A stretch of DNA of 64,000 nucleotides. Source: Pegea sp. RAD2-039. Its lineage: Eukaryota > Chordata > Thaliacea > Salpida > Salpidae. Made by a program: the position numbers and the translations under genes. Positions 1 to 64,000 of the stretch are shown here, piece by piece; positions within the stretch are counted from its first letter, which is position 1; each line of letters begins with the position of its first letter. The stretch is taken from the NCBI GenBank assembly GCA_034620365.1, contig JAQGEQ010000045.1, forward strand, positions 372,001 to 436,000, written 5' to 3'. The notes beneath the pieces are model-generated. The model was not told where the DNA came from, searched no databases, and saw nothing but the letters and a program-made list of their open reading frames with translations.

Positions 1-75
1 ATTGGCTAGCCGAGATAAGTTTCACGATGCTATCATGAGGTGGCTGGTTAAAAGTCGCTGAAGAGATTATTGAAG
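1..75 (-). mobile_element. LINE reverse-transcriptase relic, edge piece
   Basis: These bases match the part of the LINE relic that continues past the unit boundary at 7364-7440. Read on the minus strand they give a broken QPPHDSIVKL-like stretch, which matches the segment just before the conserved YLG motif in non-LTR reverse transcriptases. The rest of the element would lie to the left of the window. Confidence 0.5.
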
Positions 76-2009
76 GGATAATCTTTTATTAGTTACAACA
101 ATTAAGTCAAACATTTATTTTATAATACATATTTTAAAATGTAATGAAAACTCTGAAAATTAATTATTAAACAACTTAAAGAATTTCTGCTGAACTTTAT
201 AAGCTATGTAGATAGAAAGAAATTGATACTTTCTCTATTGAAATTCAATTATATACATTTATTGAATTTACAATAGAAGTTTATTATATAGATGTTTATG
301 ATATGAAAAGTAAATTCGAGATCAATACATATGAATTTTCTTTCATGGTTTACTATTACACCTTTTTTTGAAACAACTATATTCATTCACAGTTTGGAAA
401 GATAACTTCAGCGTTCGATAGGAAACATTACTCTTTATCAAGTATAAATATTTTGTATCTTTGACGACAAAGTTGGAATCTATCTAAATTTTATAAACCA
501 CATTTTTATATACAATCGATTTAACGTTTCTCCAATTCGTTGTTATTCCATCTAATTAGTAGTAAAACATTTATTTAAAAATCCTGGAAGTTTATTTTCT
601 TCAATTTTCGGCTGTTTTAAGATCAACATTCTGGTCAACATTTAATAATGAACAATGATAAAAAAATGATTCTTAGATAAACTGAAACTTAATTTATTGT
701 ATAGTTGTTTGGTAATAATGATTTCTTAACTTTAAAATTTCATTATTTACATAAATGTGGGTTGTAAAAGTATGAACTATTAAAAGTTTTGAAATTATTT
801 ATCAGTTTCGTTTAAACTGAAATATTTTATAACAATAACTTACATGAACATTTCCTAAATACAAATGTCAAAATTAAACTTTTACTGAAAATGAACACAG
901 AAACGTCTTTGAAAATCTCAGTTTAGTTTAGAATTGATTATTAACTACTTCAACAAGAGTCTTTTCTAACTACTTTCCAAATATTTTATTTTGATTCCAT
1001 TATTATTTCTTTGAAATCTTATCTTATGACCCAAATACGATAAATTTTGTAAAAAGTAAAAAATATTACTTTTCTAAAGCTTTCATTATTATTATAGGGA
1101 TATTAGTGGGTTACACCAAAATCTCTGATAATATTTGAAAAAGTTACAGCTGCAAACATATACGACCATGGGACTTTCATTTTTGCATAATTCCTGAATA
1201 CTTTATAACCTCATAGAAACTCTTACAAGACAATTCTGAAAATCAAATTCAGTTCTTGCTAAATTGTATTATTGTAAAAATATTAATTGAATTTAAACGT
1301 TTAATGACTGTCAATACTGACCAAATTATATATATATATCAACTAAATATATTAAACCGAAAAAATAAACTTAAATATATCAACATAATGAATGATTAAA
1401 AACATTAATCTAACATAAAGTTGATACTAGATTTTAAAATTTCAAATGTTTTTAGATACATAATCTTTGATATATTAATTGTATAAAATTTTGCTTTACT
1501 GAAAGGGTAAGTTACAAAGTTAGATTAAAGTTTGATTGAAATGAATAAATAGTATATTTTAACTTCTTAAACATCAGTGTAATAATCAATAATACGAAAT
1601 TTATTAAATTAGATGTTTTGTTTAGTTGCTATTTGACATCAATGTTCATTTAAACTGAAAGAATTTTGTAGTGATGACAAAATATATCTAATCTGTTTGT
1701 GATTAAAATCAAGTTTGACTTGAAAAAAGTCTTCTGTAAAAGAAAATTGTCAATATATTCTGATTTGCAGTTTTTTTAACTGTTTTTATTCCATTTCTTG
1801 AATTTGTATGATGACGTTTTATAAAATTTGATTTTTCAAGAATTGCAACAAATAAATTACCTTCTATTATGTAGAATATTAAAAGCAATTCACAAATTAA
1901 TAAAATTGTTATTCCTGATTTTATAATTCTGATTTTGTGACTACTATTTGTCACTTTACAACTTGATTAGCTTAGAAACAATGAAGAACTTGCAGATTGC
2001 CTAATCTCA
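76..2009. other. Non-coding module of the duplication unit
   Basis: AT-rich sequence shared by U1, U2 and U5, with its first part also in U3 and U4. I see no convincing gene. An 81-codon minus-strand ORF at 1709-1954 recurs at 9434-9679 and, shortened by a stop, at 30160-30354. It has one hydrophobic segment near its N-terminus, but its conservation is no better than that of the non-coding DNA around it. Confidence 0.6.
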
Positions 2010-3150
2010 AAGAAATGTTAACCAAGTGATGAAGAAAAAGAAGATCAAGAAGACATATGCCATGCAAATATCATGACTTTGAGCAAAATTAATGGTTTCA
2101 CTTCAATAATCATAAAAGAATTTCTTTTCCTAGCATCGTAGACAAACCATTTTTTACTCACTTTGAAAGCTAATCAATAACCTGCTTGCGTTTAATTTCA
2201 TGTTTGATAAAAACAAACATAACTTACTACTAATAAACACTTAACTTATTCAAACAAATTAATTTTACAAGTTTTAATTACGTTTATATAAACATTACTA
2301 ATCGGAAAATATGGCCATAATTATTATATCATTTGAATAAGCTTTTATGTTATACTTTATAATTGATATTGACTTATTACAGAAAAAGTCTAATGCATCT
2401 ATCACTAATGGTGTATGCTTAGATAGCATCAATGATAAGTAATTATCACGAATATATTACATTTACTGTGAAGCATGGAGTCATTCCAAATACTGCATGA
2501 TGAAATAAGCATTTAATCTTCTGTGTTAGATAAAAAATGCCAAATAGAGGCTACTGGTTTTTTCAGTTTACTTACGCAGTTGTGTAAAGAATGTAAAATG
2601 ATCAATAAACCAAGTAAAAGTAGCTTAGATTTACCAAGTAGCAAGATACATGCGGAAACTAAGGACTTGTTAAAAAAGTTGACCTCCTAAAAAGAAAACT
2701 TGATAAATGAGATTCAAGCTTAGTAACTCTCATATGCTAATGTAACTAAAAGAAACTTTGAAATATCAAACTAAACAAAATATTCAAACTTCTTAAATAA
2801 AGAATAACTTCAAAACAAAATTCTCTAGCATCACCTAAGCTATGTAAACCCTGGCCGATATTACTGTAAAGAACTTTGAATTAGAATCATCAACATCTCA
2901 AACTCTAAAACAGATGATCAAAGGAAGATTTTCAAACTTTCCTAAAGTTAGTGGAGGATAATGATCTTCTGAAATAAACGACATCAACGCGTTTTACTAA
3001 GTTGATTAAACATCTTTCAATAATAAATCAATTCTACTAAATGTTTCAAATGAATCAACGAAAAATAAAATCATAAAAACATCAGCATCAGTTGTTTTTG
3101 AAAATAAACACGACCTCAAAAGCAACTTTATACTGAAAATAAACTTCACA
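2010..3150 (+). pseudogene. Decayed unidentified gene, copy in U1
   Basis: The plus strand shows successive protein-like stretches interrupted by stops and frame changes: an acidic SDEEKEDQEDICHANIMTLS-type piece near 2020-2140, a roughly 57-codon open piece near 2518-2688 rich in Lys, Glu and Leu, and a TLADITVKNFELESSTSQTL-type piece near 2850-2960. Composition suggests a helical or coiled-coil protein, but I cannot name the family. It ends just before the 3' end of Kelch gene 1, which reads the other way. The same decayed blocks occur at 9750-10865 and 30430-31550, so the decay began before duplication. It could be chance openness in AT-rich DNA, but the base composition of these pieces is less AT-rich than the flanks. 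Confidence 0.35.
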
Positions 3151-3175
3151 GCAATCTTCTAGTAAAATTTATTTA

Positions 3176-6021
3176 TTAAAATGGGAAATTTTCACATATG
3201 TCAGGTACACATGGTTGATAGCTGACTATGACATGTTCAATCTTTTCATTCGTTCTTGCAACTTCTTTCCATTCGTTTGTTACTTCATTGTAACATTGGA
3301 CAATTTTAGCATTTTCACTTCCAGAATGACTTTCTGAAACAATCAACAAGCTCATCACAATTATGCAAATTATTGTAAACATCTTAAACATTTTATTAAA
3401 AAGTTTTTCAATTCCAAACATAAGAAAAGTTTTACCAAAAACATAAATCTTCTTATTAAAGACAACAGCTTTTGGGCATCTCCTTGCATATTTCATACTT
3501 GCTACAAACTCCCAATTATCATTGAGGACATCGTATCTTTCTACAGTTTTTAAATTTTCTCCGTAATTCCAACCACCAATGGCGTAGATATAATTGCCAA
3601 GCGTGACTACATCTTTAATGATTTTAGAATTAGTTATCATCATAAGATCAAAACGTCATCGTGACGTCATCAGCAAATACCTAGAGCCCTTCGAGGTGTC
3701 AACATCGATTTTACAGAACTCCATTCGTCCTTCTGTGGATCATATTTATCCACACGAGCAACTGTGTTAGAGAGTTCTTCTTCACCACCGACAACATACA
3801 ACATCCGGTTGAAGACAGCACAACCGAAAAATTCACGATATCTATTTAATGAAGCTCTTTGTGTCCATTCATCATTGATTGGATCGTATCTGGAAATAAC
3901 ATAATAGTTTTTGGAACATGAAGTTTTGGTTGAAATGTCATTTCATCACTCACTTCATCAATCTAGTTTTATTACCACCTTGAAAAAGATACAATTCATT
4001 TTCAATAACTGCCATTTTCGACCATCCAAACTCAAAATAATAAACTTTTAAACTTTTGCACTTCTTCCACTCATTTAAAATTGGGTTGTATCTAGAAATG
4101 TGATGACGTCATATTTAGTTTGCAATGATGATGTCATCATTTGCTTCATGCTTCTAACCTTTCCACATCACCATTCCACTTTAACATATAAATGAAACCG
4201 TTCATGACAACAGATCTTGAAACATTTCGAAGACGTATCTTTGGAAGTTTAAACCAAACACCTGTATCAGACAAACGGAACTTTGCACTTTTCAAAGATT
4301 TCTCATCAGATCCAAAAGATTCATCAATGACGTAGATCACCTGTGACGTCATATGTCAGTGATTGAAGTGAAAAGTATTTAATTAAATAATCTTACCTGC
4401 CGAATATCAAGTTGTCTTGGTTTACATTCAATAGGAATGTAAGCTTTGAGGTCATCGAGGACCTTGCTGAGATACTCATAACAAGTATCTCTAATTACAT
4501 CACAACTTTCTAATTTCATCGAGATAAAATTTGGATTTATCAAATGGCATCGTACCTAGAGAAATCACAATTTTATACTCACAAGTCTACAACTTTATAG
4601 TTTCTAGATACTTACGTTCTTAATTAACTTATTTAAACAATGTTTTCTTGAAGTTAAATCATATTTGATCCAATCTAAAAGAGCATTGAATACTTGGGAT
4701 TCACAAATCACATGAAGCTCATCTTTTGAAATTATTTTACAAATTACAGAGTCTGGTTGTAATTTGAATTCTTCACTTTTTGAAATCTGGTAAATATCAT
4801 GAGATCAATCAAAAACTTTTTATTATTAAATATGAAAAGAACAAAATCAGTAGAAATAACGAAGCAAGTAAATATTTCATAAATATTTAAGTTTGATGAA
4901 GTAGAAAAAATCTTTGTACTTAAAATGTTTTAGCCAAGAAAATAATATTTCTCTATTTTCTTACTTCTATAAAGTTTTTTCCAATAAATTTTTCAATTTT
5001 CGTTGAAGGCTCCAAAAATCCATAATTCTCAGCAAATGTTGAAAATCCAATACAGTTGGAAATTTCAATTTGACTTTCCAAAAAGCTGTAATTGATCAAG
5101 TATAATTACAAAAACTATTGAAAGAAACTGATTAATAAAACTAGCTTACTTGCTACATAACTTCTCTAAACCATCTATTTGATACATGGAATCTGCAATC
5201 ATCAGTTTCTCAACATTTTCTTCATTTATTTGTATTTTGTTTGTGTAATTGTATCCTAGAAGATTAGAGAATACATTTGGGTCTACCTCATTTAAGGTAA
5301 CTTCCCGAGAATATGATTCTTTAAATCCACCTTAATAAATTCAAATAGTTTTTTGTTGATATATTCAGTTATTTTACAACTGAAGTTGAATCTTGAATCT
5401 AACTTACGACAAAACATTGCTTTAAAATAAGGGGAAGCAGCAACTAATATACGTTTGTCACAAATGAAAGTTCTTTCAAATCCATTTAATTTCACTTTGA
5501 TGCTAACATCATGAATCTGAGAATCTTCAGAAGAGTCATTCAGTTTAAGATGATGAAGATTTGTACAATTATCAACTTCCGAAACTTCATCTCTAAAATT
5601 ATCAAAAGTATAATTTACTTTAGTATCAAATTAAAAATAAAGAATTAGAAACAAGTTTGATAAAAATAAAAAAAAGTGAATAATTAAAACCACAAATACT
5701 TATTTCAGTTCTTAAATTTATAAATAAATAGAACAATAAAATTTAAATTCTTCTAAATGATTGAGTAACACTAAAATGACTCTAAAACAAATTAGAAATA
5801 GAATAATTACAAGTTAAAATTGATGAAATTTAAGTTATTAATCTTTTTAGATGCAACAAAAATATTTTTCTAATCTGAGTTTATTTTAAATAAAAAGTGA
5901 ATTTAAAGTAAGTACTTAGCGAACAATTTTAAGTGAAGACACAAAATTCTACTAACCTTTTATCATCTGTAGTTGGCATAATTGAATCGAAAACAACTTT
6001 GCTATTTAATCTATTTACCAT
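3176..6021 (-). CDS. BTB-BACK-Kelch (KLHL-type) protein, gene 1
   Basis: A KLHL-family protein; such proteins pair with CUL3 through the BTB domain and hold ubiquitination substrates with the Kelch propeller. Eleven exons, read on the minus strand: 6021-5957, 5592-5408, 5330-5150, 5085-4965, 4786-4616, 4555-4397, 4340-4159, 4091-3954, 3889-3681, 3612-3436, 3333-3176. They join without a stop into 581 residues. BTB is about residues 50-150 (ASPYFKAMF near 77), BACK about 155-265, and six Kelch-like blades run from about 295 to the end (YVVGGE, YAIGGW, YVFG). Exon 8 is three codons longer than in genes 2-4. The donor after AMFC is gtaagt; reading through it gives a false 67-codon ORF. The stop overlaps an AATAAA signal. 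An acceptor CAG lies about 38 bases before the ATG. Substrate unknown. Confidence 0.93.
3662..4351. promoter_or_regulatory. Three intronic TGACGTCA palindromes in Kelch gene 1
   Basis: Perfect CRE octamers (the CREB/ATF site) lie at 3662-3669, 4104-4111 and 4344-4351, in introns 9, 7 and 6. All three are present at the same places in the other Kelch copies. A regulatory role is inference; the sites also sit close to splice junctions. Confidence 0.5.
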
Positions 6022-7029
6022 TTTCATGCAATTAACAAGTTTAGAGAATCTACCAACTGTTGATGTTATATAAATGAATTAGTTGATTTATATAAACAGT
6101 TTAATTTTAAAACTAACAAATAAATCGAAATATCGGATAAATAATCTAAGATAAATAATAAATAATCTTAAAAGAAAAAAATTATTTGAAATATTAGCAA
6201 TTTTTTTAAAACTTTTAAAATGAATTTTTTAGAACTTGTAACAGTAAAACGCCGAACATATTTTGATAGAAATTATTATAATCATAAACTACCAAGGTTA
6301 AATTAGTTAAAATTAAATACAAAATAATAAAATCATAAGAAAATGAGATAAATTATAAAAATAATTCTATCAAGTAGCATCATTAAAATTAAAAGAAAAA
6401 TATTTCACTAATTTAAATTAAAAAAGGTATAAAAAGAAAAATTTAGAAAAAAATTAAAAATGTTTTCCAAAAATTAAAAAAATAGTAGATAAACCAAAAC
6501 GATGGTAAATTTTTCAATGAAAGTAAAGATAACTCTTATAAAGAAATTTTTTCAAAGTAATAAGAAGACAACTAACAATAATGACAACTACAAGAATGAT
6601 AGACGCTAGTTACATAGAGTTAATTAGCAGATGACAGTTATCTGAAAACGAATGATAAAAACCATTTACGTCGGCGATATAATTTTTTACTATTATTTTA
6701 TAGGTAGTTATAAAAAAAAGTAGTATGAGCTGAATTTTGTAAATCTATAAATGAATAATTACAATATATGTTAAATAATAATAAATAATATTAACATTTG
6801 TTAAAAGCATTTAAAACTCATCAGGAAAAATTAGAAAAATCAGAAATCAGAAAACCATAAAACGCTACAAAATAATTTCAAAAATAAATCGGTCTAGAAA
6901 ATTAGAAAAATATTTTTATTTTCCCTAACTTGTTGAAAGAAATCGAAAAATCATTTTCATAATTCACATTATATAGTAACTAGAAAAAATAATTTGTTAA
7001 AGACCTTTCTGAAATTATTAGTAAAAGTA
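6022..7029. other. Upstream flank of Kelch gene 1
   Basis: AT-rich sequence with a close counterpart at 12674-13690 in U2; only its first 90 or so bases persist upstream of genes 3 and 4. It should contain the promoter on the minus strand, but I recognise no TATA-type or initiator motif with confidence. The acceptor-like CAG just before the ATG means the true transcription start could be further upstream or masked by trans-splicing. Confidence 0.5.
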
Positions 7030-7440
7030 GTAGAGATTGTGAAGCCTTTGTTGTTTAGCATGATGTACATTGTTGTCAGATTAATTTGATTCAAGACTTC
7101 TTAGTTTGAGATCTTTTGCTGTCACGTTAAATTACTTTTCGACAGAGACAATAAAAATGGAAAACAGAACGTCTTTATTTTAATTTCTTTAGCTTTCGAC
7201 AAGGTCCATGTTTTGCTAACGTACGATAGCGTACAAGAGACAAACGCTCTATAAATGGTCGCCTTGGTTTTAAAAAATAGCTTTGTATTATGCCAAATTA
7301 AATGTACCAGGTGTCCTATTGATTCAGATGCTGATATCAGCATCTATTGGTATTAATGATGTTATTGGCTAGCCGAGATAAGTTTCACGATGCTATCATG
7401 AGGTGGCTGGTTAAAAGTCGCTGAAGAGATTATTGAAGGG
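7030..7440 (-). mobile_element. LINE (non-LTR retrotransposon) reverse-transcriptase 3' fragment
   Basis: Minus-strand translation gives IDADISI, then KTKATIYRAFVSCTLSYVSK and TWTL, then EVLNQINLTTMYIMLNNKGF. These match, in order, the end of the reverse-transcriptase region of RTE/Jockey/CR1-type elements (the usual IDxEIxxRI, K..VYR..V..TLLYG.E.WTL and EVL....L.sM..ML patterns). The fragment carries several stops and a frame change and is inactive. It straddles the U1/U2 boundary at 7363/7364, so it is a candidate site for the unequal exchange that made the tandem array. The family cannot be fixed from this piece. Confidence 0.75.
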
Positions 7441-9749
7441 ATAATCTTTTATTAGTTACAACAATTAAGTCAAACATTTATTTTATTATACATATTTTAA
7501 AATGTAATGAAAACTCTGAAAATTAATTATTAAACAACTTAAAGAATTTCTGCTGAACTTTATAAGCTATGTAGATAGAAAAAAATTGATACTTTCTGTA
7601 TTGAAATTCAATTATATATACATTTATTGAATTTACAATAGAAGTCTATTATATAGATGTTTATGATATGAAAAGTAAATTCGAGATCAATACATATGAA
7701 TTTTCTTTCATGGTTTACTATTACACCTTTTTTTGAAACAACTATATTCATTCACAGTTTGGAAAGATAATTTCAGCGTTCGATAGGAAACATTACTCTT
7801 TATCAAGTATAAATATTTTGTATCTTTGACGACAAAGTTGGAATCTATCTAAATTTTATAAACCACATTTTTATATACAACTGATTTAACGTTTCTCCAA
7901 TTCGTTGTTATTCCATCTAATTAGTAGTAAAACATTTATTTAAAAATCCTGGAAGTTTATTTTCTTCAATTTTCGGCTGTTTTAAGATCAACATTCTGGT
8001 CAACATTTAATAATGAACAATGATAGAAAAATGAATCTTAGATCAACTGAAACTTAATTTATTGTATAGTTGTTTGGTAATAATGATTTCTTAACTTTAA
8101 AATTTCATTATTTATATAAATATGGTTTGTAAAGGCATGAATTGATAAAAGTTTTGAAATTATTTGTCAGTTTCGTTTAAACTGAAACATTTTATAACAA
8201 TTACTTACATAAATACTTCCTAAATACAAATGTGAAAATTAAACTTTTACTGAAAATGAACACTGAAACGTCTTTGAAAATCTCAGTTTAGTTTACAATT
8301 GATTATTAACTACTTCAACAAGAATCTTTTCTAACTACTTTCCAAATATTTTATTTTGATTTCATTATTATTTGTTTAAAATCTTATCTTATGACCCAAA
8401 TACGATAAATTTTATAAAAATTAATAAATTTTACTTTTCTAAAACTTTCATTATTATTATAAGGATAATGGTTGGTTACACTAAAATGACTTGAAAATTT
8501 AATATAGTCAAATATTAGGTTTTATAAACTGTGGAGGTAAATCTAACTACTAATCTATTAAACAAAGAGAAATATTTGTGGAAATAAAATAACTTTAGAC
8601 AATTAATTGAATTTTAACCTAGATAATCATCGTGATAGTTTCTATAGTCTATATTTTGAAATTCTTACTTTCTTTATCAAAGAATTTAGTAAACCATCTT
8701 ACATAGATATGAGCTTATTAAACTAAACTTGCTTAATGTAATGCCATCATCAGCTTTCGAATACGAAGCTTTGACATTAAAAAACTGAAGTAATTACCAC
8801 CTTTCAAACTTTATGCTTCCAGCATATTCACTTACTACTATAAATCTCTGATAATATTTGAAAAGGTTACAGCTGCAAACATATACGACCATGGGACTTT
8901 CATTTTTGCATAATTCCTGAATACTTTATAACCTCATAGAAACTCTTACAAGACAATTCTGAAAATCAAATTCAGTTCTTGCTAAATTGTATTATTGTAA
9001 AAATATTAATTGAATTTAAACGTTTAATGACTGTCAATGCTGACCAAATTATATATATATATATCAACTAAATATATTAAACCGAAAAAATAAACTTAAA
9101 TATATCAACATAATGAATGATTAAAAACATTAATCTAACATAAAGTTGATACTAGATTTTAAAATTTCAAATGTTTTTAGATACATAATCTTTGATATAT
9201 TAATTGTATAAAATTTTGCTTTACTAAAAGGGTAAGTTACAAAGTTAGATTAAAGTTTGATTGAAATGAATAAATAGTATATTTTAACTTCTTAAACATC
9301 AGTGTAATAATCAATAATACGAAATTTATTAAATTAGATGTTTTCTTTAGTTGCTATTTGACATCAATGTTCATTTAAACTGAAAGAATTTTGTAGTGAT
9401 GAAAAAATATATCTAATCTGTTTGTGATTAAAATCAAGTTTGACTTGAAAAAAGTCTTGTGTAAAAGAAAATTGTCAATATTTTCTCATTTGCAGTTTTA
9501 TTAACTGTTTTTATTCCATTTCTTGAATTTGTATGATGACGTTTTATAAAATTTGATTTTTCAAGAATTGCAACAAATAAATTACCTTCTATTATGTAGA
9601 ACATTAAGAGCAATTCACAAATTAATAAAATTGTTATTCCTGATTTTATAATTCTGATTTTGTGACTACTATTTGTCACTTTACAACTTGATTAGCTTAG
9701 AAACAATAAAGAACTTGCAGATTGCCTAATCTCAAAGAAATGTTAACCA
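7441..9749. other. Non-coding module of U2
   Basis: Counterpart of 76-2009 with an extra block at about 8470-8840 that is also present in U3, U5 and, in part, U4. No gene seen; the 9434-9679 ORF is the repeat copy of the 1709-1954 ORF. Confidence 0.55.
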
Positions 9750-10865
9750 AGTGATGGAGAAAAAGAAGATCAAGAAGACATATGCGATGCAAATATCATG
9801 ACTTTGAGCAAAATTAATGGTTTCACTTCAATAATCATAAAAGAATTTATTTTCCTAGCATCGTAGACAAACCATTTTTTACTCACTTTGAAAGCTAATC
9901 AATAACCTGCTTGCGTTTAATTTCATGTTTGATTAAAAACAATTAAAACTTACTACTAATAAACACTTAACTTATTCAAATATAGTTATTTTAGAAGTCT
10001 TAATTACGTTTATATAAATATTACTAATCGGAAATTGTGGCCATATTTATTATATTATTTGAATAAGCTTATATGTTATACTTTATAATTGATATTGACT
10101 TATTACAGAAAGAGCCTAATACATCTATCACTTATGGTGTATGATTAGATAGCATCAATGATAAGTAATTATCACGAGTATATTACATTTACTGTGAAGC
10201 ATGGAGTCATTTCAAATACTGCATGACGAAATAAGCATTTAATCTTCTGTGTTAGATGAAAATGACAAAAAGAGGCTACTGTCTTTTTCAGTTTTCTTAC
10301 GTAGTTGTGTAAAGAATGTAAAATGATCAATAAACCAAGTAGTTTAGATTTACCAAGTACCAAGATACATGCTGAAACTAAGGACTTGTTTAAAAGTTGA
10401 CCTCCTAAAAAGACTTGATAAATAAGATTCAAGCTTAGTAACTCTCATATGCTAATGTAACTAAAAGAAACTTTGAAATATCAAACTAAACAAAATATTC
10501 AAATTTCTTAAATGAAGAATAACTTCAAATCAAAATTCTCTAGCATCACCTAAACTGTGTAAACCCTGGCTGATATTACTCTTAAGAACTTTGAAATAGA
10601 ATCATCAACATCTCAAACTCTAAAAATATGATCAAAGGAAGATTTTCAAACTTTCCTAAAGTCAGGAGAGGATAATGATCTTCTGAAATAAACGACATCA
10701 ACGCGTTTTACTAAGTTGATTCAACATCTTTCAATAAAAAATCAATTCTACTAAATGTTTCAAATGAATCAACAAGAAATAAAATCATAAAAACCTCAGC
10801 ATCAGTTGTTTTTGAAAATAAACACGACCTCAAAAGCAACTTTATACTGAAAATAAACTTCACAG
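9750..10865 (+). pseudogene. Decayed unidentified gene, copy in U2
   Basis: Same decayed plus-strand blocks as at 2010-3150: an open stretch beginning SSVLDENDKKRLLSFSVFLR near 10240, and a later ESSTSQTLK-type stretch near 10600. Indels relative to U1 shift its frames differently, which fits neutral decay after duplication. The minus-strand ORF over 10172-10432 is a shadow of it. Family unknown. Confidence 0.33.
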
Positions 10866-10889
10866 CAATCTACTAGTAAAATTTATTTA

Positions 10890-12673
10890 TTAAAATGGGA
10901 AATTTACACATATGTCAGGTACACATGGTTGATAGCTGACTACTACTTGATCAATCCATTCATTCGTTCTTGCAACTTCTTTCCATTCATTTGTTACTTC
11001 ATTGTAACATTCGACAATTTTAACAACATCTTCTCTTCCAGAATAACCTCCTGAAACAATCAACAAGTTCATCACAATTATGCAAATTATTGTAAACATC
11101 ATAAAAATTTTATTAAAAAGTTTTTCAATTCCAAACATAAGAAAAGTTTTACCAAAAACATAAATCTTCTTATTAAAGACAACAGCTTTTGGGAATCCTC
11201 TTGCATATTTCATACTTGCTACAAACTCCCAATTATCATTGAGGACATCGTATCTTTCAACAGTTTTTAAATTTCCTTCTCCGTAATTCAAACCACCAAT
11301 GGCGTAGATATAGTTGCCAAGCGTGACTACAGCTTTAATGATTTTAGAATTAGTTATCATCATAAGATCAAAACGTCATCGTGACGTCATCAGCAAATAC
11401 CTAGATAACTTCGAGGTGTCAACATCGATTTTACAGAACTCCATTCGTCCCTCTGTGGATCATATTTCTCCACACAAGAAACTGGGTTATACAAATCGTT
11501 GTTACCACCGACAACATACAACATCCGGTTGAAGGCAGCACAACCGAAAAATTCACGATATCTATTTAATGAAGCTCTTTGCGTCCATTCATCAGTGATC
11601 GGATCGTATCTGGAAATAACAAAAGAGTTTTTGGAATCTAAAGTTTTGGTTGAAATGTCATTTCATCACTCACTTCATCAAATCTTTTCCATTCTGATCT
11701 TTAAAAAGATACAATTCATTTTGAACAACTTCCATTTTCGGCATACGCAATTTATTGTCTAAACTTTTGCACTCCTTCCACTCATTTAAAATTGGGTCGT
11801 ATCTAGAAATGTGATGACGTCATATTTAGTTTGCAATGATGATGTCATCATTTGCTTCATGCTTCTAACCTTTCCAAATCACCATTCCACTTTAACATAT
11901 AAATGAAACCGTTGATGACAACAGATCTCTCAGTTCTTGAAAGACATATCTTCGGAAGTTTAAACCAAACATCTGTTTTAGACAAACGGAACTTTACACT
12001 TTCCAAAGATATCTCATCAGATCTATAAGATCCATCAATGATGTAGATCACCTGTGACGTCATATGTCAGTGGTTGAAGTGAAAAGTATTTAATTAAATA
12101 ATCTTACCTGCCGAATATCAAGTTGTCTTTGCTTACTTTCAATTGGGATGTAAGCTTTATCATGAACCTGAGAATCTTCAGAAGAATCATTCAGTTTAAG
12201 TTGATGAAGATTTGTACAATTATCAACTTCCGAAACTTCATCTCTAAAATTATCAAAAGTATAATTTACTTTAGTATCAAATTATAAATAAAGAATTAGA
12301 AACAAGTTTGATAAAAATAAAAAAAGTGAATAATTAAAATCACAAATACTTATTTCAGTTCTTAAATTTATAAATAAATAAAATAATAAAATTTAAATTC
12401 TTCTAAATGATTGAGTAACACTAAAATAATTTTAAATCAAATTAAAAATATAATAATTACAAGTTAAAATTGATAAAATTTAAGTTATTAATCTTTTTAG
12501 ATGCAACATAAATAATTTTCTAATCTGTTTTTATTTTAAATAAAAAGTGAATTTAAAGTAAGTTTATTTAGCGAACAATTTTAAGTGAAGACACAAAATT
12601 CTACTAACCTTTTATCATCTGTAGGTGGCATAATTGAATCGAAAACAACTTTGCTATTTAATCTATCTACCAT
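10890..12673 (-). CDS. Kelch-only protein, gene 2 (BTB and BACK deleted in frame)
   Basis: Seven exons, minus strand: 12673-12609, 12243-12108, 12051-11870, 11802-11674, 11609-11401, 11332-11153, 11050-10890, giving 353 residues with no stop. The second exon fuses the first part of exon 2 of the full gene to the last part of exon 6: the sequence goes from EDSQVHD straight to KAYIPIESK near 12160. The removed piece is 681 coding bases (227 codons), so frame and splice phase are kept. BTB and BACK are wholly absent, while all six Kelch blades remain, with intact splice sites. By family knowledge it could not join CUL3 through BTB or dimerise that way, so it might act alone or compete for substrate; that is inference. 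Start, stop and flanking sequence match genes 1 and 4. Confidence 0.9.
11382..12062. promoter_or_regulatory. Three intronic TGACGTCA palindromes in Kelch gene 2
   Basis: Perfect octamers at 11382-11389, 11815-11822 and 12055-12062, in the introns equivalent to introns 9, 7 and 6 of the full genes. They survive even though this copy lost its BTB/BACK exons. Confidence 0.5.
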
Positions 12674-13689
12674 TTTGATGTATTTAACAAGTTTAGAAAA
12701 TCTACCAACTGCTGATGTTATATAAATGAATTAGTTGATTTATATAAACAGTTTAATTTTAAAACTAACAAATAAATCGAAATATCGGATAAATAATCTA
12801 AGATAAATAATAAATAATATCAAAAGTAAAAAAGTATTTGAATTAAATATTAGCAATTTTTTTAAAACTTTTAAAAGAAATATTTTAGAACTTGTAACAG
12901 TAAAACGCCGAACATATTTTGATAGAAAGTAATTATTATAATTATAAACTACCAAGGTTAAATTAGTTAAAATCAAATACAAAATAATAAAATCATAAGA
13001 AAATATATTAAATTATAGAAACGATTTAATCAAGTAGCATCATTAAAATTAAAAGAAAAATATTTCACTAAAATAAATTATAAAAGTTTGATATAAAAAG
13101 AAAAATTTAGAAAAAGATTAATTAAAAATGTTTTCCAAAAATTAAAAAAATAGTAGATAAAACAAAACGATGATAAATTTTTCAATGAAAGTAAAGATAA
13201 CTCTTATAAAGAAATTTTTTCAAAGTAATAAGAAGACAACTAACAATAATGACAACTACAAGAATGATAGACACTAGTTACAAGTAGTTAATTAGTAGAT
13301 GACAGTTATCTGAAAACGAATGATAAAAACCATTTACGTCGGCGGCAAAATATTTTACAATTATATTATAGGTAGTTATAAATAAAAGTAGTATAAGCTG
13401 AATTTTGTAAATCTATAACTGAATAATTACAATATATGTTAAATAATAATAAATAATATCAACATTTGTTAAAAGCATATAAGACTCACTAGGAAAAATT
13501 AGAAAAATCAGAAAACCGTAAAAATCTACAAAATAATTTCAAAAATAAATCAATCTAGAAAATTAGAAAGATATTTTGATTTTCTCTAACTTGTTGAAAG
13601 AAATCGAAAAATCATTTTCATAATTAACATTATATAGTAACTAGAAAAAATAGTTTGTTAAAGACCTTTCTGAAATTATTAGTAAAAGT
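12674..13689. other. Upstream flank of Kelch gene 2
   Basis: AT-rich counterpart of 6022-7029, with small indels. No gene seen; the 12740-12982 ORF is low-complexity and is not kept in U1. Confidence 0.5.
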
Positions 13690-14105
13690 AGTAGAGATTG
13701 TGAAGCCTTTGTTGTTTAGCATGATGTACATTGTTGTCAGATTAGTTTGCTTCAAAACTCTTTAGTTTGAGTTCTTTTGCTTTCACGTTAAATTATTTTT
13801 CGACAGAGACAACAAAAATCGAAAACAGAAAGTTTTTATTTTAATTTCATTAGCTTTCGACAAGGTCCATGTTTTGCTAACGTACGATAGCGTACTAGAG
13901 ACAAACACTCTATAAATGGTCGCCTTGGTTTTAAAAGATAGCTTTGTATTATTCCAGATTAAATGTACCAGGTGTCTTACTGATGCAGATGCTGATATCA
14001 GCTTCTATTGATATTAATGATGTTATTGGTTAGCCGAAATAAGCTTCATGATGCTATCATGAGGTGGCTGATGAAAAGACGCTGAAGAGATTATTAAAGG
14101 GATTA
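13690..14105 (-). mobile_element. LINE reverse-transcriptase 3' fragment, second copy
   Basis: Counterpart of 7030-7440 at the next unit junction (14022/14023), with the same remnants of the KTKATIYRAFVS region and IDADIS motif on the minus strand. It is broken by stops. Its presence at each unit boundary shows that it travelled as part of the unit and did not insert independently. Confidence 0.7.
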
Positions 14106-15392
14106 TCTTTTATAAGTTCCAACAATAAAGTCAAACAGTTATTTTATTTTATTTATTCAAAAATTTAAAGAATACTCTGACAAACAAATTATTAAACAAT
14201 TGAAAGAATTTCTGCTGAATTTCGTAAGCTATGTAGATAGAAAGAAATTGGTACTTTCTCTATTAAAATTCATTTACATATACATTTATTGAATTTACAA
14301 TAGAAGTCTATAATATAGATGTTTATGATATGAAAAGCAAATTCGAGATCAATAAATAAAAATTTTCTTTCATGGTTTACTATTACACCTTTTTTTGAAA
14401 CAACTATATTCATCCACAGTCTGGAAAGATAACTTCAGCGTTCGATAGGAAACATTACTCTTTATCAAGTATAAATATTTTGTATCTTTGACGACAAAGT
14501 TGGAATCTATCTTATATTTATAAACCACATTTTTATATACAATCGATTTAACCTTTCTCCAATTCGTTGTTATTCCATCTAATTAGTAGTAAAAACATTT
14601 ATTTAAAAATTCTGGAAGTTTATTTTCTTCAATTTTCGGCTGTTTTAAGATCAACATTCTGGTCAACATTTAATAATGAACAATGATAGGAAAATGATTC
14701 TTAGATAAACTGAAATCTAATTTTTGTATAGTTGTTTGGTAATAATCATTTCTTAACTTTAAATTTGGCTATTTACATAAATGTGGGTTGTAAAAGTATG
14801 AATTAATAGAAGTTTTGAAATTATTTGTCAGTTTCGTTTAAATTGAAATATTTTATAACAATAACTTACATCAATATTTCCTAAATACAAATGTCAAAAT
14901 TAAACTTTTACTGAAAGTGAACACTGAAACGTCTTTAAAAAACTCAGTTTAGTTTAGAATTGATAATTAACTACTTCAACAAGAGTCTTTTCTAACTACT
15001 TTCCAAATATTTAACTTTGATTTCATTATTATTTGTTTAAAATCTTATCTTATGACCCAAATATGATAATTTTGTTAAAAGTAAAAAATATTACTTTTCT
15101 AAAACTTTCATTATTATTAAAACGATTTTGGTGGGTTACACTAAAATGACTTGAAATTTTAAACTAGTCAAATATTAGGTTTTATAAACTGTGGAGGTAA
15201 ATCTAACTACTAATTTATTAAACAAAGAGAAATATTTGTGGAAATAAAATAACTTTAGACAATTGATTGAATTTCAACCTAGATAATCATCGTGATAGAT
15301 AATCATATATTAATAGTAATTACCTACTCTCAAACTTTATGCTTCCAGCATATTCACTTACTACTATAAATCTCTGATAATATTTGAAAATC
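14023..15392. repeat. Duplication unit U3, truncated
   Basis: Begins with the same boundary sequence as U1 and U2 and follows the non-coding module, with more substitutions and a small deletion near 15300. It stops abruptly at about 15392, after the shared phrase ending tctctgataatatttgaaaa. No Kelch gene follows; unique DNA leading to VPS35L exons begins here. Its greater divergence suggests an older copy. Confidence 0.85.
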
Positions 15393-17151
15393 GTTGCATA
15401 TACCAACAAATAATTTTAAAAACAAAAGAAACTTTAAAACGAACTATTTGGATAAAATTTGAACTTTTTAATAGATTTGTTTCAGAGTATTCATATTTTA
15501 ATCACTTTTCATGTATCTTGAATTGTTTTCAAAATAAATTTTATAAAACGTTTTTGCTAATTGCTTTTATCTACATCAAGAAATTATAATTTAAAATGTT
15601 AAATAAGTTATAAAGTAAACTTGTAAAATAATAAAATGAAATCTTTGAAAATATTAATACTCAAAATATTCACTCACAAATCATTTACTATTAGAGCATC
15701 TAAAAATTAGGGTATCAAACTATGTATAAAAAAAATTTATTTACTTATTTTCAGCGTCCTTAAAAGCTAATAATTATCAATAAGTATATTTGTAAACTAT
15801 GTGATTATGTGGTTTTTAATACTATATTTCATATTCTTGAGTTTACACTGGATAATGTAATTATCCTAATTAGGTCGATTAGATTTTTATCTAAGTGTAA
15901 TCAAAAACTTGAAGAAAAGCTGTATGATTTAATAAATATTCGTAGGAAATTGATGTGGTGGTCTGTATCATTTTAAAAAGAGCTTAGAGTATTATCAGAG
16001 GACTGAAAAGCTCTTAGTGAAGTGATCTAACACAACAGGAATCTCTTTCAACTTAGCTAGCGCTCATCAAGCTCATCCATATAACGAAAATTATTTTATA
16101 TTTTTATGATCGATTTTTGAAACCAGCAAACTAAATAAAATAACATTTTTTGTGCTAACTTTTACTTATGATTTATCAAAGTGTTTTTTTCACGTGAAAT
16201 GTCCATGTAATTTATTTAAACCCTTATTTAAAAGAAAAAAGATTAAAGATTATTTTAGAACCACTAATAAAATCTTTAATCTATTTTTGTAGATGTGCTC
16301 TGAAAAATTAATCACCGATAAGTTATATTATGATTTAAGAAAGGAAACAGATAGTGTGATGAAAAAAAAGAAAATAAAAGAAAACGAAATGGCATCATGA
16401 TTTAATAAATGTTAGTTGGAAGTTGATGTGATGGTCTTTATCATTTTAAAAAGAAGTTAGAGTATTTTCAGAGGACTAAAAAGCTCTTTGTTAAGTGATC
16501 TAAAAAACTTATTTATTGAGATTAGATGGTTACAGCTCCAATAAATAACGTTCTTTGATTTTTATTAAATTATAAAAAATAAGATCAATACATAATATTT
16601 TCAAGGGACAAGAAATTGGCATTGTAAAATAAAGCACCATAGTTTTAAGAGTTTGGATATTTTCGATATTTTAGAGGAATACACAACCATTGAAGTAAAT
16701 ACCTTGTTGAACCTTGGTAATAGTAACGGCATCATAAGCAGTTTCAAGAGCTTTAATTTTTGTATTATTAAATAATGAAATGCATTTTAAATTTGTAACT
16801 CTCATTGCTATTTTTAGTTTTGAGTATAATTGAACTCAGAAATTTTTAAATTTTAAAACTTTATATACCTCATTAAGTCTACCAAGTGACAAGTGATTTC
16901 AAATTTTATTGAATTTGGTGAAATACGATGAATATCCAATAAATTTGTATTTACTTATTTTTATTACTTTAAAAAAAATTAACTTACAAATAAACTTACA
17001 AATGTCTTATATAGTGTTCAGAACTAAAAAAATAACTTAATACTGATATTTGTAAAATTTATGAAAACAATCTGAGAGTTGCTACTCACAGGTCAGTTGG
17101 TTGGTTGATTTGTATAAAAATAATCTATTCTTTTGACATTATCAATTCTAG
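15393..17151. other. Unique spacer with one local duplication
   Basis: AT-rich sequence between the repeat array and the first visible VPS35L exon. I looked for the missing N-terminal VPS35L exons here and found none. A block of about 115 bases is duplicated at 15913-16030 and 16388-16505. Confidence 0.5.
15913..16505. repeat. Pair of diverged direct repeats of about 115 bases
   Basis: 15913-16030 and 16388-16505 share a phrase running from atgatttaataaat through tcattttaaaaagag and tcagaggact to agtgatctaa. They are diverged copies in the same orientation about 475 bases apart. Neither strand reads as protein. Origin unknown. Confidence 0.7.
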
Positions 17152-18771
17152 TTGAACCGAATAATGGTGGAAATCCTGAATCATTTCGAGTCACCATCTG
17201 AGGCTTTTTATATGGTTTGTTTGATTTTCTTAAACTTTCTGTTTTTCTACCAATTTTTTTATCTACTTTTTTTCTTTTAGGATAATTTTCTTCCGTTTAT
17301 TGATATGTTTCAAAATGAAGATAGAATATCTGAACTTACTCATGAAGTCCTCTCATTCTTTATCAAGTTGGTCTTCAAAAACTGTATTAGTTAATAAAAT
17401 AAACTATCACTTTTAAAAAGAAACAACAAGAAAACACATGTGATACTATTGTTGTTAATGTTGTTCTGTACATGTGCAAAGCTGTGCATGACTCACTAAA
17501 GTAAGTTTAATCTAAAGTTAAGACCAGAATGTTTGCAAAATTACTTTTTCCAGCGCTTTAAGTATTATTGATCAACGTATTTCGTCAGCCCAATCAATTT
17601 GTAAACCTTTACAGAAGGTAAAAAATGGCTAAATTCAAAAATGTTTTAAAAGATTTCTTTGTAGATCAGTTTTGGTAAAGACTTTGAGCAACAGTTATCG
17701 TTTTATGTTACGTGCAGAGCAAGTTTTTGTAATTTGGATTTTGTGTTGAGTTCATTGGTCCATTCTGTTAATCAACTGTCAATGAAGGTTATAGCAATAA
17801 TGAAAGGGAATCATACAAGGAAAACTTCTGCTTTTGTTCGAGTATGATGATGTTAATTTTATTAACTTTACAGAGAAAGTAGTTTTTCTTTTACAGGCTT
17901 GCACTGCTTATTCGTTTATCACGATTCCATCACTAGAGAACAATTTAGTCAAATTCAATCTGTTTATAGAATCAGGACAAGCTGCTTTAAACTCTCAATG
18001 TATTTCTCAAGGTGATGCTCAATTGTAACTTTTATAATTTTATTCAAAGTATTAAAAGCTGTTATCAACCAGAAAACGGTTTTGATACTACTTCAAACTG
18101 TTTAACTTTTATTTTTTATAGCTGATGCCATGTTTAAAAGTGCAATCTCTTTGGTGATGGACTTGAATACGTTTAAAGGGTTTGGACAAGGGAACTTTTG
18201 GCCTAGTTTCCAAGCTTTGGCTTGTAATTTCTTGTCGTCGCTGATTTTAGTTCCTGTAAGTTAACTAAAAAAAGTCTCTTTTTTAATAAAAATAACTTTT
18301 TGTTAGGATAATACGGATCAGGGAGTCCTTTATTTACTCCGAGGATTTCTAAACGTCATCTCAGAGCTGGATCATGTCATCCCAAAATCTGTGTCTTGTA
18401 ATATTTATATTTCAGTTTTGGCAATCTTATCTGCTTATAGTCAAGAGCAGTATTTATATCAAATTGAAAAAAGTGAGAAATTCAGTTGTTGTCTGATGGA
18501 AGGTTTTTTTCGATTTTAACAAAAACATTTCAGTCGAATCCAATGACACTCTATACAGTAATGATCCAAAGTTTCTTCAGCAAGTCTCAAGCATCAGTCA
18601 AACAGTTCTCAATCAAATATTAGCCTTTATCGAGTCAACCAGCGATAAAGTAAGAAGGTTTATCAGTTAGCTTCAACTTCAACTTGTTATATTCCGTAGA
18701 ACTCTTCTAAAAGCAACTGTGCAATTGGGTTTCTACAAACTATCATTCCACATGGTGATTTGAAAGATTAA
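17152..18771 (+). CDS. VPS35L: VPS35L (Commander/Retriever subunit), C-terminal part only, likely broken
   Basis: VPS35L is the long scaffold of Retriever, which recycles membrane proteins from endosomes with VPS29, VPS26C and the CCC complex. Ten exons are visible: 17152-17214, 17281-17370, 17421-17500, 17554-17617, 17665-17841, 17897-18011, 18122-18255, 18307-18472, 18534-18649, 18700-18771. They join in phase to 358 codons. Strong family matches include [40 protein letters not shown] and [13 protein letters not shown]. This is only about the last 40% of the roughly 960-residue family protein; no earlier exons are visible, and the unit array lies directly upstream. After HGDLKD a TAA falls in frame, yet tail homology seems to continue in the same frame (IELFIKTWILINK) to about 18896. 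It may be a truncated duplicate or pseudogene, or the 5' half may lie outside the window. Confidence 0.85.
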
Positions 18772-18799
18772 TCTATGATTGAACTTTTTATCAAAACAT

Positions 18800-19311
18800 G
18801 GATATTAATTAATAAATCAAGTTTATGTGATTCTAAACAACTGGTTTGTTTTAAATATCTTCAATTTAAAGAATTTGAAAAAGTTGTATCTTTCTGATAG
18901 AATTGAGCTGCGAAAACTTCTTCTTTGCAAAAACCTGCTGAGATCTTTACCTGCCAGTATATTAAAAACTATCAAATCTTAAACAATGTGTTACTGATCA
19001 AAACCCTTTTTAAAATCTTGACAACCAGATAATTCATATCGTGTCAAAAAATCAGGATATACCAGAGCTAAGTGACATGGGTATCAATGCTATTTACAAG
19101 AAAACATTACTATCTGGAAAAATACCTGTTGCCTTCTATTTGTTCCGTCGTTATGAAGAAAGAAAAACTTGTTTATGTGGCAACAAGGTTTTTGAAGAGT
19201 CAAGATAAGCGTTTTTGAAAATCACTAATTCTGCTTTTATACCAAATTCTTTTCCTATAGAACTCATTTGTTGTTCTAAAAGATGTTTTGTACAAGAAAT
19301 CTCAAAAATAA
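18800..19311 (+). pseudogene. Leucine-rich-repeat protein, 3' remnant
   Basis: One frame gives LNIFNLKNLKKLYLSDRI followed by LRKLLLCKNLLRSLPASI, the LxxLxLxxNxLxxLP pattern of leucine-rich repeats. After a frame change and an acceptor at about 19030 comes IPELSDMGINAIYKKTLLSG and then a CLCGNK motif. This resembles the C-terminal Cys-containing segment of LRR1/LRRC58-like proteins. A last short exon at about 19261-19311 ends KDVLYKKSQK and a stop. The frames of the repeat part and the tail do not splice cleanly, the N-terminus is missing, and the start overlaps the tail of VPS35L on the same strand. I read it as a decayed fragment, possibly brought here with a duplication break. Confidence 0.45.
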
Positions 19312-20334
19312 CAGAAAATAACTAAACAACATAAATCCTTTTTACTTATTGAATTTTGTTGTTCTTGTATATTTTTTGTCATATTTCATCTTAAACTGAT
19401 TTAAATTATGATATTTGAATTTATTACTTGATATTTTTATATTTAATAAAACTTGTAAATCAACAAACTCGTGATATTTTCATCTAATCATTATTCAATA
19501 TATTTGGAAATTATTGATCAGATTTTGCTGCTTAAATTTACAAGAACTTGAAAATTAGTTAAGATCTTAATATTTATTAGAATGATAATATTGTAGTTAG
19601 CTTTACGAACAATAGCTACAAGGAAAGAAGAGTAATTGAAAAATAATTCTTTAATTTTGTTGATATTTATTATTCTTAGGCTGTTCATAGATTAATTTTT
19701 AACTTTTTAGTTAAAAAATCGAAAAAATTATAAACGGTTTAAAGCAAAATGATAACAAGCGAAAACAGCAATATGAACAAATATAATAAACATGGACATT
19801 ATGTACTAATAATATTTTGGCTACAATATTTACATTTTTTGTCTACGGAATACTAGTAAAGATTAAAGTTTAATTTTTTCCTGATATTTTGGTCATAATT
19901 GTTAATCACGTAATAAACTTAATGCTCTCTAACATGGCCCTGCGTTTGTCCAGCTTTCTACCTCTTATTTCTGAGTTGGGGTTTTGTTTCTGAGTTGTTT
20001 TGTTTTAATTAAAAGAAACTATTATGTTCTGTGAATTTCAAGAATTTATAAGTGGACCAAACGTCTGCTTTTCAATTATAGCATATTTATTTTTAATTAC
20101 CTTAAACAAAAACAACCCTTGAAAAATAGTGATTTTTGTAAACTCATAATACTTTCATGAAGACAATCTGAAAATATAAAGAATCTTTATCTCAGACAAA
20201 CAAAAGACTTTTTATTTGAAAATATAAGTATGAAATATATTGTCATTGAAATTTAACAGAATTTTATTCTTTACTTTTACAGTTTTATTTTAAATCTTAG
20301 ATTGTTAATAATGTTTTTAATATCTTTTTGGACT

Positions 20335-20615
20335 TGCTTGAATTTTTTCGATTTGCGTAGTGAAGAAAACCTTTCATCTTCTATCCGAATAAGACAAACG
20401 ACAAAATGAAGCTAAAATAAGTTTGCTGTAACAGTTAGTAAGTATTTTAAAATACTCAATAAACTTATTCAATCAGATAATTTTGTTTACACAGATAATT
20501 GTTTGTTTATACTAAGGTAGATTGAAAGTTTATCTTTTTTATTAGAGAAATAGTATAACTAAACAAATAAAGCCTAAATTTTTTTAAAAGTTGATTGACA
20601 TCTAATCAGATAAAA
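20335..20615 (+). repeat. Dispersed repeat, copy A (partner at 35745-36015)
   Basis: About 270 bases match 35745-36015 closely in the same orientation, starting near ttttttcgatttgcgtagtg and fading after agttgattgacat. Both copies hold a perfect palindrome, gtattttaaaatac. Six-frame reading is full of stops, so it is not coding. It could be a short interspersed element or a non-coding RNA gene; no tRNA-type promoter boxes are evident. Confidence 0.8.
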
Positions 20616-20994
20616 CATTTTAAACGTTTTAGAATAGATAAAACTAGTTTACTTTGTTAAGCTTAAAAAAAATTGATGGTGGACATGTTCAGTGGACAAC
20701 AGAAAAGTTTTTCTTTAGTCAAGTTAGTTTGTCTTCTCTATCTTTCAGTTGTTTACAAAGTAATATAGGAGGATTTGTTCTTAAAGCGGCGACAAGGACG
20801 GTCGGCGCCCTTTAAAAGCTCTTCATACAACAAACCCTGGAGTAAAAACATACAAATGAAGCTTTAACAATACGGCCGTTAATCTCAGTTTCTATTGGAT
20901 GATGTTATTTTTGAGCTGAGCAAGAAAGGATCATTCACAGCCTCAACGTCATATTAATTAATCCTGCTGCATCGAGAAAGTTTTAGTTGGAATT

Positions 20995-21025
20995 TTAATT
21001 CTAATTTTAATTTTAATTTTAATGA
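20995..21025. repeat. Short tandem repeat, ATTTTA-type
   Basis: Five or so imperfect repeats of an attttaatt-like unit. Simple sequence with no evident function. Confidence 0.7.
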
Positions 21026-22808
21026 ATAAATCCGAAATTTCAATCAATAGATATATTTAAAAAACATTTTTGCCAGGACTAATTTTAATTGTAAAAGGCT
21101 TCTAGGCATGCTCTCTTAACATATTAATACACACTACTAGTTCCAATACAATCTTGTATGTAAGTTTGCTTAGATTAGAAAAGAAGTTAATGAATGATGA
21201 ATCTAACTTTAACAGCTTCTCGAAATAAAATTTCCCACCAACTACTAGGCTAAGAAGAGACCTATTATACATACTTAAGTTTAATAAAAAAAATGATGTA
21301 ACAATTGACAGTTTCGTAATTCCTATACAATATAACATTAAATATTTACACTAAATATTAGATAAAATGTAAAAAATCTTTTCTAACTTATAAAGTTTTA
21401 TGATTAGATGTAAAATTGTTAAACAGCTGTTAAATGAGTTTGCAGGTTTTACGGGGCAACTAATCGAGAGCGCGTCAACACAAATAACCTTTATGCAATA
21501 ATTCTTAATTAACATATCACGTGCATTCTAGAGTTTATTTTTTGGAATATTTTTTACATTTTGAAATTTCGCACTGAAGAAAAGTTCTAGTGAGCTTATG
21601 TCATATTGCATCATATTTTTGGAGACTGTGTGTAGTGTTTCAGCTTTATTTGTTGACTAATATCTTTACCACTGTTTAATATCAGCTTTATTATTGTTGT
21701 ATTGATTTTGAAAATAAGTTTTTTAAACTTTTTGAGATAGTTAAAAGATAATTTTAAAAGGTTCAGGTTTCAACTGAAATATAAAGCATTACATGATTTT
21801 AGAATGGCAAAAGTATTTGCTATTTTTGAAAATTCATACTTTAGATAAATAATTTTAAGCTAAATATTTCAGTTTAGTGTATTAGTGGTGTAAAATTTCA
21901 TTAATTGTTCATTAATTATTTAGAAGTTTTAAACATTTTTGTTTAATTGTAAAAAAATTTTTCAATAGAATTTATAATTCTTTCTGTATTAAACTTTTGT
22001 TTCTTAGAACTGAATCAGCTAAAGAATATCTTTATCTTTTAGTATATAACTTTAGTATATTTTGTATTCTTTTTAGTATATAAGTTTTTTTTATGTTGTT
22101 AGAATAGCTAATATAATTGCAACTTTTGTACTTTAGATAAAGTAAAATTATAAAGTTGTATTATACCTTTGGTATGACTGAATATAAACTGTTTAATAAT
22201 TTTCTAAAAAAATTATATAATTAATTATTTTTTCCAATTAACAATTATTGTTATACATTAAAAAATTTCTTTTATAATATAACTATTATATTTATTTTAT
22301 ATATGCCATAAATTTTGTTGATTTTATCAAGACCTATAACCATTTTAAACATGATGACTTTTACAAATTTTATGGAATTCTTAGATTTAAAGATGACTAA
22401 ATATGATATTGATTACAGGAAATATAGTTTTTGTATGGCTGAACTTTTAAGTATACACTGTTTGATATTATACTTTATATAATAATTTATATACAATAGT
22501 TTTACATCTATAATAATATGTTTTATACAAACCTGCTAGGTGCTTTACTATTATATTTTGGTATTATAAGGTTTAATTAATTTTGGAAAATTAGTATAAA
22601 AATATTTTTAAGAAGTTAATAATCTTTTATTAATTTACCTTTTTCTTTTGCAATTATTTAATATTTATCTTACTTAGATCAATAATTTTCTTTTTAATAT
22701 TTCGATTTATTTGGTAGTTTTAAAATTAAACTGTTTATATAAATCAACTAATTCATTTATATAACATCAACAGTTGGTAGATTTTCTAAACTTGTTAATT
22801 GCATCAAA

Positions 22809-25675
22809 ATGGTAGATAGATCAAATAGCAAAGTTGTTTTCGATTCAATTATGCCACCTACAGATGATAAAAGGTTAGTAGAATTTTGTGTCTTCACTTA
22901 AAATTGTTCGCTAAGTAAACTTACTTTAAATTCACTTTTTATTTAAAATAAAAACAGATTAGAAAAGTATTTATGTTGTATCTAAAAAGATTAATAAATT
23001 CAAATTTACAATTTTAAATTGTAATTATTATTTTTCTAATTTGTTTTAGAGTCATTTTAGTGTTACTCAATTATTTAGAAGAATTTAAATTTTATTGTTT
23101 TATTTATTCATAAATTTAAGAACTAAAATAAGTATTTGTGGTTTTAATTATTCACTTTTTTTATTTTTATCAAACTTTCTTCTAATTCTTTATTTTTAAT
23201 TTGATACTAAAGTAAATTATACTTTTGATGTTTTTAGAGATAAAGTTTCGGAAGTTGATAATTGTACAAATCTTCATCAACTTAAACTGAATGACTCTTC
23301 TGAAGATTCTCAGATTCATGATGTTAGCATCAAAGTGAAATTAAATGAATTTGAAAGAACTTTCATTTGTGACAAACGTATATTAGTTGCTGCTTCACCT
23401 TATTTTGAAGCAATGTTTTGTCGTAAGTTAGATTCAAGTTTCAACTTCAGTTGTAAAATAACTGAATATATGAACGAAAAATTATTTGAATTTATTAAGG
23501 TGGATTTAAACAATCATATTCTCGGGAAGCTACCTTAAATGAGGTAGACCCAAATGTATTCTCTGATCTTCTAGAATACATTTACTCAAAAAAAATACAA
23601 ATCAATGAAGAAAATGTTGAGAAACTGATGATTGCAGATTCCATATTTCAAATAGATGGTTTAGAGAAGTTATGTAGCAAGTAAGCTAGTTTTATAAATC
23701 AGTTTCTTTCAATAGTTTTTGTAATTATACTTTATCAATTACAGCTTTTTGGAAAGTCAAATTGAAATTTCCAACTGTATTGGATTTTCAACATTTGCTG
23801 AGAATTATGGATTTTTGGAGCTTTCAACCAAAATTGAAAAATTTATTGGAAAAAACTTTATAGAAGTAAGAAAATAGAGAAATGTTATTTTCTTGGCTAA
23901 AACATTTTAAGTACAAAGATTTTTTCTACTTCATCAAACTTAAATATTTATGAAATATTTACTTGCTTCGTTATTTCTACTGATTTTGTTCTTTTCATAT
24001 TTAATAATAAAAAGTTTTTGATTGATCTCATGATATTTACCAGATTTCAAAAAGTGAAGAATTCAAATTACAACCAGACTCTGTAATTTCTAAAATAATT
24101 TCTAAAGATGAGCTTCATGTGATTTGTGAATCCCAAGTATTCAATGCTCTTTTAGATTGGATCAAATATGATTTAACTTCAAGAAAACATTACTTAAATA
24201 AGTTAATTAAAAACGTAAGTATCTAGAAACTATAAAGTTGTAGACTTGTGAGTATAAAATTGTGATTTCTCTAGGTACGATGCCATTTGATAAATCCAAA
24301 TTTTATTTCGATGAAATTAGAAAGTTGTGATGTAATTAAAGATACTTGTTATGAGTATCTCAGCAAGGTCCTTGATGATCTCAAAGCTTTCATCCCAATT
24401 GAAAGTAAGCCAAGACAACTTGATATTCGGCAGGTAAGATTATTTAATTAAATACTTTCCACTTCAACCACTGACATATGACGTCACAGGTGATCTACAT
24501 CATTGGTGGATCCAATAGATCTGATGAGAAATCTTTGGAAAGTCTAAAGTTCCGTTTGTCTGAAACAGGTGTTTGGTTTAAACTTCCAAAGATTTGTCCT
24601 CGAATTGTTTTATGTTCTGTTGCCATCAACGGTTTCATTTATATATTAAAGTGGAAAGGTGATATGGAAAGGTTAGAAGCATGAAGCAAATGATGACATC
24701 ATCATTGCAAACTAAATATGACGTCATCACATTTCTAGATACAACCCAATTTTAAATGAGTGGAAGAAGTGCAAAGGTTTAGACGATGAATTGCGTTGGC
24801 CAAAATTTGGAGTTATTGAAAATGAATTGTATCTTTTTGAAGGTGATAATGAAACTAGATTGATGAAGTGAGTGATGAAATGACATTTCAACCAAAACTT
24901 CATATTCCAAAAACTATTATGTTATTTCCAGATACGATCCAATCACTGATGAATGGACAGAAAGAGCTTCATTAAATAGAAGTCGTTACTTTTTCGGTTG
25001 TGCTGTCTTCAACCGGATGTTGTATGTTGTCGGTGGTGAAGAGGATTTCTTTATCTCAGTTGCTCGTGTGTTGAAATATGATCCACAGAGGGACGAATGG
25101 AGTTCTGTAAAATCGATGTTGACACCTCGAAGTCATCCAGGTATTTGCTGATGACGTCACGATGACGTTTTGATCTTATGATGATAACTAATTTTAAAAT
25201 CATTAAAGGTGTAGTCACGCTTGGCAACTATATCTACGCTATTGGTGGTTGGAATGACGGAGAAGTTTTAAAGACTGTTGAAAGATACGATGTCCTCAAT
25301 GATAATTGGGAGTTTGTAGCAAGTATGAAATATGCAAGAGGACTCCTAAGCGCTGTTGTCTTTAATAAGAAGATTTATGTTTTTGGTAAAACTTTTGTTA
25401 TGTTTGGAATTGAAAAACTTTTTAATTAAATTTTGATGATGTTTACAAAAATTTGCATAATTGTGATGAGCTCGTTGATTGTTTCAGGAAGTCGACCCGT
25501 AATTTATTATAAAGAAGAAAATGCAGGTCAACAATGTTATCTAGAAGTTGTCGAATGTTACAATGAAGTAACAAATGAATGGAAAGAAGTTGCAAGAACG
25601 AATGAATGTATTTATCATGTCATAGTCAGCTATCAACCATGTGTACCTGACATCTGTGTAAATTTCCCATTTTAA
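22809..25675 (+). CDS. BTB-BACK-Kelch (KLHL-type) protein, gene 3
   Basis: Eleven exons: 22809-22873, 23238-23422, 23500-23680, 23745-23865, 24044-24214, 24275-24433, 24490-24671, 24739-24867, 24932-25140, 25209-25385, 25488-25675. They total 1767 bases and give 588 residues, in the size range usual for KLHL proteins. BTB (about 50-150) includes ICDKRILVAASPYFEAMF and SREATLNEVDPNVFSDLLEY; BACK (about 155-265) includes FLESQIEISNCIGFSTFAEN and SQVFNALLDWIKYDL. Six Kelch blades follow, such as VIYIIGGS, YVVGGE and YAIGGW. The family role is substrate binding for CUL3 ubiquitin ligase; the substrate here is unknown. Differences from the other copies include a longer loop after the last intron (RPVIYYKEENAGQQCY) and a stop inside intron 10. 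An acceptor CAG sits at 22771-22773. TAA overlaps AATAAA. Confidence 0.95.
24479..25159. promoter_or_regulatory. Three intronic TGACGTCA palindromes in Kelch gene 3
   Basis: Perfect octamers at 24479-24486 (intron 6), 24719-24726 (intron 7) and 25152-25159 (intron 9), at the same relative places as in the other three copies although this gene is inverted and isolated from the array. Confidence 0.5.
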
Positions 25676-25755
25676 TAAATAAATTTTACTAGTAGATTGC
25701 TGTGAAGTTTATTTTCAGTATAAAGTTGCTTTTGAGGTTGTGTTTATTTTCAGAA

Positions 25756-26734
25756 ACAATTAGAATAAAATCAAAATGTTCTTTCATAAATATTTTCATA
25801 TTTTTTAATTGTTTCATAATTTACTAAATATAAAAAAGTTTGTTAGAATTTAGAGATTTATTTTATTCATCAAATCAGATCTTTTTTGTTTCTTGTTTTA
25901 TTTAGGAATGAAAGTTCATCAAGTTTTTAACAATTTTTTCTCTAATAATAACAAGTTCTGTATAACTAAAACATTTCTTAACAATCTAAGATTTAAAATA
26001 GAAAAGTAAAGAATGAAGATCACTTTTACAGCACTTGGTTTTTCTTGTATCTTCTACCACCTTATAATTGAAAAAACAACTGTTGATTAAGTTACAGATA
26101 TCTTTTTGAGAAAACCTGAGGACATTTACTAGCTAACAATCTTCCAGTTACTTTTATTTGTCTGTAAACATTTGTTTTTAACTTAATTATATTTTCAACC
26201 AGAAATTGTTTTTTTAATTTTCAGATTTCCTAATTTAAAAGACAATTTACAATATTATGTTTTAACTTAAAATTAAACTTTCTCTCAAAAGAATGTAATA
26301 ATTGCGCCTCTTAGATTTATCTCGTTTGTTCTAGTGTAAGCTTAAAAGAATTGAAAACATCCAGTTAAAACAAATTGGGTTTAAATGGTTCTGCATTAAA
26401 TGTGGATTAATTAACACTTATCTCCGCCAATTCTGATTCAAACCTGTCATCCGACGTTGGTTAATTTATATCTGCAGAATTGGCAAAATTTTAATAGAAA
26501 TTGTGATTAAAGTTTATTTTATAATTAGTTGAGCAAAATTTGTTAGGACTTTTGTTGATGTTAAAACATTTTTCATTAACTTCAACAAAATTTGACTTGA
26601 AGTAAAAGCCAAGAATCTCCAAAGATCATGGCTCCCTTTTTGCTGAGGATATTTTGCATATTTTGATTTCATCAAATTGATATTTAGATGAAACAAACAA
26701 ATTGAATTTGTTCTCAAAACACTTACACTTAAAT
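25756..26734. other. Unique AT-rich spacer
   Basis: No gene recognised between Kelch gene 3 and unit U4. The 67-codon minus-strand ORF at 26514-26717 has no recognisable domain. Confidence 0.5.
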
Positions 26735-26875
26735 ACTTGGTGTCCTACTGATGCAGATGCTGATTTCGGCTTCTATTGACATTAATGATGTTATTGGTGA
26801 GCCAAAATAAGCTTCATGATGCTATCATGAGTTGGCTGGTGAAAAGTCGCTGAAGAGATTATTAAAGGGATTATC
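26735..26875 (-). mobile_element. LINE reverse-transcriptase relic, short copy
   Basis: Matches the boundary part of the LINE relic (the IDADIS to YLG region) at the left edge of U4. The portion covering the TIYRAFVS and TWTL motifs is missing here. Confidence 0.6.
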
Positions 26876-27500
26876 TTTTATTAGTTACAACAATAAAGTC
26901 AAACAATTATTTTATTTTATTTATTCAAAAATTTAAAGAAAACTCTGAAAATTAATTATTAAACAACTGAAAGAATTTCTGCTGAACTTTATAAGCTATG
27001 TAGATGGAAAGAAATTGATACTTACTCTATTGAAATTCAATTATATATATATTTATTGAATTTACAATAGAAGTCTATTATATAGATGTTTATGATATGA
27101 AAAGTAAATTCGAGATCAATAAATATAAATTTTCTTTCATGGTTTACTATTACACCTTTTTTTGAAACAACTATATTCATCCACAGTTTGGAAAGATAAC
27201 TTCAGCGTTCGATAGGAAACATTACTCTTTATCAAGTATAAATATTTTGTATTCTTGACGACAAAGTTGGAATCAATCTAAATTTTATAATCCACATTTT
27301 TATATACAACCGATTTAACCTTTCTCCAATTTGTTGTTATTCCATCTAATCAGTAGAAAAAACAATCTTACATTGATATGAGCTTATTAAACTAAACTTG
27401 CTTAATGTATTGCTTTCATCAGCTTTCGAATACGAAGCTTTGACGTTGAAAAACTGAAGTAATTACCACCTTTCAAACTTTATGCTTCCAGCATATGCAC
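26741..27500. repeat. Duplication unit U4, truncated and rearranged
   Basis: Starts with LINE-relic sequence and the unit boundary, follows the non-coding module to about 27360, then jumps about 760 bases ahead in the module (to the part like 8690-8835) and ends at about 27500. The first part is repeated again at 28200-28620, so U4 and U5 are two separate partial copies side by side. Confidence 0.85.
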
Positions 27501-27526
27501 TTACTTACTTACTAACTTACTTACAA

Positions 27527-27711
27527 CAAGTAAACCTGACGTGGAAACTATTAAAGGCAAATATCAAAGTTTAAATCAGATAATTGTGAATAAAATCACT
27601 ATAAACGTTGCTTAGACCAGCTATGAGAATATAAAAGAAGTTTGCACTTGTATTTATCAAAAACCAGACAAGCTTAAAAGACTTACAGATGACTTTTTAG
27701 CTGATTCAGGT
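27527..27711 (+). pseudogene. Coding-like fragment of unknown family
   Basis: Unique DNA wedged between U4 and U5. The plus strand reads KPDVETIKGKYQSLNQIIVN, then after one TAG reads YENIKEVCTCIYQKPDKLKR and DDFLADSG, ending at a good donor (gttagt). This looks like one exon of a helical protein carrying a single nonsense change. A second acceptor-like site follows at about 27778. Family not recognised; no start or partner exons found. Confidence 0.35.
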
Positions 27712-30429
27712 TAGTTCAATAATAGTCCTTTGTGAAACGTTAAAGAAGGGATATTAATACTGCTTAATTTTGCTCTAGGTAATAAGTTAAAGAGATCAAC
27801 AAAAATGGTTTAAAAACTGTTTCCAGGAATATTGGAAATAACCTAACTTTATATAGAACTATTTAAACTTTAAGTCACAATTATAAAGTAGCAGATACCA
27901 CCTACTCTAGTCTCTTTATGATAATGCCCGACGACATCATACCCAGGGGGACATATTATTGAACTCAATATTTTATCTGAAGGCCAGGACTCATTTAAGA
28001 ACAAAAGGTCAATTTGCTTGAAGAGAAGTTAGAAATCGTTTCCATTCACAAATTTATTTGTGTTTTTAGCTTTTTGGTAGCTTTTTTGACATTAGAAATG
28101 TTATAAATATTTTGTATCAAATTTTTAAGTATTTGTTATCACCTAAACTTATAAAATAATCTAAACACATTTGTTATCATTAAATAATGACAATAAATAA
28201 TACAACTTTGACAAATTAATTATTAAACAGTTGAATGAATCTTTTTTATAGTGAACTTTGGAAGCTATGTAGATAGAAAGAAAATGATACTTGCTGTATT
28301 GAAATTTACCATAGAGCTTTAAACTCTATCATATAAATCTCAATTATATGGAAAAGTAAATTCGAGACCATTGAATATAAATTTTTTTTCATGGTTTACT
28401 ATTACACATTTTTTTGAAACAACTATATTCATTCACAGTTTGGAAAGATAACTTCAGCGTTCGATAAGAAACATTACTCTTTATTAAGTATAAATATGTT
28501 GTATCTTTGACGACAAAGTTGGAATCTATCTTAATTTTATAAACCACATTTCTATATACAACTAATTAAACTTTTCTCCAATTCGTTGTTATTCCATCTA
28601 ATTAGTAGTAAAACATTCATTTAAAAATTCTTGAAGTTTATTTTCTTCAATTTTCGGCTGTTTTAAGATCAACATTCTGGTCAACATTTAATAATGAACA
28701 ATGATGGAAAAATGATTCTTAGATAAACTGAAACCTAATTTTTTGTATAGTTGTTTGATAATAATCATTTCTTAACTTTAAAATTTCATTATTTACATAA
28801 ATGTGGGTTGTAAAAGCATGAATTATTAAAAGTTTTGAAATTATTTGTCAGTTTCGTTTAAACTTAAATGTTTTATAACAATAACTTACATCAATATTTC
28901 CTAAATACAAATGTCAAAATTGAACTTTTACTGAAAGTGAAGACTGAAACGTCATTAAAAAACTCAGTTTAGTTTAGAATTGATAATTAACTACTTCAAC
29001 AAGAATCTTTTCTAACTACTTTCCAAATATTTTATTTTGATTTCATTATTATTTGTTAAAATCTTATCTTATGACCCAAATACGATGAATTTTATAAAAA
29101 GTAAAAAATATTACTTTTCTAAAACTTTTATTATTATTATAAGGATATTAGTTGGTTACACTAAAATGACTTAAAATTTTAAACTAGTCAATTATTAGGT
29201 TTTATAAACTGTGGAGGTAAATCTAACCACTAATCTATTAAACAAAGAGAAATATTTGTGGAAATAAAATAACTTTAGACAATTGATTGAATTTTAACCT
29301 AGATAATCATCATGATAGTTTCTATATTCTATATTTTGAAATTCTTATTTTCTTTATCAAATAATTTAGTAAACCATCATACATTGGTATGAGCTTATTA
29401 AACTAAACTTTCTTAATGTAATGCTTTCATCAGCTTTCGAATACGAAGCTTTGACATAAAAAAACTGAAGTAATTACCACCTTTCAAACTTAATGTTTCA
29501 AGCATCTTCACTTACTACGATAAATCTCTGATAATATTTGAAAAAATTACGGCTGCAAACATATACGACCATGGACTTTCATTTTTGCACAATTCTTGAA
29601 TACTTTATAACCTCATAGGAACTCTTATAAGAAAGTTTTGAAAATCAAATTCAGTTTTTGCTAAATTGTATTATTGTAAAAATATTATATTGAACTTAAA
29701 CGTTTAATGATTGTCAATGCTGACCAAATTATATATATCAACTAAATATATTAAACCGAAAAAATAAACTAAATTATTTCAACAAAATGAATGTTTAGAA
29801 ACATTAATTTAACATAAAGTTGATGCCAGATTTTAAAATTACAAATGTTTTTAGATACATAATCTTTGATATATTAATTGTATAAAATTTTGTTTTACTA
29901 AAAGGGTAAGTAACAAAGTTAGATTTAAGTATGATTGAAATGAATAAATAGTATGTTTTAACTTCTTAAACATCAGTGTAACAATCAATAATATGAAATT
30001 TATTAAATTATATGTTTTCTTTAGTTGCTATTTGACATCAATGTTCATTTAAACTGAAAGAATTTTGTAGTGATGAAAAAATATATCTAATCTGTTTGTG
30101 ATTAAAATCAAGTTTGACTTGAAACAAGTCTTCTGTAAACGAAAATTGTCAATATTTTCTCATTTGCAGTTTTTTTTAGCTGTTTTTATTCCATTTCTTG
30201 AATTTGTATGATAACGTTTTATAACATTTGATTTTACAAGAATTGCAACAAATAAATTATCTTCTATTATGTAGAATATTAAAAACAATTCACAAATTAA
30301 TAAAATTTTTATTTCTGATTTTATGATTCTGATTTTGTGACTACTATTTGTCACTTTACAACTTGATTAGCTTAGAAACAATAAAGAACTTGCAGATTGC
30401 CTAATCTCAAAGAAATGTTAACCAAGTGA

Positions 30430-31550
30430 TGGAGAAAAAGAAGATCAAGAAGACATATGCGATGCAAATATCATGACATTGAGCAAAATCAATGGTTACA
30501 CTTCAATAATCATAAAAGAATTTCTTTTCCTAGCATCGTAGACAAACTATTTTTTACTCACTTTGAAAGCTAATCAATAACCTGCTTGCGTTTAATTTCA
30601 TGTTTGATAAAAACAAACATAACTTACTACTAATAAACACTTAACTTATTCAAACAAATTAATTTTACAAGTTTTAATTACGTTTATATAAACATTACTA
30701 ATCGGAAAATATGGCCATAATTATTATATCATTTGAATAAGCTTTTATGTTATACTTTATAATTGATATTGACTTATTACAGAAAAAGTCTAATGCATCT
30801 ATCACTAATGTTGTATGCTTAGATAGCATCAATGATAAGTAATTATCACGAATATATTACATTTACTGTGAAGCATGGAGTCATTCCAAATACTGCATGA
30901 CGAAGTAAGTATTTAATCTTCTGTGTTAGATAAAAAATGCCAAATAGAGGCTACTGGTTTTTTCAGTTTACTTACGCAGTTGTGTAAAGAATGTAAAATG
31001 ATCAATAAACCAAGTAAAAGTAGCTTAGATTTACCAAGTAGCAAGATACATGCGGAAACTAAGGACTTGTTAAAAAAGTTGACCTCCTAAAAAGACTTGA
31101 TAAATGAGATTCAAGCTTAGTAATTCTCAAATGCTAATGTAACTAAAAGAAACTTTGAAATATTAAAATAAACAAAATATTCAAATTTCTTTAATAAAGA
31201 ATAACTTCAAAACAAAATTCTCGACCATCACCTAAACTATGTAAACCCTGGCCGATATTACAGTAAAGAACTTTGAATTAGAATCATCAACATCTCAAAC
31301 TCTAAAACAGATGATCAAAGGAAGATTTTCAAACTTTCCTAAGGTCAGTGGAGGATAATGATCTTCTGAAATAAACGACATCAACGCGTTTTACTAAGTT
31401 GGTTCAACATCTTTCAATAATAAATCAAATCTACTAAATGTTTCAAATGAATCAACAAGAAATAAACTGATAAAAACCTCAGCATCAGTTGTTTTCGAAA
31501 ATAAACACGACCTCAAAAGCAACTTTATACTGAAAATAAACTTCACAGCA
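30430..31550 (+). pseudogene. Decayed unidentified gene, copy in U5
   Basis: Third copy of the plus-strand decayed gene, with the same open piece near 30930-31090 and the ESSTSQTL piece near 31275. The frames are interrupted as in the U1 copy. Family unknown. Confidence 0.33.
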
Positions 31551-31572
31551 ATCTACTAGTAAAATTTATTTA

Positions 31573-34411
31573 TTAAAATGGAAAATTTACACATATGTCA
31601 GGTACACATGGTTGATAGCTGACTATGACTTGATCAATCCTTTCATTCGTTCCTGCAACTTCTTTCCATTCATTTGTTACTTCATTGTAACATTCGACAA
31701 CTTCTACAACATCATCATCTATTCCAGAAAAACCTCCTGAAACAATCAACAAGTTCATCACAATTATGCAAATTATTGTAAACATCATAAAAATTGTATT
31801 AAAAAGTTTTTCAATTCCAAACATAAGAAAAGTTTTACCAAAAACATAAATCTTCTTATTAAAGACAACAGCTTCTGGGTATCTTCTTGCATATTTCACA
31901 CTTGCTACGAACTCCCAATTATCATTGAGGACATCGTATCTTTCAACAGTCTTTAAAAAACCTTCGTGATTCCAACCACCAATAGCGTAGATATAGTTGC
32001 CAAGCGTGACTACATCTTTAATGATTTTAGAATTAATTATCATCATAAGATCAAAACGTCATCGTGACGTCATCAGCAAGTACCTAAATCACTTCTAGGT
32101 GTCAGCATCGATTTTACAGAACTCCATTCGTCCCTCTGTGGATCATATTTCTCCACACTAGCAACTGTGTTATACAAAGCGCAACCACCGACAACATACA
32201 ACATTCGGTTGAAGACAGCACAACCGAAAAAGAGACAACTTTTATTTAATGAAGCTCTTTGCGTCCATTCATCAGTGATCGGATCGTATCTGGTAATAGC
32301 AAGAGTTTTTGGCAAATGATGTTTTGAATTAAATGTCATCTGATCACTCACTTCATCAATATGTTTTCATTACCACCTTGAAAAAGATACAATTCATTTT
32401 CAATAACTCCAAATCTCGGTATACACAATTTATCGTCTAAACTTTTGCATTTCTTCCACTCATTTAAAATTGGGTCGTATCTAGAAAAGTGATGACGTCA
32501 TATTTAGTTTGCAATGATGATGTCATCATTTGCTTCATGCTTCTAACCTTTCCATATCACCATTCCATTTTATCATATAAATGAAACCGTTGATGACAAC
32601 AGATCTCCTAGTTGTTCGAAGACTTATCTTTGGAAGTTTAAACCAAACATCTGTTTCAGACAAACGGAACTTTACACTTTTCAAAGATTTCTCATCAGAT
32701 ATATTGGATCCATTAATAACGTACATCACCTGTGACGTCATATGTCAGTGGTTGAAGTGAAAAGTATTTAATTAAATAATCTTACCTGCCGAATATCAAG
32801 TTGTCTTGGCTTACTTTCAATTGGGATGAAAGCTTTGAGATCATCAAGGACCTTGCTGAGATATTCATAACAAGTATCTCTAATTACATCACAACTTTCT
32901 AATTTCATCGAAATAAAATTTGGATTTATCAAATGGCAACGTACCTATAGAAATCACAATTTTATACTCACAAGTCTACAACCTTATAGTTTCTAGATAC
33001 TTACCTTCTTAATTAAATTATTTAAGCAATGTTTTCTTGAAGTTAAATCACATTTGATCCACTCTAGAAGAGCATTGAATATTTGGGATTCACAAATCAC
33101 ATGAAGCTCATCTTTTGAAATTATTTTAGAAATTACAGAGTCTGGTTGTAATTTGAATTCTTCACTTTTTGATGTCTGGTAAATATCATGAGATCAATCA
33201 AAAACTTTTTCTTATTAAATATGAAAAGAACAAAATCAGTAGAAATAACGAAGCAAGTTTCATAAATATTTAAGTATGATGAAGTAGAAAAAATCTTTCT
33301 ACTTAAATTGTTTTAGCCAAGAAAATATCATTTCTCTATTTTCTTACTTCAATAAAGTTTTTTCCAATAAATTTTTCTATTTTTGTTGAAAGATTAATAT
33401 ATCCATAATTCTCAGCAAATGTTGCAAATCCAATACAGTTGGAAATTTCAATTTGACTTTCCAAAAATCTGTAAGTGATAAAGTTTAGTTACAAAAACTA
33501 TTAAAAGAAACTGATTTATAAAACTAGCTTACTTGCTACATAACTTCTCTAAACCATCTATTTGAAATATGGAATCTGCAATCATCAGTTTCTCAACGTT
33601 TTCTTCATTTATTTTTATTTTTTTTGAGTAAATGTATCCTAGAAGATCAGAGAATACATTTGGGTCTACCTCATTTAAGGTAACTTCCCGAGAATATGAT
33701 TCTTTAAATCCATCTTTATAAATTCAAATAGTTTTTGTGTTCATATATTCAGTTATTTTACAACTGAAGTTGAATCTTGAATCTAACTTACCACGAAACA
33801 TTGCTTCAAAATAAGGTGAAGCAGCAACTAATATACGTTTGTCACAATTGAAAGTTCTTTCAAATCCATTTAATTTCACTTTGATGCAAACATCATGAAT
33901 CTGAGAATCTTCACAAGAGTCATTCGATTTAAGATGATGAAGATTTGTACAATTATCAACTTCCGAAACTTCATCTCTAAAAACATAAAAAGTATAATTT
34001 ACTTTAGTATCAAATTATAAATAAAGAATTAGAAGAAACATATAAGTTAGATAAAAATAAAAAAAATGAATAATTAAAATCACAAATACTTATTTCAGTT
34101 CTTAAATTTATAAATAAATAAAACAATAAAATTAAAACTCTTCTAAATGATTGAGTAACACAAAAATGACTCTAAAACAAATTAGAAAGAATAATTACAA
34201 GTTAAAATTTATTACATTTAAGTTATTAATCTTTTTAGATGCAACATAAATACTTTTCTAATCTGTGTTTATTTTAAATAAAAAGTGAATTTAAAGTAAG
34301 TTTATTTAGCGAAAAATTTTAAGTGAAGACACAAAATTCTACTAACCTTTTATCATCTGTAGTTGGCATAATTGAATCGAAAACAACTTTGCTATTTGAT
34401 CTATCTACCAT
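31573..34411 (-). CDS. BTB-BACK-Kelch (KLHL-type) protein, gene 4
   Basis: Eleven exons, minus strand: 34411-34347, 33976-33792, 33713-33533, 33468-33348, 33175-33005, 32944-32786, 32729-32548, 32480-32352, 32289-32084, 32015-31839, 31736-31573. They join in frame to 579 residues. Domain order matches genes 1 and 3: BTB with ASPYFEAMF then RDGFKESYSREV, BACK with FLESQIEISN, and six Kelch blades including YVVGGC and YAIGGW. Exon 9 is one codon shorter than in the other copies. The usual CUL3-adaptor role is assumed from the family. Upstream, homology to the other copies stops about 135 bases before the ATG, so this gene may have acquired a different promoter; that is inference. TAA overlaps AATAAA. 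Confidence 0.93.
32065..32740. promoter_or_regulatory. Three intronic TGACGTCA palindromes in Kelch gene 4
   Basis: Perfect octamers at 32065-32072, 32493-32500 and 32733-32740, in introns 9, 7 and 6. Confidence 0.5.
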
Positions 34412-34545
34412 TTTGATGGAATTAAAAAGTTTAGAAAATCTACCAACTGTTGATGTTATATAAATGAATTAGTTGATTTATATAAACAGTTTAATTTTAA
34501 AACTACCAAATAAATCGAAGTATCGGATAAATAATCTAAGATAAA

Positions 34546-34860
34546 TAGTATATCAGCTGTAACGAATTCAACAGTCTCAGCTTCCTGAATTCTGTAAAAA
34601 TTAAAGTTTTATAAGAATTAGAAACATAAAAAACCTGGTAAAGAAAACTTAAGAACAATATATATCTGAAAAAGCGAAATAACTTCAGAAAGAGAAACTG
34701 AATTTCTACAAAACAATGTGAAGCTATAATATCGTGATCCGCTTTTATAAGCAACAATTTTAGCAATTGTGATATTTTTTCTTGTTTCAGATGATTAAAG
34801 TCAGCGAGTTTATGCTGGAAAGAAATCATTTTCATGATGCAAAATCAAAAACTTTCAAAA
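34546..34860 (-). other. Coding-like stretch next to the U5 breakpoint, unidentified
   Basis: A minus-strand ORF from about 34835 begins MKMISFQHKLADFNHLKQEK and continues through KADHDIIASHCFVEIQF, a more protein-like composition than nearby spacers. Further along the minus strand, an acceptor-like acag at about 34585 opens another frame reading IQEAETVEFVTADIL that runs into the Kelch upstream flank. It could be two exons of a gene cut by the U5 breakpoint. No family recognised; low certainty. Confidence 0.25.
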
Positions 34861-34924
34861 AAACCAAAAAAATCAAAACTTTGCAATAGCATATTTATAG
34901 CGTACAAGAAAATGTTATTTATCA

Positions 34925-35045
34925 GCTGAGAAAAGTAATTGCTCTATAAATCGTCGCCTTTGTTTTAATGGATAGCTTTGGATTTTTAAATGTACCAGAT
35001 GCTCTACTGATGCAGATGTTGATTTCTATTGAAATTGTTGATGTT
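34925..35045 (-). mobile_element. LINE reverse-transcriptase relic, diverged copy
   Basis: Keeps the phrases gctctataaatcgtcgcctt and ttaaatgtaccag, matching the middle of the LINE relic at 7220-7310, with more differences than the other copies. It lies between the U5 breakpoint and a ZIP transporter remnant. Confidence 0.6.
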
Positions 35046-35054
35046 ATTTTTTAT

Positions 35055-35528
35055 ATTATTAACATTCTATGTAAATTTACACATTTTTGGTATCTATGAT
35101 TTGGTGCATCTTTTGTGGCATCTCCTATACAATGATTAAGTACTTGAATAGCAATATTTTGTGAAGAGCTTCCCCATGAACTAGGAGATTTTGCTATACT
35201 CCTAAATGCTGGCATGACTATAAGACAAGCTGCTTTCTTCAATTTTGCTTCAGCTTGTGGTTGTTATGTTGGTTTAATAGTTGGTATTCTGGTTGGGCAA
35301 TCATTATCATCTGCCACTTGGATATTTGCTTTGGTTGGTGGAGTTTTTCTTTATATTTCACTTGCTGGTATGTTACCTGAAGCAAGGGCTCATAGCATGA
35401 ATTCAGATTTAATTACAAAACCGTGGCTTTGTTTTTTCATTCAAAATATTGGTTTACTCACTGGATTTCTTGCAATGTTTTTGCTAACTTATTTTGAAGA
35501 CAGTTTAGATTTGACCAAAAACTGGTAA
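35055..35528 (+). pseudogene. ZIP (SLC39A8/A14-like) zinc transporter, 3' remnant
   Basis: ZIP proteins bring Zn and other divalent metals into the cytosol. The plus strand reads [10 protein letters not shown], then two stops, then [70 protein letters not shown] and a final TM segment ending FEDSLDLTKNW and TAA. The [10 protein letters not shown] metal-site helix and the three C-terminal TM segments are those of the ZIP8/14 group. Compared with the exon at 37074-37331, sequence jumps from ...IYDL directly to GASF (a deletion at a shared ttgg) and runs through GDF|A with no intron. It lacks the N-terminal half. Likely a broken, possibly processed copy. The C-terminal 104 codons from 35214 stay open. 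Confidence 0.82.
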
Positions 35529-35744
35529 ATTAGCAAAATTTTGATCTATCATGTAGTATCTTATAGTGTAGTTAAGCTTTAGGAAAAATTGAATCAATGC
35601 AAGAATTATGTTTATATTCTAATTTTAAGTTTGAATTTTGTTCTGTACATAATTTGAATTTAATATTTCTATTGTATTTATTAACACGATTGATTTGTGA
35701 ATTTCAATTCTAAAAACTAACTAGTTACTCTTTTTTTTTTTCTT

Positions 35745-36015
35745 GGATTTTTTCGATTTGCGTAGTGAAGAAAACATTTCATCTTCTATTCGAATGAGAC
35801 AAACGACAAAATGAAGCTAAAATAAGTTTGCTGTAACAGCTAGTAAGTATTTTAAAATACTCAATAAACTTATTCAATCAGATAATTTTGTTTACACAGA
35901 TAATTGTTTGTTTATACTAAGGTAGATTGAAAGTTTATCTTTTTTATTAGAGAAATAGTATAACTAAACAAATAAATCCTTGATTTTATTAAGAGTTGAT
36001 TGACATAATCAAATA
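35745..36015 (+). repeat. Dispersed repeat, copy B (partner at 20335-20615)
   Basis: Same sequence and orientation as 20335-20615, here directly after a run of T's. It starts about 220 bases past the stop of the ZIP remnant and contains the same gtattttaaaatac palindrome. Confidence 0.8.
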
Positions 36016-37073
36016 AGATTAAATCATCTCTCGAAAGAGTTTTTAAATGAAGTAGGATTTTGCAAAACACTAAAATAAACCAACTTTATATAAGTTTAGT
36101 TTAAATAATAACTGAAATTAGTAGTTATATGAATGATAATAAGAAAGTATTTTTTTGGAAATTAGATGTACTTCAAGTGAACAAAAGTCATTTAGTAGAA
36201 ATGAAACTTGCCAACATACTTGAAGTATTCACTAATGTAATAATTGAGTTAGAATTGAAATAGTAAAATTTATATGAATCTTATAAGAAAATAAAGAAGC
36301 CAATTTATTTTAAACAGTCGTACAAATGTACTAAAATTATAAGGCTATATCACTGCACTAAGTCAGATGATATTTTACAGAATTAGAAAAATTATATTCC
36401 TTTTAAAAATTGCTTCTTGAAATTTTTACTATAGTTAAATAAAATTGCTTAGTGAAAGTAAATTAGTTTAATTTGTTTGTAATTATTTGTCGACTTTAAT
36501 ACACCAAATTGTAACAGATCACATTATAAAAAGGATTTTTATCTTTATTTTTACTATCAAATCTTGTGTAAGTTTTAGTCAGACTTAAAGTGTGCAAAAC
36601 AACTTTGTAAGGCTAAAAATACAATTTTAAACAGTATCTATTAATAGTAATTATGATACCTACATCTTGCCTCTGTTTTATGATCCTTGTATAATTACTT
36701 TTTATACTCAGTTGTTTGTAACATCCCCTGATCTTCCGTTCTTCAATGTCTAATAAATGCAAAAACATTTATAAGCAATAATTTTTGTTTCTGCTTTTTT
36801 AACCTTCCTAGTTCAAGCCTAGAGGCTGGCAGAATCCAATTACTGCCATTACCACCTGCAGTGCCAGCTTGGTCTTGGTCTGGCTCTTGTTCTTGAAATG
36901 AACCGCTTAACAAATAAATGCTTAAAAACCGCTTACATTAATGCTTTTATGTACATTAAATCCGACAGACATGAAGTTCCATCATTTGCACATCGAGAAC
37001 TTCATCAAGTTCTTCCATGATCACAAAACTAATGAAGTGACAAGAAAACAACAAGAAGAATCTAGTAGTATAC
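36016..37073. other. Spacer between the ZIP pieces
   Basis: AT-rich, no gene recognised. The downstream ZIP exon that should follow the donor at 37073 on the minus strand is not found here. Confidence 0.5.
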
Positions 37074-37331
37074 CAAAATCTCCTAGTTCATGGGGAAGCT
37101 CTTCACAAAATATTGCTATTGAAGTACTTAATCCTTGAATAGGAGATGCCACAAAAGATGCACCAATAGCCATTCCATCAATAAAGTTATGAACAGCATC
37201 CACAACTGTTATCATCCAAGCAATTGGTTTGACTTTCTTAAAATTGAATATGGATTTTTTGGAATTTCTTACTCCAACGGAAACAATCCGATTACTCCAC
37301 TCTAGCTCCAAATCATAGATTTCAAAACCTT
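37074..37331 (-). pseudogene. ZIP (SLC39A8/A14-like) zinc transporter, single isolated exon
   Basis: An open 258-base exon flanked by an acceptor (ttccag) and a donor (gtatac). It encodes [20 protein letters not shown], then [35 protein letters not shown]. The HNFIDG and EELPHELGD motifs are the two metal-binding transmembrane helices of LIV-1-type ZIPs (EEXPHE form, typical of ZIP8/14). No stop inside, so it could be functional, but neighbouring exons are missing on both sides: upstream DNA reads as another remnant on the opposite strand, and downstream has no continuation. It is probably an orphan exon from a rearranged copy, in opposite orientation to the piece at 35055-35528. Confidence 0.8.
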
Positions 37332-37346
37332 CTGGAATTGGAAGGT

Positions 37347-38090
37347 AGCATCTCCTAATAGTCAGATTGTCGGTGGAACAGCTGGTCTAGTTGGAGTAAA
37401 TCCGAAACAACATGTTCGATATCCGAGGTTTACAGAACAAGAAACGAATTATGCTATAAGACAACACAATTGCCCAGAAAGCCCAAGGAAAAGTAAAACG
37501 TGTGGACATGTTTGTTGCCCAGAAAATTGTATCAGGGGAACGTGGTCAGTACAGTCTGGACAGTCGATGTAGTTGTCACAAATTTGTGATTTGGAATCAT
37601 GGAAAAGTGCAGAGTATCGTATGTCTGAAAGGGATGTTTGCTTTAAACTTCCAAAGCTATTCTTCCAGTCTTGTTTCTTCCATATGTAGGAAGTTTTTGC
37701 TTTTAAGGAAACGATTATTATTATTGTTTTTACAGAAGAAATATCTTAAGGTAACCTAGAGGTATTTCTTGGACGATGCTAACTGCTATAATTTGCAAAG
37801 AACAAAGTTTGTCGAAGAATTTGTCAAGAAATTTCACGTTTAGTAAAAACGCTGTTTGTTAATTTACTTTTTGATAAAATTAATCTAAAACTAACTACAA
37901 AAGATTGGTCTCGACCTGTCAAAGTAACGTGGTCTGATATTCGAGTTCCTCTCTAGTTCAAATTACAGAAAAGGGAACTTCGTATGTCAGTCATCAATCA
38001 AACATATCCAAATATAAATTCAACTTACTATGTAACTTGGTCAGCGTTGAGAGTTATTAAACGTGTAACTTCATTTTACATTTTAGTGTA
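37347..38090 (+). pseudogene. Cys-rich, possibly thrombospondin-type-1-repeat remnant
   Basis: A less AT-rich stretch. The plus strand is open at first: [58 protein letters not shown]. Thereafter stops and frame changes appear, with two more TWS phrases (VTWSDIRV near 37930, VTWSALRV near 38030). Repeated (G/V)TWS with nearby Cys suggests decayed TSP1 repeats, but no complete WSxW...CSxTCG repeat is present, so the family is tentative. It abuts the ZIP exon on the other strand. Confidence 0.3.
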
Positions 38091-41090
38091 ACCGATCAAA
38101 ATCTTTTTAGTAATAATGAAAGCTTTAATAAAAGTAACATCTTCTACTTTTAATTAGTAAGATTAAACAGTGTTTGATTATTAAGCACTTTTACTTTAAT
38201 AAACAAAACTCATCAAACCTTGTTTCTTGTTAGATTTGTTTACTTATAAAATTTTGTAGTCACTTTTTATATGTTGCTTCTTTTTGTATTTTTGCTATGA
38301 TATATTTATTTGCTTTAAATTTTCATTTAGTATTCTTTTTGTATTCACTTTTATCTATAAAACCTATTAATATCATTCATAATTTAACAATTATTTATTA
38401 CAATAAACGCGAAGGAGGGTGCCTGAAGAGAGTACCTCTCGCTAACACACATTCTCACAAATAATACCTTATAAGTTAAAAATACAGAAAGCAAAAGATG
38501 TAACACTTGACATTACAACAATACAAATAGAAATGTTGCTAAATCAAAAAACTCTAATTAATAAAATGAAATGTAATATAAACTAAAAACTTATTTATTT
38601 AAACATTTTACAAACTACTTAGTAACTTTTATAATTAGTTAATATCATACAAGTTAATTACTTTTCTATTTAGTTTTGGTACTAATATTTCTAAAAGAAA
38701 AACGACAACGAATGATATGCTTGATTGCAAAGTCAAACTCAGGAGCCGGTAGAAGTTTTGGCTCTCAAGTGCATTTCTCTTCAGTTTTTAGTGATTCATT
38801 TTGTCGCTCAAAGTGTCTTACGATTCAAGGAATAACATTGGAACAGCTTTTGTTTGGATATGAAACACTTAGGCTAATTCCTATTACTTTATTTTTAAAT
38901 GCTCAGTTAGCATTTAGTAGAAATAGTTAATATAGAATTAACAGTTGTTCAAGTTTTATTTTGTTTTTAAACTGATATACGGTGACTAAAATCAATTTTC
39001 AATTTATATATTTTCAAAGTCTTACTTTAAAATTAAAATTCAGAAGTAAAAAACACAAGCTTTAAAAAGTCCAAATAAATGTTATTTAAATACTAAAGTA
39101 GTGTTAATTGAATTTCCTATTTACAAAAAGCTTAATGACAATTAAAATGAAACGACAAGTTTACATCTAAACAAAACCTGTAACATTGATTTTTTGGAAA
39201 AGTTTCTGCTTAGGGGATTTTTGTAAAGTACTTATAAAATTACTGAGAAGCTTATAATTGGTGTTCTCACCAAAATTGGAAATTACAAAAATGTTAAGTA
39301 CGTAATCGTTCACAGAATAACGACAAACCACTCAGCTGCAGAGAAATAAAAAAAGTATAAGATAGTTGGACATGCAAACTAAGAAGGGATAAGTATAATG
39401 CAATTAAAAATAGAAAATAAATAAAATGACGAAATGAGAAAATAAGCTGAATATTAAAGTAAGGAGAAATAACCTCAATGAACTTTTTTGGCGCAAGAGA
39501 GTAAATGGTTTACGCATGAGTGAGCAGAAGAAATTTCTCAAAAACGACCAACACATACAAGGATACATCAAGTATTAGTTTCCTTTTTAGGAGTGTAATG
39601 CATCCTAGATTTCAAGAAGGTAGCAAAGTTCAGTTTTTTTCAGAATATTTACTTTAGGTTTTGTTAGTCAGACTCAAAGATACTGTTGAAAGAACAGATT
39701 TAGAATTAAAGTTGTTTTTATTGTTAAAGTAACAAAACTGAAATCTTCTGGTTGCTTATATAAGTGATGTAGTTTTAGAAAGAAAATAGATTCTTCTAAT
39801 TTTTATTTGCAAAATAGTCCCACCTTTTTTTTTGGAGAAAAATACCTCTGCTGCATCTGGAAATGAATAATTTGCGAATATTTAACAGTTTTCTGTATTT
39901 TTATTTACTGAGTAATAAATTTTATTTTCTATTCAGTTAGAAACTAATTGTAATAAATAAAAGAAATAAGTTTAAACTTTGAGAGAAATGCCTTCGGGTA
40001 AACTTCTTAAATTACCAAATAAGGTAATTGAAAAGCTGTTTACTTTTTTGGCTATCAAAAAAATAGCATAAACCCAGTTTTGTTAAATTACAAAACTTTT
40101 TAACCTTAAAGTCATTGATATATCAGACAGAATTTTGTAAACAACAGGTTGCTTGTTTGCAAGAGCTCAATTTACATTTTTATCTAGCAATTGTTTTTCA
40201 TCGTTTTATCTTTCTAACAAATTGTTTTTTATAAGTTAGGTTTTCGTTGATAATTCGTTGATTAATCAATCAATTTTTAAATATAATTAATAAATATGTT
40301 GTTGCTTCTAATAAACGTTCTAAAAAATAGCACAAGGTTATCTAATTACATTTTTATAATGATATATCCTTGAAAAATATTCTTTGCAAAAAATCTCTAA
40401 AAAAAGTTGATTTTTTTTTTTATTTTGAAACCAAATTTTACATTTTTAAGGAAAGATTATTTAAAAGCGCTGACCAGGTGTAAACCTTATTTTGTTGTTT
40501 TAAGCCATCACATATAGCAACATGTTGAGCCGTAAAAAGGTTTAGACTAGAAAGGTTTAGAATTAAAGAATTTGTAAAAAGATATTATCAGAATTTGAAA
40601 TAAATCCAAATTAAAACAACTTTTTTTGCTACTTGAAAAACTACAATTGTTTGAAAGCAAATTGTTCAAATACTTTAAATGGTTTTAGTTGAATAATTCA
40701 ATTTATTTATTTGTTAGATAAATTATATTTTTATTTCATTTTTAAAGTTGGATAAAAGTTTGTAATATTAAATTTATTCTATTAGAATCAGTTTGAGTCA
40801 GAATGAGTCAGTTTGAAAATGAACTAAATTTTTAATCATTATTTTATTTTTTTCATAAATTTTCTAAAATATTTATTTCCTGTTTTCTTTTTTTTTTTCT
40901 AAATCTTTTCTGAAAACTAAAATATAATTTTAGATTTTATCAAATTTAACAAAATATCTTTTGAAACACTTTTTTTCGAGTTTAAATCTTTAAGTTTTGA
41001 AGGAAATTTTTGTATTTAGTTTTAACATTTACAAAAAATTTTTGAGATTTATAAATCTTCATAAACATCAATTTTTAATCTTTTTATTTA
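38091..41090. other. AT-rich spacer before LASP
   Basis: No gene recognised. There is a less AT-rich 60-base patch at about 38405-38465 with a small gagag-tac-ctctc hairpin. An 84-codon ORF at 38676-38930 has no recognisable motif, start context or neighbours. Confidence 0.5.
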
Positions 41091-41124
41091 CTCCTAGACT
41101 TAAGACACATTTTATCTTTCAAGA

Positions 41125-44100
41125 ATGAATAAACCTTGCGCAAGATGCACGAAAACTGTTTACCCAGGTTTGTTCATCAACTGAAATTTATTAAAATTTT
41201 TCAAAAAAACATTTTGGCATCATTATAGATTCTCTTTATTAAATTAGATTCTCTTTAAGATCTTTGAGATTTTGGGAGTTGTTTTCGTTTCAAAAGTTTC
41301 TTACTTAAGATTACAACTCTGATAAAATCTTTAAATTTTTAAAGTGGAAAAACTGAACTGTCTTGATAAGATTTGGCATAAATCCTGCTTTTCATGTGAC
41401 GTCTGTCATCTCAAGCTAACTATGAAGACTTATAAAGGGGTAAGACTCAAATAAATCCTTATCTTGATGCTACATAAAAATAAATAGAAGTTTTTTCTAT
41501 ATTAAAAAATGAAAATTAAGATTCATGTAAGTTCTATATACAAGATATTTAAAACAAGAGATGAAATTTGTTTATTTAGTGATCTATCAGCTAAAATAAA
41601 CTTTTTAAATAATCTGTTTTGATTTCAGTACAACAAGGTGCCTTATTGTGTAACACATTATCCAAGTAAGAAACCAAAACTTTTTACAAAAAGACTTATT
41701 TGAGATTGTAAGATTAAATTAGAGTTTTAAAATGTTTTTGTTCAGCTACAAGGTTCACTGCAGTGGCAGACACACCAGAGAATAAACGATTGGTCAGCAT
41801 AACTTGTTGATTTTAAAGTGTTTAATAGTAACAAATTAGTTGTAAAAAGTAAAATTATTTGATACTTTATTAAACACATATCAATAATATCATTAGCTGA
41901 TGCATTTAAAAGTAATTTGTTTTATTTTGAAGGCTAAACAACAACAGAATCAGTCAGACTTACTTTATCGAAAGGTAAGTTTGATATTCAAATAAAAATT
42001 AAGACTGATCAACTCTTAGTTTATCTAATTTTAATTTTACTTGTTATGTTGTTCTTTGTAAATTTGGTTATGCCTTATATTAACTATGATATTATTTCAC
42101 AGGATAAGAAATCCGCTCTCGAAGTAAGTTAAAAATGTTGTTGGTAATTTAAACCAGTATAAAAATAGAAGTAGCTTTTGTAACAAATTTGTAACATCAT
42201 ATTTTAACAATTTTAGGGATTTACTCAAGTGGCTGACAGCGTTTCAACTCGACAAGGTTGATATTCCAGTTTTGTAATTTGATTTTCTAATTATTGTAAA
42301 CTAGCTTGAGTTTATTACATTTGTATCTTGAATATAACATAAAATTATAATAAAGATAAATAATATACCATAAACTGACTACAATTATTTTCATTTTATC
42401 AACTCTACAACTTTGTTATAAACAATTAAAACTATTTTTTTCTCAAATTAACATTTAATTTTTTGCAGCTGCACATTCAGGAAAACTTGCCTCAAATCTT
42501 TTGTACCAAGTAAATACTTTTTTATCATTTTATCGAGATATACTAATTATTTGTAAAATTAAAATGAGTCATCATTAAACTTTTCATAATTTATTGTCAG
42601 CTTTATGATTAATAAAAGTTGATTATACAAAAAGCAAAACTTTAAACTATTATAGTTGATTTTTAATTTGAAAACTGTCCAGGTTATTTATACTCTCTAC
42701 TACCTTTAATATGAAATCAATAAATAACGTTTGATTTAAAATATACTTAGTTTAAAAATAGTTGGGTATAATGGCTATTTAACTTTAAAGTTTAAATATT
42801 TTTTGAATTCTTCAAAAAAAATTATGTAGTTTTTAGACAGCTTTTTTTGATTAAAACAAAAATAAATAAACTTTAATTTTTAATGGAATTGAAATATTGT
42901 TTGAAAATTATCTCAGCTTCAATTGGTACTTATTCGTAGGAATTCAGTGATGAAGTTCATTATGATTTATCAGTAATTATGAGAAGCTATAGTCTAACTT
43001 AAAGTAAAAACTTCTCATACCTTATAGAGGCTATTACTTCCTATTTGCATTTTTAGAAATCAAATGAATCATTAAAAATCTTCTGCTTATAGCTTTATAA
43101 AAAACTTGCTTAGAATAAATGTAGAAAAAACTGTTTAATCCAAACATAAAATTAAATAAACTTCTTTCATATCAGATAAAGTGTTACAAGTCCAATCAAA
43201 ACTTGACTTTTTCATATTTAAAAGAATTATTTTTTTACAATATTTGAATTTTAATTTTTTTACTTAAAGCAATATTTAAAAACAAACTCACTAATTCAAA
43301 CCAGAATTTTATTAGAGGAATTGTAGAGCTTTTAAATAATTCAGTAAACTTGTTAAGAAACCCAACATCATCAATAATCCAAAATTCTAAAAGCATTTTC
43401 AAAAGAGATGACAAAAAAAGAGTTGATTCAAAGATATGAAAGCCGCCAATTTCTTTAGACTGCACCTTATCAAGTAGGACGCGAAGGAAAGGAAGTCGGA
43501 GACATTGTAAATCGAAAATCAGAAGAAAATCCCACAAATGAAGTACCAATCACGACTCCTCTAGCTGAGATGCAAATCTCTGAACCTCCAGTGACTCATG
43601 AAGATACAGTCATCACTACTGAAGTGGTTTGTAACATTTTGGCTTTTTTACATTTTGTTTTCATGTTAAAATCGAAATGGTTCTTATCTTTAGTTTTACA
43701 AGTTTTAGCTTACTTTGAAAATAGATTTAAATTAATAATAAGACTTCATTTGTAAAAATGACTTCTTCAGTCAAAAAAAACTACTTAAATTTTACTACTA
43801 AAGTTATTACAGGTACCTAAAACCTTATTAAAAATTGATATGGTCAGTACTGCGCTTACTTGCTTGCTAGTTGAGTTTATTTCTTGGTTTAAGAAATATA
43901 AATTAGTAATGAAGCAATTTTATGCAAAAGAAAATTGAAGCATTAAAAGAAAGATATTTGAATCAATCTACAAAATGATTTTATGATCATTAAAAGATTC
44001 TTTTGTGTCTTTCAGAGATTCGTAGCGATGTATGATTATACTGCTGCTGATGATGATGAGGTAAGTTTTGTGGAAGGAGATATCATAACTGATGGAGTCC

Positions 44101-44186
44101 AGATAGATGAAGGTTGGATGGAAGGAAGAATTGAAAGAACTGGACACTACGGAATGCTTCCCAGTAATTATGTAGAAAAAATTTAA
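41125..44186 (+). CDS. LASP1: LASP-like LIM, nebulin-repeat and SH3 protein
   Basis: An actin-binding scaffold of focal adhesions and muscle attachment. Ten exons: 41125-41167, 41345-41439, 41629-41665, 41746-41792, 41933-41974, 42103-42123, 42217-42256, 42469-42509, 43459-43623, 44016-44186. They give 233 residues (human LASP1 has 261). The LIM domain spans residues 1-60 ([26 protein letters not shown]). Two nebulin-like actin-binding repeats follow, about 61-125 ([26 protein letters not shown]), then a Thr/Glu/Pro-rich linker of about 45 residues. The C-terminal SH3 has the canonical ALYDY-like AMYDYTA, GWMEG and LPSNYVE. One exon is only 21 bases. Intron 8 is about 950 bases, large for this window. 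An acceptor-like ctcctag sits 27 bases before the ATG. No stops or frame breaks. Confidence 0.96.
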
Positions 44187-47100
44187 ATTCAGAAAATTGA
44201 AATAATAATTGAAACATTTAAAATCGAACTTTTAAGATACTTATTTCAACTTGCTCGCTATGAAAACCTTTTCCTAATGTTATGAAGTAATTTTGGAACT
44301 CATTTAATTATCTTTTTAAAATAAAATTCAATCTTTTCAACTCATAAAAAGTAATGTTCCATAATTGTTGAGCTTCAATACATTATTGGTGTATATTTTT
44401 ATTGCTTTAACTAATATCACTTTTGCTTTTTCAACTTTTTTGTCCATGTAATCTTGGTGCTTGTAATTCTGTCTTTTAGTTAAACAGTAATAAAGTTAAT
44501 TTTTTGATAACAAAACAGCTTTTTGAAATAAATTGAATTAAATGGCAATTTACAGGAAGAGTAAAATAAATTGTCTAAATCAAATATTATTTATTGTTTA
44601 AATTTATTGCTTTCAATAACCTTGAATTACTGTTAAAAGATTAGAATTAAAACTAAGCGAGTCCAATACGAAATTCATGAATTGAAAAATACCAATCCAT
44701 GATTGGAAGATTGAGTTGTTCCTGATACTAAATGAAGTTTGAATCATAAATTGAATGATTACTTTTAAATCTTTGATAAGAATCTTTGGAAGAAGAGACT
44801 AAATAATTTGACTGAATTTCGATAAAAGTTTTATAAATTTAATCATAAAACGATTTCATATTTAATTTAGTTTCATTAAAAACATTTAAAACTTGTTTGG
44901 TATTTCTTAAGCTAAATAAATCTCCTTTTTCTTGTTTCTATCGTTTTGATTTTTTTAAACTTTTTGGCACTGATTAAGTTTTAGGTAAAAATCATTTATT
45001 AGCTTGCGGACATTTTACACCAAAATAAATTGTAAAAGTTTAATGATAAAAGGTTGATATTCCAAAAAATAGTTTTTATAATTAGTTAAGAAAGTATTTA
45101 TGATTGAGATAATAACATCAAGACATAAACTTAACATTCTCATTTGTTTATTTTATCTAAAACTGTTTAGTTCGTATAAAATCAGATTTTTTAATATTAT
45201 TTATTGTTAAATTGCAAAAACTTTCTTTACAAAAGTTAAAATTGAAACTGAATAATGTTTTAAATAATTTATTTTTAAACTGAATTTGTAACAATTTTCA
45301 ATCTTACAATTTTGAAAGAGGTGGTAGTCTTCAATAATTTAGTAAAAAATACTTCTTATTAGAATCAAATTTATTTGAATCTAAAGATGAAAAACAAAGT
45401 TAGTGAAGATTTTCAGCAACTATTCAATAATTGAAAGTTTAGTTTAGAATTCTACAGAAGTAATGAAATGTTATTAAGTGTTTTGTAACAACAATAAAAT
45501 GAGATTTTGATAAAATATAATTTAAAGATAAACTTGTTACCACACGGAAACCAAACTTTCTGAATAACTCGTGATTTGAGGTTGATTAATTTTCACTGAA
45601 TTACAAAATGAGTTTTTCTATAAAAAATAAAAGATCACAAATTTTTGAAATAGAAATTTATTATTCAGAAAACAATAACTTTTAGATCGTTATTTTCATC
45701 ATCTATTAAACTTATTGATGTCATGGAAACTTAATTGTCAATTTAAAGGATCAAATAATAAACTTTTTAGAAAATAAATCTTATATTTTATAGCTTGAAA
45801 ATGAAAATTGATTTCAATTTATTGAAATAGTTTCTTCAAATTTTCGGATTCTTGGAGCTTACAAATTGTTTGTTTCTAATTTGGTAATTTTTAGGATTAT
45901 AATCATTAATTTCAGTTTTAAGTGTAAGTTTATCTAAAACGAAATGATTATAAATATTTCACTAAATAAATAATGATTATAATTTAAATTATAAATAAAT
46001 TTCTGTAAACTTCAAATATTATTTGAAATCATATAATCAGTTTTAGTTTTAATAAATTTAAATAAATTATATAAAAGATGAAAGATGATATTTGAAGAAA
46101 TAGGAAATAAAAATAACATCTATCTCTAAATGCTTAAAGTTATTAAGAAATTTGATCTTATACGTAATTAATATGATTTTATCCGAAATTAGTAACTATA
46201 ATTCTAATAAATAACTTAAATAGTATATAATAAGTTTGCATTCAGAAAAAATATCTGTTAACTTTTATAAGAAAATGTAAAAATTTGTAATTAGTGTTTA
46301 AACATTATTTTTTATTAAAATTAACTTTTACTCTTCTAATTTTTTACGAGTTTTCTAACAACAAATACATCCTGAAAATTGATAATATGTTTGAAGTTGT
46401 AGAACCTTAAAAGTTAAAGACAATTTTTTTTCAAGAAAAAGAATAGAATTCGAGGAAGAAAAGATGCATGTGTCTTTCTATAATATTTATTTGATGTAAT
46501 TACTAAAAATCTCACAACTTTTTAAATAATTAATTTTCTTAAAGTAATGAATGATATTTAGTCGAAATTATTAATTAGAAATTGTTTTATTTGTCTAACT
46601 AACGTATCACCAAACTTATTTTAATTGTTTAGTTTGAAAAGTTGATATAAAATATATAAAGTTTAAATAAAAGTCATAATATTTGACAATAATCCAAAAA
46701 GTGTTCATTTGTTCCAACAAAGAAATACTCTAAAGTTCACCTTTATTTAAATGTGGAATAAAGTTTACCAAATGAAACTGGAAGTTGTGAGAGATAAGTT
46801 TAAAAATCAACTTTATCAATGATCTTACAGAAGATGACTTTTTAATAAATTAAAAATGTTGAAGTTGAATAATGCCAAGTGAATTAGAAAAACTCTTAAA
46901 TCTGTGCTACCAACTTAGTTGCTTTCTTTTCTACTTTCTCTACAATTTGTTAACTTCAAATTAATAAAAAAATTATTTTATTTGTTGTATTCAAACATTT
47001 TAACTTTTCTAGAAACTGTTATCTAATCAGTCGTCTAATACTATCAATAAACTGATAGCAGCTTCAAATATACTGTTAATTTGAAGATGTTTAAAGTACA

Positions 47101-47259
47101 ATTAACTAAAATACAATTCTTTAAATTCACAAAGTAGTTCACGAATTATTCAAATATAAAACGAAATCATCGAAAGGTAATCAAATCATCAAATGGCGAA
47201 TATTGCACAAAATACACAACTTTCAGGTAAACTGAAAAACAGGTGATAAAAAACTAAGA
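44187..47259. other. AT-rich spacer between LASP and UVRAG
   Basis: Convergent intergenic region (LASP +, UVRAG -). I see no gene, RNA or notable repeat. Confidence 0.5.
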
Positions 47260-50200
47260 TCAGCACAAATCTTCATCTGAATCAAAATGGTCTTCAGTTT
47301 TCAGTTTTAAATTGAGAAATTTATTTCGTCCGGAGTTTGACCTTGTTGAGCGTCCTAAGAGTTCAGCCCTGGCATTTGCGAGGACATATTTACGATTGTG
47401 GTTATTCTTTGATGATAAAGGAACTTTAGAAGTTTCCAAACCAGTTAGCAACTGCTTATTGGAGTTGATAGGAGGTGGTAGAAGCAAACTCTTCGAATTG
47501 AAACAAATTAGATCAATTAGTATCTTCATAAATCTCACCTTCTTCATAAGATCATCTTCATTTGATGTATCTTCAATGTTTTGTTGCTTCGTTTGACTTG
47601 TTTGAAATAATTGTTGGCGTTTTGATCTCAAATTCTCTTTTTTTATCTAAATATATGAGAAAAAAGCTTTGTTCGCGGAAAAATATCTTTTTCATCATTT
47701 AGACGCTAAAATAACTTTTTAAATGTAAACAGATATACTTTAGGTGATTTGGAATGCTTCAATTGTTCTTCAGTTGGTAATTTGAGACTTGAATTTGTTT
47801 CTGCAAAGAAATTGTGATCATTTAAATGATCATAAACTAAATCTCCAACCTGTTGAAACTTCACTGAACGTAGGAGAATTCTTTGCAGGTATCTTTCTAA
47901 CTTGATTCAAACTTCTTACAATTTCAATCGGTCTAGTTTGCACATAACTAAAAAGTGAAGTGAAGATTAAATCAGAAATAAAAATCCATAAACCTACACA
48001 GACGGCTGAGATAACTGTTTGACCCTTCCATTAATCAGGGACTTTAAATTCGAAAGAGTGGTCCGTAAGTCCGGAGTTGTCAGCCCAAAATGGAAGCGCA
48101 GTTGAGCGATATTCTTGTTGAGCAAAAAAAATCCGTATTTGAAGATCATTCGCTCTTTGCTTCCCTTGTAGTGAAGTGGGAATCTGGAGGTTGGGGGAAA
48201 AGTTAAAAAAGGCCAAAATGGGACTGAAAATCACATTCGATTTTTTTCGATGGGAATATCAGGAGTTGCATGATCATAAACCGTTGAGGAAGATCCGTGG
48301 AAGTTGAGAGGATATCTCAGAGGGAATAAAGTAAATCGAGAAAACATGATGAGAAGTTGAACTGTGAATCCAAGCGCTACTGAAGTAGCTAGATCCTCTT
48401 TACCTGTGGAGCCAGAATGAGTTGAGACCATTTTGGGGGTAGATGGAGAAACTAACTGTTAAACTGTTCAGCATTTGGCAATTTTACATCACAGATCCGG
48501 AATTCTTTGTTAGAAGTGTCTCTTGTATCACTACAAAAAAAGATGTTGAAATATTAAGATCTGAAGATGAAGATCAATAAGAAGATGAACCTTTTGTTGG
48601 GTAGTGTTGAATGATAAGTAATTGGGAATATAGATTGAAGTTGCTCGATTAGATCTTTTTGCCGCAAGTCTCTTTGAACTTTTAAGACACGGAGATTTTC
48701 TACATTTATTTGATACTTCTTCCGAGAATTTTCAAACTCTTTATATTCTCTTTTGAATTTAACATGCTCTTCTTCAATACCTTCCTCTACAAAGACACAA
48801 ATATTTCTCAATGAGTGACAATTTTGAAGTTTTAACTTACTCAGCAATTCAACGAATTTCTTTTTCTTTTCTGATAATTCTTTTTCCTTCTTCAGTAAAT
48901 CTTTTTCATATTCCAAAAGCTTTTTTAATCTTTTTAGTTTTTCTTTTAAGTCTTCATTTTTACACTTCAAATAATTAGAAGATTAATCCTTTATATATTC
49001 AACTTCCAACTCAACTAACTTGTAATTGTAAAGTTTTTTTATTTTTCAAAATACTGTTTAGTTTTTGACTAATTTTTTCAGCGGCTTCAACATTTCTTTT
49101 TTTCATAGATTGTAGAGAAAGTATTCTAGAAATTGTTTACATCAAAAATTCAGAAAAACAAACTAAATTATGAAAGAAACTGTTTTAATAGATTTAAGTA
49201 AGTCTTAAAAAAGTGTATTCAGAAGTTAGAAACTGTTGATTGTATATTTAGATATCAAATAAAACTTCTGATGGTAATTTAAGATACACTCAACTTATAA
49301 ATATCAAAAAGTCTTACCGAATGAAGGAGAATTTGCTGTAAGACTTTCTACAAGCTGATAAGTCAAGATTTGGAAGCAAAGTTGATATAGGTAAGTGGTT
49401 GTAATGATTGATGCAGTTATAGGGAACATAAAAATAGTTCCTGATACCAACAACAACTGCATTGGAATTAAAGTGTACTGATTGATTGAAATTCTAAATA
49501 AGATAAAATCAATTAGTTATAATATTTAAAGTTTCTCAACTTACCGATTCGCCAATGCATAGTAGTTGGGACATCGGTATATCCCACTGAAGAGCTGGAA
49601 GATAGTCTCTTCCATGACTGATACAAAGACGAACAACAAAATCTGTTGATAAAATTGTTCATCTTAATTTATTTCAAAAATTCAAATTAAAAATGAAACA
49701 AACCGGTCGCTAACCCAACTTGTGAATCATAAATTTTGAAATTCGACCATTTTGGGTTTTCACAATGAAGAACATGTTCACTAGAATACAACTCTGTCAA
49801 AAAAAGAAGGAATTTGTTTGAATTTACAATCTTATAATATAAAACTAATCATTAGTCAGATATGAGTTTACATATTTACCTTTTTGTTTCATTTGCATAT
49901 TAAAATTATTAGAGCCTTGAGCAGAATGTATAGTGAAGTACAATAAAGTAGAAATATGATTTTGTGACAATCTTTCATCTAACTCAATAGATTCATTGTT
50001 AAGAGCGATTGTTAGTTTACGAATACAAATAGAATTAACATCTCGTAGTCGACACTAAAAAATAATTTGGAATTTTATAGATTTTATCAAATTATTTAGT
50101 TTTGAATCAATTCTTTTGACATCTTTGTTTAATTCAAATATTTAGCTTTTTTTAATCATAATTTACATCTTCAAGTTACTGAAAATTTTTGTAAGGATTT

Positions 50201-50521
50201 AAAAAACACAGATGAAGATCAGATAAAAATAAGAATAAAAAGAAGATGAGGATCAGATAAAGATTTTAATTAAAAGTTTATCTAAAAGCAAGATGTTGAC
50301 AGGTAGATATAAATGAAAAACAAAATGTAAAATTTCAGTATTTAAATATTATAACTAAACATTATTATCAATTAATACTGAATAATTTTAGGTTCATTTT
50401 TATTCCCTTAAAGTTTTACAATTGAGCAATTAACACATAATATTTATACATTTAAAAAAAGCACCTGTTGGAGAATTATATTATTCACTTTTGAACTTTT
50501 ACTTTCATTCGATTTTTCCAT
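47260..50521 (-). CDS. UVRAG: UVRAG homologue (UV radiation resistance-associated)
   Basis: UVRAG joins Beclin-1 and VPS34 in the class III PI3-kinase complex II, acting in autophagosome maturation and endosomal traffic. Fourteen exons, minus strand: 50521-50465, 50054-49880, 49793-49704, 49642-49545, 49493-49318, 49125-49020, 48964-48841, 48786-48591, 48530-48457, 48403-48235, 48183-48004, 47947-47850, 47800-47739, 47646-47260. Every junction keeps phase; 663 residues (human 699). A C2-like domain lies at about 20-190, a Lys/Glu-rich coiled coil at about 200-320, and a conserved ATG14/UVRAG domain with [38 protein letters not shown] and [14 protein letters not shown]. The Ser/Lys-rich tail is less conserved. 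The donor at the end of exon 11 was chosen inside the CCGTC context to keep phase. An acceptor tttgcag lies 38 bases before the ATG. Confidence 0.95.
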
Positions 50522-50729
50522 TGTTTCTTTTTAATGAAGTTAAATTATTTAAAGTGAACCTGCAAATAAAAGTTAAATGATTATTAACAAGTTAACATTG
50601 TATAAGTTTATTTGTATGAAACCTGTAAAAATAAATTCATAACTAACAGAAAAAAAAGTAAATAATCTTAAAGTTCTTAAAACTTTATGAATCATTGTTT
50701 AAATCTCAAAATAGTTCTTCATATAATTT

Positions 50730-51125
50730 TTAAATAAGAGTTTCAACTTGTTCTTCTCTTTCAGCTTCTTTATCAAAATTCATTTTATTGAAATGATACA
50801 TAATCTCATCATAAGTCATATTACAAGTTTCAATTTCTAAAATATTTCCATCATTATAAGTAACTGAAAGAACAGAATCAGATTTATCTGATAAAATAGA
50901 AGTTGATAAGAAACAGTATTGATTAGTTTCTCTGCTTTTTTCAGAGTTCAGTTTTATCCAAACTTCTTTGATGGTTTTGGAGTCTTCTCTCCAGGGATCA
51001 AACTTAAAATCAACTTTTAGAACTGATTTTAAGTTAGGTTTTGATCTAGAAACTGCTTGTAAATTTCCAGTGACAGCTTTTACAAACTTTGGTGCATTTG
51101 CAATTGTAAACGCCGGAATCTTCAT
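50730..51125 (-). CDS. MRPL53: Mitochondrial large-ribosomal-subunit protein mL53
   Basis: A mitochondrial ribosome protein of the large subunit. An uninterrupted 131-residue ORF without introns. The conserved core runs VLKVDFKFDPWREDSKTIKE, then a segment with KSRETNQYCFLS, SVTYNDGNILEIE and MTYDEIMYHFNKM. These line up with the VRVQFCPFEKN...KVRSTNLNCSV...VLFGDG...LTALEML path of vertebrate mL53. The start MKIPAFTIANAPKFVKAVTG is a plausible mitochondrial entry segment with few acidic residues. An acceptor-like ttctacag lies 17 bases before the ATG. UVRAG begins 208 bases downstream on the same strand, so the two may share a transcript. The UVRAG neighbour has no known functional tie to it. 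Confidence 0.87.
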   Translation of the reverse strand: MKIPAFTIANAPKFVKAVTGNLQAVSRSKPNLKSVLKVDFKFDPWREDSKTIKEVWIKLNSEKSRETNQYCFLSTSILSDKSDSVLSVTYNDGNILEIETCNMTYDEIMYHFNKMNFDKEAEREEQVETLI

Positions 51126-51142
51126 ATTTAAAGTTTATAGTT

Positions 51143-54100
51143 CTGTAGAAGTTTACTTTTATTAAATTTTATAAAAAAATTTATTAATAATTTACTAATT
51201 AATTTTATAAAAGATAAATTTCAGTTATTCTAAAATATTAAAAAATATAATCTTATAATAGACTTTAATTTAAAAGTATAATACAATACCAAATAATAAT
51301 TAACTAATAAAATTTTCCTTAATAAGTTTAAATAAGCATTTATTTTCATTTTTCTTACTCAAAACTTAATTTACAGATTAATATTTCTAAAATAACTTTG
51401 ATACAAAAGTAACTTTACACTTCAATACAAAAATTACCATGAAAAAGTAAAAAAATACAGCATTAATATTTATTAAAATATTTAAAAACATTGTAGTATT
51501 TACACTTAACTACAAACAAAAAATATTATAATGCTAATCTTATTAAGCAATCTATATAAGCAACAAAAACATAAATTGTACGAACTAATTAATTCATATC
51601 GACTGTCTGTACTCTTAAAACAAATAAAACTTAATTTTTTAATTAGATTTTTTTTTGAATTACAAAGTGTTTTGGTAAACAACCTAATTTTTACACCCAT
51701 ATGTTAGAACATATTATAACCCTCTATTACTAACTTGTTAAGTTTTTCTAACTAAAATGGCTGTTTCGACAAAGAACTTGGTTACAAAATTCTTTCGTAA
51801 ACTAAAAAACATACTAAAAAACTAATTGAAACTAGCAACATTCAATAAAATAAAATAAAAATTAAAAAATTAAAAGATATTCTAACGAAAAATGATATTT
51901 AAACACTAGTTACAAATTGTACATTTTTTGAAAAAGCTAACAAATGCCTTATTGAAAATCAAATCTGAATGAAAATTTAATACAAATTTTATTCTTTAGT
52001 AAATAGCTCTAGTAAATAGAATTATTGTTATTAATTTCGTCGTATAACTCAACTAGAATTATAGCTGTTCAAAAAATTATATATTAATTTTGCATAAAAT
52101 CATAAAACCATATTAGTTACTAAACGTTTAAGATAAAGTTTCCTAATAAATAACATTTATGTACATGCTTACTTTCTAAATAAGTTCAGTGCATGCTACT
52201 TTCAACTACTATTTATACAATACAAGAAGGTAGTATAAAAGCCAACATTTCTAATTAAATAACTTTAACTAGTTTATTACTACACCTAATTTACTTAATT
52301 ATGCTGATTAACTATATTTTCTATAAATACAATTTCTTGCAGATCTATAAATGCTTTTTGTAAATCACAGAGAAGTTCGCCAACAAAGTATACAACGGAA
52401 TAGAAAGATGCTACCACCAGCTGGTGGCACAGGAGCTATCAGAACGACACTCATTAGACAAATGTCTTGGATGTAGGTGGATGATGAACAAACATCGGCT
52501 AATGAGAATGTCTGAATGCAAAATGATAAAATCCAAATATTTTTTAGTTGCTGTAGTTTGTTCGAGGAGAAGTTGAATTCTCGTTTAAACGCATATTTTG
52601 GTAAAGTAAAAATAAATAAAAATCATATTTTTATACCACCTGGTTTTTATAATTTTGTACAAAAAATTTTGGTTCAATATTTCACCATCATTTCAATGGT
52701 TCCAAATGTATATTTATAAAATTTAAAGAATGAATTCGGTGAAACCTAATACATTTTTGTTATAAATGAAGTTTAGTATTTGTGGGTAGTGGTTTATAGA
52801 ATATATAATATTATAATTATAACTATAATATAGTTATTTATTTATATTTATTTAGTAAAATTGAAAATTATTATATTTTTAATCGTCTTTTTATCAGAAT
52901 TTCTTTTAAAAACTTGTTATAAAGAACAAAAACACAATTAGGAAAACTAATTGAATACAGTATGAAAAAAGAAAAATATTATCAACTAAAAAATTCCAAT
53001 TTCATTTTATTAGGAAGCACATAAATATATATTTGGTAAATTAGAGGTATTAAAGCTCAAAGCTAACTTAAAAATGATATCAAAGCCGCAGACTCAGAAT
53101 TTTTAACAACAATGAGCTTAATTTATTAATTACTTAATTTAATGTTAATCGTTAAAAGCCTTCACCATTGATGGCAAAATTTGTAATAAAACAAATATTT
53201 TGTGGACAGCGATATAAAATTTAAAGCCAAAGTACTGTATTTATTTAAATAATTTAATTTTTTTTATCAATTTTTTGTTAAGAAGAATTAGTGTTACCCA
53301 GTATTTTGAATAAAAGTTTTTTTTTTTATAAAGTTGCTATAGCATGGTATTTTAAAAGTCTGTTCAACTTTAATATAGAGCTAGAAATAAAATGGTTCTA
53401 TTTAACTTGCTTTTTTTTTCAACTCTAGTTCATCATATCAACGTAATTTTTTTATTTTTTATATAGTTTCAACTCGATATACTTTCCGTATAGCTTTTTA
53501 ATTTTACTCCATTTTCGTCTATTTTTGCAGAATCGTTTTCAATTTATTCATAGTTAATTAGCAGTTCAAGTAAATGAGTTATTTTTTAGAGTCAATTTAT
53601 TTTTTAATTACTTTGGGACTTAAAAAACATTTAAAAACTTTAATTCGTTTTGATAACTTAACAAGCAAATTAAATTTTATCATATTTTTTGTTTTTTTAT
53701 GAATTTTTATTATTATCCTTAAAAAACAAAATTTTGATATTAATTTTTTAAGTTAAAATTTTTCCATCTTATAAACAGAATGTTATAATTTGTTTTATTT
53801 ATATATAATAAAGTTTTAAATAGCCAATTTTTATTTACTTCTAGAAATAGTTTTTTTTTAATGTTAAATTAAAACAAATAATTAGAAAATATTTTGTAAT
53901 AGTTTATGATAGTAGAATGCTAGATTGGTATTTATAATTATTAGTTTTACATTTTATACATTTATGTAATGTTATTTAAAGTTCTTATGAAACAACCAAC
54001 TTATGGATTATTAATTTTTAATTAAAAGTTTTAAATGTTATTTGTAAATTTGATATTTTTTAAATAATTAATTTTTATTACATTTGTTTTATATTTTTAC

Positions 54101-54890
54101 ATTATGTAATGATAAAAATGTTTGTTATTTTTTTTAGCTTTTTTAATGTCATTAAATTATAATTAGTTATTTTTTTAAGTAATGTTATATTTTATTTAAA
54201 AAAAAATATTTCAATAAATAGTTAATAAGTAAATAATTTATACTTTTTTATAAGTAATATCTATTTTTAGACTATATTAGTTTATTTAAAAAATATAAAT
54301 TAAAATTTTTTTTTTTTTTTTAATGTTATTAAACTATTAAAATTTATTTATTTTTTATTTATATTAAACTGAAATTGTTGATGGCTAAACATTTAATAGT
54401 ATTATTATAAGTTAATAAAAATCTTAAGTATAAATTCTATTAAAAATACTACTGATTATATTTTATATAATTTTGCAGATAATATATGTTAATAAATAAA
54501 TATTTTTAAACTTAATGTACATAAAACTTTTAATTAATTCTTAACCTTAGCTCTGTAAAAAGCGAAAAAAATTGAATAAAAAAAATAGCTTAAATTATTT
54601 ATTAATTGTAATAATTAATTTAATTAATTAATTAATATAATCAATTCGAATTATCTTGTTTGAGGCAATATAATTAATCTTCATTAGTTTAATGAATAAT
54701 TTCCTACAAATTTATAATTGTTGCTTATATTGCTTAAAAAAATATGTGTTTAATTTATTATTTTATGTTTTGATATTATTTATGCTAAATAAAAATAATT
54801 AGTGATTTGAATAAGTTTAAAAGATATATATGCCTATATATATTTGTAGATGTTAATAAATCTGATATTTTGGCTTTTTTTGATTTAGTA
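51143..54890. other. Very AT-rich spacer with one coding-like island
   Basis: Long runs of A and T, with short AATT tandem stretches near 54600-54640. No gene recognised apart from the island at 52330-52515. It separates divergent genes (mL53 - and the BTB gene +), so promoters for both should lie within it. Confidence 0.5.
52330..52515. other. GC-elevated coding-like island, both strands open
   Basis: Composition stands out from the flanks. On the plus strand an ORF at 52351-52476 reads MLFVNHREVRQQSIQRNRKM then LPPAGGTGAIRTTLIRQM, after an acceptor-like ttgcag. On the minus strand, after an acceptor-like ctgatag, a 47-codon frame reads HQLVVASFYSVVYFVGELLC then DLQKAFIDLQEIV to a TAA; this would suit the last exon of a membrane protein. 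I cannot tell which strand is real, and found no partner exons. Confidence 0.3.
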
Positions 54891-54914
54891 GCTTATTTTT
54901 TTTTAATATACAAA

Positions 54915-57852
54915 ATGGACTCAGAAAGTTATCATTTAAAACATGCCTTGACTCTGGTAAGTTTACTTTTTTATTAATTTTATGAAATTTTTTGCTTCAT
55001 TAAAAAATAAACTAAACATTTTTTTAGGCAGAGAAATTATATATCCAAAGAAAATCAGGGCAACATTGTGATGTTTGCATATGCATCAATGAAACAAGAT
55101 TTTTAGCTCATAAGTGTGTTCTCTCTGCGAGCAGTACAAAATTAGATAACTTAATTTTGGTAAAGTTTAAACTTTCTTATTCTATTGTTTACTGCTTTAT
55201 ATAACAAAATATTGTTTTCAATTATTGTTAAATATTTATAGTATTTATTTATTTTATCATTCTTTTTAAATTGTTGGTTTTATTTGATTAGCTGAGTTTT
55301 TTATTAATTTTGTAATTAAAAATTATCTTTATTATCTCTATTTTGTAATAATATTTGGTAATCTCTATTTTGTAATAATATTTGGTAATCTTATTTTGTA
55401 ATTATGTTTTGTAATTATATTTTAGGAGGCTACAAAGAAGAATGGAATTGGACGAGCAATTGAAATTGAACTAAATGATCTTGACCATAATGGTTTTGAG
55501 GTAAAACCAGCTCAGTTTAAAACCAAAATGAAAAAAATGATTTTTTGTATATAAAAAAGTAGTATAAAATTATACATAAATATGAAAATAATTAATAAAA
55601 TATATTATTATTTACTAATTATAAAGGATAATATATTTAGCTATTTATTTTATTTCAAAGATACTTGCTTTAAAATCCATCTAGAAAGCACCATCTAATT
55701 CGCAAGTTTTTCCAGCACGTGTTGGAATATTTTTACAAAGGAAATATCGATTGTAATTCACAAGTTTTGCTTTCTGTTCTTAATGTCGCTAACTACCTTG
55801 ACCTTCGGGAGCTTGTTAAAAGATGTTCGGAGCTATTAAGTATCACAATCAGACCAGAACCAATTGATACAGAAACAACCAAAGTAAGTTTTTCTTTCTT
55901 CAGTTAAACTGATTTTTTTGTAATTTATTTGTAAATATTTTGTTTATTAAATCGTTTAGTTTAGTTTTTATCTATTTATCAGTTACTTGAAACTTTTTTA
56001 CTGTTCCTTTATTGTTTCTGCATTGAGCAGGAAGGTACTTATGTTGTAATATTCATTTGTGACAAATTACTCATCTCAAATACTTTATTTTCAAACAAAT
56101 TAATCATTTTCGCTGGTCTTAAAAAATATTTTCTAAACTTCAACCTTCGGGATAACTTTGAATTGAAGTAACTTCTTTTTTTCTTTTTCAGTCACTTTCA
56201 AACCTGACAACTATTCGTAAGTATCTTTGAAATATTTTTATCTTTTACAAATTCTTCTTTTTACTTAGAACATGTAGAGCATTCTATCCTAAAAGAACAT
56301 TCGAAAAAAGACACCAATATCATCTTGGTAAGTTTCCTAAAAACTTTCTTTTTTTATTCTTATTTTTTAAATAATTTTTAGAATGAAACTGGAAGTCACT
56401 TAGACACCTCTAAGCTTTCACCAAACAGCAGCATCCCTGTCATCTATCAGTAAGTCTCTCATCTTTTTCTACTTTTCAAATAAAGTTTTTAATACAAATA
56501 AATCCTATAAAAGTCCAGATTTAATCTCTATAACTCCCAGCGTCTTCAAAAACCATTTTCTCAACCATTTCAATGAATTTATCCACCAGCACTTCAACCA
56601 CCGATAGTCAATCCTACAACCACCCAACTTCATCACCAATTCAATTATGTGATACTGACGTCATCGACATCGCGATGCCATGCGCAAGTACAATGGTTGG
56701 AAGTCGAGAACTGATCAACACAATCCCTGTCAATGTGGAAGCAGTTGATCGATTCAACTCAAACGGAGGCAGTAAAGACTGCAAGACCATGATGGAGCAG
56801 GTTTCAATCTTCATCATCAATCCATTCATCTTCTGTAATCATTTGTTCAGGTGGGTCGTCTTCGACTACAACATCAACAACTACAAATGCTCAAACAACA
56901 ACAACAGCAACAACAACAACAAGAACTACTGAAACAACAACACGCTTATGCTACTTTTAGTAACGACTCAACTCTACTTGTTTCAGAAGCAAAAAAAGCC
57001 AGGTGAGTTGACAACAGGATGAGTCTTTCATCACTCCTAAATTTATCCTAGAATGTCCAAACCATCTAAAGGATCAGATGAGCAAGCATACATCTTCAAT
57101 GGATCTTCTCATCTTCAAACTAGCGATCATTTCACTAATCAACAAATTGTTAGTTCCTTAAATCAACCACGTGACAGTTGACCAGCAATTTTCTCATAGA
57201 ATTTGACCATGACCACAAACCCACGGTCAGTAAATCCTCCTGCCGACTTCAGGATTGTCACAGAAGAAGTCCGACAAGCTTTGTACGAAAAATATGATTT
57301 TTTCAAACCTGATACTCCAGTTGAATCGACTTGTGACGTAGAAGAGCTTCTTCAACGGGGGAAATCCCGGAACAGAAAAACAACTGAACAAAACTGCTTG
57401 AATGTAAGTGTTGAAGGGTTTGTTGTGATGATCATTTTTGATTTGTTCTTTAGAATACTATTCGATTGGTGCTTGATACGATGCGTATCGTCGATTCAAC
57501 AGACCCAAGAGTAGAAGACGCTCTGATATTGGTTTGTTTATCTTCAACTGAAGTATTTTTGCAAATGGTTTCGTTTTGCGCAGATTATGGACAAATTTGA
57601 AACTTTAAGGAGCCACATTAACCATCAAGAAACTAGACGAAGTCTTCGTATAAAAGTCAGACATTCAATTCATTGCAAGAAATGGAGAATTAAAAGTAAT
57701 CAAATTAAAGATTCCAACAAAATCTCATTCCAGTTTTTACAGAGAAGAAGATGCAGGAAACATCACATCTTCAATCTCAAAATGATGAATTTCCATCAAT
57801 GTTATCACTAAAAAATACACCACATAACACGGAAGACAATCTGCATGGCTGA
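54915..57852 (+). CDS. BTB-domain protein with poly-Q and unrecognised C-terminal region
   Basis: Fourteen exons in phase: 54915-54956, 55028-55159, 55426-55500, 55689-55883, 56192-56216, 56269-56327, 56382-56449, 56590-56800, 56851-57002, 57052-57148, 57200-57403, 57454-57531, 57584-57647, 57743-57852, giving 503 residues. The BTB fold covers about 10-135 (HCDVCICINETRFLAHKCVL, SASS, EYFYKGNIDC, VLNVANYLDLREL). A Ser/Thr/Pro-rich linker follows, then nine Gln in a row near residue 290, then a conserved-looking segment of about 100 residues (PADFRIVTEEVRQALYEKYD, TIRLVLDTMRIVDSTDPRVE, MDKFETLRSHINHQ). No zinc fingers, Kelch or BACK domain seen. BTB plus Ser/Gln-rich linker suggests a nuclear regulator, which is inference. 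Acceptors of exons 4, 8 and 14 were chosen to keep phase and are less certain. An acceptor tttag lies 17 bases before the ATG. Confidence 0.8.
55333..55424. repeat. Tandem repeat in BTB-gene intron 3
   Basis: A unit of about 27 bases (ctctattttgtaataata plus tttggtaat) occurs twice and then in part, ending at the exon 4-side acceptor region. Simple intronic repeat; it supplies a T-rich tract before exon 3. Confidence 0.7.
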
Positions 57853-59980
57853 GAGGATACTTTGAGAACGGATGAAGTCATATTTTGTAAATTTTAATCA
57901 AATTGATTAGTTGAATGTCCTTGATTAGAATTAGACCTCCTTTTTGCCCTAACAATTTGTATCATATCTCTTATTGTCGGCTCAGCAACTATTTTGGCGA
58001 AGCAATTCATTTAAAGATGATTTTCTTTCGGCTTCATCTTCTAACTTGTTTTAAATTATGAAAAAGATTAGGAATTTGTTCTTCATCGCTTTTAAATCTT
58101 TAATCACAAGTTTTTTAAAAATAATTTTAAGTTTTTATTAAATCATTGGTAATCACAAATTTTTTATAATTAATCGCATAAGTTAATCGAAATCAATGTT
58201 ATTTCGATTTTAGTATTTTAGATAATGTCTTCTCAATGTTTCACTCTTGTAAGCTAATACCTTTTTAATCACAATTAAAGATGCTTATATTTGAAAATGT
58301 TGTAGTAATTTCGTGACAAGTTTTTGTAGCTAAAGCAATCCAATTATAAGAAGATTTATGCTTCAAAAGAACAACTTTTAAACAAACGTGATAATTTAGC
58401 TTATTAATAAAAGCAAACACCCTGTTATGGTTTGTTATTACATTAAAACAAAATGAATTCTGTAAACCTTTGGTGTATAATAAGCTTTTTCTTATGTATC
58501 AACTGTATTAAAAATTATAAAATAACCAAATTAAGTTAGAACATGATTTGACTGTTAGTAATAACTTTCGGTATACGTATATAGGCAAGTGGTCCCAAAT
58601 TTCAAATACTTACTTTTACAAAATGTAATAGTTTCCAAAACTTTAGATTTTTATCAAATTTATATTTTTGTTAACTTCAGTATCCTGAAAATACTTTTGT
58701 AAAAATTATTTTCGTTTTATATCAAGGCCAATTAAGTTTCTTTTAAGTATATATTTATTGTAAAAATTAAACGATTGTATCTATGAATGCGTTTAAAATT
58801 CTTAACTTCAAATTCTTCAAAATGAATCCTAAATTCTAGATTTTTAAAAACTATTTTATAAAAAAACTAAAATATTAGATTTAGCTATAAAAGCTCGATA
58901 TCTTAACAGAAACTTTTATATGCAAAAATAATTATAGAAAGTTTTCTTATTTAAAAAAATGGTTTGAAAATAATCGTACAATTTTATATTTCATTTTTTT
59001 TTACAAATCTTTTTATTCAAATATCTTATATCTAACTTATGAGAAACCGCTGAAAGTAAACGTACCAATGAGACAAAATACTTATAAGCAATATTAAAAA
59101 TTCATTTATCTAAGTCACTGCTAGCTTATATTTGATAAAAATTATTATACATTTTTAGAAAAAAAACTTTTTTTAGCTTAGTTTATTTCTACTTTAAGTA
59201 TTTTTCCGAGGTTAAACAACTTAATCAGTTAACAAACAATGTCTTCAATTTTTTGCATTTAAGGCCCAATAACTACTCAGGCTAAATATGTAATACTCCA
59301 TAATAGTCTATCTTTTGGTAGTTTTATGCTCAATTGACGTAATCAACAACAATTTGTCAATTTCTGTATGTTTTGTAAAATGAATAAGTTGTTTTTTGTT
59401 TAAATTTAATGTCAATGTTAGCAATAGGGAAGACAGGTAAATCATTTCTTATTTTTGTTTATATTTTAAGCTGATATTATAAAAGCGACCTAAAATTTTG
59501 AGATAATAGTTATATAATTTTTAAATTTCTTATATATCTTGTTATCAAACTAACTTTGATCTAAAGTTTTATGATTTTTGTCTTTTTATATTCCTATAAG
59601 TAAGATGCTAAACTTGAAATTTTCTTTAAATCTTTTTGTACTTTTGTTAAAATACTTTTTCTTAAATTGCTTTTTCTTAGTAGTTCATGATAATAATAGA
59701 ATTATTCGGTATAATTTTGTATAGATTATTTTAAAACTTTTTCATTTTTTTTTATATTAGAATCTTTTAATTTCATTTTAGTGAGTTTAAATAAATAGAT
59801 AAATATAGAATGATAATAAAACATTTAATAACAAGTTTATTATTATAGTTTTTTGTGGCTTATATTTTAGTTGATTTAAAACTATAAATGTTAAATCTTC
59901 TAAAAGTTGATTTTTGAATTTTTATTTCTTATAATAATAACTTTAAAAATTCAGTTTAATTTAAAAATTATTATTTTTTT
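57853..59980. other. AT-rich spacer before FBXO9
   Basis: No gene recognised on either strand. It should contain the 3' end of the BTB gene transcript and the FBXO9 promoter. Confidence 0.5.
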
Positions 59981-59993
59981 ATAGTTTATCAAA

Positions 59994-61643
59994 ATGACCA
60001 CTCAAGACATCAACTTAGATGACTACATCATTGATGAAGACTTTGATGTCCTACAAGATGATCTAGATAGCTTCCGACAGAAATGGATTGATGAAGTTAA
60101 ATCTAAACAAGGTTCATCTTCATCATCAAATAAAGCTGAAGAAGCCGATGATTTATACAGAAAAGCAGTTTGTTGTGAACAACAGGGTAAAATGGATACA
60201 GCTGTAAAACTCTACCGTCAAGCATTTCGATGTGATCAAGATGTTGAAGATCGGATACAAATCATTTCAAGTGAATCCTCTAATACCTCTGAAGATAAAA
60301 ATGAAAATCAAATAGATCTACTCTTAAAATTTTCTCAAATGAACTTTAATAACAATTCAGAAAGTTCAGAATTAAATATCAGTCAATTTCCATCAGAGTT
60401 ACTTCTTCTAATCTTCCGTTATGTCATCTCTCATCATCATGATGTAAAGTCCTTAGAAGCTCTTACATCCACTTGTAAACGCTTTTATAGTATTGGAAGA
60501 GACTCGAGTCTTTGGAAGTCTTTATGTCAGAGTAGTTTTGGTGGCGATGTCAGATTGAATAGTTTTTCATCTTGGAAAGACATGTACATTCATCGACCAT
60601 CTGTAAGATTTGATGGTGTCTACATCAGCACAATCAGTTACTTTCGTCAGGGGGACCCCACTGTTCTATCGCCCCATTTCTCCCCATTTCACTATGTGGA
60701 GTACTTCAGGTATTTTGTTTTTTTATATCTTCAAAGAATATTTTTAATAACATTTGTAGACTGCTTCTCATGTTAGCTAACTAAAGTGACAACCAGAGTT
60801 TGAACTGCTTATCAGAAGAGTATTTTACCGCATACGTAAATGTGTTGCCAAATTATTCAGTCTGCCCTCGTTTATTTGATCTTAAGCAGTCTTTCCAACT
60901 TCTGTTTTTCACCTTTAAATGTCTTCAAATCTCAAGTTGAAAACACTTTGTTGTTTTTATTTTGGTATCCATGGAAACCATCACCTCTCTTTTATTACTG
61001 AGCAACAAGTGATCAGTGTTAGAGATCTGGGGAAACCCCTTAAACGGAAAAGGCGGCCAGAGGTTAAAGAAAGGTTCTTTGGGGTTGTGGTTTCTTCCAG
61101 CATAACTTCTTTATAATTTCACATTTAGTTTAACTTTTGATTTCAATCATCTGATAATTACTCCGTTTACAATTTCGCAGGTACGTAAGGTTCTTGAGCG
61201 ACGGAAGAATGCTATTCCACACTTCAAGTGATCCTCCTAGTGTCATGGTTCGAAAGATCATCCCTCAAAACTCCTCTCAGCTTTGTTTTCGAGTTGGGAG
61301 TTACAAAATGATACCCGATAAAAACCCAACAGCAAAAACGGCCATAATTTCCGCAACATTAAAAGAAGATAGAAGTTCAGTTGGTCGGCAGAGAACTCCT
61401 CGCCAAACTGAAGCGATGTATGTGAAAACTGACTCAGAATTCTATCTGGAACTTGAACTCTCTTCATCTTCTTCTCGAAAACGATCCAACAAACTGTCCT
61501 GGAAGAGTTACAAATGGAAATATTTCTTTGGGTTCGCTGGGGACAAAGTTTTGAATGATGGTATTGAAAACATCGAACAAGATCCCTCGTTCTTTTTCAG
61601 TCATGTCAGATCCTTTAACCAAACAACAGAAGGTGCTTTTTGA
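59994..61643 (+). CDS. FBXO9: FBXO9, F-box protein of SCF ubiquitin ligase
   Basis: A substrate adaptor of the SKP1-CUL1-F-box ligase; in vertebrates FBXO9 targets the mTOR-regulating proteins TEL2 and TTI1. Two exons, 59994-60709 and 61181-61643, join in phase (FR then YVRFLSDGRM) to 392 residues (human about 440). An acidic N-terminus ends with FRQKWIDEV. A TPR-like helix pair lies at about 48-82 (ADDLYRKAVCCEQQGKMDTA), and the F-box at about 129-176 (FPSELLLLIFRYVI, TCKRFYSIGRDSSLWKSLC). The conserved C-terminal region has VRFDGVYISTISYFRQGDPT, HYVEYFRYVRF and FSHVRSF. The end, SFNQTTEGAF, matches the family end. An acceptor tatag at 59984 lies 9 bases before the ATG. The second half of exon 2 has a Ser/Arg-rich insert. 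Confidence 0.96.
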
Positions 61644-63740
61644 TCTTCTTTCAAATGAGGTTTTCCTCTTATACAAAACGAAATACAAAATTTGGATTTC
61701 GTAGAAATTTTCAGAGTTTTATTTTCAGTTTCCAGAAAATCTTCAACGGTTTTCAAGTATCTGCCAAATAATTGATTTCAGAACAGCATCAATAAAGTTG
61801 TCTTCAAGTGATTTCTTTTGTTTGATCTACTTTCGGAATTGATAAATAGTTTTTGTTATAAATGGTTAAAAGTAATACAAAAGATATTAGAAGAAATGAA
61901 AATTATATTTTTGTATTTGGATAATTTTTATTATAAATAGGATTTAAAGAACACAAATAAGTTGTCATAATCGATTTTTTATTTAATAAAATAATAAGTC
62001 TTGTATACCTGGAGTGCGTAATAAATGCGTAAATAAATATTTAGCTCTACGTAAGCCTGATAATGACTAATAAAAACAACTTAAGATAGATATTAACGCA
62101 CTAAATTATTCCTAAGTTTTAAAGTTGTTCAGAATATTTATTTCTATATTTATCAAAAAGTTCAGTTAAATTGATTGTGGGTTTGTTGGAAACTGCAGAC
62201 AAAAGTTTAATTATTTCTTAGCCTAAAAACTTGTTTTACAAACGTTGGTTTGAGTGTTTGTAATGTAGACTCTAGAAAATTAGATCGTACTTATTTAGAA
62301 ATAAAGAGTTATGTAGAAATAAAGTTTGGAAGTTACACTGATGTACTACTGGTAATTAATTAAACTTTTATATTAGCTTGGAATGTAAATTACAAATTCT
62401 ATCTTCCCCCACAACATAGATTTATCCTTTCCTGTAAGCTATTTCTAGAGTTGTTCAAATACTTTGCACATTTTGTAGCTTTTCAGAGAAATGCAATTAT
62501 CATTAAAGCTTTGAAAAACTTTGTCTATTGTCCAAACATCGTTTTGATAAGATCAATCGTTTCGATAATTTTCTAACCTTTTCATGTTGCAATTTGTCAT
62601 TAAAAAAAATTATAAAACTTTTTTATATGAAATGTGATTTATTTAAATAGTTCGTTCGGTTTTTTACGCCTACAACCTTTAAAAAGATACTAAAAGCGCA
62701 AACTGAAATAAATTGAAACTATTTAATTTACTAATACGTTTGATCTCTAGATATCTTATACTAAAGGATATTGATTTCTATAACAAAGTTCAATCTTGTA
62801 TAAAACTAATAAGTAATATAAATTTTTAACAAACTGTTTATTTTTTTTAATGCTGAGCCTTTAACTTTTTAATTTAAAAATTCAATTCTGATATTCAGAT
62901 GTATTCTTCTTCAAAGTATTTCTTCTGTACGAGTATTTAATTTGGTTTTTACAGTATTTTCATAAAATTGTATCTTTTATTTGTTATTGTAAATATATGA
63001 CATTGTTTAGAAAGTATTCAATGAAAGTAAATTATGAATTAACAAACACGTTTTAATTATTAATTTATAGTAGTAAAAAAATAGAATAATTTAATCTTGA
63101 ATATTATTAGAGATAATTATATTGAGTCATATTTATTTATTTATTTACAGTTTACTTTACATAAAAAGTTTTTCAAACTATTTGATAGATAATTTATTTT
63201 TTACATAATTATAAAAAGACTTGAATTTTAAAATAAAATGATATTTTAACTTAAATAATTATAATTTTTGTTGAAATTTATTTTGCTTAGTTTTCATTAA
63301 AATTGATAAATTAATTTCTTGTTGAATTGATATAAAAGAAGAAAGTAATTTGATTCATAGAATAGATATTTTGTTGTAAAATCTATTTTATAAAATAATA
63401 ATAGTTACTGTATAGTTTTAGTTTTGTTTTATTAACTCAAAAGTTCTATTTTTTTTATAATGCTTGTACCATGCTCTATTAGAAACTTACATTTTACAAT
63501 TATAAACATTTATTCATTTTTGGTTAGTTTAAACAATCATAAAATCATTCATCTCAAAAGTTGTTCATCTTAAAGTTGTAAATAGTTTAACTAATAAATC
63601 CTTCTTAAATTGTTACTTTTTATTATTTAGCTTTGAAAATATTTTATTTTAAGTATTGAAGAAGTTATTATTTGTATTTAAAATCAAAAAATTATTACTT
63701 TATTTTTGGCAACATTAATTTTTTATTTAATAAATGACTG
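61644..63740. other. AT-rich spacer between FBXO9 and GINS2
   Basis: No gene, RNA or clear repeat recognised. Confidence 0.5.
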
Positions 63741-63755
63741 CAGATAACATCTATA

Positions 63756-64000
63756 ATGGATCCTGTGTTTAGAGATTCGATGGATTTAGGTGAAATTGAA
63801 TTTGTAGCTGAAAATCTGAAAACAAAGATAGTTCCAAATTTCACCTTAGAAAAAATCTACTTAATATCTGGTGATATTGGCCCATTTTACCCTGGACTAC
63901 AAATAGAGGTCCCTTTGTGGCTGGCCAAACACTTGTACAAGAACCAACAATGCAGAGTCCAACCCCCAGAATGGTTTAACTATGATACTATTTTTCAAGT
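63756..64000 (+). CDS. GINS2: GINS2 (PSF2), DNA replication GINS subunit, 5' part
   Basis: GINS joins MCM2-7 and CDC45 to form the CMG replicative helicase. The window ends after about 81 codons. They read MDPVFRDSMDLGEIEFVAEN, then VPNFTLEKIYLISGDIGPF, GLQIEVPLWLAKHLYKNQQC and PPEWFNYDTIF. These match the N-terminal domain of GINS2, including IPNF, the GDxGPFxPG turn and the VPLWLA helix. The last bases (CAAGT) could be codon sequence or the start of an intron. A second ATG at 63780 (MDLGEIEFVAE) matches the usual family start better, so the first eight residues may be untranslated. An acceptor ctgcag ends at 63743, 13 bases before the first ATG. Confidence 0.93.
   Translation, partial: MDPVFRDSMDLGEIEFVAENLKTKIVPNFTLEKIYLISGDIGPFYPGLQIEVPLWLAKHLYKNQQCRVQPPEWFNYDTIFQ

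Follow-up and report, generated by a model that had tools for sequence, protein, structure and literature searches.

KLHL proteins are CUL3 adaptors in which BTB, BACK and Kelch domains follow one another in that order. Kelch propellers without BTB are found in KLHDC-type proteins, and some Kelch-only proteins, e.g., KLHDC2, work with other ligases. Rapid evolution of ubiquitin-ligase adaptors has been described in nematodes: according to an excerpt of PMC4334554, which cites Thomas 2006, the MATH-BTB and F-box adaptors of C. elegans show strong positive selection in their substrate-binding but not in their cullin-binding domains, and the fast-evolving adaptors of nematodes are read there as a defence against foreign proteins. 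For tunicates, an excerpt of PMC7517041 gives 32 Klhl genes in Ciona robusta and a 'tremendous increase' of Klhl9/13; the tree of that study excluded highly divergent Klhl sequences, and the excerpt mentions neither hypervariable Kelch arrays nor BTB-less members. In the openly licensed literature we found no description of either in tunicates.

The stretch analysed here (the window, 64,000 nucleotides of the salp Pegea sp., positions 372001-436000 of contig C14) contains four paralogues of one BTB-BACK-Kelch gene. Three of them resemble KLHL adaptors in having BTB, BACK and Kelch in the identical order. The array differs from KLHL adaptors in that gene 2 and five further copies lack BTB and BACK, and in that the Kelch face is hypervariable between tandem paralogues. 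Gene 2 shares with the KLHDC-type proteins a Kelch propeller without BTB, but differs from them in its descent from a BTB-BACK-Kelch gene, whose introns and leader it retains. The likeness to Ciona robusta, as far as the excerpt describes it, lies in a lineage-specific duplication of Klhl genes, here a tandem expansion with four copies in the window and 17 in 160 kb of contig C97; the differences are the hypervariable Kelch arrays and the BTB-less members. Like the Caenorhabditis families, again as excerpted, this is a large adaptor family with positive selection in the binding part only; unlike them, its binding part is Kelch, its host is a tunicate, and it includes adaptor-less copies with open frames that reassort binding segments with the rest.

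A Kelch gene without BTB and BACK

The features of the four genes are as follows (window coordinates).

3176..6021, minus strand: gene 1, BTB-BACK-Kelch paralogue, intact, 581 codons; gene 2 lacks the stretch that corresponds to 4448-5507
10890..12673, minus strand: gene 2, Kelch gene without BTB, 353 codons from ATG to stop (exon projection, open frame, Pfam)
12609..12673, minus strand: gene 2 exon 1, 65 nt, ATG start, donor GT (exon projection)
12108..12243, minus strand: gene 2 fused exon, made of the first 85 nt of exon 2 (12159-12243) and the last 51 nt of exon 6 (12108-12158) (self-BLAST, exon projection)
12158..12159, unstranded: gene 2 deletion junction (identical junction at five other genomic places)
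12052..12107, minus strand: gene 2 intron 6, 56 nt, nearly invariant across the family, TGACGTCA at 12055-12062
11870..12051, minus strand: gene 2 exon 7, 182 nt, where the Kelch propeller begins (exon projection)
11803..11869, minus strand: gene 2 intron 7, 67 nt, nearly invariant across the family, TGACGTCA at 11815-11822
11674..11802, minus strand: gene 2 exon 8, 129 nt, variability highest among the exons of the family (pi 0.18); most copies have in-frame length variants here
11401..11609, minus strand: gene 2 exon 9, 209 nt (exon projection)
11333..11400, minus strand: gene 2 intron 9, 68 nt, TGACGTCA at 11382-11389
11153..11332, minus strand: gene 2 exon 10, 180 nt (exon projection)
10890..11050, minus strand: gene 2 exon 11, 161 nt including the stop (exon projection)
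22809..25675, plus strand: intact BTB-BACK-Kelch paralogue, 588 codons, reference for exon projection
31573..34411, minus strand: intact BTB-BACK-Kelch paralogue, 579 codons

In a self-BLAST of the window, gene 1 and gene 2 align on either side of a clean 1060-bp gap: one block ends at 4447 in gene 1 and at 12158 in gene 2, and the other begins at 5508 and 12159, respectively. Projection of the exons of the copy at 22809-25675 onto gene 2 gives the same break: exons 3-5 are absent, exons 7-11 are complete, all splice sites are present, and the coding sequence of 1062 nt has no internal stop. The preliminary description had exon 2 joined directly to the end of exon 6 with exactly 227 codons missing, and both statements hold, the coding loss being 681 nt. 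In gene 2 the sole Pfam hits are Kelch (Kelch_1, 8.5e-46) and further beta-propeller families; an intact copy has BTB and BACK in addition to a Kelch region that is likewise strong, in keeping with the loss of BTB and BACK and the retention of all Kelch exons that had been described. The three intact copies have GT-AG at all introns.

Gene 2 keeps introns 1 and 6-10, which rules out a retroposed or processed copy, and its 353 codons are open, without the frame disruption of a pseudogene. The frame-keeping genomic deletion first proposed is thus supported. Having neither BTB nor BACK, gene 2 is by definition not a KLHL adaptor; it retains the C-terminal Kelch propeller and is derived from one.

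The same junction at six places

The genome (105.7 Mb, 387 contigs) was searched with a 181-bp query spanning the junction of gene 2, and 40 matches of 363 first-look candidates were scored; these lie on contigs C14, C97 and C116 and set a lower bound on the size of the family. Among the 40, end-to-end matches (97-100%) occur at six places on the three contigs: C14:384080 (gene 2), C97:163330, C97:214690, C116:350037, C116:418444 and C116:433804. The remaining 34 end at or near the junction, 33 at query base 102 and one at base 128. Gene 2 is therefore one of a recurrent BTB-less class, which enlarges the original observation of a single copy.

The frame is open in all six BTB-less copies (352, 353 or 372 codons), and five have every splice site intact; in the sixth (C97:162145-163922, the gene at the C97:163330 match) the donor of exon 1 is TT in place of GT. 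The 3-kb units around the six copies are about 4% or more apart from each other, as fits separate loci. Nor are C97 and C116 simply allelic haplotigs, since their nearest cross-contig matches are at about 96% and follow no one consistent order; they carry mostly paralogues, and individual pairs, e.g., C97:214690 with C116:350037, may be allelic.

Other deletions and lesions in the array

Large deletions recur in this array. The 160 kb of C97:100001-259584 hold 14 full-structure copies, two BTB-less copies, one copy with a second deletion, two remnants, one edge piece and one exon 7 fragment. The second deletion (C97:103677; L039 4200-4380) again joins exon 2 to exon 6 but is independent: compared with the first, its left end lies 95 nt further on and its right end 5 nt earlier. 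It puts the later exons out of frame, and just one of the 40 scored matches spans its junction, which makes it a singleton. The two remnants, C97:118285-119157 and C97:123889-124760, are related to each other: exon 2 is joined to exon 10, BACK and most of Kelch are lost, the frame is broken, and one of the two has no ATG. C97:103677 serves as a natural control for the earlier remark that random deletions usually break the frame. The frame-keeping deletion multiplied to six copies and the frame-breaking one did not; with one event of each kind, this agreement is suggestive only.

Compared with the BTB-less class, with six of six frames open and five of six copies complete in their splice sites, full-structure copies read to their end are free of lesions in 12 of 17 cases (3/3 in the window and 9/14 in C97:100001-259584); with five of 17 broken, decay is common here. 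The five, all on C97, carry a frameshift (154382, 177186 and 242282) or a stop (170321), or have no start codon (228446). An apparent TG acceptor before exon 3 was not counted as a lesion, as AG stands three bases upstream in all 11 full-structure C97 copies that show it. On C116, where reading covered exons 1-7 only, 12 of 13 further copies are lesion-free, and the remaining one, L015, has no GT after exon 2.

The Kelch exons are open in all four copies outside the BTB-less class whose lesions lie only outside Kelch (C97:103677, 170321, 228446 and 242282). Openness of Kelch can therefore come from youth or gene conversion, and an open Kelch frame is weak evidence of function. The preliminary description had noted that the later exons are in phase and stop-free; this is true of gene 2, but as a sign of function it is poor.

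We note that the units of C97:148040 and C97:222304, about 74 kb apart, are 99.6% identical, as after a very recent duplication or conversion.

Segment exchange between copies

At distances of 60-120 bp, linkage of biallelic sites across 24 copies is 0.44; at 120-250 bp it is down to 0.10, and past 1 kb to 0.05, against 0.04 expected for unlinked sites. Linkage between paralogues is thus near background beyond 120-250 bp, which points to frequent exchange. The exons likewise differ in their relationships: their distance matrices are almost uncorrelated (exon 7 versus exon 8, rho -0.02), and in the BTB-less copy at C97:213503 exon 7 is nearest to the full-structure copy C97:242282 (3.9%) and exons 8-9 are nearest to the BTB-less C116:349625. 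The site with the strongest association to the BTB-less class (r2 0.79; next highest 0.37) is in exon 6, some 30 bp away from the junction. In two BTB-less subgroups exon 8 is shared internally (up to 2.3% apart), with the nearest of the 18 other copies about 15% away; for exon 9 of the subgroups the nearest other copy is about 5% away. For intron 1, exon 10 and exon 11, a BTB-less copy often has its closest match in a copy with BTB, and the class does not form a closed lineage. Kelch segments thus reassort between BTB-less and other copies over tracts of about 100-200 bp. Taken together, these patterns indicate that the deletion most simply had a single origin, and that the Kelch exons behind it have come repeatedly from a common pool.

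Some introns of the Kelch genes carry a CRE-like palindrome, TGACGTCA, which occurs 13 times in the window against 0.28 expected. Twelve of these are in introns 6, 7 and 9 of the four Kelch genes, at the following window positions.

3662, 4104, 4344, 11382, 11815, 12055, 24479, 24719, 25152, 32065, 32493, 32733: TGACGTCA in Kelch-gene introns

Introns 6, 7 and 9 have the palindrome in 23, 24 and 23 of 24 copies, respectively, and in the same 24 copies it is absent from introns 1-5, 8 and 10 and from the exons. It occurs 51 times in the 160 kb of C97, and in five of seven more distant Kelch loci on other contigs. To see whether the palindrome marks a hot spot of recombination, linkage across two introns that have it (7 and 9) was compared with linkage across two that do not (8 and 10); the difference is -0.15, with an interval (-0.30 to 0.01) that includes zero.

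Diversity and selection

The Kelch exons diverge more than the introns between them (e.g., window 10890-12051), most strongly in exons 7 and 8, with nucleotide diversity of 0.13 and 0.18, versus introns 6 and 7, with 0.016 and 0.013. The other Kelch exons have 0.071-0.088 and the other Kelch introns 0.035-0.062.

Selection was assessed by dN/dS, given here as simple counting estimates with codon bootstrap on recombining genes. The Kelch set of 22 copies consists of all six BTB-less copies and 16 others, four of which (C97:103677, 170321, 228446 and 242282) are broken outside Kelch. Left out were C97:154382 and C97:177186 (frameshift in exon 8, the former also without AG before exon 5), C97:118285, C97:123889, the edge piece C97:259227 and the 13 C116 loci read only to exon 8.

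Residues 51-277, the part lost in gene 2, have a dN/dS of 0.37 (0.24-0.61) in 15 full copies, and the cullin-binding part thus shows no positive selection. Over the whole Kelch region the value is 1.24 (0.94-1.67) in all 22 copies, an interval that includes 1, 1.51 (1.03-2.28) in the six BTB-less copies and 1.16 (0.88-1.55) in the 16 others. A split by columns with at least four amino acids was set aside, as it selects on variability, and a split by KEAP1 ligand contacts was used in its place; KEAP1 (6wcq) is the best PDB sequence match of the family, whose Kelch region aligns along the KEAP1 propeller. Contact columns ±1 give 2.10 (1.15-4.26) in all 22 copies and 2.47 (1.13-6.85) in the six BTB-less ones. 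The remaining Kelch columns give 1.05 (0.76-1.53) and 1.28 (0.79-2.11), respectively, and in the BTB-less copies these estimates give no clear sign of constraint outside the contacts. Positive selection in the binding domain is thus found at the contact columns only.

Variability is concentrated on the same face. Entropy at the 14 KEAP1 ligand-contact columns is 1.55 versus 0.48 elsewhere (p 5e-5), and in the BTB-less copies alone 0.89 versus 0.28 (p 5e-5). The set includes the contacts Arg380 and Asn382, the second of which is invariant across the family. The other contacts come from an excerpt of PMC6891428, in which Gly530 is printed where the chain has Gln. The 16 other copies share 140 invariant columns; at these the BTB-less copies have 0-3 changes, and leave-one-out gives 0-6 for the 16 themselves. 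In the three BTB-less sisters that are closest to one another, 21 of 24 variable codons alter the amino acid (one of the 21 involves an in-frame gap), a proportion that, judged without a formal test, is not clearly above expectation. As Kelch segments move between the classes, BTB-less copies may have acquired their signal of selection along with segments from other donors. On these sequence patterns, the intact family is best understood as target-recognising ubiquitin-ligase adaptors under diversifying selection.

Possible function of the BTB-less copies

Gene 2 retains the full KEAP1-type Kelch region, including its closing C-terminal stretch, and isolated Kelch domains of KEAP1, KLHL2, KLHL12 and KLHL20 have solved structures (PDB sequence matches), so a Kelch-only product could fold. 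A genomic deletion removed BTB and BACK in frame and left the form now seen in six copies, whose Kelch exons exchange segments with other copies and vary at columns matching the KEAP1 ligand-binding face. The predicted protein would be soluble, with a 67-residue leader followed by a six-bladed Kelch propeller; having lost BTB and BACK, it should neither dimerise through BTB nor recruit CUL3. It may bind targets of the kind seen by intact paralogues with a related face without ubiquitinating them. In doing so it would act as a competitor, a shield or a decoy, and would thereby tune or block those copies that degrade. The preliminary description had this copy bind the same targets as its intact neighbours. 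That suggestion is weakened, as the putative face differs between almost all copies and is reshuffled among them, and targets would not simply be inherited. We put at about 0.42 the probability that gene 2 belongs to a Kelch-only class of a large, rapidly diversifying BTB-BACK-Kelch tunicate array and is a non-degrading binder or competitor. Taken separately, a working Kelch-only protein is slightly more likely than not, and a role specifically as competitor or shield is plausible but less probable.

The main rival is that the BTB-less copies are non-functional passengers, i.e., that one deletion was duplicated with the array and the frames are open by youth and by constant conversion from working paralogues. 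The four Kelch-open copies with lesions elsewhere, the near-background linkage, the lost splice donor in one of six BTB-less copies and the five broken full-structure copies of 17 are all as it would predict. Against it, all six copies are open over the whole coding sequence: when their private changes are placed at random, 3.6 of six are broken on average, and in none of 2000 trials did all six stay open, a test that is too strong because of gene conversion. In addition, only one other such deletion was found, and that one is out of frame and stayed single. We consider passengers a possible but doubtful explanation.

Alternatively, a Kelch-only protein could be made and have a different role, with another partner or ligase in the manner of KLHDC2, and not compete with its intact relatives. 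The exon 8 shared within the two BTB-less subgroups, and to a lesser distance exon 9, would fit a function of their own, but the often BTB-containing relatives of intron 1, exon 10 and exon 11 speak against a class that has gone its own way, and we regard such a role as quite unlikely. More improbable still is a role as a reservoir, in which the BTB-less copies would supply Kelch variants to intact genes by recombination and would not matter through their own protein. The uncorrelated exon 7 and exon 8 distances and the mixed affinities of C97:213503 are what such a reservoir would leave, but there is no sign of a direction of transfer, and full-structure copies are far more numerous donors. 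Finally, although tandem units with a similarity of about 89 to 99.6% are difficult to assemble, an assembly collapse or chimaera, which the preliminary description had named as grounds for refutation, is barely credible with the same junction at six places on three contigs in 3-kb units about 4% or more apart, and an error at one place is excluded by that recurrence.

Beyond the preferred reading of gene 2 as a non-degrading binder, a wider interpretation, which we hold to be unlikely as a whole, is that an array of many tens of Kelch genes would use its Kelch exons as exchangeable, diversifying recognition cassettes, set between short introns of low diversity (three with TGACGTCA) and shuffled by short-tract conversion. 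It would have two outputs, degrading BTB forms and bind-only BTB-less forms, and could serve innate recognition or defence with built-in antagonists. A tunicate, as a chordate close to vertebrates, that diversifies its Kelch faces as nematodes do their adaptors would be a tractable system for learning what adaptor families recognise, and the adaptor-less versions in the same exchange pool would allow one to ask whether bind-only relatives act as brakes or decoys. The array also carries a warning: where copies exchange heavily, function cannot be concluded from one domain whose frame is open.

Other observations in the window and genome

At Rfam gathering scores, no known RNAs are found in the window or in L039-L046. 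COX1 gave no match. Cuticle families of nematodes and arthropods gave none either, but as the control genomes were equally silent, this negative is uninformative. By eye, open frames at window 59985-61643 (plus strand) resemble an FBXO9-type F-box protein, and an open frame at 37021-37386 (minus strand) resembles an exon of a ZIP metal transporter. Elsewhere in the genome, many Kelch matches of near-equal score, mostly open frames of 68 residues, lie on C160, C181, C186, C187, C240, C242, C336-C339, C363, C367 and C368, which suggests a second amplified Kelch gene. Two signals led us to read the host, from its sequence, as a Ciona-like tunicate. Glycosyl hydrolase 6 gives one exon-sized match just over the cut-off (27.5 versus 27 bits); such a domain in an animal recalls the tunicate cellulose synthase. 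A tunicate spliced-leader sequence with a donor occurs 42 times, 33 of them on C4 at a spacing of mostly about 199 bp, versus 0 for the reversed control.
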